Source: Sulfurihydrogenibium azorense Az-Fu1 | GTDB taxonomy: Bacteria > Aquificota > Aquificia > Aquificales > Hydrogenothermaceae | Reading direction: 5' to 3' | DNA length: 64,000 nucleotides | Assembly (NCBI RefSeq): GCF_000021545.1 | Contig: NC_012438.1 | Location: forward strand, 866,003 to 930,002 | Shown here: positions 1 through 64,000 of the stretch, one piece after another | Layout: each line of letters opens with the position of its first letter | How positions within the stretch are numbered: the stretch's first letter is position 1 | Program-made: the position numbers and the translations under genes | Notes under the pieces: model-generated | Database searches by the model: none | What the model saw: only the letters and a program-made list of their open reading frames with translations | What the model was told of the DNA's origin: nothing

Positions 1-2
1 TC

Positions 3-878
3 TCTAAAAACGACATAATAAATCTACTAAAAGAGATACTATCTATAAAGTACTTGGAAGAAGGACTCTCAGTTAAAAATTATCTGATAACACTTAACAA
101 CTCTTACCTTTTAGTAGATGTTTATCCATTTGAAGATATGTATATAATCTTACTAAAAGATATTACAAGACTTGTAAAGTTAGAAGAAGAACTGAAAAAA
201 GAAGGAACTTTAACGGCAGTATCTAAATTTTTAATACAGCTTTTCCATGATATAAAAGGACCTATCACGGGAATAAAAGCAGCTACTGAGTATTTAAAAG
301 AAAACCCAGACGAGTTAGATCTTTTAGATGATATTATTTATGAGGTAAATAAAATACAAAATTATATAAATCAGCTTTCATCCTTATCAAAACCATTAAA
401 ATTAAATCTCTCTTACCAAAACATTCACAAATTGATAGACAAAGTAGTAAAAAAGTATGAAAAAGTGTATAAAAATGTAAAATTTATAAAGCTTTACGAC
501 CCAAGCCTTCCAGACATCTATGTTGATAAAGAGAAGATGACATCTGTTATTGAAAACCTAGTAAAAAATGCAATTGAGGCTATAGACCAAAAAGGAGAGA
601 TAACAATACAAACAGGTATATCCTTTGACTCAGTCTTTTCTCCAAGAATGAATAAAGTATCAATAAAAATAAAAGATAGCGGAAAAGGTGTTCCTCAAGA
701 GATTGTTGATAAAATATTTTTACCTCATTTTACTACAAAAGAAAGTGGGTCTGGTGTTGGACTTGCAAATGCCTATAATATTGTAAAAAGTCATAAAGGT
801 ATATTAAGATATATAGGAAATTCTACATTTGAAATATTACTACCTATAAGGATTGAGGTTGAAAGCAATAATATTTGA
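3..878 (+). CDS. Sensor histidine kinase, NtrB-like (5' end outside window)
   Basis: The frame is open from base 3 with no stop, so the gene begins before the window; TTG at 54 is only the first start-like codon visible. Numbered from that TTG, a PAS-like tail runs to about residue 40, followed by the phosphoacceptor helix with FHDIKGP (His65). The ATPase domain then shows ENLVKNAIEAI (N box), DSGKGV (G1), HFTTK (F box) and GSGVGLANAYN (G2). Such kinases autophosphorylate on His and pass phosphate to a receiver. The last 20 nt overlap the downstream sigma-54 activator, so the two form a two-component pair (inference). The input domain, and therefore the signal, is not in the window. NtrB and PilS types cannot be separated from this part. 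Confidence 0.9.
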   Translation, partial: SKNDIINLLKEILSIKYLEEGLSVKNYLITLNNSYLLVDVYPFEDMYIILLKDITRLVKLEEELKKEGTLTAVSKFLIQLFHDIKGPITGIKAATEYLKENPDELDLLDDIIYEVNKIQNYINQLSSLSKPLKLNLSYQNIHKLIDKVVKKYEKVYKNVKFIKLYDPSLPDIYVDKEKMTSVIENLVKNAIEAIDQKGEITIQTGISFDSVFSPRMNKVSIKIKDSGKGVPQEIVDKIFLPHFTTKESGSGVGLANAYNIVKSHKGILRYIGNSTFEILLPIRIEVESNNI

Positions 879-2232
879 AGACGAAAAAACAACACGAAAT
901 GTTTTAAAAAGGATTTTAAACAAAGAAAATATAGAAGTTTACGATTTTGAATCTGGAGAGGAAGCTTTAGAAAAAGTAAAAAGCATTAATCCAGATTTTG
1001 TATTTTTAGATATAGGTTTAAAAAACTTCAACGGTTTGGAAATCCTAAAATCTATAACATCTTTAAAAAGTTATCCTTACGTGGTAATAATATCAGGCCA
1101 TTCAGAGTATAAGTATTTAATACAAGCGATGAAGTATGGAGCTTTTGATTACATAGTAAAACCTTTCGATATAGAAAGGATTAAACAAGTAGTAAACGAG
1201 ATAAAAGAGAGTTTAAAAGCAAAACATATCTCACAAGTCTCTCCTGATGAGGTTGTGGGGAAAAGCTCTGCGATGAAGGAAGTGTTTAAACTTGTAGGTA
1301 GAGCTGCTAGCTCAAAAGATCCTGTACTTATAACTGGTGAAAGTGGAACAGGTAAGGAAGTAATAGCAAATTTAATTCACAAATACTCAGATAGATCAGA
1401 AAAACCCTTTATAGCCATAAATATGGCATCTATCCCAATAGGACTTATAGAAAGTGAGCTTTTTGGGTATGAAAAAGGAGCATTTACCGGAGCTGATAAA
1501 GCAAAAGAAGGAAAGTTTGTCCAAGCTGATGGAGGAACATTGTTTTTAGACGAGATAGGAGAGATGCCTTTAGAGTCTCAAGCTAAACTTTTGAGAGCAG
1601 TGCAAGATATGGAAATTCAGCCTCTTGGATCAAATAAAACTAAAAAGGTAGATGTAAGGATAATAACAGCTACAAATAAAGATTTGATAAAGTTAGTTGC
1701 AGAAGGGAAATTCAGAGAAGACCTGTTTTACAGATTATCAGTGATAGAAATAAGATTACCACCTTTAAGAGAAAGACAGGAAGATATCCCGGATTTGGTT
1801 GAACTTTTTACAAAACAAGCTTTAGAAAGATATAAATTATCATCTGGAGGCTTTACTCAAGAGTCTATTAAATTTTTAATCAACTATAAATGGCCTGGAA
1901 ACGTTAGAGAGTTAAAAAATTTAGTTTTTAAACTAATAGCATTATATAGAGAAAGACCTATAACTCCCGATTTACTCCCAGCAAATATAAGAGGAGAAGA
2001 GGAAAAAACTTCTGATTGGAAAAGTGGATTTTTAATAGAAGCAAGAAAAATGCTTACAAGAAAGAGGAAAAATATATATATAAAACTTATAGAAGAAGCA
2101 GAGTACATACTTATAAAAGAAGCACTAAAATTTACAAACGGAAATATATCCCAAGCTGCTGAGTATTTAGGTTTACATAGAAATACAATCTCTAAAAAGA
2201 TAAAAGATTTAGACATATCTCTTGAAGATTAG
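859..2232 (+). CDS. Sigma-54-dependent response regulator (NtrC family)
   Basis: A TTG start at 859 is preferred over TTG 853 because AAGGA at 848-852 lies 6 nt upstream; this gives 457 aa. The receiver domain spans about 1-118, with acidic residues E7/D8, phosphoacceptor Asp51 in FLDIG and Lys101 in VKPF. The AAA+ domain has Walker A GESGTGKE (about 160-167), the sigma-54 contact loop GAFTGA (about 207-212) and Walker [10 protein letters not shown] Fis-type helix-turn-helix lies in the last 45 residues ([19 protein letters not shown]). Phosphorylated proteins of this family oligomerise and use ATP to open sigma-54 promoters. The partner kinase is the overlapping upstream gene. I saw no clear GG/GC (-24/-12) promoter in the window, so targets are unknown. 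Confidence 0.93.
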
Positions 2233-2239
2233 TTAATGG

Positions 2240-2252
2240 TATAATAATCTTT
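2240..2252 (+). promoter_or_regulatory. Candidate leaderless promoter of the TPR lipoprotein gene
   Basis: TATAAT at 2240-2245 is followed by 7 nt and then ATG 2253, so transcription would begin at or next to the A of ATG. No convincing -35 is seen and there is no Shine-Dalgarno sequence. Confidence 0.4.
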
Positions 2253-3128
2253 ATGAGGAAATTTTTAATATTAAAACTTATTTTACTAGTTTTTATACTA
2301 AACTCTTGTGCTCAACAAGGGATAAACAGTAATACAGATTATACAAGCTCAGTTGATGGAAAGTACCTGTACGATATGGGGGTATCATATCTAAGTAGTG
2401 GTAATAACGCCATGGCTATTTCTTACTTAGAAAAAGCTTTAGAAATAAATAAACAACCGGAAGTTTACAACTCCTTAGCTCTTGCTTATCAATTTGCAGG
2501 AGAGTACGAAAAAGCTTTAAAAACTTTTAAAGAAGGGTTAGAGAGGTATCCAAACTCTCCAGAACTTCTAACAAACTATGGAATTCTCCTTGCAGTTTTA
2601 AAAAAGTATAACGAGGCTATTACCTATCTTGAAAAAGCAGTAAATCATCCAACTTACCCAAAAAAAGAGATAGCATTCTATAATTTAGGTTTAATTTATA
2701 GAGAGCTTGGAAAGGAAGATAAATTTATTGATTATGTAAACAAAGCCATTATGTACAACTCTAACTACCTCAATGCATACCTCACACTTGGGGACTACTA
2801 CTATGAAAGATACAAAAAATACAAAAACCTCTTAGATTTAAAAATTTCAAGGGATTACTACGCTAAAGCATTACAACTAAGTATTAACGACCCTATCATA
2901 TTCTACAAATTGGGTTTAGTTTATAAAAACCTAAACCAAGTAGATTTAGCAAAATTTTATTTAGAAAAGGCTTTAAAGGCTTCTCAAGATAATAAAAGTC
3001 TGCAAGAAGAGATAAAAAAAGTATTATTTGATTTAGTTGAAAATCCAAAAAGTGAAGAAAATTTAAATCCTAACAATGAGTCGAAAACCAACAATGAAGC
3101 TGACCAAATAAAAAATTTGATAAAATAA
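2253..3128 (+). CDS. TPR-repeat lipoprotein
   Basis: 291 aa. The N-terminus is a lipoprotein signal with hydrophobic stretch LILLVFIL and lipobox LNSC (Cys19), so the mature protein should be lipidated and membrane-anchored in the periplasm. From about residue 38 to 260 there are at least five TPR units recognisable by A-x-x-x-L/Y-x-K-A-L patterns (SYLEKALEIN, TYLEKAVNHP, FYLEKALKAS). The tail is rich in Asn and Glu. TPR lipoproteins act as scaffolds, for example PilF/PilW of type IV pili or outer-membrane assembly factors. The window contains pilin genes, but far away, so a pilus role is only possible. No Shine-Dalgarno precedes the ATG. The 20-nt gap from the regulator gene may hold its own promoter. 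Confidence 0.8.
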   Translation: MRKFLILKLILLVFILNSCAQQGINSNTDYTSSVDGKYLYDMGVSYLSSGNNAMAISYLEKALEINKQPEVYNSLALAYQFAGEYEKALKTFKEGLERYPNSPELLTNYGILLAVLKKYNEAITYLEKAVNHPTYPKKEIAFYNLGLIYRELGKEDKFIDYVNKAIMYNSNYLNAYLTLGDYYYERYKKYKNLLDLKISRDYYAKALQLSINDPIIFYKLGLVYKNLNQVDLAKFYLEKALKASQDNKSLQEEIKKVLFDLVENPKSEENLNPNNESKTNNEADQIKNLIK

Positions 3129-3137
3129 AGGAGAGAC

Positions 3138-4121
3138 ATGGATAAGAAAGTTTACTTATCTATCGTTGTTCCCATTTATAACGAAGAAGAAAATTTACCA
3201 ATACTTTACAAAAAAATAAAAGATGTGCTGGAAAATCTTTTCAATCAAGAGAGATATAAAGACAAGACATATGAAATAATTTTTGTAAATGATGGAAGTA
3301 AAGACAAATCTTGGCAGATAATAAAAGAATTAGCAGAAAAAGACCCTCACGTTATTGGGATAAACTTTAGAAGGAATTTTGGTCAGACAGCTGCAATGGC
3401 TGCAGGTTTTGACAAAGCTCAAGGAGAGATTATCGTAACAATGGATGGAGACCTTCAAAATGACCCAGAAGATATTCCAAAACTCCTTGAAAAGATAGAT
3501 GAAGGTTATGATGTTGTAAGTGGATGGAGAAAAGACAGAAAAGATGCCTTTTTAAGTAGGACACTACCCTCAAGGATAGCAAACTGGCTTATATCAAAAA
3601 CTACAGGTGTATATTTACACGATTATGGATGCTCCTTAAAAGCTTACAGGTCAGAAGTGGCAAAAAGTTTAGACTCTTACGGAGAGATGCATAGGTTCTT
3701 ACCTGCTTTAGCAAAGATAGTAGGAGCTAACATCACAGAGATTCCAGTTAAACACCATCCAAGGATATATGGAAAGTCTAAATACGGCATATCAAGAACT
3801 TTTAAAGTGATTTTAGATTTACTCTGGGTAAAGTTTTTGATAGATTATAGAAATAAACCTCTTAGAGTGTTTGGAGGTTTTGGATTTTTATTCTTAGTGA
3901 TAGGTTTTTTAACTTTATTCTACCTTGCATGTGAAAAGATATGTTTAGGACATTCAATAGGAAACAGGCCACTATTGATGTTTGGAATGTTATCGTTTTT
4001 AACCGGAATAAACCTTATATCTACTGGAATAATAGCTGAAATTATAATAAGGACTTATTATGAGTCTCAAGGTAAAAAGCCTTATGTTATAAAAGGGGTA
4101 ATACAAAAAAAGAATGAATAA
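3138..4121 (+). CDS. GT2 glycosyltransferase with C-terminal membrane anchor
   Basis: 327 aa, with AAAGGAGAG just before the ATG. The GT-A fold starts with LSIVVPIYNEEENL and contains FVNDGSKDKSW and the metal/nucleotide motif MDGDLQNDP. Two predicted transmembrane helices lie at about 243-265 and 278-300. This architecture is that of the DPM1/GtrB/ArnC group, which moves a sugar from a nucleotide donor to undecaprenyl phosphate on the cytoplasmic face of the membrane. The downstream flippase-like gene overlaps by 8 nt, which suits a sugar-lipid pathway. The sugar cannot be read from sequence. Confidence 0.85.
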   Translation: MDKKVYLSIVVPIYNEEENLPILYKKIKDVLENLFNQERYKDKTYEIIFVNDGSKDKSWQIIKELAEKDPHVIGINFRRNFGQTAAMAAGFDKAQGEIIVTMDGDLQNDPEDIPKLLEKIDEGYDVVSGWRKDRKDAFLSRTLPSRIANWLISKTTGVYLHDYGCSLKAYRSEVAKSLDSYGEMHRFLPALAKIVGANITEIPVKHHPRIYGKSKYGISRTFKVILDLLWVKFLIDYRNKPLRVFGGFGFLFLVIGFLTLFYLACEKICLGHSIGNRPLLMFGMLSFLTGINLISTGIIAEIIIRTYYESQGKKPYVIKGVIQKKNE

Positions 4122-4980
4122 AACTAAAATATTAAAGCTCTTCCTTTCTATCTTTATTACGTTTGTTTTTTTTTACTTTTTTCAAAAAATTGTAGGTTTT
4201 GATAAACTTTTAGAGTTTTTTAGATTAATTACGTTTAAGCAGATTTTTTTAGCTTTTATTTTATATATATTTAGCTATATAGTAAGGACTATAAGGTGGA
4301 GTTATACACTTAGCATAAAAGATTTTTTTAAACTCTTTAAGTTAACAGTTTATAACACTTTTTTTAATATAGTCTTACCTTTTAGAACTGGGGAGTTGTC
4401 CTTTTTTTATATGCTGAAAAAAGAAAATATACACATAACCGAATCTACTATGAGTTTTATAATTACGAGATTTTTTGATGGTATATCTTTACTATCTTTA
4501 TTTTTTCTGGCTTATTTTACTTATACAAATAGCTTCATTTTGGGGTTTATTTCTTTTATTCTTTTACCATTTTCTTTCTTGATTTTATTATTTATCTTCA
4601 AGTTTATTAAGCATGAGAAAGTCAAAAACTACAATCAAAGTATGATAAATTTTAGAAATGTATCAATGGTTTACTTTCTATCTATTTTAACACTTATATT
4701 TAAGTTTTCTGCCTTCTATATTATCTTACCAAAAGAAGCTAATTTAGATTTTTTACAGTCTATACTCGCTTCATCTTTGGCTGATTTAACTACTGTTCTT
4801 CCTATCCACGGAATAGCAGGAATAGGTACTTACGAAACTGGATATGTAGGTATTCTTATTTTTCTATCTGTACCGAAAGATACAGCTTTACTTTCAGCTT
4901 TCTTAGTCCACACCTTTATACTTATAAGTAGTAGTCTCTTAGCTATCTTTGTTTATTTAATTAAAATGTTTAAACTCTAA
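4114..4980 (+). CDS. Flippase-like integral membrane protein (UPF0104/LPG synthase TM family)
   Basis: 288 aa with about seven or eight hydrophobic helices. The pattern of R-x-x-RW near residue 65 (YIVRTIRWSYTL), LPFRTGELSFFYML and PIHGIAGIGTYETGYV matches the lysylphosphatidylglycerol-synthase TM / AglD-like family (PF03706), often found beside polyprenol glycosyltransferases. It overlaps the GT2 gene by 8 nt. The role is probably transfer or flipping of the lipid-linked sugar made by its neighbour (inference). Its 3' end overlaps the convergent gene by 11 nt. Confidence 0.75.
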   Translation: MNKTKILKLFLSIFITFVFFYFFQKIVGFDKLLEFFRLITFKQIFLAFILYIFSYIVRTIRWSYTLSIKDFFKLFKLTVYNTFFNIVLPFRTGELSFFYMLKKENIHITESTMSFIITRFFDGISLLSLFFLAYFTYTNSFILGFISFILLPFSFLILLFIFKFIKHEKVKNYNQSMINFRNVSMVYFLSILTLIFKFSAFYIILPKEANLDFLQSILASSLADLTTVLPIHGIAGIGTYETGYVGILIFLSVPKDTALLSAFLVHTFILISSSLLAIFVYLIKMFKL

Positions 4981-6214
4981 ATGCTTGTTCTAACTTTTCT
5001 TTTACTATTTTTGCAGTTATCTCTGCTACGTAATCTTTTAACTCTTTTTTAATAATTTCTTCTATTTCTGCAGTTAAAACTTTTTCTGCCTCTTCTCTTA
5101 CTTTATTTTTTAATTGATTCTTTATTTCTTCCATCTCTCTTCTTGCTTCGTCTTGAAAGTCTATTTGAAGATGGTCTATTATCGTAGCCATTGCAGGATC
5201 GTTTTTTAGATATTCTCTCGCAATCTCTAAGGCCATCTTTTTTATGTCTTCAGAAGAGATCTGGATATTAAAGTTGGCTATCATATCTTTTCCTCCTTCT
5301 ATATTTTTCTCTTCATTGACCTCTTTAGGAGAGTCCATTATTTCATTTAAAGTAATAGTTTTAGGTTTTTGTTCTAATTCTTCTTTTGGATATATAGTAG
5401 CCTCTTTCGTTGGGATATCCTCTGCTTTAATATCCTCTATTTTGTTGTCTTTGTTTTCGTTTTCTATATAACTATTTCCTAAAATTTCTTCAAGATTTTC
5501 CAAATTATTTAAGTATGTTTCTTCAGCTTCTAAATCCTTAGATATGTCCAAATTGGTTGTTTCTAATATACCATAATCCATCTCTATAATCTTTTCTTCT
5601 TGTTTATGACCTGATAAATCTTCAAAGTTGAAGTTATCAAGCAGTGAGAGGTCTTCATGTACTTCTTTGTAGTCTTTTTCCTTAGATGTATCTTCATATT
5701 CTAAAAATAAATCATTGTACTCCAACCCTAAGGAAGGTGTTTCTGTTGTTTCAGAGTCCTTTAACTCAACTTCATGGAAAAATTCTTCTAACTCTTTAAA
5801 TTCAGAGTATACATCGGCTTCTTTACTTTCCTCTTCATAAGGCTTGGTCTTAACTTCCTCGTTTATATTTGGAATTTCTACTTTTGAAGCTATTTTTTGT
5901 AGGACTTCATTTGTATCAGCATTTTTTGGTAAAAATTCAAAATTCCCTTGAAATATACTTTTATCAATTGGGTTTTCTGGAGCAGTAAGGACTATGTAAT
6001 TTAAGTTTTTATCTTTCATCTTATTAGTCAAATATCTCAAATCATCTTCTGCAAAAACACCGGATGATGCATCGTATATAACTGTATCAAAATCATCTCT
6101 AAAGTTTTTTATAAAAGAAAGACTATCCCCAAATATATCGTATTTTGTATTACCTAAATTTTTTGTCAGCTCTTGTACATACTTAATATCGTAAGATATA
6201 ATAGCTATAGCCAT
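4970..6214 (-). CDS. Receiver-like domain protein with long acidic linker and helical C-terminus
   Basis: 414 aa; start ATG with GGAGG nearby. Residues 1-115 have the alternating strand/helix pattern of a response-regulator receiver (AIAIISYD, DTVIYDASSG with a possible phosphoacceptor Asp, YIVLTAP, EFLPK), but the usual acidic pair at the N-terminus is reduced. Residues 115-305 are very acidic, low-complexity and probably disordered. The last 100 residues are charged amphipathic helix (EEIKNQLKNKVREEAEKVL) ending in VKEKLEQAFRV, probably a coiled coil. I do not recognise a named family. It stands alone, divergent from khtT. A scaffold or polarity-type protein is one possibility, not shown. 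Confidence 0.75.
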   Translation of the reverse strand: MAIAIISYDIKYVQELTKNLGNTKYDIFGDSLSFIKNFRDDFDTVIYDASSGVFAEDDLRYLTNKMKDKNLNYIVLTAPENPIDKSIFQGNFEFLPKNADTNEVLQKIASKVEIPNINEEVKTKPYEEESKEADVYSEFKELEEFFHEVELKDSETTETPSLGLEYNDLFLEYEDTSKEKDYKEVHEDLSLLDNFNFEDLSGHKQEEKIIEMDYGILETTNLDISKDLEAEETYLNNLENLEEILGNSYIENENKDNKIEDIKAEDIPTKEATIYPKEELEQKPKTITLNEIMDSPKEVNEEKNIEGGKDMIANFNIQISSEDIKKMALEIAREYLKNDPAMATIIDHLQIDFQDEARREMEEIKNQLKNKVREEAEKVLTAEIEEIIKKELKDYVAEITAKIVKEKLEQAFRV

Positions 6215-6264
6215 GTACTTCCTCCATATTTAGCTTTACTTTTATCTTTTCGGCAAAATTTTTG

Positions 6265-6270
6265 TATAAT
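6265..6270 (+). promoter_or_regulatory. Candidate -10 element for the khtT operon
   Basis: TATAAT lies 41 nt before the khtT start, in the divergent gap. The hexamer 17 nt upstream (TTATCT, 6242-6247) is a weak -35. Confidence 0.35.
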
Positions 6271-6311
6271 TTAATTGTAAATAATTATCTCATAAAAAAG
6301 AGGTGTTTGCT

Positions 6312-6809
6312 ATGCTTTTTAAAGAAACGGAGCTACCCGGTATAGGTAAAAAATTTTCAGTAATTACAGCCAACAAAGAAAAAGTTGCCGTAATAATTCA
6401 TGTCTCTGGAAAGAGAGAAATTTATTTTTTTAGTAAAGATGATTTTGATGAGCCAATGTGCTCATTTAGTTTAAATGAAGAAGAAGCTGCTCAGCTTGGT
6501 TCTATTCTTATGGGTACTTACTTTAAACCTGAAGCAAAAGATGAGAAAGAGATGTTTATGAAAAACTTACTTATAGAATGGGTTAACATAGATTCTTCTT
6601 CATTTTTAGCCGGCAAAAGTATAAAAGAGTTAGAGATTAGGAAAAAAACTGGTGCTTCAGTTATTGCTATTATAAGAAACAACGAAACAATTACAAATCC
6701 ATCTCCAGATGAGGTGATAAAATCGGGAGATACTCTTATAATAGTAGGAAATAAAGAACAAATAAAGAGATTTTTTGAAGTTTTTTATCCTTTATGTGAA
6801 ATCAAGTAA
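6312..6809 (+). CDS. khtT: Potassium/proton antiporter regulatory subunit, KhtT-like (RCK-C/TrkA-C)
   Basis: 165 aa from ATG 6312. GTG 6303 is rejected because GAGGTG there is itself the ribosome site for 6312. The C-terminal 85 residues form a TrkA-C (RCK-C) fold: SFLAGKSIKELEIRKKTGASVIAIIRN, ending GDTLIIVGNKEQIKRF. The N-terminal half resembles the KhtT N-terminal domain. KhtT proteins are cytosolic ligand-binding subunits that gate a CPA2 antiporter. The antiporter gene follows with a 1-nt stop/start overlap (TAATG), so the pair is translationally coupled. Confidence 0.85.
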   Translation: MLFKETELPGIGKKFSVITANKEKVAVIIHVSGKREIYFFSKDDFDEPMCSFSLNEEEAAQLGSILMGTYFKPEAKDEKEMFMKNLLIEWVNIDSSSFLAGKSIKELEIRKKTGASVIAIIRNNETITNPSPDEVIKSGDTLIIVGNKEQIKRFFEVFYPLCEIK

Positions 6810-7957
6810 TGGAAAAGTTTTTAATTATTTTAGGTTTATCTACTTTAATTTTATTTATATTTGGTATAGTAAGCAGGTTTCTTAAGATACCTCTTATTTT
6901 ATCTTTTATTCTTGCAGGACTTGTCTTAGGTAGTTTTGTCCACGAAGATATAACTTTAGAAAGGTTGAGTGAGATTGGTATTATTCTTCTTTTTTTCTAC
7001 CTTGGACTTGAGTTTAACATTGCCAGAGCTTTAGAAGTTTCTAAAAGAATATGGATAGTTGGAGTTATAGATTTACTTTTAAACTTTGGTGGAGTATTTT
7101 TAGCTTTACTAATTATGGGTTTTGATTTTGTTATAGCAGTTTTGGGAGGTGCTATAGCTTACGCTTCCTCTTCTGCCATAACTTCCAAGATTATCGTAGA
7201 TGAAAAAAGGATTGCAAATACTGAAACTGAGATGATTTTAGGTCTTATGGTTTTTGAAGATATAGTTGCTCCTATTTTACTTGCTATTTTAGCTGGAGTG
7301 ATGTCAGGAGGAAATTTAGAACCTTTAACTTTTGGTGTTATTTTCTTTAAGGTTTTGGCTGTTTTTTCTTTTATCATTTTACTTGCTATGACTATGAAAG
7401 AGAGAATCTCTTCTTTTATTGAAAAGTTTTTGGAAGAAGATATTTTTATCTTATTTGCTTTTGGACTTCTCATATCTTTTGCTGGTTTAACTTACTACAT
7501 AGGACTATCTGAAGCTCTGGGTGCTTTCTTAATTGGTATGCTTATATCAGAATCAGGGAAAGCTGAAGCAGTAGAGAGACATCTTGTGTCTATAAGAGAG
7601 TTAGCTGTTGCCATATTTTTCTTTGTTTTTGGGTCAAATGTTGTTTTTAATCCTGACTTTTTTACCTTTAAAAATCTTTTGGTACTTACTTTAATGGTTA
7701 TTGTCTCAATCATAGGAAAGGTTTTAACTGGTTTTATTGGAGGACAGATTTACGGTCTTTCTAAAAGGGCTTCTTTAGTTGCAGGTTTATCTATAGTAAA
7801 TAGGGGGGAGTTTTCAATTGTAATATCAAAACTGTCTCCTTCTTCTTATGCACCTTTGTTTGGAATATACACACTTTTAATGGCATTTATAGGAACATTT
7901 ACGATACAGTATGCTCCTAAGATAGCAAAACTTGTATTTAAACCAAAAAAACAGTAG
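6809..7957 (+). CDS. khtU: CPA2 potassium/proton antiporter, KhtU/KefB-like
   Basis: 382 aa, almost entirely about 12 membrane helices (IPLILSFILAGLVLG, LSEIGIILLFFYLGLEFN, AIAYASSSAITSKII, YIGLSEALGAFLIGMLIS). The LGLEF and SEALGAFLIGM segments are typical of the monovalent cation:proton antiporter-2 family (PF00999). It lacks the long C-terminal RCK domain of KefB/C; that role is supplied in trans by the upstream KhtT-like subunit. Expected action is K+ efflux coupled to H+ at the cytoplasmic membrane, for pH or osmotic adjustment. A second K+ system (kup) lies 10 kb away. Confidence 0.87.
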   Translation: MEKFLIILGLSTLILFIFGIVSRFLKIPLILSFILAGLVLGSFVHEDITLERLSEIGIILLFFYLGLEFNIARALEVSKRIWIVGVIDLLLNFGGVFLALLIMGFDFVIAVLGGAIAYASSSAITSKIIVDEKRIANTETEMILGLMVFEDIVAPILLAILAGVMSGGNLEPLTFGVIFFKVLAVFSFIILLAMTMKERISSFIEKFLEEDIFILFAFGLLISFAGLTYYIGLSEALGAFLIGMLISESGKAEAVERHLVSIRELAVAIFFFVFGSNVVFNPDFFTFKNLLVLTLMVIVSIIGKVLTGFIGGQIYGLSKRASLVAGLSIVNRGEFSIVISKLSPSSYAPLFGIYTLLMAFIGTFTIQYAPKIAKLVFKPKKQ

Positions 7958-7969
7958 GAGGTATCATAA

Positions 7970-9253
7970 ATGAATATTTTAAAATCTAAAGAACTTTTCA
8001 AGGAAGCTCAAAACTACCTTGTAGGAGGTGTAAACTCTCCCGTAAGAGCGTTTAAAGCTGTAGGAACTGACCCTATCTTTATCCAGAGAGGAAAGGGTAG
8101 CCGTATATGGGACGTTGATGGAAATGAGTATATAGACTACGTTTTATCTTGGGGACCACTAATTCTTGGGCATGCACATGACCAAGTTGTAAATGCTATA
8201 AAACAGGTTGCCAATTATGGAACTAGTTTTGGAGCTCCTACTGAGCTTGAAATAGAGATGGCTAAAGCAGTTGTAGATGCTGTTAAATCCGTTGAGATGG
8301 TAAGGTTTGTTAACTCAGGAACAGAAGCAACTATGAGTGCTATAAGACTTGCAAGAGGTTATACAAAAAGGAAAAAGATAGTAAAGTTTGATGGATGTTA
8401 TCACGGACATGGAGACAGTCTTTTAGTGTCAGCTGGGTCTGGTGTTGCAACTTTAGGAATACCGGGAACACCCGGAATCCCTGAAGAACTTGCTAACCTT
8501 ACTATTGTACTTCCTTACAACGATATAGAAGCTGTAGAGGAAGCATTTAAAAGGTATGGTGAAGATATCGCCTGTGTAATTATAGAGCCTGTAGCAGGAA
8601 ATATGGGAGTTGTAGCACCTTCAAAAGAGTATCATCAGAGATTAAGAGATATAACAAGAAAGTACGGTGCTTTACTTATATTTGATGAGGTAATGACAGG
8701 ATTTAGGCTTGCTTACGGAGGAGCTCAGGAACTCTACGGTATAGACCCTGATTTAACTACCTTTGGAAAGGTGATAGGAGGAGGACTTCCTGTAGGAGCC
8801 TATGGTGGTAAGAGGGAGATTATGGAGTACGTTGCTCCTGTTGGACCAGTTTACCAAGCCGGAACGTTATCAGGAAATCCACTGGCAATGGCTGCAGGAC
8901 TAAGACAACTTCAACTTCTTAAAGAGTTAAACCCGTATAGAGAGTTAGATGAAAAGGGAAGATTCTTAGAAGAAGGTTTTAAACAGATTGCACAGGAGTT
9001 TTCAGCTGCTATTCAAGTAAACAGAGTAGGTTCAATGATAACTGTATTCTTTACAGACATACCTGTAAAAGACTTTGCAACTGCAAAAACTTCAGATACT
9101 AACAAGTTTGCAAAGTTTTTCAGATGTATGTTAGAAAAAGGTATTTATTTACCAGCTTCTCAGTTTGAAGCATTTTTCTTAAGTACAGCCCACAGCCAAA
9201 AAGATTTAGAAGAAACTTTAGAAAAAGCAAGGGAGTGTTTTAAAATACTATGA
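7970..9253 (+). CDS. hemL: Glutamate-1-semialdehyde 2,1-aminomutase
   Basis: 427 aa, the normal length. Motifs include [12 protein letters not shown] at the N-terminus, [42 protein letters not shown] and the PLP lysine in [15 protein letters not shown] (Lys267). It converts glutamate-1-semialdehyde to 5-aminolevulinate in the C5 haem pathway; the preceding enzyme, HemA, is encoded in this window at 46.8-48.1 kb. GGAGG precedes the ATG, and the stop overlaps nrdR by 4 nt. Confidence 0.97.
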
Positions 9254-9723
9254 GATGTCCTAAGTGTGGTTCATTGGAAGACAAAGTTTTAGAAACAAGA
9301 CAGTCTAAAGAAGGAACTGTTATAAAAAGAAGAAGAGAGTGCTTAAAATGTGGCTATAGGTTTACTACTTACGAGAGAATTGAAGAGGAACTTATAACTG
9401 TAATTAAAAAAGACAACTCAACTCAACCTTTTGATAAAGAAAAGATAGTACGGGGAATAAAACTTGCCTCAAAGGGAAGGCCTATCACAGAAACTCAAAT
9501 AAGACAGATAGCAGATGAGATAGAAAGGTATCTGATAGACGAAGGAAAGTTAAAAGTTACTTCGGCAGAAATAGGAGATATGGTTAAAAGTAAGTTAAGG
9601 GCAATAGACCCTGTTACTTTTTTAAGGTTTGCTTCTGTTTGTGATGAATTTCAAGATATTAAAGACTTTGAAAGTGTAATCAAAGAAATAGAAAAAGAAA
9701 AACAGGAGAAAAGTAATGAGTAA
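9250..9723 (+). CDS. nrdR: Transcriptional repressor NrdR
   Basis: 157 aa. The zinc ribbon is formed by CPKCGS at the N-terminus and [15 protein letters not shown] around residue 30. An ATP-cone domain occupies about residues 49-139 ([19 protein letters not shown], ... [14 protein letters not shown]). NrdR senses dATP/ATP and represses ribonucleotide reductase genes through NrdR boxes. No reductase gene is in the window, so its targets lie elsewhere. It overlaps hemL by 4 nt (ATGA) and uppP by 8 nt. Confidence 0.96.
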
Positions 9724-10480
9724 TCTTCAGGCTTTTATTTTAGGAGTAGTTGAGGGTTTAACTGAATTTTTACCTATATCCTCTACTGGTCATTTGATAC
9801 TTGTATCTACACTGATGGGAATTGATCAAACAGACACTCAAAAAGCCTTTGAAGTTTCTATACAACTTGGCTCTATCCTTGCTGTTGTATTTTTGTATTT
9901 TGGAAAATTTAAAGATATTAATTTACTTAAGAAGTTAATAGTTGCATTTATCCCAACTGGTATATTAGGATTTTTACTTTACAAGGTTATTAAATCTTTT
10001 TTTAATCCTTACATAGTTGTGTTTATGCTTGTTTTAGGTGGTGTTATTCTTATACTGATTGAGTACTATCATAAAAATAAAGATTATCCTGTTAAAAGTC
10101 TTGAAGATGTAAGTTATAAAAAAGCATTTTTTATAGGTTTGTTTCAGTCTTTGTCTATGGTTCCTGGAACTTCAAGAAGTGGAGCTACCATAATAGGTGG
10201 TTTAATACTTGGTTTAAACAGAAAAACAGCTGCTGAGTTTTCTTTTCTTTTAGCTGTCCCAACAATGTTTATGGCAACATTTTACGATATTTACAAAAAT
10301 CACAGTCATTTTAATACTTCAGACTGGAGTAATCTTGCAATTGGGTTTATTACAGCTTTTATATTTGCCATTCTTGCTATAAAACTACTACTTAAGTTTA
10401 TATCAAACCATAACTTTATACCTTTTGGTGTGTATAGAATTATCTTAGGTATTGTTTACTACTTAGTAGTGTTGAGGTAA
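9716..10480 (+). CDS. uppP: Undecaprenyl-diphosphatase UppP (BacA)
   Basis: 254 aa integral membrane protein. The two signature motifs are intact: EGLTEFLPISSTGHLIL near the N-terminus and PGTSRSGATIIGGLILG in the middle. It dephosphorylates undecaprenyl diphosphate, recycling the lipid carrier used for peptidoglycan and for the surface glycans suggested by the glycosyltransferase genes in this window. It overlaps nrdR by 8 nt and is followed by trpC after 4 nt. Confidence 0.96.
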   Translation: MSNLQAFILGVVEGLTEFLPISSTGHLILVSTLMGIDQTDTQKAFEVSIQLGSILAVVFLYFGKFKDINLLKKLIVAFIPTGILGFLLYKVIKSFFNPYIVVFMLVLGGVILILIEYYHKNKDYPVKSLEDVSYKKAFFIGLFQSLSMVPGTSRSGATIIGGLILGLNRKTAAEFSFLLAVPTMFMATFYDIYKNHSHFNTSDWSNLAIGFITAFIFAILAIKLLLKFISNHNFIPFGVYRIILGIVYYLVVLR

Positions 10481-10484
10481 AGAG

Positions 10485-11267
10485 ATGAATATTTTAGAAA
10501 AGATTATTCAAACAAAGAAACAAGAACTTGAAAATTACAACGATAAGTATGTAAAACACTTAGAAAGTCTTTCTTTAGAAAGAAAGAAAAAAGTCCTTGA
10601 TTTTAAAAAAGCTTTAAAAGGTAAAGACATTAACATAATTGCAGAAGTAAAAAAAGCATCTCCTTCAAAAGGTGTAATAAGACACGACTTTGACCCACTG
10701 ACTATAGCCAAGATTTACGAAGAAAACGGTGCAAAGGCTATATCCGTTTTAACAGATAAACAGTACTTTCAAGGAAGCATAGAGTACCTGTACAACATCT
10801 CAAAAGAAGTAAAACTTCCACTACTGAGAAAAGACTTTATAATAGACAAAAGACAGATATTAGAAGCTTACGCCTACGGAGCTGACAGTTATCTTCTTAT
10901 TGCAAAAGTCTTAACTCTTCAAGAGATAAAAGAATTTATAAATTTTGGTAAAGAGCTGGGAATGGAGCCTCTTGTTGAGATACACTCTTACGATGAAGGT
11001 GTAAAATCTCTTTATGCAGGAGCTGTAATAATAGGCATCAACAACAGAAGTTTAGAAACATTTGAAGTAGATATAAACCTTTCAAAACAACTTGCACCTA
11101 AAATGAAAGAACTTGGAGCTGAAGTTGTAGTAGCAGAAAGTGGTCTAAATACAAAACAAGAACTTTTAGAGTTGAAAAATTATCAAGTAGATGCATTTTT
11201 AATAGGAGAATCCCTTATGAGGGAAAGAGATATAGGGAAAAAGTTAAGGGTGTTAACAGCATCTTGA
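10485..11267 (+). CDS. trpC: Indole-3-glycerol phosphate synthase
   Basis: 260 aa single-domain (beta/alpha)8 enzyme. Motifs include IIAEVKKASPSKGVI (catalytic Lys), AISVLTDKQYFQGS, LLRKDFIID, YLLIAKVL, GINNRSLETFEVD and VVAESGLN. It closes carboxyphenylamino-deoxyribulose phosphate to indole-3-glycerol phosphate in tryptophan synthesis. No other trp gene is adjacent, so the pathway genes are dispersed. It is the last gene of the khtT-trpC run; the IS607-type remnant begins about 30 nt after the stop. Confidence 0.96.
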   Translation: MNILEKIIQTKKQELENYNDKYVKHLESLSLERKKKVLDFKKALKGKDINIIAEVKKASPSKGVIRHDFDPLTIAKIYEENGAKAISVLTDKQYFQGSIEYLYNISKEVKLPLLRKDFIIDKRQILEAYAYGADSYLLIAKVLTLQEIKEFINFGKELGMEPLVEIHSYDEGVKSLYAGAVIIGINNRSLETFEVDINLSKQLAPKMKELGAEVVVAESGLNTKQELLELKNYQVDAFLIGESLMRERDIGKKLRVLTAS

Positions 11268-11299
11268 TTTTTTAACTAAATTGCATTACATTCAATTAT

Positions 11300-11310
11300 A
11301 TGGACAGGTT
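11300..11310 (+). repeat. Left copy of 11-bp direct repeat
   Basis: ATGGACAGGTT, identical to 12976-12986. It covers the tnpA start codon. It may be an attachment or recombination site of the element. Confidence 0.5.
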
Positions 11311-11383
11311 ATTAAGTATAGGAGAAGCATCAAGAATACTTAGTGCTTCTGTAGACACTTTAAAAAGATGGGAGAGAAGATGA
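11300..11383 (+). pseudogene. IS607-type TnpA remnant (MerR-like HTH only)
   Basis: ATG 11300 opens 27 codons ending at TGA 11381-11383. The peptide LLSIGEASRILSASVDTLKR is the DNA-binding N-terminus typical of IS607 serine recombinases. The catalytic serine-recombinase domain and the rest of the roughly 200-residue protein are absent; tnpB starts 15 nt later. This looks like an internal deletion that kept the tnpB ribosome site (AAGGA, 11386-11390). The remaining element cannot transpose by itself. Confidence 0.7.
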
Positions 11384-11398
11384 TTAAGGAACTTAAAA

Positions 11399-13003
11399 AT
11401 GAGTAATACATACACACTCTCGTTTGAATTAACACTTCCACAGTGGGTATATCCTTATCTTGACAGACTTTTTAACGTCTTCAAATGGCAAGTTAGAAAA
11501 ACCATTAACTCTATCTGGAATGAAGAATATTTTCAAAAGTTAAAAGAAAAAACATCTGCTATGAGTGTCTTAAAAAAGGACATTCCAAAACCTCCCCACA
11601 TCCCATCAAGAGTTCACAGAAACATACTTGAACTCTCAGGACAGATTGTAAGGTCTAATATTCAAAGAAAACAAATATATGACTTCATTATAGAAAAACC
11701 TTGTAGAGTTATATGGAGTGAGTATAAAATAGCAGAAGAACTTCAAACCTCTCCCTTGTTTGTAGAAAACATTCAAAGACAAGTAATAAGAGTTTTAAAA
11801 AAATACAAACAAAAGAAAGACTACCTTGAAGTTATAAATCCTATTTTCAATGGAAATGTAGTTATCACCTTTGCAGATGACTCTATAGAAAAAGGACAAT
11901 TTAGAAGATTAAAACTTACAAGCAACTTTTTAGAGTTTGAGATTAAAATACCAAGTGGAAACTCTTGGCAGTGGGTCAAGCTAAAAAAACTCATACCTGA
12001 CAGACTTAAAAAGAGTTTACTAAAAGCTAAGAGAGTTGCATCTCCTTTGATTAAAAAAGTCAATCTAAAAAGTGGATATTCTATTTATCGTCTTGTAATT
12101 TCCCTTGAGTTTGAAACAAAAGATTTGAAGGAAAATAATTTAAGAACTTTTTCCGTTGATTTATCTCCATCAGAGAATAGGTTAGGAGTAGGAGTTATTG
12201 CATATCCTGAAGGTTATTCAAAGCCTGTTTTCTTTTCAGCAGAAAAGATAATTAAAAAACTTGAGAGAATACTAAAAGAGATTTCAAAACTTGAAAGCAA
12301 GATAGATAACATTTCTAACCAGATACACATAACAACAAGTAAGAGCCATAGAGAAAAGTTAAAAGACAGACTAAGACATTTATACACAGAACAAAACTTA
12401 AGATGGAGAAAATTTAAAGCACTAAGGAAACAGGTACTTGAGGTATTTACAAATCTTGTTATTCAACATGCAAAAGCATATAACTGCTCTTTTATTGCAG
12501 TTGAAAGATTAAAGTTTTCTGATTTTCCCCAGTGGAAAGACAGTAAGATGAGAAGACATTTTTCACAGTGGTTTTATTCAAGGTTTAATGAAAGATTAAA
12601 ACAGAAGGCTATTATTTTTGGTATAAAAGTATTATCAGTAAATCCATACAAGACATCAAGGATTTGTCATAAATGTGGAAAGGAGAAGAAACCAGAGATG
12701 CTTCAATTTAGCTGTGAATGTGGGGTATATGATAGAGATTACAATGCGGCAGTGAATATTGGAAAAAGAGCATTGCAGATTTTGGTGAGAGGGACAAAAT
12801 CCAAGCCCTATATGGGTAAGGATACTCCAGGGAGAGTTCCGTTCCCTCTGGTGCCCGCTCATCAAGTGCTTCCTTATAAATTTAAAGCTTTTCTTTCTTT
12901 GATTTCTTTAACGAAATTGATTTCTTACCTCAGGATAGTTGAGACTTCTTATCTCAGGTTGAAAAATCTTAACAGATGGACAGGTTCTGATAAATACGGA
13001 TAG
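11399..13003 (+). CDS. tnpB: RNA-guided nuclease TnpB (IS607-type)
   Basis: 534 aa, ATG with AAGGA 8 nt upstream. The RuvC residues are all present: Asp254 in FSVDLS, Glu369 in IAVERLKF and the DRDYNAAVNIG motif (Asp445/Asp447). The zinc ribbon is ICHKCG (Cys423, Cys426) plus CECG (Cys439, Cys441). TnpB proteins are omega-RNA-guided DNA nucleases that help retain IS200/605 and IS607 elements. It is longer than the usual 350-450 aa, with about 80 residues after the last RuvC motif. The 3' coding region probably also encodes the omega RNA, by analogy with known systems. Its TnpA partner is reduced to a remnant. Confidence 0.9.
   Translation: MSNTYTLSFELTLPQWVYPYLDRLFNVFKWQVRKTINSIWNEEYFQKLKEKTSAMSVLKKDIPKPPHIPSRVHRNILELSGQIVRSNIQRKQIYDFIIEKPCRVIWSEYKIAEELQTSPLFVENIQRQVIRVLKKYKQKKDYLEVINPIFNGNVVITFADDSIEKGQFRRLKLTSNFLEFEIKIPSGNSWQWVKLKKLIPDRLKKSLLKAKRVASPLIKKVNLKSGYSIYRLVISLEFETKDLKENNLRTFSVDLSPSENRLGVGVIAYPEGYSKPVFFSAEKIIKKLERILKEISKLESKIDNISNQIHITTSKSHREKLKDRLRHLYTEQNLRWRKFKALRKQVLEVFTNLVIQHAKAYNCSFIAVERLKFSDFPQWKDSKMRRHFSQWFYSRFNERLKQKAIIFGIKVLSVNPYKTSRICHKCGKEKKPEMLQFSCECGVYDRDYNAAVNIGKRALQILVRGTKSKPYMGKDTPGRVPFPLVPAHQVLPYKFKAFLSLISLTKLISYLRIVETSYLRLKNLNRWTGSDKYG
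12976..12986 (+). repeat. Right copy of 11-bp direct repeat
   Basis: ATGGACAGGTT, identical to 11300-11310, within the last codons of tnpB and 22 nt before the first polX start codon. Confidence 0.5.
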
Positions 13004-13008
13004 GAAAA

Positions 13009-14778
13009 ATGGAACGGAGCTTCTTTAAGATGTATCTAAACATAAATAAAGAAATAGCTAAAATCTTTAGAGATATGGCTCATATATACGAGTTTTTAGA
13101 TGATAAGTTTAGAGCTTTAGCTTATCAAAAAGCTGCTCAAGTTTTAGAGGATTTGCCAGATGATGTAAGAAATTACATTGCCCTTGGAAAGTTAAGCGAG
13201 ATAAGAGGTATAGGCACCCATACTCAAGAGAAGATTATTGAGTATATCAAAACTGGAAAAATTCAAAAGTATGAAGAGTTAAAAAAGTTAGTTCCACCTG
13301 ACTTTTTAGAGCTTATGGATGTTCCAGGGTTTGGTCCTAAAACCCTAAAAAGAATTTATCAAGAACTTGGAATATCCACAAAAGAGGAACTTATAAAAGC
13401 TTTAAAAGATGGAAGAGTAGCAAAACTTAAAGGTTTTGGACCAAAGAAAGTTGAAAATATGTTAAAAGGTTTAGAGCTTTACGAAAAGTCTAAAGAAAGA
13501 CTACTACTTTGGGAAGCTCTAAACATTGCAAACACTATAGTAGAAAAGTTAAAAACTTTAAAAGAGATAAAAAATATAGAGTTAGCAGGAAGTTTAAGAA
13601 GAAAGAAAGAGACAATAGGGGATATAGATATCTTAATATCTTGTGATGATAAAGACAGAGAAAAAGTGATTGACTTTTTTATAAACCTTGAAGATGTAAA
13701 AGAGGTTTTAGCAAAAGGGGATACAAAAGCAAGTGTAATCATAAAAGAGAAAGACAGACAAGTAGATTTAAGGGTTTTAAAACCAGATGAATGGGGAAGT
13801 GGTCTTCAGTACTTTACAGGTTCAAAGGAACATAACGTACACCTTAGAGACTATGCAAAATCTATTGGTTTAAAAATAAGTGAGTACGGTGTTTTTGATG
13901 CGAAAACAGGAGAAAAAATAGCTGGTGATACAGAAGAAAGTGTTTACAAAGCAGTTGGAATGCAATGGATACCACCAGAATTAAGAGAAGACAGAGGAGA
14001 AATAGAGGCAGCTTTAAAAAACAGTTTACCAAAACTGGTAGAGCTATCAGACATAAAAGGAGACTTTCACTGCCACTCAACTTGGACTGACGGTTTTAAC
14101 ACTATTTTAGAGATAGGACAGTATATAAAAGAAAATTTTAAATATGAGTATCTTGTAATAACAGACCACTCAAAAGCAGTAAGAGTAGCCCATGGACTGA
14201 CAGAAGATGACGTTTTAAAACAGATAGAAGAAATAGATAAAGTGAATAAAATAATAGGTTATCCTTTGTTGAAAAAAGGAATAGAAGTAGATATTTTACT
14301 TGATGGGTCCTTAGACTTATCTGATGAGATACTATCAAAGCTAGACTGGGTTGTAGCATCAATCCACACCAACTTTAACAGAGACAACACAGACCGGATA
14401 ATAAAGGCAATGGAAAACCCTTACGTAAACGTTATAGGTCATCCTACAGGAAGAATTTTCGGAACAAGAGAAGGATATCAGCTCTCAGATGAAGTTTTTA
14501 AAGTAGCAAAAGAAACAGGAACAGCTTTAGAGATAAATTCACAACCACTTAGAATGGATTTACCTGACATAATGGTAAAAAAAGCTGTAGATATGGGAGT
14601 AAAACTTGTAATAAGTAGTGATAGTCACTCACTGTCTAACTTTCACTACATTCAACTTGGAGTTTACATAGCCCGCAGAGGCTGGGCGAAAAAAGAAGAC
14701 GTTATAAATACACTTTCTTGGAAAGAAGTTGAAAAGTTTGTAAAGGATAAAAGGAAAAGGTTTGGTGTTAAAACGTGA
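13009..14778 (+). CDS. polX: DNA polymerase X family with PHP domain
   Basis: 589 aa. The N-terminal part holds an 8-kDa-like domain with helix-hairpin-helix motifs (LSEIRGIGTHTQEKIIEY, LMDVPGFGPKTLKRIY). The nucleotidyltransferase centre is GSLRRKKETIGDIDILIS, with the third Asp in RQVDLRVL. The C-terminal PHP domain has FHCHSTWTDG, VITDHS, GIEVDIL and ISSDSHS. Bacterial PolX enzymes fill short gaps in base-excision repair and the PHP domain gives 3'-5' exonuclease and phosphatase-type activity. ATG 13009 has only a weak AGGA; ATG 13030 (MYLNINKEIAKIF), behind GGAG, is an equally good start and fits family starts better. Confidence 0.94.
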   Translation: MERSFFKMYLNINKEIAKIFRDMAHIYEFLDDKFRALAYQKAAQVLEDLPDDVRNYIALGKLSEIRGIGTHTQEKIIEYIKTGKIQKYEELKKLVPPDFLELMDVPGFGPKTLKRIYQELGISTKEELIKALKDGRVAKLKGFGPKKVENMLKGLELYEKSKERLLLWEALNIANTIVEKLKTLKEIKNIELAGSLRRKKETIGDIDILISCDDKDREKVIDFFINLEDVKEVLAKGDTKASVIIKEKDRQVDLRVLKPDEWGSGLQYFTGSKEHNVHLRDYAKSIGLKISEYGVFDAKTGEKIAGDTEESVYKAVGMQWIPPELREDRGEIEAALKNSLPKLVELSDIKGDFHCHSTWTDGFNTILEIGQYIKENFKYEYLVITDHSKAVRVAHGLTEDDVLKQIEEIDKVNKIIGYPLLKKGIEVDILLDGSLDLSDEILSKLDWVVASIHTNFNRDNTDRIIKAMENPYVNVIGHPTGRIFGTREGYQLSDEVFKVAKETGTALEINSQPLRMDLPDIMVKKAVDMGVKLVISSDSHSLSNFHYIQLGVYIARRGWAKKEDVINTLSWKEVEKFVKDKRKRFGVKT

Positions 14779-15173
14779 AGTTTGCCTTTTTTGATGAAAA
14801 CTTAGATGACCTTCCCTACAAAATTTTGGAAGAAATATTAAAAGACTTTTATAAAAAAGAGTTTTCAAAATACGCAGAATTTTACAATTTAACAGGAGAA
14901 ATAGAGAAAAATATCTTTAAACTCTACTTACAACCTTTAAACTCAAAAGAAAAAATATACATAGCCACTTATGATTTAGAAAGGAAAACAATGATAGACA
15001 GTATAGATAAATACCAGCTTAGGAAAATTCTCTTAAAAGAAAATGAAAAGTTAGAAGATTACCAAAAGCAAGAGTTAGAAAGAAGTAGTAAAATAATTAT
15101 ATCCATAATTGGTTTAATACTTGGTTTAATCATAGCATACGTCGTTATAAAAATGATTAATGGAGGCTTTTGA
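14775..15173 (+). CDS. Small tail-anchored protein, unknown
   Basis: 132 aa from GTG 14775, overlapping the polX stop by 4 nt (GTGA). The first 105 residues are charged and helical; one hydrophobic helix at about 107-127 (IIISIIGLILGLIIAYVVI) is followed by a short tail, which suggests a C-terminally anchored membrane protein facing the cytoplasm. I do not recognise a family. It is tightly embedded between polX and gltX (TGATG overlap with gltX), so it is almost certainly translated. Confidence 0.7.
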   Translation: MKFAFFDENLDDLPYKILEEILKDFYKKEFSKYAEFYNLTGEIEKNIFKLYLQPLNSKEKIYIATYDLERKTMIDSIDKYQLRKILLKENEKLEDYQKQELERSSKIIISIIGLILGLIIAYVVIKMINGGF

Positions 15174-16609
15174 TGAAAAGAGTTAGATTTGCTCCAAGCC
15201 CTACTGGATACTTACACTTGGGAAATGCAAGAACTGCTTTGTTTAACTATCTATTTGCAAAACATGAAAACGGCAGCCTTATTCTAAGAATAGAGGACAC
15301 AGACTTAGAAAGATCTAAAAAAGAGTATGAAGAAATGCTTATAGAAGATTTAAAATGGCTAGGTATCCAGTGGGATGAAGGTCCAGATGTAGGCGGAAAT
15401 TACGGACCTTACAGACAGTCTGAGAGGTTAGAAATATACTATAAATATGTAGATAAACTTTTAAAATCAGGAGATGCTTACTACTGCTACTGCAGTGAGG
15501 AAGAGTTAGAAAAGGAAAGAGAAAAGGCGATAGCAGAAGGAAGACCTTACCGCTACAGCGGAAAATGTAGAAATTTAACACCAGAAGAAAGAGCAGATTA
15601 CGAAGCACAAGGAATAAAACCAGTTGTAAGATTTAAAGTTCCAGACAAAACTGTTATTTTTGAAGATATTATAAGAGGACACGTAGAGATAGATACAAAG
15701 GAGTTTGGGGACTTTGTTATAGTAAGACAGGACGGAATGCCTGTCTATAACTTCGTTGTAGTTATAGACGATGCACTTATGGGTATAACTCATGTAATAA
15801 GAGGAGAAGACCACCTTTCAAACACACCAAAACAGATAGTAATATACGAAGCACTTGGCTTTAATATCCCACAGTTTGCCCACCTTCCTATAATTTTGGG
15901 AGAAGACAGAACAAAACTATCAAAAAGACACGGAGCTGTATCAGTAAGAGCTTTAAAAGACGATGGGTTTTTATCAGAGGCTGTGTTTAACTATCTATCT
16001 TTACTTGGATGGCATCCAAAAGACGAAAGAGAGATTTTACCAAAAGAAGAAATAATAAAACAGTTTAGAATAGAAGACGTAAACAAATCTCCAGCTATAT
16101 TTGATAGAACAAAATTAAGATGGATGAACGGAGTTTACATAAGAGAAATATTAGATTTAGAAGAACTTACAAAAAGGTCGGTGGAATTTTTTGAAGGTTT
16201 TGGCTACAAAGCAGACTTTGAATTCTACAAAAAAGTAATGGAAGCTATAAGAGACAGTATAGAGACATTAATGGATATAAAAGAAAGAGCTAAAGTATTT
16301 TTTGTAGATGAGTTTCCCTTTACAGATGAAATAGTAGCAGAAGTAAAGTCTGACCCTAACTTTTATAAAGTGGTAGAGATTTTCTATGAAAAAGTAAAAG
16401 GATTAGATAAACTCACAAAAGAAGATTTTAAAACCATAACAAAAGAGATTCAGAAAGAGTATGGATTTAAAGGAAAAGCCCTTTTCCATCCAATAAGGAT
16501 AGCTTTAACAGGAGAATCATCAGGAGTGAGTTTAGATTTACTTGTTGAAGTTATAGGTATAGAAAGGGTTAAATTTAGACTAAAAAGATTTTTAGAGTAC
16601 TTTGGATAA
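15173..16609 (+). CDS. gltX: Glutamyl-tRNA synthetase
   Basis: 478 aa from ATG 15173; TTG 15170 in the same frame is rejected because TGGAGG sits 6 nt before the ATG. The class I signatures are RFAPSPTGYLHLGNARTALF (HIGH type) and KLSKRHGA (KMSKS type). It charges tRNA-Glu for translation and also feeds the C5 haem pathway (hemA, hemL in this window). Whether it is discriminating cannot be judged by eye. It starts 1 nt inside the previous stop and ends with a TAATG overlap. Confidence 0.96.
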   Translation: MKRVRFAPSPTGYLHLGNARTALFNYLFAKHENGSLILRIEDTDLERSKKEYEEMLIEDLKWLGIQWDEGPDVGGNYGPYRQSERLEIYYKYVDKLLKSGDAYYCYCSEEELEKEREKAIAEGRPYRYSGKCRNLTPEERADYEAQGIKPVVRFKVPDKTVIFEDIIRGHVEIDTKEFGDFVIVRQDGMPVYNFVVVIDDALMGITHVIRGEDHLSNTPKQIVIYEALGFNIPQFAHLPIILGEDRTKLSKRHGAVSVRALKDDGFLSEAVFNYLSLLGWHPKDEREILPKEEIIKQFRIEDVNKSPAIFDRTKLRWMNGVYIREILDLEELTKRSVEFFEGFGYKADFEFYKKVMEAIRDSIETLMDIKERAKVFFVDEFPFTDEIVAEVKSDPNFYKVVEIFYEKVKGLDKLTKEDFKTITKEIQKEYGFKGKALFHPIRIALTGESSGVSLDLLVEVIGIERVKFRLKRFLEYFG

Positions 16610-16992
16610 TGAAGATAAAAGACTTTAAAAAACTAAAGATAGGCTTTTTAAAGGAAGATGGAAATCTTTTAAAAGAAGATGAAGTAAACCAATACTTAGA
16701 AACAACACAAGATTTAAAAGAAAAATGGTTTTTAAGAGGTGTTATACATATACTGGAAAATCACTACTTAGAAGCTATAAAAAGGTTTCAGCTTGTGGAT
16801 TGTGATGAAGCTGTAAAGCTTATTTTAGCTTGTAGCTATAAAACAAGAGATGAGTTTGTATTTCAAGAGTATAAAGATAAACAGTTTAAAGAATGTGGCT
16901 TTTTTAAAAAATACTCAATCAAACCGATTTTTATCTATGAAAAAATGTTTAAACCTATCCAAATGGTAAACTTTTACAAGGAGGAGTTATGA
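16609..16992 (+). CDS. Small protein of unknown function
   Basis: 127 aa, coupled to gltX by TAATG and overlapping thiE by 4 nt. It is mostly helical, with one TPR-like helix pair around residues 40-75 (FLRGVIHILENHYLEAIKRF). No signal peptide or membrane segment. I do not recognise a family; conservation of the gltX-thiE context in relatives would be the main clue. Confidence 0.65.
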   Translation: MKIKDFKKLKIGFLKEDGNLLKEDEVNQYLETTQDLKEKWFLRGVIHILENHYLEAIKRFQLVDCDEAVKLILACSYKTRDEFVFQEYKDKQFKECGFFKKYSIKPIFIYEKMFKPIQMVNFYKEEL

Positions 16993-17603
16993 AATTAAAA
17001 GGTTTATACGTTATAACTGATGAAAAACTAACGCCTTACGATAAGATGTTAGATATGGTAGAAAAAGCCTTAAAAGGAGGAGCTTCTATAGTCCAGCTTA
17101 GAGACAAAAACAACTCTGATGAATTTTTAATTCCTTACTGTAATCAGCTAAAAGACCTTTGCCATAAGTATGACGCTATTTTTATAGTAAACGATAGGGT
17201 AGACCTTGCCTTAAAAGTAGATGCAGACGGAGTTCACATAGGAGAAGAAGACCCTGATGTAGTAGAGGTAAGAGAAAAAACAAAAGGGAAAATAATGGGA
17301 GTATCTTGTTATGGAAGTGTTGAAAGAGCATTACAAATGCAAGAGTTAGGTGCAGATTACGTAGCTTTTGGAAGTTTCTACCCTTCTCCTACAAAACCAA
17401 AATCAAGAATTGTTCCTAAGTCTGTTATAAGTGAAGCAAAAAAAGTTTTAAAAATACCTGTCTGTGTAATAGGAGGTTTAACAGTAGAAAATTCAAAAGA
17501 GCTTATAGATCTTGGAGCAGATCTTGTGGCAGTTATAAGCGATGTATGGACAGCTCCAGATGTAGAAAAAAGATGTCAAGAGTATTTAAAGCTATTTAAA
17601 TAG
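16989..17603 (+). CDS. thiE: Thiamine-phosphate synthase
   Basis: 204 aa (beta/alpha)8 protein. Motifs are LYVITDEKL, SIVQLRDKN, FIVNDRVDLALKVDADGVHIGEED, GVSCYG, YVAFGSFYPSPTK and VIGGLTVEN. It joins HMP-pyrophosphate and thiazole phosphate to give thiamine phosphate. GGAGG precedes the ATG. No TPP riboswitch is seen, and the gene is internal to the polX-gltX operon. Confidence 0.95.
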   Translation: MKLKGLYVITDEKLTPYDKMLDMVEKALKGGASIVQLRDKNNSDEFLIPYCNQLKDLCHKYDAIFIVNDRVDLALKVDADGVHIGEEDPDVVEVREKTKGKIMGVSCYGSVERALQMQELGADYVAFGSFYPSPTKPKSRIVPKSVISEAKKVLKIPVCVIGGLTVENSKELIDLGADLVAVISDVWTAPDVEKRCQEYLKLFK

Positions 17604-17610
17604 CCCTAAA

Positions 17611-17639
17611 TTGCAAAATAGACTATTTTAGAATATAAT
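17611..17639 (+). promoter_or_regulatory. Promoter of kup with palindromic spacer
   Basis: TTGCAA (17611-17616), 17-nt spacer, TATAAT (17634-17639). A perfect palindrome AAAATAG-A-CTATTTT (17615-17629) lies inside the promoter and could be an operator. A second TATAAT is at 17651-17656 with a poor -35. Confidence 0.6.
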
Positions 17640-17676
17640 TAGTTATTTGGTATAATCTTAATTAGAGGTGGTTTTG

Positions 17677-19494
17677 TTGCATACCAATAAAACAAGTTTT
17701 TCAGACGTTATAAGAGCTATTGGAACTGTATTTGGAGACATAGGAACAAGCCCTCTTTATACTTTTGCTGTAATTATTTTAATAACAAAACCAACCATTG
17801 AAGAAATTTATGGTATAGCTTCACTTATGATATGGACATTAATCTTAATCCCAACTTTACAATACGCATGGTTGGCAATGAACTTAAGTTTAAGAGGAGA
17901 AGGAAGTATAATTGTTTTAGGAGAAATTGCCCAATCTATAACTAAATCTGAAAAACTAAGGAGAGTACATAGAGCTTTAACAATCTTAGGAATAGGCTTC
18001 CTTTTAGGAGATGGTATAATAACACCTGCAATTACAATTCTTAGCTCAACGGAAGGATTGAAATTAATACATGGACTTGAAAATTTAACTCAAGAAGAAA
18101 TTCTTTTTATAGCTATCTTTATAACTCTAATATTATTTTTAGTCCAAAAATTTGGAACAGGAAAAATTGGAATAGCATTTGGCCCTTTTATGACTGTTTA
18201 CTTTTTATCAATATCTCTAATAGGTATTTATTTTATATCTAAAAACCCTTCCGTATTAAAAGCTTTTAATCCTATGGAAGCTTTTAATTTTATCGCAAAC
18301 CATCCATTTGTAGCTTTTCTTGCTCTATCTGAAGTTATCCTTGTTGCAACTGGTGGTGAAGCAATGTATGCAGATATGGGACACATAGGTAAAAATGCAA
18401 TAAGAATTGCATGGATATTTGTATTTTTTGCTGTAGTGTCAAGTTATTTAGGACAGGTATCTTTTATTTTATCCAAGCCCGGAGAACAAAACCCATTTTT
18501 TGATAGTGCAAGTATTTTACTTGGAAATAACTTTTATATACTTTTTTTAATAATAGTAACAGGTGCAGGTATAATTGCATCTCAGGCTTTAATAAGTGGT
18601 GTTTTTTCTATTATTTTCCAAGGAATAAATGCAAGGTTAATTCCCCTACTTCAAGTAAGACACACTTCTACACAATTAAGCACACAAATTTATATTCCTG
18701 TAGTTAACTTTTTCCTTTTGCTTGGAGTATTAATTATGTTTTTACTATTTAGACAATCTGAAAAAATGGCTTCTGCATATGGTTTTGCTGTAAATATAGA
18801 TATGGTTATAACAAGTATATTTTTAATGTATACATACTTTAATCTTAGAAAATACTTTTATTTCGTGGTAGCAGTTTTTCTCTTCTTAATAGACTTAACT
18901 TTCCTTGCTTCAAATACTCTTAAGATACCCCACGGTGCGTTCTGGCCTATACTGTTTGCAACTCCACCAATAACATTTATGGCTATTTACGTTTTAGGTC
19001 AGGCAAGAATTTACAAAAAGGCAAAGTTTATGGATTTACAGACTTTTATTAATAACTTCCAAAAAATATACCCTTCAAAATGTAAAATAAAAGGTTGTGC
19101 TGTATTCTTAATAAGAGAGAAAGAGAGAATAGCTCCATACATAGTGGAAACGATGATAAAACATGGAATAATTTACGAAGAAAATGTATTTTTGTCCTTG
19201 AAAAAGTTAGATCAACCTTTTGGTATTAAAAGTTATATTGCTGGAGAGATATGTCCGGGAATAAAGCATGCCATTGTAGAGTATGGTTATCAAGAAATAG
19301 TAAATGTTGAGCAAGAGTTGAGAAACTTAGATATTAACGAAAGAGTTGTTTTCTACGGAGTTGATAATGTTTATTCTGAAAATCTTATATGGAAACTATT
19401 TGGTTTAATCAAAAGAATTTTCTCTAACTTCGCAGACTTTTACAAATTACCACCTCAAAAGGTTCACGGTGTTGTAGTTAGAATAGAGATTTGA
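17677..19494 (+). CDS. kup: KUP-family potassium uptake protein
   Basis: About 605 aa. The start is TTG 17677, set by GAGGTGG at 17665-17671; in-frame GTG 17668 lies inside that site. The protein begins with the KUP signature AIGTVFGDIGTSPLYTF and contains GEGSIIVLGEIAQS, LGIGFLLGDGIITPAI, ALSEVILVATGGEAMYADMG and about 12 membrane helices, followed by a hydrophilic C-terminal domain from about residue 450. KUP proteins import K+ with protons. With the KhtTU-like efflux pair at 6.3-8.0 kb the window encodes both uptake and release of K+. It has its own promoter. Confidence 0.94.
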   Translation: MHTNKTSFSDVIRAIGTVFGDIGTSPLYTFAVIILITKPTIEEIYGIASLMIWTLILIPTLQYAWLAMNLSLRGEGSIIVLGEIAQSITKSEKLRRVHRALTILGIGFLLGDGIITPAITILSSTEGLKLIHGLENLTQEEILFIAIFITLILFLVQKFGTGKIGIAFGPFMTVYFLSISLIGIYFISKNPSVLKAFNPMEAFNFIANHPFVAFLALSEVILVATGGEAMYADMGHIGKNAIRIAWIFVFFAVVSSYLGQVSFILSKPGEQNPFFDSASILLGNNFYILFLIIVTGAGIIASQALISGVFSIIFQGINARLIPLLQVRHTSTQLSTQIYIPVVNFFLLLGVLIMFLLFRQSEKMASAYGFAVNIDMVITSIFLMYTYFNLRKYFYFVVAVFLFLIDLTFLASNTLKIPHGAFWPILFATPPITFMAIYVLGQARIYKKAKFMDLQTFINNFQKIYPSKCKIKGCAVFLIREKERIAPYIVETMIKHGIIYEENVFLSLKKLDQPFGIKSYIAGEICPGIKHAIVEYGYQEIVNVEQELRNLDINERVVFYGVDNVYSENLIWKLFGLIKRIFSNFADFYKLPPQKVHGVVVRIEI

Positions 19495-19507
19495 TTAGGA
19501 GGAATTT

Positions 19508-19828
19508 ATGATAGAGTTTCAATACTTTGAAGGATGTCCGAATGCAAAAGAAACATTAAATAATCTTATACTTCTCGTAGAAGAAGGTTTTTTAAAAAAA
19601 GATGAAGTGAAAATAACTAAAATAGAATCTCCTGAAGACGCACAAAAACTAAACTTTCAAGGCTCTCCATCTATTCTCTATAATGGAATTGATATTTATA
19701 CACTCGAAAAACCTTCTAATTATACCTACAATTGTAGAACTTACTTTATAAATGGGAAGCTAACAGGTGTACTTCCTAAAGAATTTATAAAAGAGAGGAT
19801 AGAGAAGTTAAAAAATGTTAGAAAATAA
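19508..19828 (+). CDS. Thioredoxin-fold small protein with a single active-site cysteine
   Basis: 106 aa, AGGAGG before the ATG. The FEGCPNAKETLNNLI start (Cys10) and FQGSPSILYNGIDIY, with a cis-Pro-like SP, fit a thioredoxin-like fold related to small proteins found with mercury or arsenic genes. The second Cys of a CxxC pair is replaced (CPNA), so it is not a classical dithiol oxidoreductase. It lies 13 nt after kup and overlaps coaBC by 14 nt. Function unknown. Confidence 0.65.
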   Translation: MIEFQYFEGCPNAKETLNNLILLVEEGFLKKDEVKITKIESPEDAQKLNFQGSPSILYNGIDIYTLEKPSNYTYNCRTYFINGKLTGVLPKEFIKERIEKLKNVRK

Positions 19829-20981
19829 AAATATTCTTGTTGGTGTTAGTGGTTCTATAGCATCTTATAAAGCCTGCGAAATAGTTAGACTCCTTCAAAA
19901 AAAAGGAGCAAATGTTAGGGTTTGTATGACTCCATCTGCTTTAGAGTTTGTAGGTAGGCTTACTTTCCAAGCTCTTACAGGAGAGGATGTATATATCTCT
20001 TGGAAAGATGGAAAGACAGGATTAGAACACATAACCTTAGCAAGATGGGCAGACGTATTTTTAATCGCTCCTGCTTCTGCAAACACAATCGCAAAACTTA
20101 GGTTTGGGATAACAGATAACTTTCTAACTTCTTTAGCTCTTGCTTACAATAAACCAATCGTAATAGCTCCTGCTATGAACACTAAGATGCATGAAAATCC
20201 TGCAACACAGGAAAACCTAAAAGTACTAAAAGAAAGAGGACATATAATAGTAAACCCATCAGAGGGAATTTTAGCCTGTGGAGAAGAAGGAACAGGTAAG
20301 TTAGCAGATTTAGAAGATATAATACTGGCTGTAAAGTATGCTGCTACTTCTAAACTTTTAAAAGGAAAAAGAGTTTTAATAACAGCAGGTGGGACAAGAG
20401 AGTACTTTGACCCTATAAGGTACATATCAAACGCATCTTCAGGACAGATGGGATACTTACTTGCTGAAAGTGCTTACTGTATGGGTGCAGATGTAGTAGT
20501 TATATCAGCTCCAACCTGTTTAAAACTTCCATCTCAGATAAAAAAGATAGATGTAGTATCAGCTCAAGATATGTTTGAAAAAGTAAAAGAACTTTACCAA
20601 GAGTTTGATATTATCATAATGAACGCAGCAGTTGCGGACTTTAGACCACAGGAGTATAGCTCCCAAAAGCTAAAAAAAGACAAAGAAAATCCCGTAATAC
20701 AGCTCCAACCCAATCCTGACATACTGAAGTTTTTAGGAGAAAATAAAAGAGAAAATCAAATACTTGTAGGTTTTGCAGCTGAGAGTGATAACCTGTATCA
20801 AAACGCGGTAGATAAACTCAAGAGGAAAAATCTTGATTTTATAGTAGCAAATCCGGTTAAAGTCTTTAGTCAAGATTTTTATGAAGGAATGTTAATTAAC
20901 AAATCTTTAAATACTGTAAATATATCAGCAAAAAATAAAGAAAACGCTGCTTTTGAAATACTTAAGATAATATTTTCTTAG
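19815..20981 (+). CDS. coaBC: Bifunctional phosphopantothenoylcysteine decarboxylase/synthetase
   Basis: 388 aa. The N-terminal CoaC flavoprotein domain has GVSGSIASYKA, LIAPASANTIAKL, APAMNTKMHENPATQ and ACGEEGTGKLAD. The C-terminal CoaB synthetase domain starts about residue 175 (VLITAGGTREYFDPIRYISNASSG) and has NAAVADFRP and KLKKDK. The two steps make 4'-phosphopantetheine for CoA. The stop overlaps the convergent acyltransferase stop by 4 nt. Confidence 0.96.
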   Translation: MLENKNILVGVSGSIASYKACEIVRLLQKKGANVRVCMTPSALEFVGRLTFQALTGEDVYISWKDGKTGLEHITLARWADVFLIAPASANTIAKLRFGITDNFLTSLALAYNKPIVIAPAMNTKMHENPATQENLKVLKERGHIIVNPSEGILACGEEGTGKLADLEDIILAVKYAATSKLLKGKRVLITAGGTREYFDPIRYISNASSGQMGYLLAESAYCMGADVVVISAPTCLKLPSQIKKIDVVSAQDMFEKVKELYQEFDIIIMNAAVADFRPQEYSSQKLKKDKENPVIQLQPNPDILKFLGENKRENQILVGFAAESDNLYQNAVDKLKRKNLDFIVANPVKVFSQDFYEGMLINKSLNTVNISAKNKENAAFEILKIIFS

Positions 20982-22858
20982 AAATTTTTTGTATCTTCTT
21001 TTCCTTCATTATTTTCTAAAGGTTTTATATCTATATTCTCCACTTCAGACTCAATTTTTGTATCTTTTTTAAATTCACTTTCAATCTTAAAGGGTTTACC
21101 TGTAAGATAGCTCTTTAAAACAGAGGCATAAACTTTAGAACCTTTGGAGTTTAGATGAACCTTATCTTTTACAAACAGCTCTTCCTTGTCTTTACTAACA
21201 GAGTACCAGTCTACTACATGTACGTTAGGTCTTTCCAAAGCAACTTCTCTAAATAACCTATTTACCTCATTTTGCCAAGGTCGTGGAACTTTCACAGTAA
21301 CAAGGTAAACTTCTTTGTCTTTTAACCTATCAAGAATGTACTCCAAATCAGATTTTTTTATATGTCCGTTGTTCCCTAAAGCTATTATAATTTTGTTATA
21401 TTTACTTACTCTATCAAAAGATAGAATCTCTTTTAATTCGCTAAACTGTCTACCTACTTTTGCATCTATCTCAGAATCGGGAATATACTTTTTTATATAA
21501 TTAGAAGCTCCAAGTAAAACAGAGTCTCCAACTATAAATGTAGTTGCTGGAGGGTTTGAAATAGTTTGACTTTTTTCCACTTTATCTGTTTCTTCTCCTA
21601 CTTGGGGTTCAGCTGTTTTCTGATTTTCTTTTTTATAATTTTCTTCTTTCAGTGTTAATTCATAAGATACAGTATTTTCTATGTTTAGCTCAATGGATAA
21701 GACTTTTTCTTCTTTTACAGGTTGAAACATTGATAGATATATAATAGAAAGACTAATAAATGTTAGAGAAACAAAGATATTAAAAACATTTTTGTAGTTA
21801 ATCAAACCACTAAAATCAATTCTTCTAAAAGGCTCTTCTATAAAAGAATAACTTAAATTAGATATAAACAATGTTATAAGAGTTCCTGCTATTATAGTAT
21901 CTATATAACTGTTTGAGTACAGTTGATTTATTATTACAAATACTGGATAGTGCCATAGATAGATAGAATAACTTCTTTCACCTAACCATTTTAAAGGTAA
22001 AACTGATAGTAAAGCGTTAACAATATCTGACTTCATTATTGATAAAATAACAACAGCTGTTGTTAAAGATGTTAATAAAAATCCAAAGGAATACATATAA
22101 TCGTTATAGTTAGACATAAAGATATAAAATGAGATTAAGAGAGGTAAACTAATAAAACCCGTTATTGTAAACAGTATTTTATTATTTTCAAATTTGCCTA
22201 TATACACTGCTAGCAAAGACCCAATCATAAATGAGAAAAATCTTGTATCAGTCCCAAAGTAAACTCTATCTACAGCTCCATATAAATGATAAATAATAGT
22301 CATTTCTAAAATAGATAAGGTGATTGTTCCAACAATAAACAAAGTAAGAACCTTTTTGCCAAATCTTGATATCAGTAGGAAAGTAATCCCCCATATAATG
22401 TAAAACTGCCACTCGATTGAAAGAGACCATAACTGTAATGTAAATAAAACATCATCAAACCTTTCAAAGTAAGGAACATTTCTAAAAACAAGCCACCAGT
22501 TATAAATGTTTAAGCTACCTGCTATAGACTCTTGAATAAACTTTACAGCTAAATTAGGGAATAAAAAACTAACTATAAATAGTAAACTTAGCTGTAAAAA
22601 TACAAATGCAGGAAATAGCCTCAAATACCTTCCTTTTAAAAAATCTAACAAGTTAGAAAAGAAACCTCTTTCAGAAGATTTCTTTATTAAAGACCTTGTT
22701 ATTAAAAATCCTGATAAGACAAAGAAAGACTCTACAGCTAAAAAACCACCACTAAAGTAATCTATCTTATCAGGATAAAATACTAAAAACACATGAAAAA
22801 TTAAAACTGAGCTTACTAAAATTCCTCTAAGACCGTCAAGACCTTTTATTTTTTCCAT
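20978..22858 (-). CDS. OafA-like membrane acyltransferase fused to SGNH domain
   Basis: 626 aa. Residues 1-375 are an acyltransferase-3 domain with about ten membrane helices (IKGLDGLRGILVSSVLIFHVF, FFVLSGFLITRSL, QLWSLSIEWQFYI). A Glu/Lys-rich linker leads to an SGNH domain from about 440: VGDSVLLG, IALGNNG and the Asp-His pair in KDKVHLN. Such proteins O-acetylate surface polysaccharides; the SGNH part receives or transfers the acetyl group in the periplasm. The SGNH domain is clearly homologous to the gene just upstream. Confidence 0.9.
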   Translation of the reverse strand: MEKIKGLDGLRGILVSSVLIFHVFLVFYPDKIDYFSGGFLAVESFFVLSGFLITRSLIKKSSERGFFSNLLDFLKGRYLRLFPAFVFLQLSLLFIVSFLFPNLAVKFIQESIAGSLNIYNWWLVFRNVPYFERFDDVLFTLQLWSLSIEWQFYIIWGITFLLISRFGKKVLTLFIVGTITLSILEMTIIYHLYGAVDRVYFGTDTRFFSFMIGSLLAVYIGKFENNKILFTITGFISLPLLISFYIFMSNYNDYMYSFGFLLTSLTTAVVILSIMKSDIVNALLSVLPLKWLGERSYSIYLWHYPVFVIINQLYSNSYIDTIIAGTLITLFISNLSYSFIEEPFRRIDFSGLINYKNVFNIFVSLTFISLSIIYLSMFQPVKEEKVLSIELNIENTVSYELTLKEENYKKENQKTAEPQVGEETDKVEKSQTISNPPATTFIVGDSVLLGASNYIKKYIPDSEIDAKVGRQFSELKEILSFDRVSKYNKIIIALGNNGHIKKSDLEYILDRLKDKEVYLVTVKVPRPWQNEVNRLFREVALERPNVHVVDWYSVSKDKEELFVKDKVHLNSKGSKVYASVLKSYLTGKPFKIESEFKKDTKIESEVENIDIKPLENNEGKEDTKNF

Positions 22859-23400
22859 TAATTTACGTTACTTAAATACTTATATATGATATAGCTATAA
22901 ATATAACTTCCAACTGGTGTAAGATGATAGCCATCGGGTCTAAAACATGAACCTATATCAGGACGAGAGCATAAAACAGTACTTAAGTAATTCCAATCTA
23001 TAACCTCTATTTGAGGTCGTAATCTTTTTAGTGTTTGGTAGTTCTCGTTAACTTGATTTTCCCAAAATCTTGGTACTTTTACATTTACAAATATAACTTT
23101 TACTCCTTTGGAAGTTAAGTAATCTATAACCTGTAATCCTTCTTCTACCGTAAACGGTCCATTTGTTCCCAGTGCTATTACAACTACTTTACCAAGAAGT
23201 CCTTTAGATTCTAAATCTTTTATCACAGGCATGGCTTCTTGAAACTTTCTTCCTACTTTTGCATCTATTACTACATCTTGAAGTTGCTGACGAATGTACT
23301 TTTCTGAACCTAACGTTAAACTATCTCCTATTATAGTTATCTCTTGAGCAAAAGAGATTTTAAAAAATAAAAGCAAAAATAAAATCCAAACTCTTTTCAT
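22858..23400 (-). CDS. Secreted SGNH-hydrolase-like protein, paralogue of neighbouring SGNH domain
   Basis: 180 aa with a cleavable-looking signal peptide (WILFLLLFFKISFAQ). SGNH residues are visible in IIGDSLTLGS, IALGTNG and RPDGYHLTPVG. Shared blocks with the C-terminal domain of the acyltransferase (DAKVGR-F, VKVPR-W-N-VN) show a duplication. It is translated immediately before the acyltransferase (1-nt overlap). Probably a periplasmic esterase or acetyl-handling partner of OafA (inference). Confidence 0.85.
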   Translation of the reverse strand: MKRVWILFLLLFFKISFAQEITIIGDSLTLGSEKYIRQQLQDVVIDAKVGRKFQEAMPVIKDLESKGLLGKVVVIALGTNGPFTVEEGLQVIDYLTSKGVKVIFVNVKVPRFWENQVNENYQTLKRLRPQIEVIDWNYLSTVLCSRPDIGSCFRPDGYHLTPVGSYIYSYIIYKYLSNVN

Positions 23401-23412
23401 TTCTTACCTTGA

Positions 23413-23441
23413 TTTACTTTTTTTAAAGTATATTTTATAAT
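23413..23441 (+). promoter_or_regulatory. Candidate promoter of dnaC-hisB
   Basis: TTTACT (23413-23418), 17-nt spacer, TATAAT (23436-23441), about 30 nt before the dnaC start. It lies in the divergent gap with the SGNH gene. Confidence 0.5.
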
Positions 23442-23471
23442 AAATTTTCAACTAAATACAAGGATTATCTT

Positions 23472-24191
23472 ATGGAAAAAGAAGTTGTAAAGTGTAATAT
23501 ATGTAACGATACGGGATGGGTATTTAAAGAAGGGGGAGTTGTAAAGTGTGAATGTCAGTACAGTCTTCGAAGCTATCAAGTAAGCAGTTCCTTAAATATA
23601 CCAAAAAAGTATTACCACGCAACGTTAGAAAACTTTATAGACGGTGGTATCTTTTCAAGAAAGTTAGTTATAAAAAAGGTAAAAGAATACATATACTCTG
23701 ATGAAATAGAAGAGGGTAAAGGCTTTTTCTTTTATGGAAACAACGGTGTAGGGAAAACTCACTTGGCAGTTGGAATACTAAAAGAATTTTACAACCTAAA
23801 GGGTATAACAGGTATATTTTATGATACCAGAATACTCCTTTATGACTTAAAGGCAACCTTTGAAGGAAACTCTTCTACAAGGGAACTTTTAGATGCGGTT
23901 ATAAGAGCTCCTATTTTAGTTTTAGATGACCTTGGTTCAGAAAGGCTATCTGATTGGGCAAAAGATATACTTCATTATATAATTATCAGTAGATATAACG
24001 ATAAACTTCCTGTTATAATAACTTCTAATATTTCGTTGGAAAAAAATAAAAATAAGGATATAGACCAAGATGTAGAAAGTAAATTTGGAAAAGGGATAGC
24101 ATCAAGATTAATGGAAATGTGTTATCCTTTGTATATTGAAGGTGAAGACTTTAGGAGGACATCTATACAAAAAGAATTAAGAAGGTTATAA
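23472..24191 (+). CDS. dnaC: DnaC-type helicase loader ATPase
   Basis: 239 aa. An N-terminal cysteine cluster ([14 protein letters not shown]) precedes an AAA+ ATPase with Walker [12 protein letters not shown], Walker B VLDDLGSE and sensor ITSN. The IstB/DnaC family includes the DnaC helicase loader, which loads DnaB at the origin; a DnaC is known from Aquifex. IstB of insertion sequences is an alternative, but no IstA lies nearby and hisB follows after 1 nt. AAGGA precedes the ATG. Confidence 0.88.
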
Positions 24192-24192
24192 C

Positions 24193-24780
24193 ATGGAGAG
24201 AAAAGCGTTTATTAAAAGAGAAACTAAAGAGACACAGATAGAGCTATCTATAAACTTAGATGGTAGCGGAAAGTATAAAGTAGACACTCAGGTAGGTTTT
24301 TTATCCCACATGCTTGAGAGTTTTTCTTTTCATTCTATGATAGACCTTGAGATAATGGCTACAGGAGATGTTCATGTTAGCCATCACCACTTGGTAGAAG
24401 ATGTAGGAATAGTGTTAGGTATGGCTGTTAAAGAGGCTTTAGGTGATAAAAAGGGTATAAAAAGGTTTGGCTACAGTATAATTCCAATGGATGAAGCTTT
24501 AGCTTTATGTTCAATAGATTTATCAGGGAGACCTTTACTTTTTTATGACGACTTAGGATACAGAGGTAAAATAACTAACTTTGATTATGAACTTATGGGA
24601 GAGTTTTTTAAGGGTTTTACCCTGTCTGCAGGAATAACGATGCATCTAAAGGCTCTATCAGGGCATAACTTACACCACATTGCAGAGTGTCTAACAAAAG
24701 CTTTTGCTATTGCTTTAAAAGAAGCTGTATCAATAGACCCAAGGAGAAGTCAAATTCCATCAACAAAAGGATCAATATAG
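24193..24780 (+). CDS. hisB: Imidazoleglycerol-phosphate dehydratase
   Basis: 195 aa, single domain (no phosphatase part). Two repeats of the metal-binding fold carry [41 protein letters not shown] and [16 protein letters not shown]. It catalyses the dehydration step of histidine synthesis. Other his genes are not nearby. It follows dnaC by 1 nt and precedes the DeoR-NosL gene by 10 nt. Confidence 0.97.
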
Positions 24781-24790
24781 GAGGATATCT

Positions 24791-25423
24791 ATGGAAAATA
24801 ACATAAATAGAAAAAAAGAGATTTTAAGAATACTCCAAGAAAGGGGAGAAGTAACAGTAAAAGAGTTAAGCCATATTTTTAATGTGTCAGAGATGACTAT
24901 ATACAGGGATGTAAGGGAGCTGGAGAAAGAGGGAGAGATAAAAAGAAAGCACGGGTCTATTCTTCTAAACACAGTTGAAAATAAAGAGCCGGTATCTTTA
25001 AAGTCCTGTCCTGTTTGCTCTAAACCTATAACAAGGTCTCATCCTTATAAGATTATAGTTGAAAATATAAAAGTTGTGGAGGCGTGTTGTGAGCATTGTG
25101 GTTTAATGCTGCATCAAAGGTATGCAGATAAAAGTGTATATGCTTTAACGTTTGACTTTATCTCTGAAAAACCTATAAATGCTTTAGATGCTTGGTATGT
25201 TGTGGGAAGTTCTGCTATTCCGTGCTGTAGTCCAAGTGTAATACCTTTTACTAACAAAGAAGATGCTGAGAAGTTTGCAAAAGGTTTTGGAGGAAAGGTG
25301 TTAAACTTTATAGATGCCTACAACGAAATAATAAATAGAATGAATATAAACATTAAAAGCTGCTGTTCTACGGAAAGTCAACCTACAACTTTTAAACTTT
25401 CAGACATTAAAAAGCTCAAGTAA
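24791..25423 (+). CDS. DeoR-type HTH fused to a NosL-like metal-binding domain
   Basis: 210 aa, AGGAGG before the ATG. Residues 1-58 are a DeoR-family winged helix (LQERGEVTVKELSHIFNVSE, MTIYRDVRELEKEGEIKR). Instead of a sugar-phosphate domain, residues 72-180 resemble NosL: CPVCSKPI (Cys73, Cys76), CCEHCG (Cys99, 100, 103), WYVVGSSAIPCC (Cys145, 146) and EDAEKFAKGFGGKVLNF. A further Cys pair is at 191-192. NosL-type proteins bind Cu(I). A cytosolic copper or other thiophilic-metal sensor is a reasonable inference. The gene ends 8 nt inside the convergent TusA-DUF3343 gene. Confidence 0.8.
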   Translation: MENNINRKKEILRILQERGEVTVKELSHIFNVSEMTIYRDVRELEKEGEIKRKHGSILLNTVENKEPVSLKSCPVCSKPITRSHPYKIIVENIKVVEACCEHCGLMLHQRYADKSVYALTFDFISEKPINALDAWYVVGSSAIPCCSPSVIPFTNKEDAEKFAKGFGGKVLNFIDAYNEIINRMNINIKSCCSTESQPTTFKLSDIKKLK

Positions 25424-26015
25424 TTTTTGGATACTTTTTTTCCTTATCTATAACGTGAACATCTTCAACTGCAAATTTGTTTTCTTTTAGCAGGTTGTAT
25501 ATATTCAAGGCATCTTCTTTATTTTTAAAGCCAAATACTAAACCACAGTGTGGATATATCTCTTTTGGAACAGGAAGCATAATGTAGTTGTTGATATTCT
25601 TTTCTTTTAAAAAGTTGTTAGCTCTTATACCTTCTGCAACTGATACAAATGTTAAAAGGTATTTAGGTTTGTTGAAAGGTACTATATCTAAAAAATGCTT
25701 TATAAAATGGAGTTTAACACCTAAAGATATAAACTTTATTTTATCAATTATACTTTCACCTTTAAAACCTTTTCCTCTCTCTATAATTACTACAAAGTAT
25801 CCGTTTTCTTCTTTAAACTCTGCAAGTTTATTGCCAGTTTCGTAAGCCCAGACTTCTATGTCTTTTTTAAAAGCTTTATCATCTGCTAAAACTTTAAGTC
25901 TTCCTCCTACCGGTATTTCTTTTAACTTTCTTGATACTAACGTAAGAGGTAAAGGACAAAAAAGTCCTCTTGTATCTATGCTGGGTATATTATTATTTGC
26001 AGATAAGTTTTCCAA
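25416..26015 (-). CDS. TusA-like sulfur carrier fused to DUF3343
   Basis: 199 aa. Residues 11-80 are a TusA/SirA fold with the active motif DTRGLFCPLPL (Cys20). Residues about 108-185 match DUF3343 (YLLTFVSVAEGIRANNFLKE, LPVPKEIYPHCGLVFGF, with a conserved Cys in HCG). Both modules are linked to persulfide or selenium carrier chemistry in other bacteria. The fusion suggests internal sulfur relay (inference). It overlaps the HIT gene by 23 nt and is the last gene of the miaA run. Confidence 0.82.
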   Translation of the reverse strand: MENLSANNNIPSIDTRGLFCPLPLTLVSRKLKEIPVGGRLKVLADDKAFKKDIEVWAYETGNKLAEFKEENGYFVVIIERGKGFKGESIIDKIKFISLGVKLHFIKHFLDIVPFNKPKYLLTFVSVAEGIRANNFLKEKNINNYIMLPVPKEIYPHCGLVFGFKNKEDALNIYNLLKENKFAVEDVHVIDKEKKYPKIT

Positions 26016-26340
26016 GAGGTTCTCCTCCTAATAAATGCCAGTGTACGTGAAATACTTCTTGACCTGAGTCTTTACCTGTGTTTACTATAAGCCTAAATCC
26101 TGTTTCTGCAATGCCAAGGATTTTAGCTATTTCGTTAGCTTTTAGCATTAAGTGTCCTATAAGGGTTTTATGTTTGCCTTCAAAGTAAAGATTGTTAGGG
26201 ATATGCTCTTTAGGTATTATTAAAACGTGGACTTTTGCCTGAGGTCTAATGTCATGGAAAGCCATTATTAGTTCATCTTCGTAAACTATCTTTGCAGGTA
26301 TCTCTTTGTTTACAATTTTACAAAATACGCAGTTTTCCAT
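25993..26340 (-). CDS. HIT-family nucleotide hydrolase (HinT-like)
   Basis: 115 aa, the usual length. CVFCKIVNKEIPA opens the protein, RPQAKVHVLIIPKEH is in the middle and the histidine triad is VFHVHWHLLGG. HinT enzymes hydrolyse AMP-lysine and related phosphoramidates in the cytosol. AGGAG precedes the ATG. It overlaps hflX by 23 nt. Confidence 0.93.
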   Translation of the reverse strand: MENCVFCKIVNKEIPAKIVYEDELIMAFHDIRPQAKVHVLIIPKEHIPNNLYFEGKHKTLIGHLMLKANEIAKILGIAETGFRLIVNTGKDSGQEVFHVHWHLLGGEPLGKLICK

Positions 26341-27427
26341 ACTCCTCTCCTTTTTTTATAGCATATTTTTTTAGTATATCAAATAATTTATCAATATTCC
26401 ACCCTTTTGTTGCTGATACAGTTATAGTATTTTCCGATTCATCAGGCTCTAAGTATTCTTGTGAAGGTATTACTTTATCTACTTTATTCATTACGTTTAT
26501 AACTGGTTTTTCTTCAAGTTTAAGCTTTTTTAAAACATCTTCTACCGTCTGTTTTTTCAGCATCCAGTTATCATCTGATATATCTATCACATGTAGGATT
26601 AAATCGGCTTCTTCAGTCTCTTTTAGTGTTGTCATAAAAGCATCCATTATCTCTTGGGGCATATCTTCTACAAAACCTACTGTATCTGTTATTATAACTC
26701 TTTTATTTATGTCAGGAAAGTGTATAAAAGATGTTTTTGTGTCTAGTGTTGCAAATAGTTGGTCTGATATGTAAGTATCCCTTTTTGTTAGGCGGTTTAG
26801 CAGAGAAGATTTTCCCGCGTTTGTATAACCTACAAGTGCTACATTAAGAATGTTTGGATTGTCTTCCCTTGTTTTTCTTTGCTGTTTCTTTTGTTTTTCT
26901 ATCTCTTTCAACTCTTTTTTTATCTTATTTATTCTGTCTTTTATAGCTCTTGTTTTAATTTCTCCAAGCTTTTCTCCAGCTCCTTTTGTTTTCATTCCTC
27001 CACCGATTCTTGATAGTTCCTTACCTTTTTGGTTATACACTCTTGGAAGTTGATGTTGTAAGTAAGCAAGTTCTACCTGGAGTTTTGCTTGTTTTGTTTT
27101 TGCCCTTTTGAAGAATATCTGTAGTATTAAGTCTGTTCTGTCTAAAATTTGAGCGTTTATCTCTTGGGATAGATTAGATATCTGGACAGGAGATAGATTT
27201 ACATTAAAAACTACAGTGTCAGCTCCAATACCTTCAACCAGTTGTTTTATCTCGTTTACTTTTCCTCTTCCTATGTAGTAAGCAGGATCTGGAGACTCCC
27301 TTTTCTGGTATACTTTACCTAAGACAACTCCTTCAGCTGCCTCTACAAGTCCTTCAAGCTCTTCTATCTGGTACTTAAACCTTGCAGGGTTTAAACCTGT
27401 GTTTACACCTACTATAATTGATCTCAA
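26318..27427 (-). CDS. hflX: Ribosome-splitting GTPase HflX
   Basis: 369 aa. The N-terminal HflX domain has YYIGRGKVNEIK, DRTDLILQIFFKRA and LPRVYNQKGKELSRIGGG. The G domain has ALVGYTNAGKSSLLNRLT (G1), TDTVGFVEDMPQEI (G3) and NVMNKVD (G4). HflX dissociates stalled ribosomes under stress. The order miaA-hfq-hflX is a classic conserved operon. Confidence 0.96.
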   Translation of the reverse strand: MRSIIVGVNTGLNPARFKYQIEELEGLVEAAEGVVLGKVYQKRESPDPAYYIGRGKVNEIKQLVEGIGADTVVFNVNLSPVQISNLSQEINAQILDRTDLILQIFFKRAKTKQAKLQVELAYLQHQLPRVYNQKGKELSRIGGGMKTKGAGEKLGEIKTRAIKDRINKIKKELKEIEKQKKQQRKTREDNPNILNVALVGYTNAGKSSLLNRLTKRDTYISDQLFATLDTKTSFIHFPDINKRVIITDTVGFVEDMPQEIMDAFMTTLKETEEADLILHVIDISDDNWMLKKQTVEDVLKKLKLEEKPVINVMNKVDKVIPSQEYLEPDESENTITVSATKGWNIDKLFDILKKYAIKKGEEYGKLRIL

Positions 27428-27428
27428 A

Positions 27429-27620
27429 TTACTCTACAACTATCGTACTTATTGCGTGTTTGTATATAAGTTGTTGCTGACCGTTAACGTCTAATAAAAT
27501 TGTAAACTGGTCTGCATCTAATATTTTACCTACTATTCTCGTACCTCTAACTAAGTAAACTGTTACCTCTTTACCTTCTCTTCTATACTCGTTTAAGATT
27601 TCATCTTGTACTGACGCCAT
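27429..27620 (-). CDS. hfq: RNA chaperone Hfq
   Basis: 63 aa from the second of two adjacent ATGs; AAGGAGG (27627-27633) is 6 nt from that ATG and only 3 nt from the first. Sm1 and Sm2 motifs are present (VTVYLVRGTRIVGKILDADQ, and the terminal YKHAISTIV). Hfq forms a hexamer that binds U-rich RNA. It overlaps the miaA 3' end. It lacks a C-terminal tail. Confidence 0.95.
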   Translation of the reverse strand: MASVQDEILNEYRREGKEVTVYLVRGTRIVGKILDADQFTILLDVNGQQQLIYKHAISTIVVE

Positions 27621-28521
27621 CATATACCTCCTTAACTCTATTTTCTATAATTTTTAAAGCATCATTCATATTTATATGACTTAGATTTAAATTTTCAAAC
27701 TTTGTTTTACTTTTAAATGTTCTTAGCTGTCTTTTTGCAAAATCTTTAGTATTTTCTATTATACTACTTTTAGCATCTTCAAGTGAGATTTTTTTATCTA
27801 AGTAAGGTAAAATTTCTTTGTATCCTATGGCTTGCATAGCTGTTATTGAATCTTTAAAACCCATCTCTATAAGCCTTTCTACTTCTTTTACAAGTCCTTT
27901 TTCAAACATTTTTTCTACTCTTAATTTTATTCTTTCCATAAGTTCTTCTCTATCTCTAACTAAATTAAAACCTATAAAGTTGTGTCTTGGATTTTCAAAT
28001 CCCTGAAAGAAAGATGAGAATGGCTTTCCTGTAAGCTGGTAAACTTCTAAAGCTCTTACTATCCTTCTTTTATCGTTAACGTGTATCTTACTTGCATACT
28101 GAGGGTCAACTTCTCTTAACTTTTCATACAAAACCCTGTTATCTAAACTGTAAAGTTCCTCTCTTATTTCCCAATTGCCTTCAGGAGCTTCCGACAAACC
28201 GTACAAAGCTGCTTGAATATAAAGCCACGTCCCTCCTACTACTATCGGAATTTTTCCTTTTTCTTCAATTTTTTTAACAACTTTATCAAAATGCTGTATG
28301 TAATCTTTTACAGAAAAGTTTTCAGAAGGTAAGACAATATCTATTAAGTGGTGAGGAATACCGTCCATCTCTTGTAAAGTAGGTTTTGCAGTTCCTATAT
28401 CCATATACTTATATATCATCATAGAGTCTGCACTTATCACTTGACCATCTAACATCTTAGCGAGTTTTATTCCCAGTTCTGTTTTTCCTGTTGCAGTTGC
28501 ACCTGCTATAACTATAATCAT
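27601..28521 (-). CDS. miaA: tRNA dimethylallyltransferase
   Basis: 306 aa. P-loop IAGATATGKTELGIKLAK, DSMMIYKYMDIGTAKP, PHHLIDIV, VGGTWLYIQA and RRIVRALEVYQLTGKP are all family signatures. It adds dimethylallyl to A37 of tRNAs reading UNN codons. AAGGA is very near the ATG. First gene of the miaA-hfq-hflX-HIT-TusA run, divergent from the Rpn gene. Confidence 0.96.
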   Translation of the reverse strand: MIIVIAGATATGKTELGIKLAKMLDGQVISADSMMIYKYMDIGTAKPTLQEMDGIPHHLIDIVLPSENFSVKDYIQHFDKVVKKIEEKGKIPIVVGGTWLYIQAALYGLSEAPEGNWEIREELYSLDNRVLYEKLREVDPQYASKIHVNDKRRIVRALEVYQLTGKPFSSFFQGFENPRHNFIGFNLVRDREELMERIKLRVEKMFEKGLVKEVERLIEMGFKDSITAMQAIGYKEILPYLDKKISLEDAKSSIIENTKDFAKRQLRTFKSKTKFENLNLSHINMNDALKIIENRVKEVYDGVSTR

Positions 28522-28564
28522 TATCCTTTGTTGTGTTAAAATAATTTTGAGAATAAGATATTAA

Positions 28565-29527
28565 ATGGAGATTGTTTTGTCAATAGAAAAACAACCTCAC
28601 GACTGGTTTTTTAAAGTAATATTTAGTCAAAGTAAAAATGTAGAGTCTTTTTTAGAGATCTTTTTACCAAAGATTTATAAAAGTATAGTTCCAAACTCTT
28701 TAAAACTTTCTGATACAGAGAAACTTTCAAAGAAGTATAAAAAGCTATTTCTTGATATAGCATTCGATTGTAAACTTAAGGATAAAGATGGAAATGAGAC
28801 AGATGGACAAATCTATATAGTTTTTGAACACAAATCTTATCCAGACAAACATACCCCTTCTCAAATATCTTTTTACAAGTCAGTTATGATGGAAGAAGAT
28901 GAAAGATTATCAAGACCTTACAGACCTGTTATTCCTATCGTTTTCTACCACGGAGAAAAACCTTGGAATATACCTACAAAAATTCCTCAACTCCAGAATA
29001 TAGATGACTACTTAGAAGAATACACCCACTCTCTTAGCTATATTCTTTTTGATACTACAAAATTGGAAGACATATTCTTGATAGAAAACTTATACTTAAA
29101 CGCCTGCTTACTTTCTGCCATTTATACGATGAAAAATATATTTAAAGATTTAGAACATCTAAAACCTATATTGGAAAAACTTGTCCTTGAAGATGTTAGA
29201 GAGTGTCTTTATATTATTATTGACTACACGGTAATAGTAAAAAAAGATTTAGAAACAATAGAGAAAGTTTTAGAAGAAATAGGAGGTGAAGAGAAAATGA
29301 TGACTCTAACAGAAAAATGGAAGATGGAAGGGCTACAGGAAGGGTTAAAAAGATTAATACAAGAATCTCAAGAAGCTGTAATAGAGATACTGGAAATAAG
29401 GTTTGGATCTGTTTCTGATGAGTTGAAATCAAAAATTAAAGCTATAGAAGATTTAGAAAAGTTGAAAAATTTAAGAAGAGAAGCTGTTAAAACTCAGTCT
29501 ATAGAAGATTTTTCTAAAATACTTTAG
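28565..29527 (+). CDS. Rpn-type nuclease (transposase_31 / PD-(D/E)XK family)
   Basis: 320 aa. The start QPHDWFFKVIFSQSKNVESFLEIFLP is the typical Rpn opening. The nuclease core shows LFLDIAFDCKL followed by IYIVFEHKSYPD (Asp, Glu-x-Lys). VIPIVFYHGEKPW is another family block. RpnA-like enzymes cleave DNA and promote RecA-independent recombination; they are usually accessory and scattered as paralogues. It sits between divergent miaA and dapF. A leaderless start is possible: TTGTGT-17-TAAGAT ends 5 nt before ATG. Confidence 0.85.
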   Translation: MEIVLSIEKQPHDWFFKVIFSQSKNVESFLEIFLPKIYKSIVPNSLKLSDTEKLSKKYKKLFLDIAFDCKLKDKDGNETDGQIYIVFEHKSYPDKHTPSQISFYKSVMMEEDERLSRPYRPVIPIVFYHGEKPWNIPTKIPQLQNIDDYLEEYTHSLSYILFDTTKLEDIFLIENLYLNACLLSAIYTMKNIFKDLEHLKPILEKLVLEDVRECLYIIIDYTVIVKKDLETIEKVLEEIGGEEKMMTLTEKWKMEGLQEGLKRLIQESQEAVIEILEIRFGSVSDELKSKIKAIEDLEKLKNLRREAVKTQSIEDFSKIL

Positions 29528-29539
29528 GTGAAGAGAATT

Positions 29540-30406
29540 ATGGATAAAAATTTTTTTGTAAAATCTCATGGACTTGGTAATGATTACATAGTGATAGATT
29601 CAGAAAATATAACTTTTGAGATTACACAGGACTTTATAAAGAAAATATGTGATGTACACTACGGTATAGGTTCTGATGGAATTCTGGTAAAGTATCCGTC
29701 AAGTGTTGCAGACTTTAAACTAAGAATATTTAATCCCGATGGCTCTGAAGCTGAAAAAAGTGGAAACGGTCTTAGAATATTCTGTAAATTTTTATACGAT
29801 TATGGATATACTAATAAAGAAGAGTTCACAGTAGAAACGAAAGGAGGGTTAGTAAGAGCTAAAATTGAAGAGAAAAATAAGTTTGGAAAGGCAAAAGTTA
29901 TAACTGTTGATATGGGTAAAGCCATCTTTGAAGCAAGTAAAATTCCTGTTAAAACAGATAAAAAAGAGTTTTTAGGAGAAAAGGTTAAAGTTGGTGATAA
30001 AGAGTACGAAGTAAACTGTGTGTCTGTAGGAAATCCCCACTGTGTAATAATAAAAAAGGAGTTAAACGAAGAAGAGATAAAAACATACGGTTCTTTGATA
30101 GAAAATCATCCACTTTTTCCAAATCGTATAAATGTTCAATTTGTAAAACCAATATCAGAAGACCAAGCAGAGATATTAATATGGGAAAGAGGAGCCGGGT
30201 TTACTTATGCCTCTGGAAGCTCTTCCTGTGCCGTTGCATCTGTTTTAGTAAAGAAAGGTCTTGCAAAAAATGATATTACCATTAAAATGATAGGTGGAGA
30301 GCTGAAAATAACTGTAGATAAAGATTGGAATATACGAATGACAGGGGAAGTTCAGGAAATTTGCAGAGGAATAATCAGTGAAGAATTTTTAGAGAGTATA
30401 AAGTAG
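29540..30406 (+). CDS. dapF: DapF-family epimerase with both catalytic Cys replaced by Ser
   Basis: 288 aa from ATG 29540; GTG 29528 lies in the likely ribosome site. The fold signatures of diaminopimelate epimerase are clear (VKSHGLGNDYIVID, IFNPDGSEAE, SVGNPHCVI, WERGAG). However the two acid/base cysteines are absent: the usual CGNG is SGNG (Ser74) and the usual ACGxGxC is ASGSSSC (Ser225). Cys82 and Cys230 are nearby but not at the catalytic positions. DAP epimerase makes meso-DAP for lysine and peptidoglycan. The substitution could mean a Ser-Ser epimerase variant, or another racemase or dehydratase activity of this fold. Confidence 0.8.
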   Translation: MDKNFFVKSHGLGNDYIVIDSENITFEITQDFIKKICDVHYGIGSDGILVKYPSSVADFKLRIFNPDGSEAEKSGNGLRIFCKFLYDYGYTNKEEFTVETKGGLVRAKIEEKNKFGKAKVITVDMGKAIFEASKIPVKTDKKEFLGEKVKVGDKEYEVNCVSVGNPHCVIIKKELNEEEIKTYGSLIENHPLFPNRINVQFVKPISEDQAEILIWERGAGFTYASGSSSCAVASVLVKKGLAKNDITIKMIGGELKITVDKDWNIRMTGEVQEICRGIISEEFLESIK

Positions 30407-30948
30407 TGGAAAAAAGAGTATTTGTAGGAAGTTTTGTAGACTGGAAAAAGCTAAAGAAAAGTTATACAGACATAAAAAAAGATTTAAGTGGAGTAGTGTC
30501 TGGCAGCTGGGTTAAGCCCGAAAACTTTCATATAACGTATAAGTTTTTAGGTAATACTAAGGTAGAAAAGATAAACGATATATTACATATACTTAACAAA
30601 GATTTTAACAAAGAGTTGGAAGTAAATATAACTTTAAAAGGCCTTGGGGTTTTCCCTAACCTTGATGATCCAAAGGTGTTATTTTTTAAAGTTTTAGAAA
30701 ATGAGATTTTAAAAGAGATATTCTTAAACTTAGAAGAAAAGCTTTACAGTATAGGCTACAAAAAAGAGATAAAGCCGTTTATTCCACATATTACAATCCT
30801 TAGAATAAAAGAAGTGAAACAGGCTCAGTTTGTAGAAAAGTTAAAAAAATATGAAGAAAAGCTATTTTTAAAGCAAGAAACAATAACTGTAAATCTAATA
30901 GAAAGTATATTAAACCCAACAGGAGCTGTTTATAAAAAACTAAATTAA
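30406..30948 (+). CDS. thpR: RNA 2',3'-cyclic phosphodiesterase (2'-5' RNA ligase family)
   Basis: 180 aa from GTG 30406, sharing a base with the dapF stop. The two HxT motifs are HITYKFLG and HITILRI. FVGSFVDW opens the protein. The 2H phosphoesterase family hydrolyses 2',3'-cyclic phosphates and can reversibly ligate tRNA halves in vitro. It ends the operon; a stem-loop with a T run follows. Confidence 0.9.
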   Translation: MEKRVFVGSFVDWKKLKKSYTDIKKDLSGVVSGSWVKPENFHITYKFLGNTKVEKINDILHILNKDFNKELEVNITLKGLGVFPNLDDPKVLFFKVLENEILKEIFLNLEEKLYSIGYKKEIKPFIPHITILRIKEVKQAQFVEKLKKYEEKLFLKQETITVNLIESILNPTGAVYKKLN

Positions 30949-30972
30949 TAATGAGATATAAAGTATTTTTTG

Positions 30973-30993
30973 ATTAGGTTTGACCTAATTTTT
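30973..30993 (+). terminator. Intrinsic terminator after thpR
   Basis: Perfect 7-bp stem ATTAGGT / ACCTAAT with a 3-nt loop, ending in TTTTT. The stem is A/T rich but well placed 25 nt after the stop. Confidence 0.6.
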
Positions 30994-31159
30994 CTATCTG
31001 CCGAATTGCCGTCGTTGTCCTATCGAAAATGGCAGTTTTTGAGTCTCAATTAGAAGGGGTTTATTGAGATTAATTGAGTTAAGTGATTGAAAAATAATCA
31101 CTGTCTATCTCCAGTGATTTTTGCAGGATCGGAGGTCGACAGGAAAAAATATATTCCGG
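30994..31159 (+). other. Structured intergenic segment of unknown function
   Basis: No ORF. It holds several hairpins: CTGCC/GGCAG followed by TTTTT (30998-31040), TCTCAAT/ATTGAGA with 12-nt loop (31044-31069), and two mutually exclusive stems sharing AATCACT (31082-31102 and 31096-31119, the latter followed by T's). The last 40 nt are less A/T rich than the surroundings. IS copy 1 abuts it without a target duplication, so the segment may have come from elsewhere. It could be an ncRNA, an attenuator or a relic. Confidence 0.4.
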
Positions 31160-32261
31160 TGTATAAGTTTCAATACACAGTGAACACCTACCCCTTTAAA
31201 ATAATTTCAACAAAAACAGGAGGTAGGTTATATGAAAGGTATTATAGGAACCCCCTATGTATATGACAACACTCTTTCCTAAAAAACTATCAAACAAGAT
31301 TAAAGACATTCCTTTAACAAAAGAAGCCAAAAAAAGACTAAAATGGATACAGCACTACCAAGATACAAAAAATATATCCAAAACCTGCAGATACTTCGGA
31401 ATATCAAGAACTACCTTCTATAAATGGTTTGAAAGATACAAAAAAGACGGACTTGAAGGACTTCTTGATAGACCTAAAACACCAAAAAACACAAGAAAAC
31501 CAACTATAAGAAATCAGTACAGAGAACAAATAATAAAAGTCAGGAAACAAAACCCAACTTGGAGCAAAGAAAAAATATCGGCATATCTACAAGAAGAAAA
31601 AAACATAAAAGTATCACCATCTACAGTGTATAAAGTATTAAAAGAAGAAGGATTAATAGAGAGAACAAAATCAATTAAAATACAAAACAAAAGAAAAAAG
31701 AGTATAAAGAAGAAAAGGACAAAAAGAGGCTTGCAAGCACAAGCCCCAGGGGATGTAGTACAAATAGACGTAAAACACCTGAACATCGCAGGTGCAACAT
31801 ATTACCAATTCACAGCTATAGATAAGTATAGCAGATTTTGTTTTGCACGGGTATATGAAAGTAAAAATTCAAAGAAAACAAAAGAATTTTATATTGAGTT
31901 AAATGAGTATTTTGAATTTGAGATAAAGAGGGTACAAACAGATAACGGGAGTGAGTTTTTAGGGGAGTTTAACAAGTATTTAACGGATATAGGAGTGGAG
32001 CATTACTTTAGCTATCCAAGGAGTCCAAAGACTAATGGTGTTGTAGAAAGATTGATAAGGACAATAGAAGAGGAGTTATGGTTGATAGAGGGATTAGATT
32101 ACACATTAGAGGAGATGAATAAGAAGTTAAGGAAGTATGTAAGGAAGTACAATTTTATAAGGCCACATCATTCTTTAGGATACAAAAGACCAGCAGACAT
32201 TGTTTATGGAGTATGATAAAATTTTTAGGTGAAGGTGTTCACGATGTATAGAACTCATACA
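31160..32261 (+). mobile_element. IS481-like insertion sequence, copy 1 (1102 bp)
   Basis: The ends were set by comparison with copy 2: identity begins at TGTATAAG (31160) and stops at ATACA (32261). Imperfect terminal inverted repeats of 28-29 bp end in GTGAACACC and have TGT...ACA tips. The flanking 5-mers differ (TCCGG on the left, CCAAA on the right), so there is no target duplication. It carries one DDE transposase. Confidence 0.9.
31257..32216 (+). CDS. IS481-like DDE transposase, copy 1 (5' end frameshifted)
   Basis: 319 aa from ATG 31257. Compared with copy 2, the native start (ATG 31232 behind GGAGG) is put out of frame by a fifth C at 31251-31255. The remaining frame lacks only the first eight residues but has no ribosome site. 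HTH region SKTCRYFGISRTTFYKWFERYK, then an integrase core with Asp in VVQIDVKHL, Asp in QTDNGSEFL and Glu in NGVVERL. The shared residues are identical to copy 2. Activity may be reduced rather than abolished. Confidence 0.85.
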   Translation: MYMTTLFPKKLSNKIKDIPLTKEAKKRLKWIQHYQDTKNISKTCRYFGISRTTFYKWFERYKKDGLEGLLDRPKTPKNTRKPTIRNQYREQIIKVRKQNPTWSKEKISAYLQEEKNIKVSPSTVYKVLKEEGLIERTKSIKIQNKRKKSIKKKRTKRGLQAQAPGDVVQIDVKHLNIAGATYYQFTAIDKYSRFCFARVYESKNSKKTKEFYIELNEYFEFEIKRVQTDNGSEFLGEFNKYLTDIGVEHYFSYPRSPKTNGVVERLIRTIEEELWLIEGLDYTLEEMNKKLRKYVRKYNFIRPHHSLGYKRPADIVYGV

Positions 32262-32266
32262 CCAAA

Positions 32267-32296
32267 TTGATAAAAATCCATAACTAATGCTATAAT
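32267..32296 (+). promoter_or_regulatory. Leaderless promoter of smc, abutting IS copy 1
   Basis: TTGATA (32267-32272), 18-nt spacer, TATAAT (32291-32296), then 6 nt to ATG 32303. No Shine-Dalgarno is present. The -35 begins 6 nt after the IS end. Confidence 0.65.
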
Positions 32297-32302
32297 CTTT
32301 TC

Positions 32303-35300
32303 ATGTTAAAAGCATACATAGATAGAATTAACGTTTTTGGGTTTAAATCTTACGGAGAAAGATATCTTTCTATCCCTTTAGGAGAAGGTTTTACTGCCAT
32401 AGTTGGTCCAAATGGATCCGGTAAAAGTAATCTTGGAGATGCTATAGTTTTCTGTCTAGGAATAGCATCTGCCAAAGCAATGAGAGCCATCAAACTAACA
32501 GACCTTATATTCTCCTCAAAAGGAAAAACAGCTCCCTATGCAGAAGTTGAAATAATATTTAAAAATAACGGAGCTTTTCCTCTAAACACAGAAGAAGTAA
32601 GCATATCACGAAAAGTAGATTTAAGCGGAAAATCAACCTATAAAATAAACTCACGACCTGCAAAACAACAAGAAGTGGAAGAACTCCTAACTTTAGCAGG
32701 AATACCAACTCAAGGCTACAACATCGTAACCCAAGGAGATATTTACAAATTTGTAAAAATGACTCCATCAGAAAGAAGAGACCTAATCAGTGATATAGCA
32801 GGAATTACCCAGTATGAAGAAAGAAAACAAAAAGCCATACAAGACCTAAACCAATCAAACGAAAAAATAGAAAAAGTCAAAGCCATACTAAACGAAATTA
32901 GCCATACACTAAAAAAGTTAGAAAAAGAGAAAGAAGATGCCCTTTTAGCCATTGATTTAGAAAACCAGATTCAACAACTACAAAACGCCATAAAGTCAGC
33001 AAAACTCTACCTACTCTTAAAACAAAAAGAAGAAGTATTAAACCAAATAACTCAAGTAGAAGACCAGATAAACAACCTATACTTAGAAAAAGAAAAAAAC
33101 ATAGAAAACCAAAAAGAAATTATAAACAATATAAAACAACTTGAAGAAAAACTAAACCATATTCAAGAGTCTTTTTTGCCTATCAAAGAAAGAGAAGGAA
33201 GTATAACAGCCCAAGTAAAATCTCTAAGTGAAAAAAAAGATGACCTTGAAAAAACTCTTCAGCAACTCCAAGAAAAACTCAAGGCCTTAGAAAAAGAAAA
33301 AGAAGAAAAAATAAAAGAGATACTCCAAACAGAAGAAACAATAAAAAATCTCTCATCACAGCTTCCAAAACTTTTAGAAGAGTTAAAAGAAGCTGAAAAA
33401 ACACTGGAAGAAAAGAATAAACAACTCCAAGAGATAGAGTTTTTAGGAAGTTCAGCAAAAAATGACCTTGGAGAAATAGAAAAACAAGAAAAACAGCTCC
33501 TTGAAACCATCAAACAGTTAGAAAATGAAAAAACCCAGTATCAAATAAAACTAAACACAACCCAAGAAAAGATAAACAACCTAAACCAAGACTTAGCCAA
33601 AACAAAAGAAGAGATTGAAAACCTTGAAAAAACAATAGAGAACATCAAATCAAACACAAAAGACACTCAAACCCAAATCCAAGGTTTACAAAGTGAGATA
33701 ACAAGACTAAAAGTAAGAAAAGAAACATTAGAAAAAAGATTAAAAGAAACAAGAGAAAAGTTAGAGAAAAACTTTCAAAAGTTAGCCCATATCTTAGCCC
33801 AGCTATCCCAGTTTAGAGAAGATAAAATATCTATAATACTAAAATCAGTTCCCGGTGTTTACGGACAAGTATCAGAACTTATATCTTTAAAAGACCCAAT
33901 GTATCAAACTGCTATAGAAGTAGCAGGAGGAGGTAGGTTAAAAAATATAGTTGTAGAAGATGATTACGTAACCCAAAAATGTATAGATATACTAAAAAAA
34001 GAAAAAGCAGGGAGAGTTACATTCATACCTTTAAACAAAATAAAAGTGTTTGACAACCCTAAACTACCATTTAAAAAAGGTCTACTTGGATACGCAATAG
34101 ACTTTGTAGATTACGATAAAAAAATAGAAAAAGCCATAAAGTACGTTTTCCAAGATACAGTAGTAGTAGAAGATTTCGAGTCTGCAAGGTCTATAGGAAT
34201 AGGAAGTTATAGAATGGTAACGTTAGAAGGAGAACTTTTTGAAAAGTCTGGAGCTATCTCTGGAGGTTTTGAAAGACAAAATATAACAATAGGCAGGTCA
34301 AACTTAGAAGCTGAAAAACAAAAACTGGAAGAAGAAGATGAAAAACTAAAAAAAGAAGAAGAATCAATCCAAAACGAGTTAAAACTAATAAACAACAAAA
34401 TAGCCGAAAATGAAAAAACTCTAATAAAAATACAAACAGAAGCTTCCAGTATAAACCAGAGAATACAAGAACTAACAAATCAACTAATCTCAAAGAACAA
34501 TAAAGTAAGTTATTTAGAAAACGAAATATTTAATCTAAAGAAACAATCTTTAGAATACGAAGGAAAAATTGAAAAACTACAACAAGAAATAGAAAAACAG
34601 TCTCAAACCCTACAGTCTGTATCAAATCAAAAACAAGAAATATTAAAAAGATTAGAAAGAGCTGGACTGTCAACCTTAAGAAAGCAGTGGGAAGAAGCTG
34701 CAAACAGAGTTTACTCACTCAAAGAAAAAGTAAAAGATATTGAAACTCAGATAAACCTACTGATAGACAAAAAAGACAACCAGCTTAAAATAAGAGTCTT
34801 TCAGATAGAAACAGAAAAAGAAGAAATAAGAAACCAGTTATACCAAATAAATCAAGAGATAGAAAGTGTAAAATCAAAAATAGAAAGCTTAACAAAAGAA
34901 CTTTCAGAGCTATGGAAGGACTTAAAAACCTCAGAAAAAGAAAGAGACGATCTTATAAACCAAATTCAAGACTACAGAGATAAAATAAAAAATCTAAGAT
35001 ACGAAGAAGAAAACATAAACAAAGAGATAACAATTCTTCTACAAGAAAAAGCAAAACTACAACAAAAACTTACAGACACGGAAGAAGAGATACTAACGCT
35101 TAAACAGGAGTACGATGGAGAACCTGTAGAAGCTGACATAAAATCCTTAGAAAAACAACTAAAAACACTGGAAGAAAAAAGGAAAAATTTAGGGTCCGTT
35201 AACCAAAAAGCTTTAGAAGATTACGAAGAAGAGTTAAAAAGATACAACGAGATAAACGAAAAACTAACCATCTTAATACAAGAGAAAAAATCGATTGAAG

Positions 35301-35818
35301 AACTCATAGAAAACCTTGAAGAGAAAAAATTACAAGCATTTATGGAAGTGTACGAAAACATAAATAAAAATCTTGATAAAAACTTTAAAATACTTTCTCC
35401 TGGTGGAAAGGCTTACTTAGAACTTGAAAATCCATCGGACCCGTTAAGTGGTGGAGTTTTACTAAAAGCAAGACCAAGAGGTAAAGATGTTAAAAGACTT
35501 GAGATGATGTCAGGAGGAGAAAAAACTCTTACCGCTTTAGCATTTTTATTTGCAGTCCAGCAGTACAGACCAGCTCCATTTTACTACTTTGATGAAGTTG
35601 ATGCGGCTTTAGATGATGCAAACGCAAAAAAAGTAGGACAACTTATAAAACAACTATCAAGCCAAGCCCAGTTTATAGTTGTTACCCATAGGGATGCTAT
35701 GGCAAGTTTTGCAGACAGACTTATAGGAGTTTCTGCAAAAGAAGGAATATCCCATATCTATACCCTTGACGTTAACTCTTTAAGGGAGAGTGGAGAGTTA
35801 GATGCTGTCGGTGGTTAA
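32303..35818 (+). CDS. smc: Chromosome segregation ATPase SMC
   Basis: 1171 aa, full length. N-terminal Walker A is GPNGSGKSNLGDAI; Q-loop region near NIVTQGDIYKFV. Two long coiled coils (about 170-500 and 665-1000) flank a hinge at about 510-650 (VPGVYGQVSELISL, GGGRLKNIVVED, FEKSGAISGG). The C-terminal head has the signature MMSGGEKTLTALAFLFA and Walker B FYYFDEVDAALDD. SMC works with ScpA/ScpB to compact and separate chromosomes. ScpAB are not adjacent. It starts without a leader (see promoter) and overlaps comM by 17 nt. Confidence 0.97.
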   Translation: MLKAYIDRINVFGFKSYGERYLSIPLGEGFTAIVGPNGSGKSNLGDAIVFCLGIASAKAMRAIKLTDLIFSSKGKTAPYAEVEIIFKNNGAFPLNTEEVSISRKVDLSGKSTYKINSRPAKQQEVEELLTLAGIPTQGYNIVTQGDIYKFVKMTPSERRDLISDIAGITQYEERKQKAIQDLNQSNEKIEKVKAILNEISHTLKKLEKEKEDALLAIDLENQIQQLQNAIKSAKLYLLLKQKEEVLNQITQVEDQINNLYLEKEKNIENQKEIINNIKQLEEKLNHIQESFLPIKEREGSITAQVKSLSEKKDDLEKTLQQLQEKLKALEKEKEEKIKEILQTEETIKNLSSQLPKLLEELKEAEKTLEEKNKQLQEIEFLGSSAKNDLGEIEKQEKQLLETIKQLENEKTQYQIKLNTTQEKINNLNQDLAKTKEEIENLEKTIENIKSNTKDTQTQIQGLQSEITRLKVRKETLEKRLKETREKLEKNFQKLAHILAQLSQFREDKISIILKSVPGVYGQVSELISLKDPMYQTAIEVAGGGRLKNIVVEDDYVTQKCIDILKKEKAGRVTFIPLNKIKVFDNPKLPFKKGLLGYAIDFVDYDKKIEKAIKYVFQDTVVVEDFESARSIGIGSYRMVTLEGELFEKSGAISGGFERQNITIGRSNLEAEKQKLEEEDEKLKKEEESIQNELKLINNKIAENEKTLIKIQTEASSINQRIQELTNQLISKNNKVSYLENEIFNLKKQSLEYEGKIEKLQQEIEKQSQTLQSVSNQKQEILKRLERAGLSTLRKQWEEAANRVYSLKEKVKDIETQINLLIDKKDNQLKIRVFQIETEKEEIRNQLYQINQEIESVKSKIESLTKELSELWKDLKTSEKERDDLINQIQDYRDKIKNLRYEEENINKEITILLQEKAKLQQKLTDTEEEILTLKQEYDGEPVEADIKSLEKQLKTLEEKRKNLGSVNQKALEDYEEELKRYNEINEKLTILIQEKKSIEELIENLEEKKLQAFMEVYENINKNLDKNFKILSPGGKAYLELENPSDPLSGGVLLKARPRGKDVKRLEMMSGGEKTLTALAFLFAVQQYRPAPFYYFDEVDAALDDANAKKVGQLIKQLSSQAQFIVVTHRDAMASFADRLIGVSAKEGISHIYTLDVNSLRESGELDAVGG

Positions 35819-37322
35819 AAGTGGAGGAACTTTCGGAATAGACGGTTATATAGTTGATGTGGAAGTAAACATTACCCAAGGACTTCCCCAGTTTATAACA
35901 GTAGGACTACCAGATACAGCTGTAAAAGAAAGTAGAGAAAGGGTAAAATCAGCCATAGAGAACATAGGTTTTAAGTTTCCGGTAAAAAAGATAACCGTAA
36001 ACCTTGCCCCTGCTGATATTCTAAAGGTAGGAACCCTTTACGACCTACCTATAGCAATTGGAATACTGACATCATCCGGTTTTATAGACCAGTCAAAGTT
36101 AGAAAAAACAGCCTTCATAGGAGAACTTGCCCTAAACGGAGACCTAAGACCGGTAAAAGGCATTCTCCCTATAGCAATAAAATTAAGACAAGAAGGATTT
36201 GAGAGCTTTATTCTTCCGCAGGATAACTCAAAAGAAGCTGCATTAGTAGAAGGAATAAACGTTTACGGATTTAAAAATCTTAAAGATATAGTGGACTTTT
36301 TAAATGGTTATTTAAAGAAAGAACCAGAGAGAGTTGATTACGAAAAGCTACTTGAAGAAAAGTTGGACCATTTTGGTGATTTTTCAGAGGTAAAAGGACA
36401 GTACGGAGTAAAAAAAGCTCTTGAGATAGCAGCTGCCGGATTTCATAACCTGCTTATGATAGGCTCTCCCGGGTCAGGAAAAACTATGCTTGCAAGAAGG
36501 TTTGTTTCTATTCTACCACCCCTTAGTTTTGAAGAAGCTATAGAGATAACAAAAATACACAGTGTAGCAGGAGTCCTTAAAGACAGTATCGTAAAATCAA
36601 GACCCTTTAGAAGTCCTCATCACACAGTAAGTGATATAGCACTCATAGGAGGAGGAAGTTATCCAAAACCCGGTGAAGTCTCTTTAGCCCACAACGGTGT
36701 TTTATTCTTAGATGAACTTCCAGAGTTTAAAAAATCAACCCTTGAAGTATTAAGACAACCTTTAGAGGATAAAGTTGTTAGTATATCAAGGGCAACAGGA
36801 AAAATTACTTTTCCAGCAAACTTTTTACTTATAGCAGCTGCTAACCCTTGTCCTTGTGGTTATAGGTTTGACCCGGTAAAAGAGTGTAAATGTACCCCAG
36901 CTGAGATTAAAAGATACTTAGGAAAGATATCAGGACCTCTTTTAGACAGGATAGATTTATCTGTTACAGTAATGCCTGTAAGAACTACCGACTTATCATC
37001 AAACAAACCCCAAGAAACCTCAAAAGAGATAAGAGAAAGGGTTATAAAAGCAGTAGAGATACAGAATAACAGATTTAAAAACGAAAAGATAAAGTTTAAC
37101 AGTCAAATGACACCTTCCCACATAGAAGCTTATGCAAACCTATCAGAAAGTGCAAAAAACACATTAAACACAGCTGCAGAAAAACTAAACCTTACTGCAA
37201 GGTCTTACCATCGTGTAATAAAAGTTGCAAGAACTATAGCAGATTTAGAACAAAGCCAAGAGATACTTGATAAACACATTATCACAGCTGTAAACTATAA
37301 AGTAAACGAAAATCTTATATAG
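35802..37322 (+). CDS. comM: YifB/ComM-family Mg-chelatase-like AAA ATPase
   Basis: 506 aa. N-terminal ChlI-like domain (FGIDGYIVDVEVNITQGLPQF, LAPADILKVGTLYDLPIAIG), AAA+ domain with Walker A GSPGSGKTMLARR, HHTVSDIALIGGG and Walker B LFLDELPEF, a Cys-rich insert (NPCPCGYRFDPVKECKC), and a C-terminal Mg-chelatase domain (ARSYHRVIKVARTIADL). ComM is a branch-migration helicase that helps integrate DNA in natural transformation. A comF homologue and type IV pilins occur elsewhere in the window, so natural competence is plausible but unproven. Confidence 0.93.
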   Translation: MLSVVKSGGTFGIDGYIVDVEVNITQGLPQFITVGLPDTAVKESRERVKSAIENIGFKFPVKKITVNLAPADILKVGTLYDLPIAIGILTSSGFIDQSKLEKTAFIGELALNGDLRPVKGILPIAIKLRQEGFESFILPQDNSKEAALVEGINVYGFKNLKDIVDFLNGYLKKEPERVDYEKLLEEKLDHFGDFSEVKGQYGVKKALEIAAAGFHNLLMIGSPGSGKTMLARRFVSILPPLSFEEAIEITKIHSVAGVLKDSIVKSRPFRSPHHTVSDIALIGGGSYPKPGEVSLAHNGVLFLDELPEFKKSTLEVLRQPLEDKVVSISRATGKITFPANFLLIAAANPCPCGYRFDPVKECKCTPAEIKRYLGKISGPLLDRIDLSVTVMPVRTTDLSSNKPQETSKEIRERVIKAVEIQNNRFKNEKIKFNSQMTPSHIEAYANLSESAKNTLNTAAEKLNLTARSYHRVIKVARTIADLEQSQEILDKHIITAVNYKVNENLI

Positions 37323-37332
37323 GAGGCTTCCC

Positions 37333-37908
37333 ATGAAAAAAGTTTTATCTACTGTAGCAGTTTTATCTATCTTCACTTTTTCATTTTCTCAATCGTTAGA
37401 AGAAAGAGTTGACCAGCTTGAAAAGAAAGTAAAACAACTTGAAGAGAGAATACTTCAACTTGAAGGCAAACCTTTAATACAACGAAAAGAAAAAGAATCA
37501 ATCTTACTAAAAGAGAATGTTAAACCTGTTGAGTACACCCTTTTAGAAAAAAAGTTTCATAAAGGGGAAAATAAACTCTACGATAGAGATGACAAAATAC
37601 TCTTTGTATTTAACTTTACATCAAACTTTAAAAAAGATGTTGACGTTATATACGGCAACTTAAAGGTGTACGATAAAGCTGGAAATGAACTTTTAACCCA
37701 GCCTGTAAAAATCTACAAACCACTTGATATAATAAGAACTAACAAAATCAGACCCGGAGAAACATTTAGAAGAACATTAGAAATAATATACGAACCTGAA
37801 AAGCCAAACCTAAGGTACATAAAAGACGCTCCACTGTCAGATTTAAAGGTGGAAATAGAGTTTAATAAAGTTGAGTTTTCTGATGGAAGTGTAGAGTTTT
37901 TAAATTGA
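37333..37908 (+). CDS. Secreted protein with N-terminal coiled coil, unknown
   Basis: 191 aa, GGAGG before ATG. Signal peptide at about 1-19 (VLSTVAVLSIFTFSFS), then a heptad coiled coil at 20-45 (LEERVDQLEKKVKQLEERI). The rest (about 60-191) is beta-rich: FVFNFTSNFKKDVDVIYGNLKVYDKAGNE looks like an immunoglobulin-like domain. Periplasmic or outer-membrane location is expected. No family recognised. Confidence 0.75.
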   Translation: MKKVLSTVAVLSIFTFSFSQSLEERVDQLEKKVKQLEERILQLEGKPLIQRKEKESILLKENVKPVEYTLLEKKFHKGENKLYDRDDKILFVFNFTSNFKKDVDVIYGNLKVYDKAGNELLTQPVKIYKPLDIIRTNKIRPGETFRRTLEIIYEPEKPNLRYIKDAPLSDLKVEIEFNKVEFSDGSVEFLN

Positions 37909-37978
37909 GAAATCTCATAGATTTATGATAAACTTTATTAAATAATTTAATAATAGTTTTTTAACAAAGGTGTCTAAA

Positions 37979-38827
37979 ATGGCAAATCAAGACCAAGAAC
38001 TCACAACTTTACAACTTTATATGCAACAGATGGGCAAGTATCCTATGCTAACTCCGGAAGAGGAGCGGGAGCTTGCCATCAGAGCAAAAAAAGGAGATAA
38101 AGAAGCTCTTAAAAAACTTGTAGAAGGGAATTTAAGGTTTGTTGTAAATATTGCTAAAAACTTTATGGGTTGGGGTGTGCCTTTAACAGACCTTATAGCA
38201 GCTGGAAACTTAGGCTTAATAGAAGCTGCTAAACGTTTTGACCCGGATAAAAATGTAAAGTTTATATCTTACGCCGTTTGGTGGATTCGTCAGGCAATAA
38301 TGCAGACTATATTCCAGCAAACAGGAGCTGTAAGAATACCAATTAAAGAGTCTTTATTTATATCTAAAGTAAAAAATGCCTATGAAAAACTAAAAGAAAG
38401 TTTAGGCAGAGAACCTACAGAAGAAGAGATAGCAAAAGAGCTTAAAACTTCTGTTAAAAAAGTGAAAAACGCTTTAGCAATAGTTAGACAACCTATATCT
38501 TTAGATATGCCTTTAGGAGAAGGTGGAGAAGAGGACTTTACTTTACTTGACATTTTATCAAAAAAAGGAACAGAAGACGTAGAAAAAGATTTAGTGGAAA
38601 GTACCTTGAAAGAAGAGTTTGAGAGACTTCTTAATGTGTTAGACGAAAGAGAAAGAGAGATAATAAAACTTAGATACGGACTTGAAGGTCTAGAACCAAA
38701 AACTCTGGAAGAAGTTGGAGAGATGCTCGGTATTTCAAGGGAAAGGGTAAGACAACTTGAACAGAGAGCTTTAAAAAAGCTAAAGGCTGTGGCCTTGAAA
38801 AAACATCTGCAAAACTTCTTATCTTAG
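37979..38827 (+). CDS. Short sigma-70 factor (group 2, RpoD-like without region 1.1)
   Basis: 282 aa from ATG 37979; the in-frame GTG 37970 is part of the AAAGGTG ribosome site. Region 1.2 (LQLYMQQMGKYPMLTPEEE), region 2 (NLRFVVNIAKNF, DLIAAGNLGLIEAAKRFD, FISYAVWWIRQAI), region 3 and region 4 (RYGLEGLEPKTLEEVGEMLG, SRERVRQLEQRALKKL) are all present. At this length it lacks the long region 1.1 and the non-conserved region of a primary RpoD, so it is either a group 2/stationary-phase type factor or a trimmed primary one. The deacetylase gene follows at once (0-nt gap). Confidence 0.88.
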   Translation: MANQDQELTTLQLYMQQMGKYPMLTPEEERELAIRAKKGDKEALKKLVEGNLRFVVNIAKNFMGWGVPLTDLIAAGNLGLIEAAKRFDPDKNVKFISYAVWWIRQAIMQTIFQQTGAVRIPIKESLFISKVKNAYEKLKESLGREPTEEEIAKELKTSVKKVKNALAIVRQPISLDMPLGEGGEEDFTLLDILSKKGTEDVEKDLVESTLKEEFERLLNVLDEREREIIKLRYGLEGLEPKTLEEVGEMLGISRERVRQLEQRALKKLKAVALKKHLQNFLS

Positions 38828-39499
38828 ATGAAGGTTTTAACCTACCACAATATAGACTATCCACCGGAAAACGCTAAGCTAAAAAGCCTTTATGTAAATC
38901 CTAACAAGTTTGAAAGCCAGATAAAACTTTTAAAAAAGTTAGGCTTTCAAACTGTTTTATCAGATGAGATTAACAAAAGTAAAAAAAATATAATTTTGAC
39001 TTTTGATGACGGTTATAGAGATTTTGTAAGAAATGCATACCCTATTTTAAAAAAGTACAACGCAAAAGCAATAATATTTGTAGTAGTAGGATTAACAGGT
39101 AAGTACAATCTCTGGGACTGGGAGAAACTTAACGTAAAAAAACCCTTGATGGACTGGGAAGAGATAAAGTTTTTAGTAAGTGAAGGTTTTGAGATAGGGT
39201 CTCACACTATTACCCATCCATATTTAACAAAAATTCCGGAAAAGACTGCAAAAGCTGAGATAGAAGACTCTAAGAAAATACTGGAAGACAAGTTAGGTGT
39301 AGAAATTAAAACATTTTGTTATCCTTACGGAGACTACAACGAGAGAATAAAAGACTTAGTAGCAGATGCAGGTTATAAGATGGCTTTCACAACTCAAGAA
39401 GGTTCTTACGAAGAAAGTAAAGATATTTACCAAATAAAAAGAATCACAGTCTTTGGACACTACCTTTTACCACAGTTTTTATGGAAATTCTTAGTATGA
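38828..39499 (+). CDS. Polysaccharide deacetylase (NodB domain)
   Basis: 223 aa. NodB motifs: IILTFDDGYRDF (metal Asp and catalytic Asp), GSHTITHPYL (metal histidines) and CYPYGDYN. No signal peptide, so it acts in the cytosol or leaves by an unrecognised route. Likely deacetylates N-acetylated sugars of a surface glycan or peptidoglycan. It begins directly after the sigma factor stop and overlaps the next glycosyltransferase by 4 nt (ATGA), which groups it with glycan synthesis. Confidence 0.88.
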   Translation: MKVLTYHNIDYPPENAKLKSLYVNPNKFESQIKLLKKLGFQTVLSDEINKSKKNIILTFDDGYRDFVRNAYPILKKYNAKAIIFVVVGLTGKYNLWDWEKLNVKKPLMDWEEIKFLVSEGFEIGSHTITHPYLTKIPEKTAKAEIEDSKKILEDKLGVEIKTFCYPYGDYNERIKDLVADAGYKMAFTTQEGSYEESKDIYQIKRITVFGHYLLPQFLWKFLV

Positions 39500-40581
39500 A
39501 AATTCTTTGGATTAACGCAAACCCAAATCCAAATCCCGGTGGAACAGAAGCCCACTCTATAGACTTTATAAATAACCTTGAAAACATTCCTGATATCACA
39601 ATCTACAAAGCAGTTGCAAAAGGAAGTTTTGTAGACAAAAACACAACCGACAGAAATAAGTTTTATATATCTTTAAAGTCAGAGTTTTCACCGGTAAACA
39701 CCATAAAGCTAATAAACCTTGCCAGAAAATTAAAACCAGATTTTGTAATAGGAAACAACGGAAACGAGTATATAAACACATTTTTAGCAGGGAAACTGTC
39801 AGGCTCAAAAATAATCCTCTTTCGTCATATGTTAAACTACCAACCATTTTTCAATAAAAAGTTTATCTTACCTAAAGTTGATAAAATTTTTGCAGTAAGT
39901 CAGGCAAGTAAAAATAGGCTTTTAAAAGATGGTGTCCCAGAAAACAAGATAGAAATCCTTCCAAACTTTATAGACGAAGAAAAGTTTTACTACAGCTCCC
40001 AAGAAAAACAGTCTGTAAGAAAACAGTTAAACATATCTCCAAATGAGATTGTAATAACCTTTATAGGTAAAGTTGACAGAGGAAAAGGAATATACGACTA
40101 TGTAGAAGTTTGTAAGGAGCTCCATACTATATTTAAAAACTTAAAATTTTTAATCATCGGTGATGGGAGAGATTTAAAGCCAGCTTTAGAAAGATTTAAA
40201 AATTACTCATTACAAGACAAAGTTATAACTACTGGAAATGTAGTAAACCCCCACTGGTACTTGAAAGCAGCTGATGTAGTGCTGGTTTTATCAAAAGGAG
40301 AAGAAAGTTTTGGTAGAACGGTTATAGAAGGTTTTGCTGTAAAGAGTTTAGTAGTTGTTTATGATGTAGAAAATCTTAAATATCTAATAGAAAACTACAA
40401 AACCGGTTTAATTGTAGAAAAAGGCAATATAAATCAAGCTGTAGACAGCATAAAAAAAGTCCTTAAGGATAATAGCCTTTACAACACTATAACAGAAAAC
40501 GCCTACCAAGAGTTTTTACAAAAGTACACAAAAAAGAAAGTCTTGCAAGAGTTTTTAAGTAAGCTAAAAGCTTTGTTATAA
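39496..40581 (+). CDS. GT4-family glycosyltransferase
   Basis: 361 aa from ATG 39496 (ATGA overlap with the deacetylase stop); an in-frame ATG at 39481 is less likely. GT-B fold: N-terminal MKILWINANPNPNPGGTEAH, linker FAVSQASKNRLL, and C-terminal donor site with FIGKVDRGKGIYDYVEV, LIIGDGRDL and LSKGEESFGRTVIEGFA (E-x7-E). It transfers a sugar from a nucleotide donor to a glycan or lipid. Acceptor unknown; the deacetylase partner suggests an N-acetyl sugar polymer. Confidence 0.85.
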   Translation: MKILWINANPNPNPGGTEAHSIDFINNLENIPDITIYKAVAKGSFVDKNTTDRNKFYISLKSEFSPVNTIKLINLARKLKPDFVIGNNGNEYINTFLAGKLSGSKIILFRHMLNYQPFFNKKFILPKVDKIFAVSQASKNRLLKDGVPENKIEILPNFIDEEKFYYSSQEKQSVRKQLNISPNEIVITFIGKVDRGKGIYDYVEVCKELHTIFKNLKFLIIGDGRDLKPALERFKNYSLQDKVITTGNVVNPHWYLKAADVVLVLSKGEESFGRTVIEGFAVKSLVVVYDVENLKYLIENYKTGLIVEKGNINQAVDSIKKVLKDNSLYNTITENAYQEFLQKYTKKKVLQEFLSKLKALL

Positions 40582-40617
40582 TAAAGTTATAAAAACTCTT
40601 GAAGGAGATGAAGAGTT

Positions 40618-41301
40618 ATTAAAACGATTTTTAAAGCTGTTTTAAACACACTGTTTTCAAAAGAGTGTTTAATATGTAAAAACCCTTTTATATTCGAAAA
40701 TCAAAACGTGATATGTCAAGACTGTTTAAACCAATCAAAAACACAGGTAGCATTCTACTGTAGAAGCTGTGGAAAAGCTCAAGAGTACCCTATATGTGAT
40801 AACTGTAAAGTAGAGAGAAAGTACGAAGATATTCAAGTATTTACTTACTACTACTATATTCAAGATGCTATAAAGCAGCTGAAGTTTAATAAGATTAAAC
40901 CTTTAGCCAAAGATTTAGGTTTACTTATAAAAGACGATATACAAGACTACTTAAGAAAAAACAAAATTCAAAACATCCTCTACATTCCTATATCTAAAAA
41001 CGTTCAAAAAGAAAGGGGATTTAACCACTTAAAAGAGATATTAAAGTATGCAGTTCCATCTTTTTTAGTAAAAGACTACATTGTAAAACATAGAGAGACA
41101 GCTTTTCAGATGCAGCTAAACAAGGAAGACAGGTTTAAAAACTTAAAAGATGCTTTTTCTCTAACAGTAGACAGTATAAAAGGTAATACATTAGTTTTTG
41201 ATGATATTTTAACTACAGGTGCGACCCTTTTAGAGATTTACAATTTAATAAAGGACAAAACAGATGGAAAAATCTACGCTTACGTAATAGCGAGAGGTTA
41301 A
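40618..41301 (+). CDS. comF: ComF-family phosphoribosyltransferase, likely ATT start
   Basis: Starting at GTG 40708 would lose the first Cys pair. The same frame is open up to 40612, and the added 30 codons give IKTIFKAVLNTLFSKECLIC, the normal ComF N-terminus with Cys17/Cys20 to pair with Cys33/Cys36; two more CxxC pairs follow. No ATG, GTG or TTG exists in that extension. AAGGAG (40602-40607) lies 10 nt before ATT 40618. The C-terminal PRPP motif is TLVFDDILTTGATL. ComF proteins take part in DNA uptake. A sequence error is the main alternative. Confidence 0.72.
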   Translation: MKTIFKAVLNTLFSKECLICKNPFIFENQNVICQDCLNQSKTQVAFYCRSCGKAQEYPICDNCKVERKYEDIQVFTYYYYIQDAIKQLKFNKIKPLAKDLGLLIKDDIQDYLRKNKIQNILYIPISKNVQKERGFNHLKEILKYAVPSFLVKDYIVKHRETAFQMQLNKEDRFKNLKDAFSLTVDSIKGNTLVFDDILTTGATLLEIYNLIKDKTDGKIYAYVIARG

Positions 41302-41303
41302 AG

Positions 41304-42224
41304 ATGATATACAAGGAAAACGTTTTTAGAGAAAGGAAAAGTACAGAAAAAAAGTCAAAAATTCTTATAGCAGTGATTTTAAATCTTTTTATCGTAGTTT
41401 TACAGATAATATTTGGTCTTTACTCAAACTCAGTTTCTTTAATAACTGATGCAGTCCATAACTTTCAAGATGTTTTAAGTTTAATAGTTGCCTTAGTGGC
41501 TGTGTACGCAATTTCAAGAAAGCCATCGTTTGAGATGACATACGGCTTTTTAAAAGCTGAAGCGATGGCAAGTTTTGTCAACAACTTAGTCCTTTTATTT
41601 ACGTTAATTTTTATATCCTATGAAGCAGTTGTTAGATTTATAAATCCAGAAGAAGTAAAAAGCTTTTACGTTATTGTATTTGGTTTTTTAGCTTTTGTTA
41701 TTAACCTTTTTTCAGCTTTGATTTTAAAAACTCATCATCACCACGACCATGATGACCACCATCACGAAGATATAAATATAAAAGCAGCTTACTTACACCT
41801 TTTAAGTGATGCCTTGTTATCTTTAGCTGTAGTTGTTGGTGGAGTGTTTATGTACCTGTTTTCCATTTACTGGATTGACCCTGTTTTGTCTTTAATTTTT
41901 GTAGGGTACATTATAAAAGAGGTTTTTAAGGGTTTAAAAGAAAGCTACTCTATCCTTATGGAAGCTGTACCAAAAAATATAGATTTAGAATCTCTTATTC
42001 AGGATATAGAAAAAAACTTTCCCCATATAGTAGAGATTCACGATATTCACGTTTGGAGATTAAGCTCAAGCGATACATACCTTACAGCCCACATAGTTTT
42101 AGATGATTTAGCCTACTTTGAAGAGCTTTTAGAAGATTTGGAAGTGTACTTAAAAAATAAAGGGATAAACCACATTACAATCCAGCCAGAGACCTTTAAC
42201 AAAAAATGTGAGGTCTTACATTAA
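41304..42224 (+). CDS. Cation diffusion facilitator (zinc-type efflux)
   Basis: 306 aa, six membrane helices. Metal site A is formed by SLITDAVHNFQD in TM2 and YLHLLSDALLS in TM5 (HxxxD twice). A His/Asp-rich loop (THHHHDHDDHHHED) between TM4 and TM5 is typical of Zn2+ CDFs. The cytosolic C-terminal domain has IHDIHVWRLSS. It exports divalent metal in exchange for protons. It starts 2 nt after comF. Confidence 0.92.
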   Translation: MIYKENVFRERKSTEKKSKILIAVILNLFIVVLQIIFGLYSNSVSLITDAVHNFQDVLSLIVALVAVYAISRKPSFEMTYGFLKAEAMASFVNNLVLLFTLIFISYEAVVRFINPEEVKSFYVIVFGFLAFVINLFSALILKTHHHHDHDDHHHEDINIKAAYLHLLSDALLSLAVVVGGVFMYLFSIYWIDPVLSLIFVGYIIKEVFKGLKESYSILMEAVPKNIDLESLIQDIEKNFPHIVEIHDIHVWRLSSSDTYLTAHIVLDDLAYFEELLEDLEVYLKNKGINHITIQPETFNKKCEVLH

Positions 42225-42455
42225 CTTGCTAAGCTTTAAAATCCAAAGAAGTATAACTACAACAATCCAAAAAACAACTACAAACAAAATGGTAAACTCT
42301 ATACCTAAAAATAATATTTTCAGCAGTAAAAATAATAGGTAAGGCACTGCTATTAGTACAGCCAATACGGCTATCCCAAACAGGATAACAACAACTAAAG
42401 CCAAAATATAATTTTTTAAGGTTAACTCTTTTGTTTCAAAGTTTATCTTACTCAT
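42216..42455 (-). CDS. Small two-helix membrane protein, unknown
   Basis: 79 aa with two long hydrophobic helices (LALVVVILFGIAVLAVLIAV and IEFTILFVVVFWIVVVILLW). It overlaps mqnE by 8 nt and the convergent CDF gene by 9 nt. No family recognised. Confidence 0.6.
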   Translation of the reverse strand: MSKINFETKELTLKNYILALVVVILFGIAVLAVLIAVPYLLFLLLKILFLGIEFTILFVVVFWIVVVILLWILKLSKLM

Positions 42456-43566
42456 AGATTCTTATAGGGTTGTAAAGTGTATCTCTTTCTACAGGAATTT
42501 TTCCTGCTTCTTTTATAAGTCTTATAAGTTTTTCTTTTTGTTGCTGGGTTGGGGATTTTGCACCAGCAAAGTGGGCTATCTTTTCTTCCATCACAGTCCC
42601 GTCCATATCGTCAGCTCCAAAGTTTAGAGCTACCTGAGCTGTCTTTTCTCCTATCATAACCCAGTAGGCTTTTACATGGTCTATGTTATCTAACATAAGT
42701 CTTGATACTGCAATAGTCTTTAAATCATCTATACCTGTTGTAAAGTCGTAGACAGGTAATTCATTGTTTTCTGGTTGGTAGGCAAGGGGTATAAAACAGG
42801 TAAATCCTCCAGTCTCATCCTGAGCTTCTCTTATCTTTAACATATGGTCTACCCTATCTTCATAACTCTCAACATGTCCGTACAACATCGTAGTAGTAGA
42901 GTGTAAGCCAAGTCTATGGGCTGTTTTGTGTATCTCTAAGTACTTTTTATAACCTATCTTTTTAGGAGCTATTATTCTTCTGATGTTTGGGGAAAAAATT
43001 TCAGCTCCTCCACCAGGAAGGCTTCCAAGTCCTGCTTCTTTTAGTTTTATTAAGACTTCTTCGTAGGAAAGTCCTGAGATTTGGGAAAAGTAATCTATCT
43101 CAACAGCTGTAAAGGCTTTTATATGAAGGTTTGGAAAGTTTTTCTTTATTATAGATACTATGTTTAAGTAAGTTTGGAAATCCCACTCAGGGTGAAGTCC
43201 ACCAACTATATGAACTTCAGTTGCACCGTTTTCCACTGCGTATCTGGCTTTTTCCACTATCTGGTCATAACTTAACTCATAAGCTCTTGGGTCGTTTTTG
43301 TCCATCTGGGCAAAAGCACAGAACTTACAATCTAAAACACAGACGTTAGTAGGGTTTATCTGTCTGTTTATTACAAAGTAAGCATACTTCCCGTTTTTCT
43401 TTTCTGTGATGTAGTTTGCAAGATAGCCAAGAGTTAGGATATCATTCGTTTTAAAGAGTTTAACCCCATCTTCAAAAGGTAATCTCTCTCCTTGTAGTAC
43501 TTTGTCTATAATTGGAAAAATCTCTTTGTCTGATGCTAAAGATAAAGCTCTATCTATATCTAACAT
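42448..43566 (-). CDS. mqnE: Aminofutalosine synthase (radical SAM)
   Basis: 372 aa. Radical SAM cluster motif CVLDCKFCAF preceded by NPTNV. GGLHPEW, HIKAFTAVEIDYFSQISGLS, LPGGGAEIF, EIHKTAHRLGLHSTTTMLYGH and GFTCFIPLAYQPENN match MqnE rather than MqnC or CofH. It adds the adenosyl radical to a chorismate-derived enol ether to make aminofutalosine in the alternative menaquinone pathway. AroA, which supplies the chorismate route, is immediately upstream (10-nt gap). Confidence 0.9.
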   Translation of the reverse strand: MLDIDRALSLASDKEIFPIIDKVLQGERLPFEDGVKLFKTNDILTLGYLANYITEKKNGKYAYFVINRQINPTNVCVLDCKFCAFAQMDKNDPRAYELSYDQIVEKARYAVENGATEVHIVGGLHPEWDFQTYLNIVSIIKKNFPNLHIKAFTAVEIDYFSQISGLSYEEVLIKLKEAGLGSLPGGGAEIFSPNIRRIIAPKKIGYKKYLEIHKTAHRLGLHSTTTMLYGHVESYEDRVDHMLKIREAQDETGGFTCFIPLAYQPENNELPVYDFTTGIDDLKTIAVSRLMLDNIDHVKAYWVMIGEKTAQVALNFGADDMDGTVMEEKIAHFAGAKSPTQQQKEKLIRLIKEAGKIPVERDTLYNPIRIYE

Positions 43567-43576
43567 CGTTTATCTC

Positions 43577-44872
43577 CTACTTGGAAACTTTTTCTAAATG
43601 TTTGAAAAAATCTGGATAAGATATGTAAACACAGTCTGCATCTTTTATAGTTATACCATCTTCAGATACAAGACCTAAAATCGCAAATCCCATGGCTATT
43701 CTATGGTCTTTGTAAGAATCTACAACACCACCTTTTACTTTTTGTTTACCTTTTATTACCATTCCATCTTCTAACTCTTCTATCTCTAAGTTTAATCTTT
43801 TAAAGTTTTCTACTATCGCTTTTATTCTATCACTTTCTTTTACTCTTAACTCTTCAGCTCCTGTTATAACAGTCTCTCCTTCAGCTTGAGTTGCAACTAT
43901 AGCAAGTAAAGGCAGCTCATCTATCATAGATGGAACTTCTTCTTTTACTACTTTAACACCTTTTAAGTCGTTGTACTTTACTATAACGTCTGCCACAATT
44001 TCTCCTGCTTCATCTCTCTTGTTTTTATATTCTATATCAGCTCCCATCTCTTTCAACTTTCTAAAAAAGCCATCCCTTGTAGGATTAACCATAACATCTT
44101 TAAGAATAATCTCTGATTTTGGAACTATTGAAGCTGCAGCTGCAAAAAAGGCAGCAGAAGAAGGGTCAGCTGGAACGTTTATATGGATAGGTTTTAATCT
44201 ATCTGTTTTAGATATTTTAACTTTATAACCATCAGTCATAAAATCTATCTCTATGTTTGCACCCATCCAGTTTAACATCTTTTCTGTGTGGTCTCTTGAC
44301 ACTATAGGCTCTACTACTTCTGTAGGTGTTTCAGCGTAAAGTCCAGCAAGTAAAATGGCAGACTTTACCTGAGCAGACATCTTACTGTTAAAGTAAGATA
44401 TTCCTTTTAACTTTCCACCTCTTATAGATATAGGAAGGTTGTTTGCCTCTTTTCTACCATCTACTTTTGCTCCCATCTCAGATAATGGGTCAACGACTCT
44501 TTTCATAGGTCTTTTTCTTAAACTATCATCACCGGTTAAAGTTGCAAAGAAATTTTGTCCTGCTAAAACTCCAAGTGTTAGTCTCGTTGTAGTCCCAGAG
44601 TTTCCCATATCAAGAACATCGTCAGGCTCCTTTAATCCTTCTAAACCTTTACCTTTTACGTATATAACGTTATCTTTCTCTTCTATATCTACTCCTAACT
44701 TTCTATATACATTTAAAGTGGTTAGAGTATCTCCAGCCTTTAAAAAGTTTTTAATAACAGACTCTCCCTCTGCCAGTGATGGTAATATAATAGACCTATG
44801 GGATACAGATTTATCAGAAGGAACTCTTAGTGAGCCTTCTATCCTTTTTACAGGTTTAACTGTTTTTTCCAT
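43577..44872 (-). CDS. aroA: 5-enolpyruvylshikimate-3-phosphate synthase
   Basis: 431 aa. LRVPSDKSVSHRSIIL, MGNSGTTTRLTLGVLAG, LTGDDSLRKRPM, SAQVKSAILLAGL, ADPSSAAFFAAAA and VKESDRIKAI are intact. Sixth step of the shikimate pathway to chorismate. It is followed by mqnE, which uses a chorismate derivative. Confidence 0.97.
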   Translation of the reverse strand: MEKTVKPVKRIEGSLRVPSDKSVSHRSIILPSLAEGESVIKNFLKAGDTLTTLNVYRKLGVDIEEKDNVIYVKGKGLEGLKEPDDVLDMGNSGTTTRLTLGVLAGQNFFATLTGDDSLRKRPMKRVVDPLSEMGAKVDGRKEANNLPISIRGGKLKGISYFNSKMSAQVKSAILLAGLYAETPTEVVEPIVSRDHTEKMLNWMGANIEIDFMTDGYKVKISKTDRLKPIHINVPADPSSAAFFAAAASIVPKSEIILKDVMVNPTRDGFFRKLKEMGADIEYKNKRDEAGEIVADVIVKYNDLKGVKVVKEEVPSMIDELPLLAIVATQAEGETVITGAEELRVKESDRIKAIVENFKRLNLEIEELEDGMVIKGKQKVKGGVVDSYKDHRIAMGFAILGLVSEDGITIKDADCVYISYPDFFKHLEKVSK

Positions 44873-44873
44873 T

Positions 44874-45806
44874 TTAAACCCCTATTATGTTTTTAAGTAT
44901 ACTAAATATATACCATAGTACCATAAAAATAGCAGTTAAAATTAAAAAAAATGTTAAGTAAACTTTGATGTTGCTTGATTTTTCTGCATCTTCAAAGACA
45001 TCTTGGTTTAATGCAGTTAGACTTTTCAGAATATCTTCCTTTTCTATCACTGTTTTCTTCTTTAAGAATGCTACCATTAACGACCTTGAAGCTATTAGAT
45101 TTATCAACCTTGGAATGCCTTTAGATTTACTGTAAATTTCATCAATCGCAGATTTATCAAACTTTATTTCCTTAAAATCAACAATCTTTAACCTATGGTT
45201 TATATACTTTTCCACCTCTTCTTTTGATAAAGGTTCTAAAAAGTATTTATTTGATATTCTATTGTTGAGTTGTCTTAGTTTTGGGTTTAAAAGTTTTTCT
45301 TCAAACTCTGGTTGTCCTACTAATATAAACTGAATTAGTTTTTCTTTATCCGTTTCTAGATTTGAAAGTAATCTTATCTCTTCTAAGGTTTCATCTGGTA
45401 GAAGTTGGGCTTCATCAATTACTACTAAAACTTTTTTTCCATTGGATAGCTGCTCTTCAAGAAAAGTGTAAATCTTTTTCAACATCTCATTTTTTAAACT
45501 TTTTTCATCATACTCTATCTTAAACTCATCTAAAAGTGTCTTTAAAAACTCTTCAGGAGATAAAAAAGGGTTTAGTATTACTGCAGTTGTGTACTTGTTA
45601 GGCAGGCTTTTTAAAAATTTCTTTAATATTGTTGTTTTCCCTGTTCCCGGTTCTCCTATAATGACTCCAAAACTTTCTTTTGATTCTAAAGTGTACCAAA
45701 GAAGGTTTAAAGCTTTTCTATGGGTTAAAGTTTCAAAAAAGTAATCAGGGTCTGGATTAATCTTAAAAGGGTCTTCCTTTAACCCAAAAAACTCTAAATA
45801 GTTCAT
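44874..45806 (-). CDS. ExeA/MshM-like AAA ATPase with C-terminal membrane helix
   Basis: 310 aa. It starts with YLEFFGLKEDPFKINPDPDYFF, typical of the ExeA/GspA group. Walker A GEPGTGKTTILKKFL, Walker B VLVVIDEAQLL, sensor FILVGQPEFE, and one membrane helix at about 285-305. Relatives remodel the cell wall or help secretin and pilus assembly in type II secretion and MSHA pili. Its place between lptA and aroA is not informative, but the pilin genes at 62 kb are possible partners. Confidence 0.82.
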   Translation of the reverse strand: MNYLEFFGLKEDPFKINPDPDYFFETLTHRKALNLLWYTLESKESFGVIIGEPGTGKTTILKKFLKSLPNKYTTAVILNPFLSPEEFLKTLLDEFKIEYDEKSLKNEMLKKIYTFLEEQLSNGKKVLVVIDEAQLLPDETLEEIRLLSNLETDKEKLIQFILVGQPEFEEKLLNPKLRQLNNRISNKYFLEPLSKEEVEKYINHRLKIVDFKEIKFDKSAIDEIYSKSKGIPRLINLIASRSLMVAFLKKKTVIEKEDILKSLTALNQDVFEDAEKSSNIKVYLTFFLILTAIFMVLWYIFSILKNIIGV

Positions 45807-46276
45807 TTTTCCTCTTTTTCTTTAGGAAATAGTACAGACCTTACTCTACTACCTTTTGATGTTGCAACTGCTTTCTCTTCGTCTATATAATAATAAATCT
45901 CATCTCCTTCAACAACATTTTTACCTTGATGGACTTCTGCATTGTTTTTAAGGATTATTAGATTTTTATCTTTGTAGTACTCAGCTTCCTTCGATTTTCC
46001 CCATTTGTTTTCTTGTTGGAAGTATACGTTTCCTACTGCGTATATTCTAGATACATCTCCTTTTTCGTCTAAGTATATCTTTACAGTATCAGCCTTTAAA
46101 TTAAAGTTTCCTTTTTTTACATCTACATTCCCAGAATAGACAGCTACTTTTTCTTTGTTGTAGTATTCTAGCTTATCTGCGTTTATAACAACAGGTTCTT
46201 TTTTGTTCTCGGTTTTATTTATTTGGGCAAAGGAAACACTAAAAATCAAAACTAAAACAACCAACACTTTAACCAT
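45803..46276 (-). CDS. lptA: LPS transport periplasmic protein LptA
   Basis: 157 aa from ATG 46276 (AGAGGT just upstream; GTG 46294 rejected). Signal peptide [16 protein letters not shown], then an OstA/LptA beta-jellyroll: VVINADKLEYYNKEKVAVYSG, GNVDVKKGNFNLKADTVKIY, IYAVGNVYF, VVEGDEIYYY. It bridges inner and outer membranes to carry LPS. Overlaps lptC by 8 nt. Confidence 0.9.
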   Translation of the reverse strand: MVKVLVVLVLIFSVSFAQINKTENKKEPVVINADKLEYYNKEKVAVYSGNVDVKKGNFNLKADTVKIYLDEKGDVSRIYAVGNVYFQQENKWGKSKEAEYYKDKNLIILKNNAEVHQGKNVVEGDEIYYYIDEEKAVATSKGSRVRSVLFPKEKEEK

Positions 46277-46799
46277 TTTTACCTCTATACTCACTGTTTA
46301 CTTCATCCAACTTTAAAAACTCCTTTTCCATATCTAAAAATAAATTTTTCCCTCTTGTAGTCATCTCTTGCGAGTAGATTAATGTATCAGTATCATTATA
46401 AACTATATTCTTTTGTGTATCTATAACTATATATTCGGTTTTTATATCAATATCTTTACCCGTAAAAATTACGTCTTTATAGAATTTTGCTACTTTCTCT
46501 TTTGTATGGTAAGTACTTTCTTTAGACTTTAAATCAAAACTTCCCTTTTCCCCTTCATAATGCCCTTTTGGATTTTCTATAAAGATATTATCTCCTTTAA
46601 CTACCATCTTTGATCCTGTTAGGGTATAGGTTTGGTCTGCTTTTGACACTAAGTAAAAGTTTTCTAAAGTATTATTTGAGTACTTTATCTTTTCTAATAT
46701 TTTTTGTCTGTCTAAGTAATCTGAGATTTCTTTAAATATGAATGATACAGATAAAATAACTAAAAAAGTGAAGAAAAATTTTTTAGTCTTCTCTAACAC
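46269..46799 (-). CDS. lptC: LPS export protein LptC-like
   Basis: 176 aa. One N-terminal membrane anchor ([15 protein letters not shown]), then a periplasmic beta-jellyroll with [39 protein letters not shown] and [17 protein letters not shown]. Typical LptC layout beside lptA. It overlaps hemA by 17 nt. Confidence 0.85.
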
Positions 46800-48090
46800 T
46801 TTCCTTCTCTTGCTTTTTGTTTCTTAAATCCCACTTTGAGCTAAACATCTCTTCTATGATTTTTATGTATAAATCATTACCTTCTTTCGAGGCTTTATCT
46901 TTTATATACATTGTAGGTCTGTGTAGTAGCTTGTTTATTAAAGATCTGAAGGCTAAGTCTATATTTTCTTTTTCTTTTTCTGTTAGGTATGGTATCTGTT
47001 TAAAAAGTCTTTCTAACTGTTTTTCTCTAAGTTGGTCTGCGTAATCTCTTATCTGAGTTATTAAAGGGTTTACCTTTTGAGTGTTTAACCACTTTATAAA
47101 CTTCTCTACTTCGTCTTCTACTATAAGCTCTGCCCTTTGAGCTTCTATCTTTCTTTCTTCAATGTTTGAGTTTACGATAGATTTTAAGTCATCAATGTTG
47201 TAAAGGTAAACTCCTTCAATTTTATTAACATCATCTTCTACGTTTCTCGGAACTGATATATCGATTATGAATAAGGGCTCTCTTTTGTTTTTTACTGCTT
47301 TTTTTATATCTTCCTTTTTTAATATAGGTTGAGTTGCACCTGTTGATACTATTACAATATCTACCTCTGGTAAAAATTCTAAAATTTTGTCAAATCTTAT
47401 TGCGCTTCCGTTGACTTTTTCTGCAAGCTCTACAGCTCTTTCAAATGTTCTATTTGATACAAAGATATGTTTTACACCCATAGATGACAGATGCTTTGCA
47501 GCAAGCTCTGCCATCTCCCCTGCACCTATCACCAGTACAGATTTATCCTTTAAATCTCCAAATATTTTCCTTGCAAGTAAAGCAGCTGCATAACTTATAG
47601 ATACTGCTTTTTTGGATATTCCTGTAGAAGTTCTTATTTTTTTAGATACATTTAGGGCTTTGTCAAAAAGCCTTGTTAGTATGTGTCTAACTGCTTTGTA
47701 CTCTTTTGCAAGGGAAAAGGACTCTTTAAACTGACAGACTATCTGGGGTTCTCCTATAACCATTGAATCTAAACTTGAAGAAACTCTAAAAATATGTCTT
47801 ATAGCATCTCTGCCTGTATAAAAAAATACATGTTTTTCTAAAATATTGATAGGTATTGAAGAGTATTGAGAAAGTACTTTTAGGATTTCATACTTTAAAG
47901 ACTCATCTCCATCAAAAACACCGTAAAACTCAACTCTATTACAGGTAGATATAACACATATTTCGTATACATTATCAAGAGAGTTTAGCTTCTCTAAGAT
48001 AGACTGGTAGTTTGATTCTGTAATTGCTAACTTTTCCCTTATTTCTACAGGAGCTGTCTTATAATTAAACCCGGTTGAAAAAATTTCCAT
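46783..48090 (-). CDS. hemA: Glutamyl-tRNA reductase
   Basis: 435 aa. Catalytic Cys50 in [42 protein letters not shown] (NADPH) and a C-terminal dimerisation domain. Reduces glutamyl-tRNA to glutamate-1-semialdehyde, first committed step of C5 haem synthesis; hemL and gltX are also in the window. The promoter appears leaderless. Confidence 0.97.
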
Positions 48091-48097
48091 AGAGATA

Positions 48098-48125
48098 ATT
48101 TTATCACATTTATGTTATAATTCAA
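48098..48125 (-). promoter_or_regulatory. Leaderless promoter of hemA
   Basis: On the minus strand TTGAAT (48125-48120), 16-nt spacer, TAAAAT (48103-48098), 7 nt, then ATG at 48090. No Shine-Dalgarno. The facing gene has TATAAT at 48116-48121 on the plus strand, so the two promoters overlap. Confidence 0.55.
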
Positions 48126-48146
48126 TAAAAACTCTTAAGGAGCATC

Positions 48147-48671
48147 ATGAATAAAAGAATTTACAACAATCAAAGAGTTGCTGTGTTTGTAGATATACAA
48201 AATCTGTATTACTCTGCAAGGGATACTTTTAACAGAAAAGTAAACTTTGAAAGTATTCTCCAAAAGACAGTTGGAGATAGGATATTAGTTAGGGCTTTTG
48301 CCTACATTGTAAAGCTTCACGGAGTTGACCAAAAAGGCTTTATAAATACCTTAAAACATATTGGTTATCAGGTAAGAGAAAAAGAGCCTAAAATCTTTAA
48401 AAGGTTAGATGAAGAAGGAAATTTGTGGACTACTATTAAAGCAGACTGGGACATGGGAATTGCCATAGATGCCATCTCATTGGCAGATAAGATTGACGTA
48501 GCAGTTCTTACAACAGGAGACGGAGACTTTAAGGACCTTGTAAAGTACCTTCAAACAAAAGGTGTAAAAGTAGAGATTGCAGCGTTTAAACAAACAACGG
48601 CAAAAGAGCTTATAGAAGCTGCAGATGAGTTTATAGATTTAAATATTTATGGCGAGGATATATTCCTATGA
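48147..48671 (+). CDS. NYN-domain (LabA/DUF88) putative ribonuclease
   Basis: 174 aa, AAGGAG before ATG. PIN/NYN-like acidic site: [27 protein letters not shown] and [15 protein letters not shown]. Members are predicted metal-dependent RNases acting on tRNA or mRNA. It precedes grpE-dnaJ on the same strand. Confidence 0.85.
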
Positions 48672-48741
48672 GCTACCCTTGAATAACTTCCTTAAAAGAT
48701 ATATTTTATATTTAAAAAGTAAAAAAAATGGAGGTACAAAC

Positions 48742-49338
48742 TTGGAAGAAAATAAAGATCAAACTCAGCAAGAAACTGAGCAAGAAAACAACCAAGAAAA
48801 TCAGCAAACTCAAGAAGAAGTTATAGATAAAGATGGGTTAATTGAGCAACTAAAAAAAGAAAATGAAGAGCTAAAAGCAAAACTCCAAAAAACAGAAGAC
48901 GCAGCAAAAAAACTAAGTGCTTTATACCAAGCTATCCAGAAAGATTTTGAAGACTATAAAGTAAGAACAATAAAAGAAAAAGAACAGATAAAAGAAGAGG
49001 CTATAGAAAAGTTTGCCAAGGCGTTCTTAGAAGTAGTAGATAACTTTGAAAAAGCATTAGAAAGCTTCAAATACACAAACGACATTAACTCCATACTCCA
49101 AGGTATACAGATGACCCATTACCAAGTTGTAAACCTTCTTAAAAACTTTGGAATTGAAAAGATAGAAGATACTCAAGAATTTAATCCAATGCTTCATGAA
49201 GCGATAGAGACTGTAAAATCTAAAGAGTATAAACCAAACCAAATAGTTAAAGTTTTACAACACGGCTATACCTTTAAAGGTAAAGTTATAAGACCTGCAA
49301 AAGTAGTAGTTTCAGTAGAGGAAGAAGAAATAACCTGA
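48742..49338 (+). CDS. grpE: Nucleotide exchange factor GrpE
   Basis: 198 aa from TTG 48742, set by GGAGG 7 nt upstream; the frame stays open to ATG 48649, but that stretch overlaps the NYN gene and does not look like GrpE. A Gln/Glu-rich tail is followed by a long coiled coil ([17 protein letters not shown]), [17 protein letters not shown] and the beta domain ([18 protein letters not shown]). It resets DnaK. A 1-nt TGATG overlap couples it to dnaJ. Confidence 0.9.
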
Positions 49339-50228
49339 TGAACTTTTATAAACTTTTGGGAGTAGCTTTTAACGCTACTCCTGAAGAGATAAAAAAAGCC
49401 TACAGGAAAAAAGTAAAACTATTTCATCCAGACATAAACCCAAATGGTAAAGAAATCTTTAAAGTATTAAACATAGCTTATGAAACTTTAATAAACCCGG
49501 AAAAAAGACAAGATTATGACAAACATATCAATAAAAATTCCTTAACCAGAATATTAGAAGAAAAGGTATTAGACTTTTTAGGTTTTACTGACAAACCTTT
49601 AAAAGGATTAGATATAAAAACTACTGTAGCAGTCTCACTTCAAGATGGTATATTAGGTAAAGAAAAAACTATATCTTACGAAAGAAAAGTTTTATGCCCA
49701 GAGTGTGAGGGAAGCTCTATAACCTCTTACAGCCAGATAGTAAAGTGTGATAAATGTGATGGAGAGAGCAGAATCCAAACAAAAATAGGTAAGGTAATAT
49801 GTTTTAAATGTTTTGGAAAAGGGTTTGTAGTAAAAAATCCTTGTAAAACCTGTAAAGGTTTTGGTTATATAAAAACAAAAGACCAAGCTACTTTTAATGT
49901 GCCTATAGGTGTTGAAACAGGAGATAAAATTAGGATAGAGGGAAAAGGAAACTGTGGTTTAAACGGTGGCAAAAACGGAGATTTAATAGTTAGATTTAAA
50001 TTAGACACAGGCTTTTTTGAAAAGTCCGGTAAAGATTTAATTTTAAACTTGAAGATAGATGAAGATATTTCCAGTTATGAATACATCCGTATAAAAAACC
50101 CTTTAAACGAGATACTTCAAATAAAAGTTCCTCCAAACTTTACAAAACAATCAATTATAAAAGTAAAAGGTGAAGGTTATATAAGTAAATCCGGAGAAAG
50201 AGGAAATATCTATATAAAGATTGTTTAA
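49338..50228 (+). CDS. DnaJ-like co-chaperone lacking a G/F-rich region
   Basis: 296 aa, shorter than DnaJ (about 370). J domain with LLGVAFNATPEEIKKAYRKK and HPD in LFHPDINPN. There is no Gly/Phe-rich linker; residues 70-95 lead directly to a zinc region with four CxxCxG-type repeats (CPECEGS, CDKCDGE, CFKCFGKG, CKTCKGFG), then the peptide-binding CTD. Works with DnaK and GrpE. It might be a second DnaJ of the cell; dnaK is not in the window. Confidence 0.9.
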   Translation: MNFYKLLGVAFNATPEEIKKAYRKKVKLFHPDINPNGKEIFKVLNIAYETLINPEKRQDYDKHINKNSLTRILEEKVLDFLGFTDKPLKGLDIKTTVAVSLQDGILGKEKTISYERKVLCPECEGSSITSYSQIVKCDKCDGESRIQTKIGKVICFKCFGKGFVVKNPCKTCKGFGYIKTKDQATFNVPIGVETGDKIRIEGKGNCGLNGGKNGDLIVRFKLDTGFFEKSGKDLILNLKIDEDISSYEYIRIKNPLNEILQIKVPPNFTKQSIIKVKGEGYISKSGERGNIYIKIV

Positions 50229-50662
50229 TCCCAGCTACTTGAACTATTAAAACTATCATCCCAGCTACTATAACTATCCCAGCTGCTAAAACTATCATTC
50301 CAGCTACTTGAAAAACTATCATCATGAAAGATATTACAATCTAAGAAACTGTAAGCCGGGTTAGTACAAATATCACTACTATTGTATGAAAAATCAGACG
50401 AAAAATCATCATCGTGATGGAAAATATTACAACCTAAGAAGCTGTATCTTGGGTCTGTGCAATAGTTGGTATCATCGTCGTAGTTTAAAATAGAGTAGTT
50501 ATTATGCTTAAGGCTGTTGTTGATGTTATCATTGTTGATAAGTTTATTGTATATCTCTTCTGCTTCATACTGACTTGATTCAGAAAAATATTTGTATAGT
50601 GCTAAAAACAAATTTCCAACAAACATTAGAATAAAAAATAGTAATACATAATAATCTAACAT
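50225..50662 (-). CDS. Membrane-anchored Ser/Asp-rich repetitive protein
   Basis: 145 aa. One N-terminal membrane helix (YYVLLFFILMFVGNLFLAL). From residue 60 the protein is built of repeats: two units of the type C-T-D/N-P-x-YSFL-x-CNIFH with paired cysteines, then a tail of SSWD/SFSSWD units. The gene has a ribosome site (GAGG) and its stop overlaps dnaJ by 4 nt. Function unknown; the tail is probably disordered and acidic. Confidence 0.6.
   Translation of the reverse strand: MLDYYVLLFFILMFVGNLFLALYKYFSESSQYEAEEIYNKLINNDNINNSLKHNNYSILNYDDDTNYCTDPRYSFLGCNIFHHDDDFSSDFSYNSSDICTNPAYSFLDCNIFHDDSFSSSWNDSFSSWDSYSSWDDSFNSSSSWD
50228..50325 (-). repeat. Short tandem repeats encoding the SSWD tail
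   Basis: On the plus strand CCCAGCTACT or close variants occur four times, joined by AACTATCAT-like spacers. Recombination or slippage here would change the number of SSWD units. Confidence 0.6.
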
Positions 50663-50736
50663 TTTAGTCCTCTTTACAGCCTTTTACTAATATAAAACTA
50701 CTTCTAATTTAACTTTCTGACAAGATTTTTTATGTG

Positions 50737-50765
50737 TTGAAAATATTTTAAACATTCATTATATT
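50737..50765 (+). promoter_or_regulatory. Leaderless promoter of the AbiEii-like cassette
   Basis: TTGAAA (50737-50742), exact 17-nt spacer, TATATT (50760-50765), 7 nt, ATG 50773. No Shine-Dalgarno. Confidence 0.65.
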
Positions 50766-50772
50766 ACTGTTT

Positions 50773-51069
50773 ATGGAAAGAGAAATAACATTAAAGTTAA
50801 AAACTTTATACGGAAAAGAAAAAGCAACATTGGAAGAGCTGCTATCAAGCAGAGCTGGAATTAACTTGCTACCTTACGAAATAGCTGTTAATGGATCTGT
50901 AGATTGGGAAGAGTTTAATATTCCCGAAGAGATATACAAAAAAGCCTGTATAATCTACAACAACTATTCTTACCTTATAAAAAGAGAAAAGCCTCTACCA
51001 AAAGTTAACGAAAAGCTATCAGATGTAGAAGTAAGAAAAATTTTTGAGGTTTTAAGAAGTATTGAATGA
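50773..51069 (+). CDS. Small protein, possible antitoxin or partner of the next gene
   Basis: 98 aa, acidic and basic residues mixed, no membrane segment. KATLEELLSSRAGINLLPYEIAVNGSVDWEEF is its most distinctive part. I do not recognise a family. It overlaps the nucleotidyltransferase-like gene by 8 nt, so the two are co-translated. In AbiE/MenT-like toxin-antitoxin modules a small gene precedes the nucleotidyltransferase; that analogy is the only basis for an antitoxin role. Confidence 0.55.
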   Translation: MEREITLKLKTLYGKEKATLEELLSSRAGINLLPYEIAVNGSVDWEEFNIPEEIYKKACIIYNNYSYLIKREKPLPKVNEKLSDVEVRKIFEVLRSIE

Positions 51070-51586
51070 CAAAGAAAAAATTTTAGAATTACTAAAGCAG
51101 TTTGTAATAGAAAAAAAAGAACCATTAGAGCTTATACTGGTTGGAGCTTTAGCATTACCTTTTTATGATGTAGAATTTCGGTTTACTTACGACTTGGATG
51201 CAGAAATACAACAAGGTAATATAGAAGATCTTTACTTTTATTTAAAATCTAAAGGTTTTGAAAGTGATTTAAGTGAAAATGTGTCAGGTTGGAGTGTTAT
51301 CTCTATGCCATCTGGTTATAGAGAAAGAAGTCAAATAGTTTATCAGAGTGATTTACTTACAATCAAAATTTTAAGCCCAGAAGATTATATTATTATGAAA
51401 CTGAGAAGAGGAACAACACAAGATATAGAAGATGCTTTGGCAGTAGCTAAAACAAAAAAAGTAAAGAAACAAGATTTAGATGTACTTTATGAAAAAGTTT
51501 TAAAAGAATCTATCAAAGATACAGCTTTATTCAACTTTAAAAAGATTTATGCTTTATTCATAAATGAGCTTTTAAAAAGGCAGTAG
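51062..51586 (+). CDS. AbiEii/DUF6036-like nucleotidyltransferase
   Basis: 174 aa from TTG 51062 inside the preceding gene. LILVGALALPFYDVEFRFTYDLDAEI resembles the G-x-A...R-x-T-x-D-x-D site of minimal nucleotidyltransferases, and ILSPEDYIIMKL is the usual following block. Such proteins include type IV toxins that modify tRNA ends. Likely an accessory toxin-antitoxin cassette (inference). Confidence 0.65.
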   Translation: MNDKEKILELLKQFVIEKKEPLELILVGALALPFYDVEFRFTYDLDAEIQQGNIEDLYFYLKSKGFESDLSENVSGWSVISMPSGYRERSQIVYQSDLLTIKILSPEDYIIMKLRRGTTQDIEDALAVAKTKKVKKQDLDVLYEKVLKESIKDTALFNFKKIYALFINELLKRQ

Positions 51587-51600
51587 TTATGTTTAGTTTA

Positions 51601-53151
51601 CTATAAACTTTCTACTTTCTCATACTCAAAATAAACTATATTCCTCTTTTCCTTACTAAACTCTATCCCTACCAAATAAATCTCTTTGTAGCTGCCTATA
51701 TACTTTTCATAATACTTCTTCTCTTTTATCTGATTTAAAGCTCTCTTTTCAGCTTCTTTCTCTACTACCTTAAACTCTACTATATAAGCTCTATCTTGAT
51801 AAAATACTGTTAAATCTATCTTCCCTATGTTTGTTGTATCTTCTGCTTTTGTGTTTAACCCACTTCCGGTAAATAGTGCATATACCACAGATGCGTAAAA
51901 TCCCTCATAGCTGTCTAAATCATTCTTCCTATACCAATCGTTTGGTATACTTGCAAAGAAGCTGTGTAGGGCTGTTTTTATCTTTTCTAAATCGTTCTCT
52001 TCTATAGCTTCTACTATACTGTTTTGAGCATCTTCCTTGTCTGATACTGATGGAAGTATATCTGATAGGAAAAAGTTGTTAAAACTTGATTTTACTTCAA
52101 AGTTTGGATAAGTGAGGATGTAGATAGTCCTTAATCCTAATTTTTTAGTTTCTCTTATGGTTAGATAACCTGTTTGAAAGAGTAAATTCTCAATCTTCAA
52201 AAAGTCTACATCAAGGTTGGCAAGTATCTCATCGTTTGCTTTTATTTCTTCAAGCTTTGGTAAAAATACTTTGTTATTTAAAATAAGCTTCATCAAAAAT
52301 GTAGGAGTTCCAGTCTCAAACCAGTAAGGTCTAAATATTTTCTCACTTAAAAACAATAAAACATCAAAAGGATTGTAAACCTTTTCACCAAGCCAATTAT
52401 AGCCGTTATACCAATATTTTAGTTCTTCTAAGTTTACTCCTTCTAACCTATCTTTAAACACTGTTTCAAGTTCTGATTGGGTATATCCACATATAGTTGC
52501 AAAGGTAGGAGAAAGGGTAATATCTTGAAGCTGATTTAAACCGCTAAATATAGATACTTTTGAAAATCGTGATACTCCTGTTAAAAATACAAATTTTAAA
52601 TACTGGTCAGAAGCTTTTAAAACGCTGTAAAAATCTTTTAAAATTTCTCTTATTTCTATAGCTTTTTCTGTGTTTTCTATATTATCAAGGATTGGTTTAT
52701 CGTACTCATCTACAAGGACTACAACAGGGTTTTTATACTCTTGGTATAGCTTTAAAATTATACTTCTGAATAAAAAGCCGTAATCTTCTTCCTCTTCTAT
52801 CTCTATACTGTAAAAGTTAAGATGTTCTTTAAGTTGTTCTATAATCCATTTTTTAAGGATGGTAATATCTTTTATATTTCTACCACCAAAATCTATGTGT
52901 ATAACGGGATATTTTTTACTCCAATCCCAGTTATTTTCTAAATACAATCCTTCAAATAGCTGCTTATTACCTAAAAAAGCTTGTTTTAGAGTATCAACAA
53001 AGAGAGACTTTCCAAATCTTCTGGGTCTACTTAAGAAAAATTGATTTCCTTTGTTTACAAGTTTTTCTACAAAATGGGTTTTATCAACATAATAGCAATT
53101 TTCTCTTCTTAACTTTTCTAAGCTTGATATTCCTATTGGTAGTTTTTTCAT
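51601..53151 (-). CDS. AAA-ATPase_like / PDDEXK_9 protein
   Basis: 516 aa. LPIGISSLEKLRRENCYYVDKT and LSRPRRFGKSLFVDTLKQAF (Walker A) open the AAA-like domain (PF09820); VVLVDEYDKPI is Walker B. The C-terminus has the nuclease-like block GKIDLTVFYQDRAYIVEFKV (Asp, Glu-x-Lys) of PDDEXK_9 (PF08011). These proteins are multi-copy accessory genes with unclear function, perhaps in mobile-element or defence biology. It faces the AbiEii-like gene. Confidence 0.87.
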   Translation of the reverse strand: MKKLPIGISSLEKLRRENCYYVDKTHFVEKLVNKGNQFFLSRPRRFGKSLFVDTLKQAFLGNKQLFEGLYLENNWDWSKKYPVIHIDFGGRNIKDITILKKWIIEQLKEHLNFYSIEIEEEEDYGFLFRSIILKLYQEYKNPVVVLVDEYDKPILDNIENTEKAIEIREILKDFYSVLKASDQYLKFVFLTGVSRFSKVSIFSGLNQLQDITLSPTFATICGYTQSELETVFKDRLEGVNLEELKYWYNGYNWLGEKVYNPFDVLLFLSEKIFRPYWFETGTPTFLMKLILNNKVFLPKLEEIKANDEILANLDVDFLKIENLLFQTGYLTIRETKKLGLRTIYILTYPNFEVKSSFNNFFLSDILPSVSDKEDAQNSIVEAIEENDLEKIKTALHSFFASIPNDWYRKNDLDSYEGFYASVVYALFTGSGLNTKAEDTTNIGKIDLTVFYQDRAYIVEFKVVEKEAEKRALNQIKEKKYYEKYIGSYKEIYLVGIEFSKEKRNIVYFEYEKVESL

Positions 53152-53243
53152 ATCTCTACCTTTGCTTTTTAAAGTATTATATCAAATTATAGGTTGATTT
53201 TTTCTCTCTATCGTGTAATATAATGTTTATTATATTAAAAAAC

Positions 53244-53264
53244 ACATATTAAATTTTAATATGT
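53244..53264 (+). promoter_or_regulatory. Perfect 21-nt palindrome in divergent gap, candidate operator
   Basis: ACATATTAAA-T-TTTAATATGT, between divergent genes at 53151 and 53358. A TATAAT follows directly (53267-53272) and another is at 53318-53323. Confidence 0.4.
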
Positions 53265-53317
53265 ATTATAATGAAATTTCTAAAAAGTCTCTAAAAGAAA
53301 AAAATTATTTATACTGA

Positions 53318-53323
53318 TATAAT
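53318..53323 (+). promoter_or_regulatory. Candidate -10 element of the next gene
   Basis: TATAAT, 34 nt before ATG 53358. No clear -35. The ribosome site is an unusual run of six G's, 6 nt before the ATG. Confidence 0.35.
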
Positions 53324-53357
53324 ATTAGCAAGACCTATAGGATTTTGGGGGGTTGTA

Positions 53358-54026
53358 ATGAGTGTTGTTGTATTAAGACTTTACATAAAATCTAAAGATA
53401 AAACTGGAGAAGTATTGAATATTCTAAAAAAATATAATGTTGATACCAAAAATTTATTTACCTCTTTAAAAGAAAAGGGCTTTTTTGAGTTTAAATTGGA
53501 TGAAAGATTTTTTAAAGATATTCAAGACGAAATAAAAGATTTTGCTGATATAGAGATTATAGATCGTGTTCAAGAAAATCAATCCGTTTTAAATGGCGAT
53601 TCAGTAAAGGAACCTACAGGATTACTGGCTTTACTTTTATTTGATGCATTTTTAATTTTGTCAATTGTTAACATTATTTCAAGAAAAATTGAACTTTACG
53701 ATTTAATAAGTTCAACACCTGTACTTAATAAAGTTACTATTTTCGTTGTAATACTAATAAAAATTTTTATCAGTTATATTCTTATCTCTGGAATTGTTAA
53801 ACTCTCTAAAACAACCATTTTAGGAAGGTTATTGAATATTAAAATTGATAAAGGGGAGAAAAATATTATCTTTTTAATGCTACTTTTGATAATAGCTTAT
53901 TTCTTATTAGAATCTTATCTTCTAATCTTTAAATATTTTGGTTTATTTTTAGTGATATTTATAATTATTGCTGTATACTCTGCTTATGAGCATCTTGGAA
54001 TTTCTTTAAAAAGAGAAAAAGATTAA
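53358..54026 (+). CDS. Membrane protein with ACT-like N-terminal domain, unknown
   Basis: 222 aa. Residues 1-80 are soluble with a beta-alpha-beta pattern (VVVLRLYIKSKDKTGEVLNILKK), like a ferredoxin/ACT fold. Four hydrophobic helices follow from about residue 92 (LLALLLFDAFLILSIVNII, IFVVILIKIFISYILISGIV, IIFLMLLLIIAYFLLESYLL, YFGLFLVIFIIIAVYSAYE). I do not recognise the family. Its last 62 nt overlap the 3' end of the convergent flippase gene, an unusually long overlap. Confidence 0.65.
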   Translation: MSVVVLRLYIKSKDKTGEVLNILKKYNVDTKNLFTSLKEKGFFEFKLDERFFKDIQDEIKDFADIEIIDRVQENQSVLNGDSVKEPTGLLALLLFDAFLILSIVNIISRKIELYDLISSTPVLNKVTIFVVILIKIFISYILISGIVKLSKTTILGRLLNIKIDKGEKNIIFLMLLLIIAYFLLESYLLIFKYFGLFLVIFIIIAVYSAYEHLGISLKREKD

Positions 54027-55158
54027 ATATTAAAAACACAGCATTAATGATAAAAATATAAGTAAGGTAATCTATTACAGAAGCAAATTTTATAAAAACA
54101 AAACCACAATAATAAAGTATCAAATGTAGATATACACTAACAAAAGCTTTTTCTAAAGATATATTGACATAGTAGATAACTAAATTTATTAAAAGAGGTA
54201 GTATAGAAAAAATATAAAGCGGTAGTATTTCATAAGCCTGAGAATATTTATCACCAAAAAGTAATAAAAACACTTTTTCTCCTACAAGTGAAAGAAGTAT
54301 TTGTATAACTCCAAAAGTAAAGATTATAAATATAAAAAAATATTTTACATATTTAAACGCTTTTTCTTTTTTTTCTGAAACTTTTACAAAAATTATAGAG
54401 AATAAAGTTAAGATAAACCATATATAAGCTTTTCCTAAGATTGATGCAGAAGCAAAATACCCTGCTGTTATGGGATCAAAAACACGCTTTATAAATATAT
54501 CATCAGCATACACGAAAAATCCTGATGGACTTACTAAGAAAAAAGATTTTATTATCCTTTTAAAAGGAAGTTTTTTTATTTCACCAAAGAGATTTTTGTT
54601 TATATACATAAGTAGGATTAAACTAAAAAACATAGAGAATACGGTAGAAGATAAAGCTCCATTTATCCAAAAACCAATCTCAACAAAAATTATTGCAAAT
54701 AAAAGTCTCAAAGTAAGTTCTAATCCATTTAAAAAAGAATACATACCAAATCTATTTTCAACTTGTAAATAACCCTTTTCTACATTTTCTAAAAAAATTA
54801 AAAAAGAGACTAAAGCAATGATAATAATAGAAAAACTACTACTAACATGTAAAAAATCTTTTAAATAGGGAGATAATAAAGAAAGCACAATAAAAAATAA
54901 AAGCCCTGTTATAAAAGCTACTATTCTTAAAAATCTCAGGACTCCTAACTTTTCTTCTTTATTTTCAAGAATATTCTTTATTGCGATTGTTGGATATGTA
55001 TTTGAAAAAAAACCTACAGTCAACATAAATGAATATAAAACCATAAATTCTCCATAACCTTCAGGACCCAACTTCCTACTAATTATAAAGTGAAAAACAT
55101 ATCCAATACCGTTAATATAGAAAAACATTACTGATAGATAAAAGAAGTGTCTAATCAT
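53965..55158 (-). CDS. Wzx-like polysaccharide flippase (MOP superfamily)
   Basis: 397 aa with about 11-12 membrane helices. FHFIISRKLGPEGYGEFMVLYSF and ENVEKGYLQVENRFGMYSFLNGLEL are typical of polysaccharide exporters (PF01943/PF13440). It would flip a lipid-linked oligosaccharide to the periplasm. It closes a minus-strand run of glycan genes and overlaps the upstream GT4 gene by 8 nt. Confidence 0.85.
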   Translation of the reverse strand: MIRHFFYLSVMFFYINGIGYVFHFIISRKLGPEGYGEFMVLYSFMLTVGFFSNTYPTIAIKNILENKEEKLGVLRFLRIVAFITGLLFFIVLSLLSPYLKDFLHVSSSFSIIIIALVSFLIFLENVEKGYLQVENRFGMYSFLNGLELTLRLLFAIIFVEIGFWINGALSSTVFSMFFSLILLMYINKNLFGEIKKLPFKRIIKSFFLVSPSGFFVYADDIFIKRVFDPITAGYFASASILGKAYIWFILTLFSIIFVKVSEKKEKAFKYVKYFFIFIIFTFGVIQILLSLVGEKVFLLLFGDKYSQAYEILPLYIFSILPLLINLVIYYVNISLEKAFVSVYLHLILYYCGFVFIKFASVIDYLTYIFIINAVFLIFNLFLFLKKFQDAHKQSIQQ

Positions 55159-56224
55159 TGTTTAAGGTTTCTATTAAAAATTTTTCATATTCAGTAGAAA
55201 GTTTATCCCATGTTAAATTTTTTGCGTATTCTACTGCATTTTTACCCATCTGTAAAATCATCTCTTCATTTTTCCACAAAGTTATTATCTTATCTTTTAA
55301 ATCTTCTGGATCCTCCCTTTTAAAACTTAACCCAAAACCATTTTCCACAACATAAGACAGCTCTGGAATATCACTAACAATAAGAGGTTTTCCCATAGCA
55401 GCAGCCTCCAAAGTAACAATACTCTGAGCTTCGTATCTTGAAGGCATAACTATAAATTTTGCATTTCTTATAAAATTAACTTTTTCTTGACCAGTTAAAA
55501 ATCCGAGAATTTCAACATTGTTATTTAATCCTTTTTCAGTTATTAAATTTTTAAGTTTTATTTCATCTTTTCCTTTACCTGCTATTTTAAGAGGAAATTT
55601 TATGTCTTTGAAAGCTTCTAAAAGTAAGTCTAAGCCCTTGGTGAATATATCTATTCTTCCAATGAATCCAATATAATTACCTATATTTATATCTTTTTCT
55701 ATAATTTTTTCATCTACGCCATTTGGAATGATTTTTCCTTTTAATTTAAACTTGTTAAGAGAAATTTCAGAAACACAAATAATATTTTTGTAAATACGAG
55801 GATAAATCTTTTCTATTAAATAGAAAGGCAAACCAAAAAAACCATATCTTTTTAAAATCTGTAATCCTTCTCTTTGATGCAATTGTAGTACTGTTTCTTT
55901 ATGGAATAGAAATGAAAAAACTGGGTTCCAAGGAGCAAAATCCTCAACTATAATGTCATAATCTTTAGCATGATTTTTTAGATATTTAATCGATTCAAAT
56001 GCATAAGAAAAAACACTCAATTTATAACTCTTGTCAGTTCCTAAAAATTTAAACTTTAAATTTCCTTCCGCATAATCCTTAGCATTTGGATATCTACCTG
56101 ATATTATCGTTATGTTATGACCTTTCTCTGCCAACCTTCTATTGAGTTCATGGCATCTTACAGCTCCACCACCACCAACCCAGGGATTATTTATATGATC
56201 GTAGATAAGATGAAGTATTTTCAC
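55151..56224 (-). CDS. GT4-family glycosyltransferase
   Basis: 357 aa GT-B enzyme. WVGGGGAVRCHELNRRLAEKGH (N-terminal loop), ICVSEISLNKF, IGFIGRIDIFTKGLDLLLEAF, EILGFLTGQEKV and MPSRYEAQSIVTLEAAAMGKP (E-x7-E). It elongates the glycan handled by the adjacent flippase. 18 nt downstream of a GT2 gene. Confidence 0.87.
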   Translation of the reverse strand: MKILHLIYDHINNPWVGGGGAVRCHELNRRLAEKGHNITIISGRYPNAKDYAEGNLKFKFLGTDKSYKLSVFSYAFESIKYLKNHAKDYDIIVEDFAPWNPVFSFLFHKETVLQLHQREGLQILKRYGFFGLPFYLIEKIYPRIYKNIICVSEISLNKFKLKGKIIPNGVDEKIIEKDINIGNYIGFIGRIDIFTKGLDLLLEAFKDIKFPLKIAGKGKDEIKLKNLITEKGLNNNVEILGFLTGQEKVNFIRNAKFIVMPSRYEAQSIVTLEAAAMGKPLIVSDIPELSYVVENGFGLSFKREDPEDLKDKIITLWKNEEMILQMGKNAVEYAKNLTWDKLSTEYEKFLIETLNND

Positions 56225-56242
56225 TTTATTTCACCAAATTTA

Positions 56243-56944
56243 TTAGTCAAAAAAATCTTTTACTCCTCTAACATAAGCATCAAAATTAAACGGTAGATTT
56301 TTTAATTTGCGAACAATCGTGTATTTAAAAAAATAGGAAAAAAACACAAATGGTAGAAAATATGGATAATGTTTTTTTGTAAATAAAAATCCATTTCTAA
56401 CCCAGTAATAGTCGTTTACTTTATTTATTCTTCCTGCTGTGCCTCTAATTTGATATAAAGTACATCCTCCCAGCATTTGTAGTTCTCCGTTAGGATACAA
56501 TATTTTAGACCCTATAGCTCCAACTTTTATGTTTTTGCTTATGGCTTCATAATAACATTTAACCAAGTTCCCCAAAGATGATTTATTAAGGATTGTATCG
56601 TTGTTTAATATCCAGATAAACTCATAATCTCTTGCATTGTTTAAAATAAATTCTAATCCTTTATTAAATCCACCAGTATAACCTAAATTTTCATCGTTTT
56701 TTATTATATAAAATCGAGAGTTTTCACCTATATTTTCTATTGTGTTATTTTCATCTATTATTTTATAATTTAAATTTTTATTTGTTAAGAAAGAAATCAA
56801 GCTATCTACAGAATTATCATTTGATCCGTTATCAATAAAAATTATATCGTAGTTTTTATAATCAAGAAAAAAAACACTATCTAAAAAATTTTTACTATCT
56901 TCCCAGTTGTTCCAATTTAAAGTTAAAAGTACAACTTTACTCAT
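56243..56944 (-). CDS. GT2 glycosyltransferase, short rhamnosyltransferase-like
   Basis: 233 aa. VVLLTLNWNNWEDSKNFL, DIIFIDNGSNDNSVDSL, NDENLGYTGGFNKGLEFIL and WILNNDTIL show a GT-A fold. It is shorter than typical rhamnosyltransferases (about 300), ending soon after the catalytic domain; the tail (FFSYFFKYTIVRKLKNLPFN) may lie on the membrane. It overlaps the methyltransferase gene by 8 nt. Confidence 0.82.
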   Translation of the reverse strand: MSKVVLLTLNWNNWEDSKNFLDSVFFLDYKNYDIIFIDNGSNDNSVDSLISFLTNKNLNYKIIDENNTIENIGENSRFYIIKNDENLGYTGGFNKGLEFILNNARDYEFIWILNNDTILNKSSLGNLVKCYYEAISKNIKVGAIGSKILYPNGELQMLGGCTLYQIRGTAGRINKVNDYYWVRNGFLFTKKHYPYFLPFVFFSYFFKYTIVRKLKNLPFNFDAYVRGVKDFFD

Positions 56945-57674
56945 TGGTCTTTTTCCCTACAAAAATTACTGTACTTCCAAATAAAAATTGATAAAAAGTA
57001 AATGATGCATCAGCAATTTTAAAAACCTCTAATAATGGTATAAAAGGTATTATTCCCAAGTATTCTATAGGTCTAACTCTTTTAACTTTTATATTATCAA
57101 ATCCTTTCATCTCTCCCAATGATTTAATTGCTCTTTTAGTCCAAGGTCTAACATGAGTAGGATCTTGATAAAAATTATATTTATCTGGACAAAACAAACT
57201 GGTGTAGTACTCAGTTACGCAGTAAAAATATCCACCTTTTTTTAAAACTCTATAAGCTTCAGAAAACAGATTGCCTGGGTTGTACAAATGTTCCAATACA
57301 TAAATTGAGATTACTAAATCTATTGATCCATCTTCGTAAGGTAATGCATCTTTATCTATGTCACAAACTTTAAAACTCACGAAATCCGGAAGTTCTTGAT
57401 TTTTATGTAAGTCTACTCCCAGAAAGTCCGCGTTAGGATTTAAAAAATTTTTTATATAAACAAAACTTGATCCTGAACCACAACCTATATCTAAAATTTT
57501 TGAAGCTGTCTTTATATTAGGAATATCTTTTAAACCATATAAACCTAGTCTCGATAACTCCCAATATTTTCTTTCTAAAAATTTGTATTTAGAACTTATT
57601 TTAAAAATTAATTTTTCTTTTGTCGATTTTTCGCCTTCCTCTAATAATCTCTGATAGCCTTTATGCTTTTCCAA
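56937..57674 (-). CDS. SAM-dependent methyltransferase (class I)
   Basis: 245 aa. Motif I ILDIGCGSGSSFVYIK, then DFLGVDLHKNQ, LPYEDGSIDLVISIYVLEHL and RVLKKGGYFYCVTEYY. Probably methylates a sugar or lipid intermediate of the surrounding glycan pathway (context inference). It overlaps the GT2 on either side by 8-14 nt. Confidence 0.85.
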   Translation of the reverse strand: MEKHKGYQRLLEEGEKSTKEKLIFKISSKYKFLERKYWELSRLGLYGLKDIPNIKTASKILDIGCGSGSSFVYIKNFLNPNADFLGVDLHKNQELPDFVSFKVCDIDKDALPYEDGSIDLVISIYVLEHLYNPGNLFSEAYRVLKKGGYFYCVTEYYTSLFCPDKYNFYQDPTHVRPWTKRAIKSLGEMKGFDNIKVKRVRPIEYLGIIPFIPLLEVFKIADASFTFYQFLFGSTVIFVGKKTNE

Positions 57675-58368
57675 ACTTTAACCTCCATACAATAATAGCT
57701 GCTTCCAAGGCTATTTTTCTACTCATTTTTGAGGAGCCGCCGTTTCTTTCATAGAAAATAATAGGAATTTCTGTTATTTTACAACCTCTTTTATAGAGTT
57801 TGTAAGCCATCTCTATCTGAAATGCATATCCATTTGATTTAATCTTATCTAAATCAATCTTTTCTAAACAAGTCCTTCGGTATGCTCTATATCCACTGGT
57901 AATATCTGAAAACTGTTTTAAGCCTAAAATAGTTGTAGCATACCAGTTGCCGAATTTAGAAATAAGTAATCTTTTAAAATCCCATCCCACTACACTGATA
58001 GTATTGTTTATATAACGAGAACCTATTACTACGTCATAACCTTCTTTCATTTTTTCTATAAATCTTGGTATATCTTTTGGGTCGTGGGATAAATCTGCAT
58101 CCATTTCAAAGAAAATATCATAACCTCTTTCCAGACCCCATTTAAATCCTGTTACATACGCTGTACCTAATCCCATTTTATATGGACGTTGTATCAAAAA
58201 AACCTTATTATTAAATTCGGGATATGTCTTAACGATTTCTGCAGTCCCGTCTTGAGAGTTATCATCTATTACTAAAACATGAATATTTTCATAGTTCATT
58301 AAACTGTCCAAAACCTTCCTTATATTTTCAGCTTCATTGTATGTAGGTAAAACAACTAAATATTTCAT
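57661..58368 (-). CDS. Polyprenol-phosphate mannosyltransferase-like GT2 (DPM1 family)
   Basis: 235 aa from ATG 58368, which shares ATGA with the upstream stop; earlier in-frame starts lie inside the preceding gene. MKYLVVLPTYNEAENIRKVLDSL, LVIDDNSQDGTAEIV, MGLGTAYVTGFKWGL, FEMDADLSHDPKDIP and VIGSRY match DPM1-type enzymes. No C-terminal membrane anchor. It would load a sugar on a polyprenol phosphate, the donor used by DUF2723/PMT-type transferases such as the one encoded upstream. Confidence 0.88.
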   Translation of the reverse strand: MKYLVVLPTYNEAENIRKVLDSLMNYENIHVLVIDDNSQDGTAEIVKTYPEFNNKVFLIQRPYKMGLGTAYVTGFKWGLERGYDIFFEMDADLSHDPKDIPRFIEKMKEGYDVVIGSRYINNTISVVGWDFKRLLISKFGNWYATTILGLKQFSDITSGYRAYRRTCLEKIDLDKIKSNGYAFQIEMAYKLYKRGCKITEIPIIFYERNGGSSKMSRKIALEAAIIVWRLKFGKA

Positions 58369-59423
58369 CTCAGAGCCTTCAATAAATTTAAAAACTTTTG
58401 TCTTGTTTTTTCCCATGAGAAGTTTTTTGCCCATTCGATACAATTTTTGGAGAGTTCTTCATACAAATCTTTACTTTCCCAAACTTTTAATATCGTATCT
58501 GCCATTTCTTTATAATTGGAAACTAAGAAACCTGTATCTCCATTTTTTATACTATCTTTAAGACCAGGAGCATTATAACCTATTGCTGGAGTTCCAAAAA
58601 CGTTTGCTTCTATTACAACTTGTCCCCAACCTTCTCTTATACTTGGAATAAGTATAAAATGAGATTTTTCTAAGATTTTATACTTTTCTGATGCATCTAA
58701 ATATCCTGTAAATGTGATATCCTGAAAATCCGTATATTTATTTTTAAGATAACTAAGTAAAGGACCTTCCCCTATAACAAACATTTTAGCGTTTTTTATT
58801 CTTCGTTTAACTAAGATATAGGCTTTTATGGCATCTTCTGGATTTTTTGTTTTTTTTAATCTGCCTAAGTAAACTAAAGTTAAAACTTTTTCTTTTTCTG
58901 GTTTCCTTTCTAAAGGAGATATATTTAAACCGTTTTCTATTATAGAAATATTATTAAAACCTAATTTTATCAAATCTTGATAAGTAGAGTTAGAAACGGT
59001 AATAGTTAATTTATTTTTATACAACCTTAATAAGATAGTTTCTATAAATTTAAATATATTTCCGATCAAACCTAATTCAGCAGTCCAAAATTCTTTATAC
59101 AGTTGATGAATTAAAAGTATAGAATTTTTTAAAGGAAAAGTAAAAAAACCTATTCCATTAAACTCATCAATTATAATCCAACTCTTGTCCTTTTTTAGAG
59201 CGTATAAAAAACCATATAAATGAGTTGTAATTTCATTTCCCTTTCTTATAAAATTTATCCCATTTATTGTTTCCTTTTCTTTTAGATTTTTGGGTTTTGA
59301 GGAAAACCATTCAACTTGGAACCCTTTCTCTACTAAACCTTTAGCAATTTCCATAGTATATACCTCAGCACCACCTTTTTCAGGATGCTTAATACACCTT
59401 CTATTTAAGATTAACACCTTCAT
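58365..59423 (-). CDS. GT4-family glycosyltransferase
   Basis: 352 aa from ATG 59423 (ATGA overlap with previous stop). MKVLILNRRCIKHPEKGGAE, ITVSNSTYQDLIKLGF, LVYLGRLKKTKNPEDAIKAY, FVIGEGPLLSYL, ITFTGYLDASEKYK and IPSIREGWGQVVIEANVFG (E-x7-E) define a GT-B enzyme. Part of the pilin-linked glycan cluster. Confidence 0.87.
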   Translation of the reverse strand: MKVLILNRRCIKHPEKGGAEVYTMEIAKGLVEKGFQVEWFSSKPKNLKEKETINGINFIRKGNEITTHLYGFLYALKKDKSWIIIDEFNGIGFFTFPLKNSILLIHQLYKEFWTAELGLIGNIFKFIETILLRLYKNKLTITVSNSTYQDLIKLGFNNISIIENGLNISPLERKPEKEKVLTLVYLGRLKKTKNPEDAIKAYILVKRRIKNAKMFVIGEGPLLSYLKNKYTDFQDITFTGYLDASEKYKILEKSHFILIPSIREGWGQVVIEANVFGTPAIGYNAPGLKDSIKNGDTGFLVSNYKEMADTILKVWESKDLYEELSKNCIEWAKNFSWEKTRQKFLNLLKALR

Positions 59424-60037
59424 GCCATATACAATCCTAAAATCCATAGACTAAAAAATGCAAGAAATGCTATTAAACTGCTAAAAATATTAACAGCATC
59501 TATATTCTCACCTAATCCTTTCCAGATTAAAAATATTATAGACGATATCCATCCTATTAAAGAAAAACCTACAATAAAGCTCCAAAAAGTAGATGGTGTG
59601 TTGTCATATTTTAACAATTTAAGTTGACTTTCATATAGTTTATTAAAATCTTCTTCTTTATAATTGTTAAATTCCCAATTTATCATCTCTTTGGCCCTCA
59701 AGGATGCAATTATTGGAATTATTTCATCTAACGTTTCTTTATATGGCTGGTATACATTTTTTATTTGTAAGAGACTTGACCTAATAGTTTCATAACAGTA
59801 TAATTTTTCATCATTTTTAGAAAATGATTGACATTCCTTTTTTAATTCATTAATTGCAATTTCATTAAAGGGACTAAAAGGGACGTAAAAGAGAATAGCT
59901 TTTTCTAAAGATTTAATTTTTTCTAAACCTGCTTGATTTTTTGCTAAGCTTATAAACTTATTTTGTGTGTATAAACTTCTTAAAGTTAATGAAAGTAAAG
60001 CTACAATTAATATAAAAAAGATAACTCTTTTACTCAC
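59420..60037 (-). CDS. Membrane protein, unknown
   Basis: 205 aa. N-terminal helix (VIFFILIVALLSLTLRSLY), a helical periplasmic middle (about 25-150) with two Cys (ECQSFSKNDEKLYCYE), and two C-terminal helices (FWSFIVGFSLIGWISSIIFLI, IFSSLIAFLAFFSLWILGLY). No family recognised. It is adjacent (0-nt gap) to the DUF2723 gene and overlaps the GT4 by 4 nt, so it is likely an accessory part of that glycosylation step. Confidence 0.65.
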   Translation of the reverse strand: MSKRVIFFILIVALLSLTLRSLYTQNKFISLAKNQAGLEKIKSLEKAILFYVPFSPFNEIAINELKKECQSFSKNDEKLYCYETIRSSLLQIKNVYQPYKETLDEIIPIIASLRAKEMINWEFNNYKEEDFNKLYESQLKLLKYDNTPSTFWSFIVGFSLIGWISSIIFLIWKGLGENIDAVNIFSSLIAFLAFFSLWILGLYMA

Positions 60038-61903
60038 TTACTCCTCCGGTAAAAGATAAGATTGTTTTGGATTATTATACGCTCTCAAAGCTTTATAAAT
60101 TTCTATAAATGATTGATTCTGTGGAGATAAGTATATTTTAAGTCTAAAAGGTGCTAAAAATTTACCATAAGAGATAGATGCATCAACATCGATCTCATTG
60201 AGTTTAAATGTCGGAACAATACTACTTGCTAAAACTAAATATGCATTTGAAAAGAAATTACACATCTCTAAAGTAAACGGATCATCTACATTATGATTAA
60301 GACAGACATCTGTTGATAGAAATTTTGCCTTTTCTATATTTATTCTATTATACCACTGAGGCGGTGTAGTATCATTTTTATTTACATAAAAAAATGTAAA
60401 TAAGAAAGGTTTTATTTCTACAAAATTATACAGTGGATGAGTAGGTGCAAGTGCAACAGTTGATATAAATATTTTTTTATTCATAATTTCATTTAAATTT
60501 CCTGCAAAAAATTCAGGAATTAAAGGTTTATAAATTTCTTTAGGTTTACAACCTTCCACTCTCCATTCAATACTATTATAGTAGTGTGATGTTATATGAC
60601 AAACATCATCTCTGTATCTACCAACAAGCTTTAGATACCAAAGTTCAAATGTATGATTATCCCCATAAGTACTAACCAAAGATGCAACAGGACTGTATGA
60701 TAGTAAATCTTTTGCGTGGTAGTAAGGAACCCAGTTGTTAAAGTGATTGGTTTCTACAAATCGGGAAAACAAAAATGTAAAAGGAAAAACAACAAGTACT
60801 GGTAAAATTACACTATAAACAAAATTAAAACCCCTTTCTTTTAAAAACTCAAAAAATTTATATAAAAAGTAGCAGCAAAAAACGATGAGAAAAGATAATG
60901 CAGGTAAAAAGTACTGATTTCCAGACACATAAACAGTTGCTAAGTCCAAAACTTCACTACTCAAAGTTATTTTGCCTAGTATAACAGAATATAAAAAGAA
61001 CGAAGTAAACAAAAATAAGAATAATTTCTTATTACTTTTGTAAAGTAAGTAAGCACCAATAAATGCTAAAAATACAAAAGCATACGAAAAATTGACACTA
61101 AAAAGATAGAATAGATTTTTTAATGTGTATATGTAAGAGTCAATAGTACTAACTACACCTTTTGTTGCATCAATAGAAGAACTTTCTCCGTAAAACTTTC
61201 TAAGAATCATTGCTATAAACCTTTCAAGAGTATCAGCTTTATGAGCTGCAGAGAAAGTATCTTTTATACTTCGTATGTATAAATGTAAATTAACAAAAAA
61301 ACCAATAATAAAAAATAAAAAAGACAGTGGAATAAGTCTAACAAACTGTCTACAGTAATACAAACCTACGATAAACAAAGGTAAAAACATTATCAGAAGT
61401 GTATGATGAATAGAAGATCCTATACCCAGTAAAAATGCGGATAGATAGACTAATCTTTTGTCTAAGTTGTCACTTTTTAGGACTTTTATACCTAAATAAG
61501 TAAGTAATAAGATAAAAAATAAATTTAAAGTATAAAACTTTATAACAACCGAATTATAATAAAAAGAGTAAGAAACAGCTAAAAAGGACACACTAATCAA
61601 TCCATATATAGGTTTGTTTGTTAAATCCGTAACAATCAAGTAAAGTAAATAAAGAGATAAAGCTGAAAATATAACTGTAAGTAAACCAATTCTTATTCCA
61701 ATGTTTGCTACAGGTAATAGGGAGAAAAGTTTTGATAACTCAATATAAAAAGGGTATCCGGGGGGATGGGCTATTCCAAGTAGATGGCTTGCTACTACTA
61801 ACCCTCCACCATCACCTGTAGAAAACACAGGAAACAATGAAAATACATATAAGATTATAATAAGTGCAAGCAATATGTTTACATTTATTACTCTACGGTA
61901 CAT
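60038..61903 (-). CDS. DUF2723 (PMT-like) membrane glycosyltransferase
   Basis: 621 aa. FSTGDGGGLVVASHLLGIAHPPGYPFYI is the DUF2723 hallmark (acidic GD and HPPGYP), followed by about 11 membrane helices and a C-terminal periplasmic domain from about residue 390. The family is related to protein O-mannosyltransferases that use polyprenol-phosphate sugars. Lying directly behind two pilin genes (16-nt overlap with the second), it is a good candidate for a pilin or surface-protein O-glycosyltransferase (inference). Confidence 0.8.
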   Translation of the reverse strand: MYRRVINVNILLALIIILYVFSLFPVFSTGDGGGLVVASHLLGIAHPPGYPFYIELSKLFSLLPVANIGIRIGLLTVIFSALSLYLLYLIVTDLTNKPIYGLISVSFLAVSYSFYYNSVVIKFYTLNLFFILLLTYLGIKVLKSDNLDKRLVYLSAFLLGIGSSIHHTLLIMFLPLFIVGLYYCRQFVRLIPLSFLFFIIGFFVNLHLYIRSIKDTFSAAHKADTLERFIAMILRKFYGESSSIDATKGVVSTIDSYIYTLKNLFYLFSVNFSYAFVFLAFIGAYLLYKSNKKLFLFLFTSFFLYSVILGKITLSSEVLDLATVYVSGNQYFLPALSFLIVFCCYFLYKFFEFLKERGFNFVYSVILPVLVVFPFTFLFSRFVETNHFNNWVPYYHAKDLLSYSPVASLVSTYGDNHTFELWYLKLVGRYRDDVCHITSHYYNSIEWRVEGCKPKEIYKPLIPEFFAGNLNEIMNKKIFISTVALAPTHPLYNFVEIKPFLFTFFYVNKNDTTPPQWYNRINIEKAKFLSTDVCLNHNVDDPFTLEMCNFFSNAYLVLASSIVPTFKLNEIDVDASISYGKFLAPFRLKIYLSPQNQSFIEIYKALRAYNNPKQSYLLPEE

Positions 61904-62292
61904 ATTACTCCTTTATTATTAAAAAAACATTTTGCTGTATAATCTGTTATACCGTTTAAATTTCCTGTAATAGTTCCATTAGAAACATAGCCATTAGTAT
62001 CACAGGTTATAGTCCCAGAAATATTTATTTGAAGGCTACTGTTTGGAACTATGGTATTTTGACAATTTTTTAATGTAGATACATCTATTGTCGTAGTTGA
62101 ATTTATATTTCTCTCTTGACATTCACCTGCTGCATCGTAAGCACAGGCCTTTACAATAGGCAAAGCATAGGAGGTTACTTTAGATTTATTTTTATACTTC
62201 ATATAGCTAGGTAGTGCAATACTTGCAAGTATTGAGATTATCACTATCACAATTATTAGTTCTATCAAACTGAAGCCTTCTTCTGCTTTCAT
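61888..62292 (-). CDS. Type IV pilin (second copy)
   Basis: 134 aa. Short leader with prepilin peptidase site EEG/FSLIELIIVIVIISILASIALP (F+1, E+5), then a small beta domain with a C-terminal Cys pair (KACAYDAAGEC, CFFNNKGVIC). It is less well conserved than the first pilin and lies after a strong hairpin, so it may be a minor pilin. It ends inside the DUF2723 gene. Confidence 0.92.
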   Translation of the reverse strand: MKAEEGFSLIELIIVIVIISILASIALPSYMKYKNKSKVTSYALPIVKACAYDAAGECQERNINSTTTIDVSTLKNCQNTIVPNSSLQINISGTITCDTNGYVSNGTITGNLNGITDYTAKCFFNNKGVICTVE

Positions 62293-62304
62293 TTTGATTA
62301 CCTC

Positions 62305-62328
62305 AAAAGGCAGGCCAAGAGCCTGCCT
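62305..62328 (-). terminator. Intercistronic hairpin between the two pilin genes
   Basis: Perfect 8-bp G/C-rich stem AGGCAGGC / GCCTGCCT with a 5-nt loop, followed by TTTT on the minus strand. It sits after the first pilin stop and before the second pilin. It could end or attenuate transcription, or protect the pilin mRNA. Confidence 0.7.
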
Positions 62329-62343
62329 AAGATACTTAGATTA

Positions 62344-62769
62344 TTATTGAACCGTACACTTAAATCCTTCAGGTTTAGCAGTACATACAGCTTTATAATC
62401 TGAAACGCCTGATAAAGCTGCAGTAACAGTTCCGCCAGTTAAAGATCCACTATCCTGACAGTTTATATTTGCTACACTTATAGTAACCTGCCCCCCAGGT
62501 GTATTTACTGGAGATGCACAATTTTTACCATTAGTTTGATCGATGGTTATCTGGCCTGTATCTGTTGGTGGGTTTTCTACACAGTATGCAGCTAAGTCCA
62601 TCAAGCAAGCTCGTGCTAAAGGTTCTGCATAGGAAGAAACCTTTGCCTTTTGCTGATACTTCATGTACTGGGGAATGGCAATGGATGCAAGAATTGCGAT
62701 GATTGCGATAACGATGAGGAGCTCAATGAGGGTGAAACCCTTGTTGTTACTTCTGACTGTGTTTAACAT
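62344..62769 (-). CDS. Type IV pilin (major-type)
   Basis: 141 aa, AGGAGG before ATG. Cleavage site NKG/FTLIELLIVIAIIAILASIAIP (F+1, E+5), then KYQQKAKVSSYAEPLARACL and a C-terminal disulfide region (CTAKPEGFKC). PilA-type pilins build the fibre for twitching, adhesion and DNA uptake. It is first in the cluster and followed by a hairpin, as for highly expressed pilins. Its promoter is split by IS copy 2. Confidence 0.94.
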   Translation of the reverse strand: MLNTVRSNNKGFTLIELLIVIAIIAILASIAIPQYMKYQQKAKVSSYAEPLARACLMDLAAYCVENPPTDTGQITIDQTNGKNCASPVNTPGGQVTISVANINCQDSGSLTGGTVTAALSGVSDYKAVCTAKPEGFKCTVQ

Positions 62770-62805
62770 ATCTACTACCTCCTAAAAAATTAATTTACAT
62801 TAAAT

Positions 62806-62834
62806 AATATACAGTGAATTTTTTTATTTGTGTA
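62806..62834 (-). promoter_or_regulatory. Pilin promoter with -35 destroyed by IS copy 2
   Basis: On the minus strand -10 TATATT (62811-62806) and a 17-nt spacer lead to TACACA (62834-62829), half IS sequence. Joining the outer flank at 63937-63940 across the target duplication restores TTGACA. Confidence 0.75.
62826..62830. repeat. Target site duplication of IS copy 2 (left)
   Basis: ATTTG, directly before the IS tip at 62831; identical to 63932-63936. Confidence 0.85.
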
Positions 62835-63931
62835 TGAGTTCTATACATCGTGAACACCTTCACCTAAAAATTTTATCATACTCCATAAACAATGTCTGCT
62901 GGTCTTTTGTATCCTAAAGAATGATGTGGCCTTATAAAATTGTACTTCCTTACATACTTCCTTAACTTCTTATTCATCTCCTCTAATGTGTAATCTAATC
63001 CCTCTATCAACCATAACTCCTCTTCTATTGTCCTTATCAATCTTTCTACAACACCATTAGTCTTTGGACTCCTTGGATAGCTAAAGTAATGCTCCACTCC
63101 TATATCCGTTAAATACTTGTTAAACTCCCCTAAAAACTCACTCCCGTTATCTGTTTGTACCCTCTTTATCTCAAATTCAAAATACTCATTTAACTCAATA
63201 TAAAATTCTTTTGTTTTCTTTGAATTTTTACTTTCATATACCCGTGCAAAACAAAATCTGCTATACTTATCTATAGCTGTGAATTGGTAATATGTTGCAC
63301 CTGCGATGTTCAGGTGTTTTACGTCTATTTGTACTACATCCCCTGGGGCTTGTGCTTGCAAGCCTCTTTTTGTCCTTTTCTTCTTTATACTCTTTTTTCT
63401 TTTGTTTTGTATTTTAATTGATTTTGTTCTCTCTATTAATCCTTCTTCTTTTAATACTTTATACACTGTAGATGGTGATACTTTTATGTTTTTTTCTTCT
63501 TGTAGATATGCCGATATTTTTTCTTTGCTCCAAGTTGGGTTTTGTTTCCTGACTTTTATTATTTGTTCTCTGTACTGATTTCTTATAGTTGGTTTTCTTG
63601 TGTTTTTTGGTGTTTTAGGTCTATCAAGAAGTCCTTCAAGTCCGTCTTTTTTGTATCTTTCAAACCATTTATAGAAGGTAGTTCTTGATATTCCGAAGTA
63701 TCTGCAGGTTTTGGATATATTTTTTGTATCTTGGTAGTGCTGTATCCATTTTAGTCTTTTTTTGGCTTCTTTTGTTAAAGGAATGTCTTTAATCTTGTTT
63801 GATAGTTTTTTAGGAAAGAGTGTTGTCATATACATAGGGGTTCCTATAATACCTTTCATATAACCTACCTCCTGTTTTTGTTGAAATTATTTTAAAGGGG
63901 TAGGTGTTCACTGTGTATTGAAACTTATACA
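62831..63931 (-). mobile_element. IS481-like insertion sequence, copy 2 (1101 bp)
   Basis: TGTATGAG...CTTATACA ends, imperfect 28-29 bp inverted repeats, flanked by the 5-bp duplication ATTTG. One bp shorter than copy 1 because of the C4/C5 difference. The orientation is opposite to copy 1. It lies 61 bp from the pilin ATG. Confidence 0.93.
62876..63859 (-). CDS. IS481-like DDE transposase, copy 2 (intact)
   Basis: 327 aa from the ATG behind GGAGG. It starts MKGIIGTPMYMTTLF and then matches copy 1 residue for residue. N-terminal HTH (SKTCRYFGISRTTFYKWF), a second helical HTH-like part (NPTWSKEKISAYLQEEKNIK), and an integrase core with the DDE triad in VVQIDVKHL, QTDNGSEFL and NGVVERL. It is the likely active copy and could act on both elements. 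Confidence 0.94.
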   Translation of the reverse strand: MKGIIGTPMYMTTLFPKKLSNKIKDIPLTKEAKKRLKWIQHYQDTKNISKTCRYFGISRTTFYKWFERYKKDGLEGLLDRPKTPKNTRKPTIRNQYREQIIKVRKQNPTWSKEKISAYLQEEKNIKVSPSTVYKVLKEEGLIERTKSIKIQNKRKKSIKKKRTKRGLQAQAPGDVVQIDVKHLNIAGATYYQFTAIDKYSRFCFARVYESKNSKKTKEFYIELNEYFEFEIKRVQTDNGSEFLGEFNKYLTDIGVEHYFSYPRSPKTNGVVERLIRTIEEELWLIEGLDYTLEEMNKKLRKYVRKYNFIRPHHSLGYKRPADIVYGV

Positions 63932-63936
63932 ATTTG
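63932..63936. repeat. Target site duplication of IS copy 2 (right)
   Basis: ATTTG, directly after the IS tip at 63931. Confidence 0.85.
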
Positions 63937-63987
63937 TCAATATGTATTCACAATTTTTTCACGAACTATTTTTTATAGGAAGCTTCA

Positions 63988-64000
63988 ATGATTGATTTTG
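63988..64000 (+). CDS. Possible gene start cut by window end
   Basis: ATG 63988 with AGGAAG 5 nt upstream opens a frame of four codons before the window ends. Nothing more can be said. Confidence 0.2.

Follow-up and report, generated by a model that had tools for sequence, protein, structure and literature searches.

A clade of diaminopimelate epimerase homologues with serine at both catalytic cysteine positions in Hydrogenothermaceae and other bacteria

The cofactor-independent amino-acid racemases are explained by a pair consisting of a thiolate and a thiol. In diaminopimelate (DAP) epimerase, DapF (TIGR00652; EC 5.1.1.7; E. coli, H. influenzae, Anabaena), helix N-termini and the amides of two glycines, one being the Gly220 equivalent, stabilise the thiolates, and the distal carboxylate and amine of DAP are bound by residues equivalent to N64, N157, N190, E208 and R209 (PMC12039745). 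The nearest precedent for a DapF with two serines is a natural Ser-Cys 4-hydroxyproline 2-epimerase in cluster 9 of the proline racemase superfamily, which also contains a dehydratase of trans-3-hydroxyproline whose pair is Ser/Thr (PMC4113996; 4k7g). HisR (histidine racemase) and PddB (Dab racemase) have the DapF fold, and their relatives are often annotated as dapF. Sulfhydryl reagents inhibit PddB, and replacement of either of its cysteines leaves less than 0.1% of the activity (PMC8225329); the same paper reports a likewise less than 0.1% activity for Cys-to-Ser Mt-DapF. Chemically, serine is thus a poor replacement unless the site makes up for it.

The protein described here is encoded in a 64,000-nucleotide stretch of the genome of Sulfurihydrogenibium azorense Az-Fu1 (NC_012438.1, positions 866,003 to 930,002; hereafter the window). 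Like the 4-hydroxyproline 2-epimerase, it is PLP-independent, belongs to the same structural superfamily and has serine in place of a catalytic cysteine, but that enzyme has only one such serine, acts on another substrate and is 14% identical to it (4lb0). Neither its catalytic pair nor that of the trans-3-hydroxyproline dehydratase includes a thiol, but the latter enzyme dehydrates, has a different substrate and is also 14% identical. HisR and PddB keep Cys-Cys and have changed substrate, whereas in the window protein it is the Cys pair that differs and the DAP pocket that is preserved. The literature searched yielded no description of a Ser-Ser DapF; it included few subscription papers and so gives weak evidence of absence.

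The dapF gene of the window and the fold of its product

The translation of the window dapF gene (Table 1) contains EAEKSGNGLR and ERGAGFTYASGSSSCA (= WERGAGFTYASGSSSCA). Its ATG start is supported by the alignment of the family; the mechanical open reading frame begins four residues earlier (GTG 29528, 292 aa), a possible alternative start. Translation, DNA codons and alignment with E. coli K-12 DapF, which served as the reference for residue equivalence, all bear out the first-pass annotation, which had read serine at both catalytic cysteine sites, with codons AGT and TCT. The Pfam DAP_epimerase profile matches the protein twice. The PROSITE signature of DapF, quoted in PMC8225329 as N-x-(DN)-(GS)-(SENGFT)-x(4)-C-(GI)-N-(GA)-x-R, fails on the window protein (NPDGSEAEKSGNGLR), in which only the Cys position misfits.

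Table 1. The Ser-Ser dapF gene, codons of its active-site residues and adjacent genes (positions within the window)
Feature	Position	Strand	Remarks
Rpn/YhgA-like recombination-promoting nuclease gene	28565..29527	+	directly upstream of dapF; stop adjoins the alternative GTG start
dapF, Ser-Ser type	29540..30406	+	288 aa from ATG 29540; TIGR00652 equivalog 259.3 bits (cut-off 114.65); PF01678
Lys73 codon	29756..29758	+	E. coli position 72; Lys in 54/55 Ser-Ser proteins and 0/33 Cys-Cys DapFs (Met, Gln or Asn)
Ser74 codon AGT	29759..29761	+	counterpart of E. coli catalytic Cys73; predicted helix 75-87 follows immediately
His167 codon	30038..30040	+	E. coli His159; invariant in both clades
Glu216-Arg217 codons	30185..30190	+	E. 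coli Glu208-Arg209, distal DAP recognition (roles: PMC12039745); invariant in both clades
Ser225 codon TCT	30212..30214	+	counterpart of E. coli catalytic Cys217; predicted helix 226-238 follows immediately
Ser228 codon	30221..30223	+	E. coli position 220; Ser in 55/55 of the clade, Gly in 33/33 Cys-Cys DapFs
thpR (RNA 2',3'-cyclic phosphodiesterase)	30406..30948	+	TIGR02258 113.8 bits; start overlaps dapF stop by one base
IS481-family transposase gene	31257..32216	+	between thpR and smc

An AlphaFold2 model built on a 43-row alignment (mean pLDDT 96, pTM 0.90) has the DapF fold, with a helix predicted to start immediately after each of the two serines. The top PDB match of the model is the cyanobacterial DAP epimerase 9mro (E 1e-33, TM 0.88), and the DapF structures in the PDB, including C73S and C217S mutants, match it at TM 0.75-0.89. 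By sequence, the PDB entry that comes closest is the DapF of B. anthracis (2otn), with Cys at both sites; no solved structure of a Ser-Ser DapF was found in the PDB, all DapF matches scoring far below what would be expected of a member of the clade.

Other assignments within the fold were rejected: PhzF isomerase profiles fall below their cut-offs (PF02567, 21.5 bits versus 27; TIGR00654, 23.3 versus 76.2); the bifunctional DapF/glutamate racemase of chlamydial type scores 91.9 bits (NF038284, cut-off 350), and the genome has a separate Cys-Cys MurI; and Pfam gives no proline racemase match, structures of that family being matched by fold alone at 12-17% identity. The protein is thus a DapF by descent, fold, profile and pathway, though not by catalytic pair or PROSITE signature, and we refer to its group as the Ser-Ser DapF clade. 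Annotation pipelines currently label this type as plain DapF.

Distribution, descent and selection of the serine pair

Both serines are present in 55/55 distinct homologues, from Hydrogenothermaceae, Spirochaetota, Bacillota and Bacteroidota, and both cysteines in 33/33 comparison DapFs, which places the Ser-Ser pair beyond chance. Every homologue examined at 61-92% identity to the window protein has SGNG and ASG(S/T)S; this set comprises all of the Hydrogenothermaceae, four Bacteroidales/Bacteroidetes metagenome-assembled genomes (MAGs), Rhodocytophaga aerolata, Clostridium intestinale, one Clostridiales MAG and one Spirochaetes MAG. Further carriers in Bacillota and Spirochaetota, 43-48% identical to the window protein, all have KSGNG and ASG(S/T)S. 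Surveys of genomes, in which the query genomes were counted, found carriers in 2 of 395 Bacteroidota (E 1e-80), 7 of 398 Bacillota (E 1e-70) and 11 of 296 Spirochaetota (E 1e-70), prevalences that at these thresholds are lower bounds. Among phages and plasmids there was no match to the Ser-Ser type above 60% identity, and the best plasmid match (Monoglobus) is a Cys-Cys protein.

In a tree of 90 sequences, all 55 Ser-Ser proteins lie on one side of a single branch (support 100/99) that is present in all bootstrap trees. One subclade (A) consists of Spirochaetota and Bacillota; the other (B) consists of Hydrogenothermaceae, among which the proteins of Bacteroidota, Clostridium and GWB1_36_13 are nested, and for these the simplest reading of the tree would be transfer out of a Hydrogenothermaceae-like lineage. 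The DapFs of the Aquificaceae and of a third family in the order are Cys-Cys and fall in a distant clade, so the serine pair is not a trait of the Aquificota as a whole. The earlier suggestion of a Ser-Ser type spread throughout a thermophilic lineage therefore holds for the Hydrogenothermaceae, but neither for the Aquificota at large nor as a feature of thermophiles only, since mesophiles, among them C. intestinale, Rhodocytophaga and Bacteroidales, are carriers.

Across the clade the codon class does not vary at either serine, being AGY at the first and TCN at the second; because the cysteine codon TGY is one step from both, toggling would have mixed the two classes, and no trace of reversion through cysteine is seen. 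Comparison with four Sulfurihydrogenibium orthologues gives dN/dS of 0.05-0.09 (NG86; rough values, dS being high for three of the four), and the window dapF is under strong purifying selection. Conservation in 55/55 homologues from independent genomes and low dN/dS rule out sequencing error or decay, and these observations, with the single clade and invariant codon classes, strongly support the proposal of the first-pass annotation that the two sites had co-varied.

Glutamate racemase has the same Cys-Cys chemistry as DapF. MurI keeps both cysteines (ACNT...GCTHY) in the window genome and in the other Hydrogenothermaceae that could be read, five loci being unread by the simple motif pattern. 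A general avoidance of catalytic cysteine in these genomes can be dismissed wherever the motif scan gave a reading, and the change is specific to DapF.

Two unusual proteins were noted outside this pattern. A genome that holds a Ser-Ser DapF (G877) also encodes a further DapF, whose pair is Cys-Ser (L134, 1495-2349; VCGNA ... ASGTGAAA) and which falls outside the Ser-Ser clade. In another genome (G066, contig 53, 16523-17344; L072), a DapF-like domain has Phe at the first Cys site (MFGNA ... ACGTG) and sits within an open frame of 1354 aa, downstream of a CarB-like ATP-grasp region; a fusion is possible.

Surroundings of the active site and a proposed mechanism

The Ser-Ser proteins share with DapF the two-domain fold, the DAP contacts, the pathway genes and the location of the presumed acid/base residues at helix N-termini. 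When the 55 Ser-Ser proteins were compared with the 33 Cys-Cys proteins (E. coli numbering), the differences beyond the catalytic pair itself (Ser versus Cys at 73 and 217) were M72K, C79I (Ile in 53/55 versus Cys in 33/33), T219S (Ser versus mostly Thr) and G220S; position 192, Gln in 55/55 of the clade, is also among those fixed differently between the groups. The equivalents of N11, N64, G74, N75, N157, H159, N190, E208, R209 and G218 are conserved in 55/55. With the DAP residues untouched and the changes gathered around the two former thiols, the substrate site has been kept while the surroundings of the two acid/base positions have been rebuilt.

The window protein is probably the functional DAP epimerase of the organism, with Ser74 and Ser225 as its catalytic pair, catalysis and the acid/base role of the serines being argued by analogy with DapF. 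It would convert LL-DAP to meso-DAP, feeding MurE and LysA. DAP would be held by the unchanged contact residues while one serine side chain removes the alpha-proton on one face and its partner gives a proton back on the opposite face. The serine oxygens may be made basic by the N-termini of the two predicted helices, and their basicity may be raised by Lys73 beside Ser74 and by Ser228 beside Ser225, perhaps also by His167 and Glu216; of these, Lys73 and Ser228, both specific to the clade, suggest themselves first as compensation for a weak serine base. On balance, we lean towards the broader view of a widespread, naturally thiol-free amino-acid epimerase, in which both acid/base residues are serines activated by the rebuilt anion environment (Lys73, Ser228) and from which whole lineages draw all of their meso-DAP.

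The principal competing account that keeps this function, possible but rather doubtful, is a DAP epimerase in which a base elsewhere in the site moves the proton: Lys73, on the side of Ser74, would be the likeliest, perhaps together with Cys168, His167 or Glu216, the serines serving only to bind or position. No basic residue lies within 4 A of either catalytic sulfur in Anabaena DapF (PMC12039745), so the nearly invariant lysine would be new to the site, and Cys at E. coli position 160 (window Cys168) is present in 55/55 Ser-Ser proteins but only 5/33 Cys-Cys proteins. However, E. coli DapF itself has Cys160, with no known catalytic role; the one exception to Lys73 is Ile in a protein (L046) whose genome, for its part, bears two other DapF-type genes; and serines acting as mere spacers would not need conservation of both in 55/55. 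A second cysteine of the window protein, Cys160 in its own numbering, is found in 52/55 of the clade and, like Cys168, is rare in Cys-Cys DapFs.

If the serine pair is catalytic, a clade that seems to rely on this enzyme for its cell wall and lysine challenges the rule that the cofactor-free reaction needs thiols, and natural Ser-Ser and Cys-Cys enzymes could be compared so that removal of a proton of pKa ~29 by a weak base becomes directly testable. Neither thiol-directed DapF inhibitors nor oxidation should act on the Ser-Ser enzyme. In the DapF of C. glutamicum, disulfide formation between the two catalytic cysteines inactivates the enzyme (PMC5296763), and one may speculate that the serine pair confers resistance to oxidation or to the sulfur and metal chemistry of hot springs, although anaerobic mesophiles also carry the gene.

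Lysine and cell-wall genes in the carriers

The window genome is complete (1.64 Mb, a single contig) and has one PF01678/TIGR00652 gene. The first-pass annotation had proposed a search for a second, Cys-Cys dapF and held that such a gene, along with random variation at the two sites in orthologues, would count against its reading; profile search of this genome found no second DapF, and the orthologues do not vary at either site. In the Hydrogenothermaceae searched, every complete genome gives a single DapF match; the double matches in two genomes are split genes, and the four genomes of the family with no match are 69-78% complete. The window genome also encodes LysA (533.8 bits, cut-off 297.9) and the succinyl-DAP transaminase DapC (662 bits, cut-off 453.6). 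Its MurE carries a DNPR motif, which is typical of DAP-adding enzymes, and is therefore read as DAP-type. A bypass through DAP dehydrogenase was ruled out: TIGR01921 has no match in the window genome at E 0.001, and other carriers have only short matches below the cut-off.

The neighbours of dapF in Hydrogenothermaceae (thpR, smc) are not lysine genes, whereas lysA, dapL or both adjoin it in most of the Bacteroidota carriers and in a single Bacillota genome. In three Bacteroidales loci (L041, L043, L047), lysA is directly upstream of the Ser-Ser dapF and dapL is divergent, and a further locus (L048) was judged by eye to have the same arrangement; the order is lysA-dapF-dapL in a Bacillota locus (L164) and dapF-dapL in another Bacteroidota locus (L168), with the neighbours at L041, L043, L047, L164 and L168 passing NCBIfam equivalog cut-offs. 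Two different, unrelated types of dapL occur among these neighbours. No other DapF is present in any of the six Bacteroidota carriers or in the spirochaete MAG G061. About half of the subclade A genomes and two Clostridia carriers also have a Cys-Cys DapF, so another role is possible at least in subclade A; in G775, which has both types, the lysA/dapL operon contains the Ser-Ser gene.

This context bears on two further readings. It is improbable that the protein is not a DAP epimerase but a dehydratase, isomerase or racemase of another amino acid, comparable to HisR, PddB or the hydroxyproline dehydratase. The DapF annotation has misled before, in the case of HisR (PMC11602996), the proline racemase superfamily has a Ser-Thr member that works as a dehydratase (PMC4113996), and the Bacillota and Spirochaetota carriers with an additional Cys-Cys DapF would fit such a role; but the five residues for distal DAP recognition are unchanged throughout the clade, lysA and dapL recur as neighbours in two phyla, and the Ser-Ser protein is the sole DapF in a setting that has LysA and a DAP-type MurE but lacks DAP dehydrogenase. 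Gene context and intact DAP contacts thus argue against the other substrate or dehydratase role that the first-pass annotation had offered as an alternative. Highly improbable is a catalytically dead DapF with a structural or regulatory role, meso-DAP coming from an unrecognised enzyme. The near abolition of activity by single Cys-to-Ser changes in known enzymes of this kind (PMC8225329) would fit it, and non-catalytic roles of DapF exist, E. coli DapF binding RppH (6d13, 6vck; PMC4227774), but the invariant substrate pocket, the low dN/dS and the transfer of the gene, as the sole DapF, to lysine operons in other phyla speak against it.

Minor observations concern individual loci. The Bacteroidota genome G147 (L168; L215), in which the Ser-Ser dapF lies by dapL, has only a fragmentary MurE-like match (E 3e-10), and is either incomplete or poor in cell-wall genes. 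The dapF-thpR pair of the window recurs in two other loci (L035 and L036), and no gene separates thpR from smc at the first of these, which is related to the window locus, so that the IS481-family transposase gene between them in the window is likely an insertion.

Follow-up and report, generated by a model that had tools for sequence, protein, structure and literature searches.

Oriented insertion upstream of sigma-A promoters has been described for the TnGBS, ISLre2 and ISKra4 elements, which encode Mutator-like transposases (p-MULT 3 and 4); most of them are oriented, and their junction lies at a fixed distance of 13-17 bp from the -35 box (PMC3942029). The authors of that paper proposed a contact between the TnGBS transposase and the RNA polymerase initiation complex, and the paper also refers to the integrase of yeast Ty3, which contacts TFIIIB/TFIIIC (PMC3942029). 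The name IS481 does not occur in its main text. For IS481 of Bordetella pertussis, the reported recognition sequence is NCTAGN and the target duplication 6 bp; the element has also been reported to insert ahead of a gene and to carry an outward promoter that transcribes its neighbors (PMC3053399). A literature search, judged from titles and the beginnings of abstracts, yielded no paper on promoter targeting by IS481.

Here we describe an IS481-family element inserted in the promoter of a type IV pilin gene of Sulfurihydrogenibium azorense Az-Fu1, together with related copies from the same phylum. The window, that is, the whole stretch of 64,000 nucleotides that was analyzed, covers positions 866003-930002 of the genome denoted G000, a single contig of 1,640,877 bases. 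In common with TnGBS, ISLre2 and ISKra4, the IS481 groups examined here show oriented insertion upstream of sigma-70/A promoters. The transposases differ, however, being Mutator/IS256-like in the former and of the IS481 type here, and so do the distances, 13-17 bp as against a peak at 5 bp in all three IS481 groups. The behavior itself is thus known, but both the transposase family and the phase differ from those of the known promoter-targeting elements. Bordetella IS481 shares its family name with the model matched by the transposase in the window, but no promoter phase is described in the available text of PMC3053399, whereas the groups analyzed here peak at 5 bp.

Organization of the pilin locus

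The features of the locus, in window coordinates, are as follows.

60038..61903, minus strand: membrane protein of the O-mannosyltransferase type, TMEM260-like, located downstream within the cluster (PF11028, 84.2 bits)
61888..62292, minus strand: second pilin-like gene, 134 aa (PF07963, 31.8 bits)
62299..62334, minus strand: strong hairpin separating the two pilin genes, resembling a terminator on visual inspection (-19.6 kcal/mol, z -3.29; of 200 shuffled sequences, none folds as stably)
62344..62769, minus strand: type IV pilin, 141 aa (PF07963 N_methyl, 41.8 bits)
62778..62783, minus strand: Shine-Dalgarno sequence AGGAGG of the pilin gene
62806..62811, minus strand: -10 box TATATT of the pilin promoter (the 17-nt spacing is also found in G005 and G002)
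62826..62830: target duplication ATTTG, pilin side
62829..62834, minus strand: hexamer TACACA at the present -35 position (CA genomic, TACA from the IS)
62831..63931, minus strand: IS481-family insertion sequence, 1101 bp, with boundaries from the comparison of genomic copies; on the transposase strand it begins TGTATAAGTTTC... and ends ...GAACTCATACA
62876..63859, minus strand: transposase, 327 aa, codirectional with the pilin gene
63932..63936: target duplication ATTTG, far side
63935..63940, minus strand: native -35 box TTGACA, complete, now about 1.1 kb from its -10 box

The preliminary description of this DNA reported ATTTG on both sides of the element, and the two repeats are indeed present at 62826-62830 and 63932-63936. 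Rejoining the flanks with one copy of the duplication yields the proposed ancestral promoter, TTGACA-17-TATATT on the minus strand, followed by a leader of about 30 nt, AGGAGG and the start codon of the pilin gene (ATG, 62769). At the -35 position, the hexamer now reads TACACA (62834-62829), as described, with four of six consensus matches and 17 nt to TATATT (62811-62806). The comparison with relatives that had been suggested as a check did reveal an IS-free site: in G005, which belongs to the same genus and encodes a pilin 75% identical to that in the window, the target is empty and reads TTGACA-17-TATAGT. The pilin gene of G002 is preceded by TTGCTT-17-TATAAT, and the two sequences together indicate that the pilin promoter is conserved and that the empty site is real. 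Of the original claim that the insertion breaks the promoter, it holds that a sigma-70-type promoter, kept in a relative, is split at the -35 box, but the TTGACA hexamer itself is not destroyed; owing to the target duplication, the far side carries the full TTGACA and the pilin side CA alone.

The pilin has a class III prepilin N-terminus, scoring above the cut-offs of both PF07963 and TIGR02532. That it is the major pilin is suggested by its promoter, which is close to consensus, and by the hairpin following the gene. The hairpin, a G+C core followed by TTTT, was not among the terminators called by the terminator scan; such a structure would be expected between the pilin genes if the first one must be made in excess. 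Given this hairpin, the genes downstream need not track pilin expression, so that the loss of expression of the entire operon, as initially suggested, is uncertain.

The transposase contains HTH and rve integrase domains, as detected by profile search, and its top models are IS481 and IS3. It scores 251.5 bits against the curated model NF033577 (transpos_IS481; cut-off 224). No IS256 match was obtained at E 0.001, and the protein thus does not belong with the Mutator/IS256-like transposases of TnGBS, ISLre2 and ISKra4. G000 contains 13 full-length copies of the element, ten of 1101 bp and three of 1102 bp. The ten 1101-bp copies, that at the pilin locus included, show zero mismatches to the latter. 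In the 1102-bp copies (loci L005, L012 and L013), the transposase match begins at residue 5 and there is a stop within the stretch; the difference probably reflects one common change that was then copied. Short remnants of the element were also observed at G000:C1 1131-1264, 288694-288789, 514892-514948 and 799974-800040, the last with fragments of both IS ends side by side.

One of the 1102-bp copies, L012, lies within the window, and its 3' end, too, is oriented towards a promoter.

31160..32261, plus strand: the window's other complete copy of the element, 1102 bp
32267..32296, plus strand: promoter-like TTGATA-18-TATAAT, beginning 5 bp past the 3' end of this copy

The upstream flank of L012 (window 31100-31159) resembles that of L010, which is followed by a CRISPR-like array, and its downstream flank is a different promoter. 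L012 is probably a rearranged copy.

Related IS481 copies

Three groups of IS481 elements, all from the phylum Aquificota, were delineated by their end sequences and overall similarity; the taxonomy labels of the named relatives are Hydrogenothermaceae and Desulfurobacteriaceae. Group A (family f5) comprises copies in G122 (16 copies), G114, G123 and G124. Group B (family f1), the type found in the window, includes copies in G000, G003 (same genus), G005, G082 and G104 as well as L113. Group C is a diverged type in G002, G004 and G006, with 31-48% amino-acid identity over partial or full alignments. In G000, G003, G082, G104, G114, G122 and G123, the transposases of complete group A and group B copies exceed the cut-off of the IS481 model, whereas group C transposases, at about 180 bits, remain under the cut-off of 224, although IS481 is their best model. 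Elements of the IS481 family are characterized by short terminal inverted repeats beginning with TGT, a single transposase frame, a length of about 1 kb and a target duplication. All these features were found here. The lengths are 1122-1125 bp in group A, 1101-1104 bp in group B (apart from L085, 1083 bp by fuzzy ends, and the internally shortened L113, 655 bp) and 1185-1189 bp in group C where both ends are clear. Target duplications of 4-6 bp were identified in 22 copies; none of the 22 contains CTAG, so these copies do not follow the NCTAGN target rule of the Bordetella element.

The 3' end was readable in 24 copies of group A, 20 of group B and 10 of group C. Excluded from the counts were L074 (3' end unreadable, with a second copy beginning inside), L116 (degenerate end) and four copies with the 5' end only (L114, L117, L087 and L089). 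In L085, L113 and L089, one or both ends were matched with 5-7 errors, and the ends of L084 were set by hand. No relative of the IS was detected in plasmid records at E 1e-40. A 43% identical transposase is encoded on a contig labelled Shapirobacteria (L112), reflecting either transfer or mis-binning.

Position and orientation of promoters at the ends of IS481

For each copy, we determined N, the distance in base pairs from the IS end, read outward, to the start of a -35 hexamer. Throughout, promoters were identified as hexamer matches, the score being the number of matches to TTGACA and TATAAT (of 12) with 16-18 nt between them, and the threshold at least 9/12. In all three groups, promoters of this score are most frequent 5 bp past the 3' end (N=5; 17 of 24 copies in group A, 7 of 20 in group B and 6 of 10 in group C). 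By contrast, outward from the 5' ends, no promoter was found at N=5 (0/23, 0/19 and 0/9, respectively). The same asymmetry is apparent when promoters anywhere at N=0-20 are counted, with 19/24, 9/20 and 8/10 at the 3' ends versus 1/23, 3/19 and 1/9 at the 5' ends; in the 5'-end control, L163, L167 and L169 are poorly matched (7 errors) and count little. Among random positions of the 400-kb G122 sample, 25 of 4000 have such a promoter at N=4-6.

In the flanks, some of the most strongly conserved columns are those of TT and TTG; on the 3' side, 20/24, 7/20 and 7/10 copies of groups A, B and C have TTG at precisely N=5. With a 5-bp duplication, TTG at N=5 means that the edge of the duplication abuts the -35 hexamer. 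In 17 of the 22 copies with detectable duplications, TTG lies at N=4-6 (A, 10/10; C, 4/4; B, 3/8); three more (L001, L003 and L007) were seen by eye to lie within a core promoter, oriented in the same way.

The -10 box provides a further measure. A -10 hexamer with at least 4/6 matches at a spacing of 16-18 accompanies TTG at N=4-6 in 35 of 38 copies (A, 21/23; B, 6/7; C, 8/8). The background was derived from 400-kb samples of G122 and G002, group B being tested against the G002 rate: 25-33% of the intergenic TTG sites in these genomes have such a -10 hexamer. Under the strictest background, with at least five -35 matches and a location within 200 bp upstream of a codirectional frame, the rate is 42.4% of 85 sites (G122) and 38.5% of 96 sites (G002). 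The binomial probabilities against this background are 1.3e-6 for group A, 4.8e-4 for group C and 0.015 for group B, to be read with the clustering of copies by group and host, which makes them not fully independent. Taken together, it is highly probable that insertions of these IS481 groups concentrate at sigma-70 promoters, with the 3' end facing the promoter, the transposase gene reading towards the target gene and the 5-bp target most often directly adjoining the upstream edge of the -35 hexamer, and that the pilin insertion is one such product.

Exceptions and nested insertions

Group B, to which the copy in the window belongs, is the loosest, 13 of its 20 copies being without TTG at N=4-6. 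At the pilin gene (L001), the HU-like gene (L003) and the phosphoglycerate mutase gene (L007), the element is displaced into the promoter by 9, 16 and 22 bp relative to the usual phase. It thus lies in the -35 box or immediately behind it, so that the promoter is split; the orientation is the usual one. Five of the 13 G000 copies (L002, L005, L006, L008 and L013) have neither a convincing promoter at the usual phase nor a duplication, which was likely caused by rearrangement between copies. L005 and L008 attain 9/12 only at N=23 and N=9, and L008 has TTG at N=5, yet with a -10 of only 2/6. Other group B copies (L084, L085, L088 and L170) have nothing at N=5. In the remaining groups, the misfits are L159 (group A) and L169 (group C), the latter with a promoter at 12 bp.

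In three nested cases (L004, L086 and L168), the sequence beyond the 3' end of one IS is a piece of an older 3' end, 48, 73 and 65 nt long, respectively. One of these, L086, hints that the 3' end of the IS behaves as a promoter.

Genes downstream of the targeted promoters

A tRNA gene lies directly downstream of 8 of the 15 readable G122 copies, compared with 2 of 171 promoter-like intergenic sites in the 400-kb sample of this genome, which contains only nine tRNA genes. Ty3 integrates beside tRNA genes, and the tRNA-promoter insertions in G122 resemble this outcome; the likeness is an analogy only, Ty3 being, unlike IS481, a retrotransposon that employs eukaryotic Pol III factors. SSU rRNA is downstream of L011 (G000), L065 (G122) and L169 (G006), ribosomal proteins L13, L28 and L25 are encoded behind L071, L080 and L158, respectively, and a NuoC-like gene follows L165. 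The other targets in G000 include the HU-like gene (L003) and the gene for phosphoglycerate mutase (L007), as well as one resembling leucyl aminopeptidase (L009). The argument that the split HU-like promoter must still function because the gene is essential was dropped, given that an 83% identical paralogue is present.

CRISPR-like repeat arrays are located downstream of L010 (G000; 2694-3340) and L162 (G002; 1492-1795). IS481 was thus observed just before a CRISPR-like leader promoter in two genomes and in two IS481 groups.

Transcription of the pilin gene after the insertion

With the native -35 box displaced, transcription from the native -10 box of the pilin gene is likely reduced. The pilin could be transcribed weakly from the hybrid junction, from the 3' end of the IS or by read-through from the transposase gene. 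Two residual promoter candidates point towards the pilin, both scoring 9/12: TACACA-17-TATATT at the junction and the following site within the element.

62870..62898, minus strand: promoter-like CAGACA-17-TAAAAT with TG ahead of the -10 box, in the 3' end of the IS, facing the pilin gene; candidate outward promoter

It is conceivable, although somewhat less likely than not, that this outward promoter substitutes for the native one and that the insertion does not lower pilin expression. The site is also found, at 16-17 nt spacing, in L088, L170 and L171 of G005; however, its -35 hexamer lies within the transposase coding sequence, which confounds conservation, and CAGACA is absent from L084, L085 and L113 of group B. 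At a comparable place, L164 of group C has TTTACA-17-TAAATT (9/12), but inside the IS no more than 8/12 is attained by the two group A ends that were checked (L063 and L079) or by L160 of group C. In the nested L086, the newer IS is inserted 5 bp before TAGACA-17-TAAAAT of the older IS end. Substitution would also fit with the complete, open pilin frame and with the outward promoter of Bordetella IS481 (PMC3053399). Nevertheless, the promoter scan of the pilin region found nine promoter-like sites, close to the mean of 6.3 in shuffled sequences, so the two residual matches by themselves prove little.

Elements of other families

Two elements of other families served as controls. For an IS256-family element in G002, 21 of 36 matches were used, the partial ones being excluded; a promoter of at least 9/12 at N=0-20 was present at one of 21 3' ends and none of 21 5' ends. 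Thus, survival of insertions alone does not create the pattern in that genome.

The IS5-family element of G122 (L210-L229; NF033579, 204.9 bits), for which all 20 copies were used, behaves differently. Promoters of at least 9/12 at N=0-20 occur in 6/20 and 11/20 copies at the two ends, and at N=7-11 on one side in 13/20 copies versus 98/4000 random positions. Its duplications, identified by tolerant search, are 9-11 bp long, and in 9 of the 12 copies with a detectable duplication, the -35 hexamer starts no more than 2 bp from the duplication edge. The promoter preference is therefore not special to IS481; the result also favors a host landmark such as the sigma-bound -35 box. Among IS481 elements from other phyla, clear ends were obtained in just four of 16 (L174, L176, L178 and L179), and none of the four has a promoter at N=5, a comparison of little power.

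Possible basis of the target preference

We tentatively propose that the IS481 transposases of the three groups and, separately, that of the IS5-family element in one of their hosts may be guided by RNA polymerase holoenzyme on active promoters. The transpososome would dock on the holoenzyme, or on the sigma contacts at the -35 box, at active promoters. The orientation would be set by the asymmetric IS ends. In the usual phase, both promoter boxes stay whole; at the pilin, HU-like and phosphoglycerate mutase genes, the element landed further in, splitting the promoter. The upstream edge of the sigma-bound -35 box would set the point of strand transfer whatever the length of the duplication (5 bp for IS481, about 9-11 bp for IS5). 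Comparable sites would also result if the transposase recognized promoter DNA directly; the involvement of the polymerase is something we infer.

A simpler mechanism is that the transposase reads a short motif (TTGA or TTGAC) next to the cut and that purifying selection clears the intragenic insertions. Such a rule would account for both phase and orientation at no extra cost and for the prominence of TT and TTG in the flanks, and L076 may be a case in point, with TTGATA-17-TATCTT and no gene start visible by eye in the 110 nt shown. We nonetheless regard it as rather unlikely: a -10 hexamer with at least 4/6 matches accompanies 25-42% of the intergenic TTG sites versus 35/38 insertions with TTG at N=4-6, the tRNA bias (8/15 vs 2/171) is left unexplained by a short motif, and selection on insertions is at odds with the lack of promoter bias of the IS256-family element in G002.

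Some IS3-type elements have been described to select targets that resemble the inverted repeats of the element itself. Applied to IS481, promoters would be hit because they resemble a TTGAAC-like sequence in the repeats. The group A ends do contain TTGAA(G/C), and the three cases of nesting ahead of the 3' end of an older IS (L004, L086 and L168) would fit such a preference; however, in groups B and C the 5' repeats begin with TGTATAAG or TGTACAAG, with no TTGA at the tip, and yet the targets of these groups carry TTG at the same distance. The enrichment of -10 boxes is also left unexplained, and we consider this mechanism improbable.

That the pilin locus represents a single ordinary insertion in a -35 box, without a wider pattern, is very improbable: although IS481 itself is reported to insert upstream of genes (PMC3053399), the N=5 peak recurs in three groups and is absent at the 5' ends, with only 25 of 4000 random G122 positions scoring at N=4-6, and the 13 full-length copies in G000 together with the concentration of related copies at promoters place the pilin insertion beyond chance.

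Implications

Promoter targeting is on record for Mutator-like transposases (PMC3942029), to which IS481 and, apparently, an IS5-family element can now be added. The occurrence of IS481 and the IS5-family element at nearly the same edge of the -35 box in one host points to a landmark set by the host. The wider preference for promoters explains why the pilin promoter was hit. If guidance by the polymerase holds true, IS maps would record promoter occupancy in organisms that are hard to assay. The insertions could also serve to locate the strong promoters of uncultured thermophiles at base resolution.
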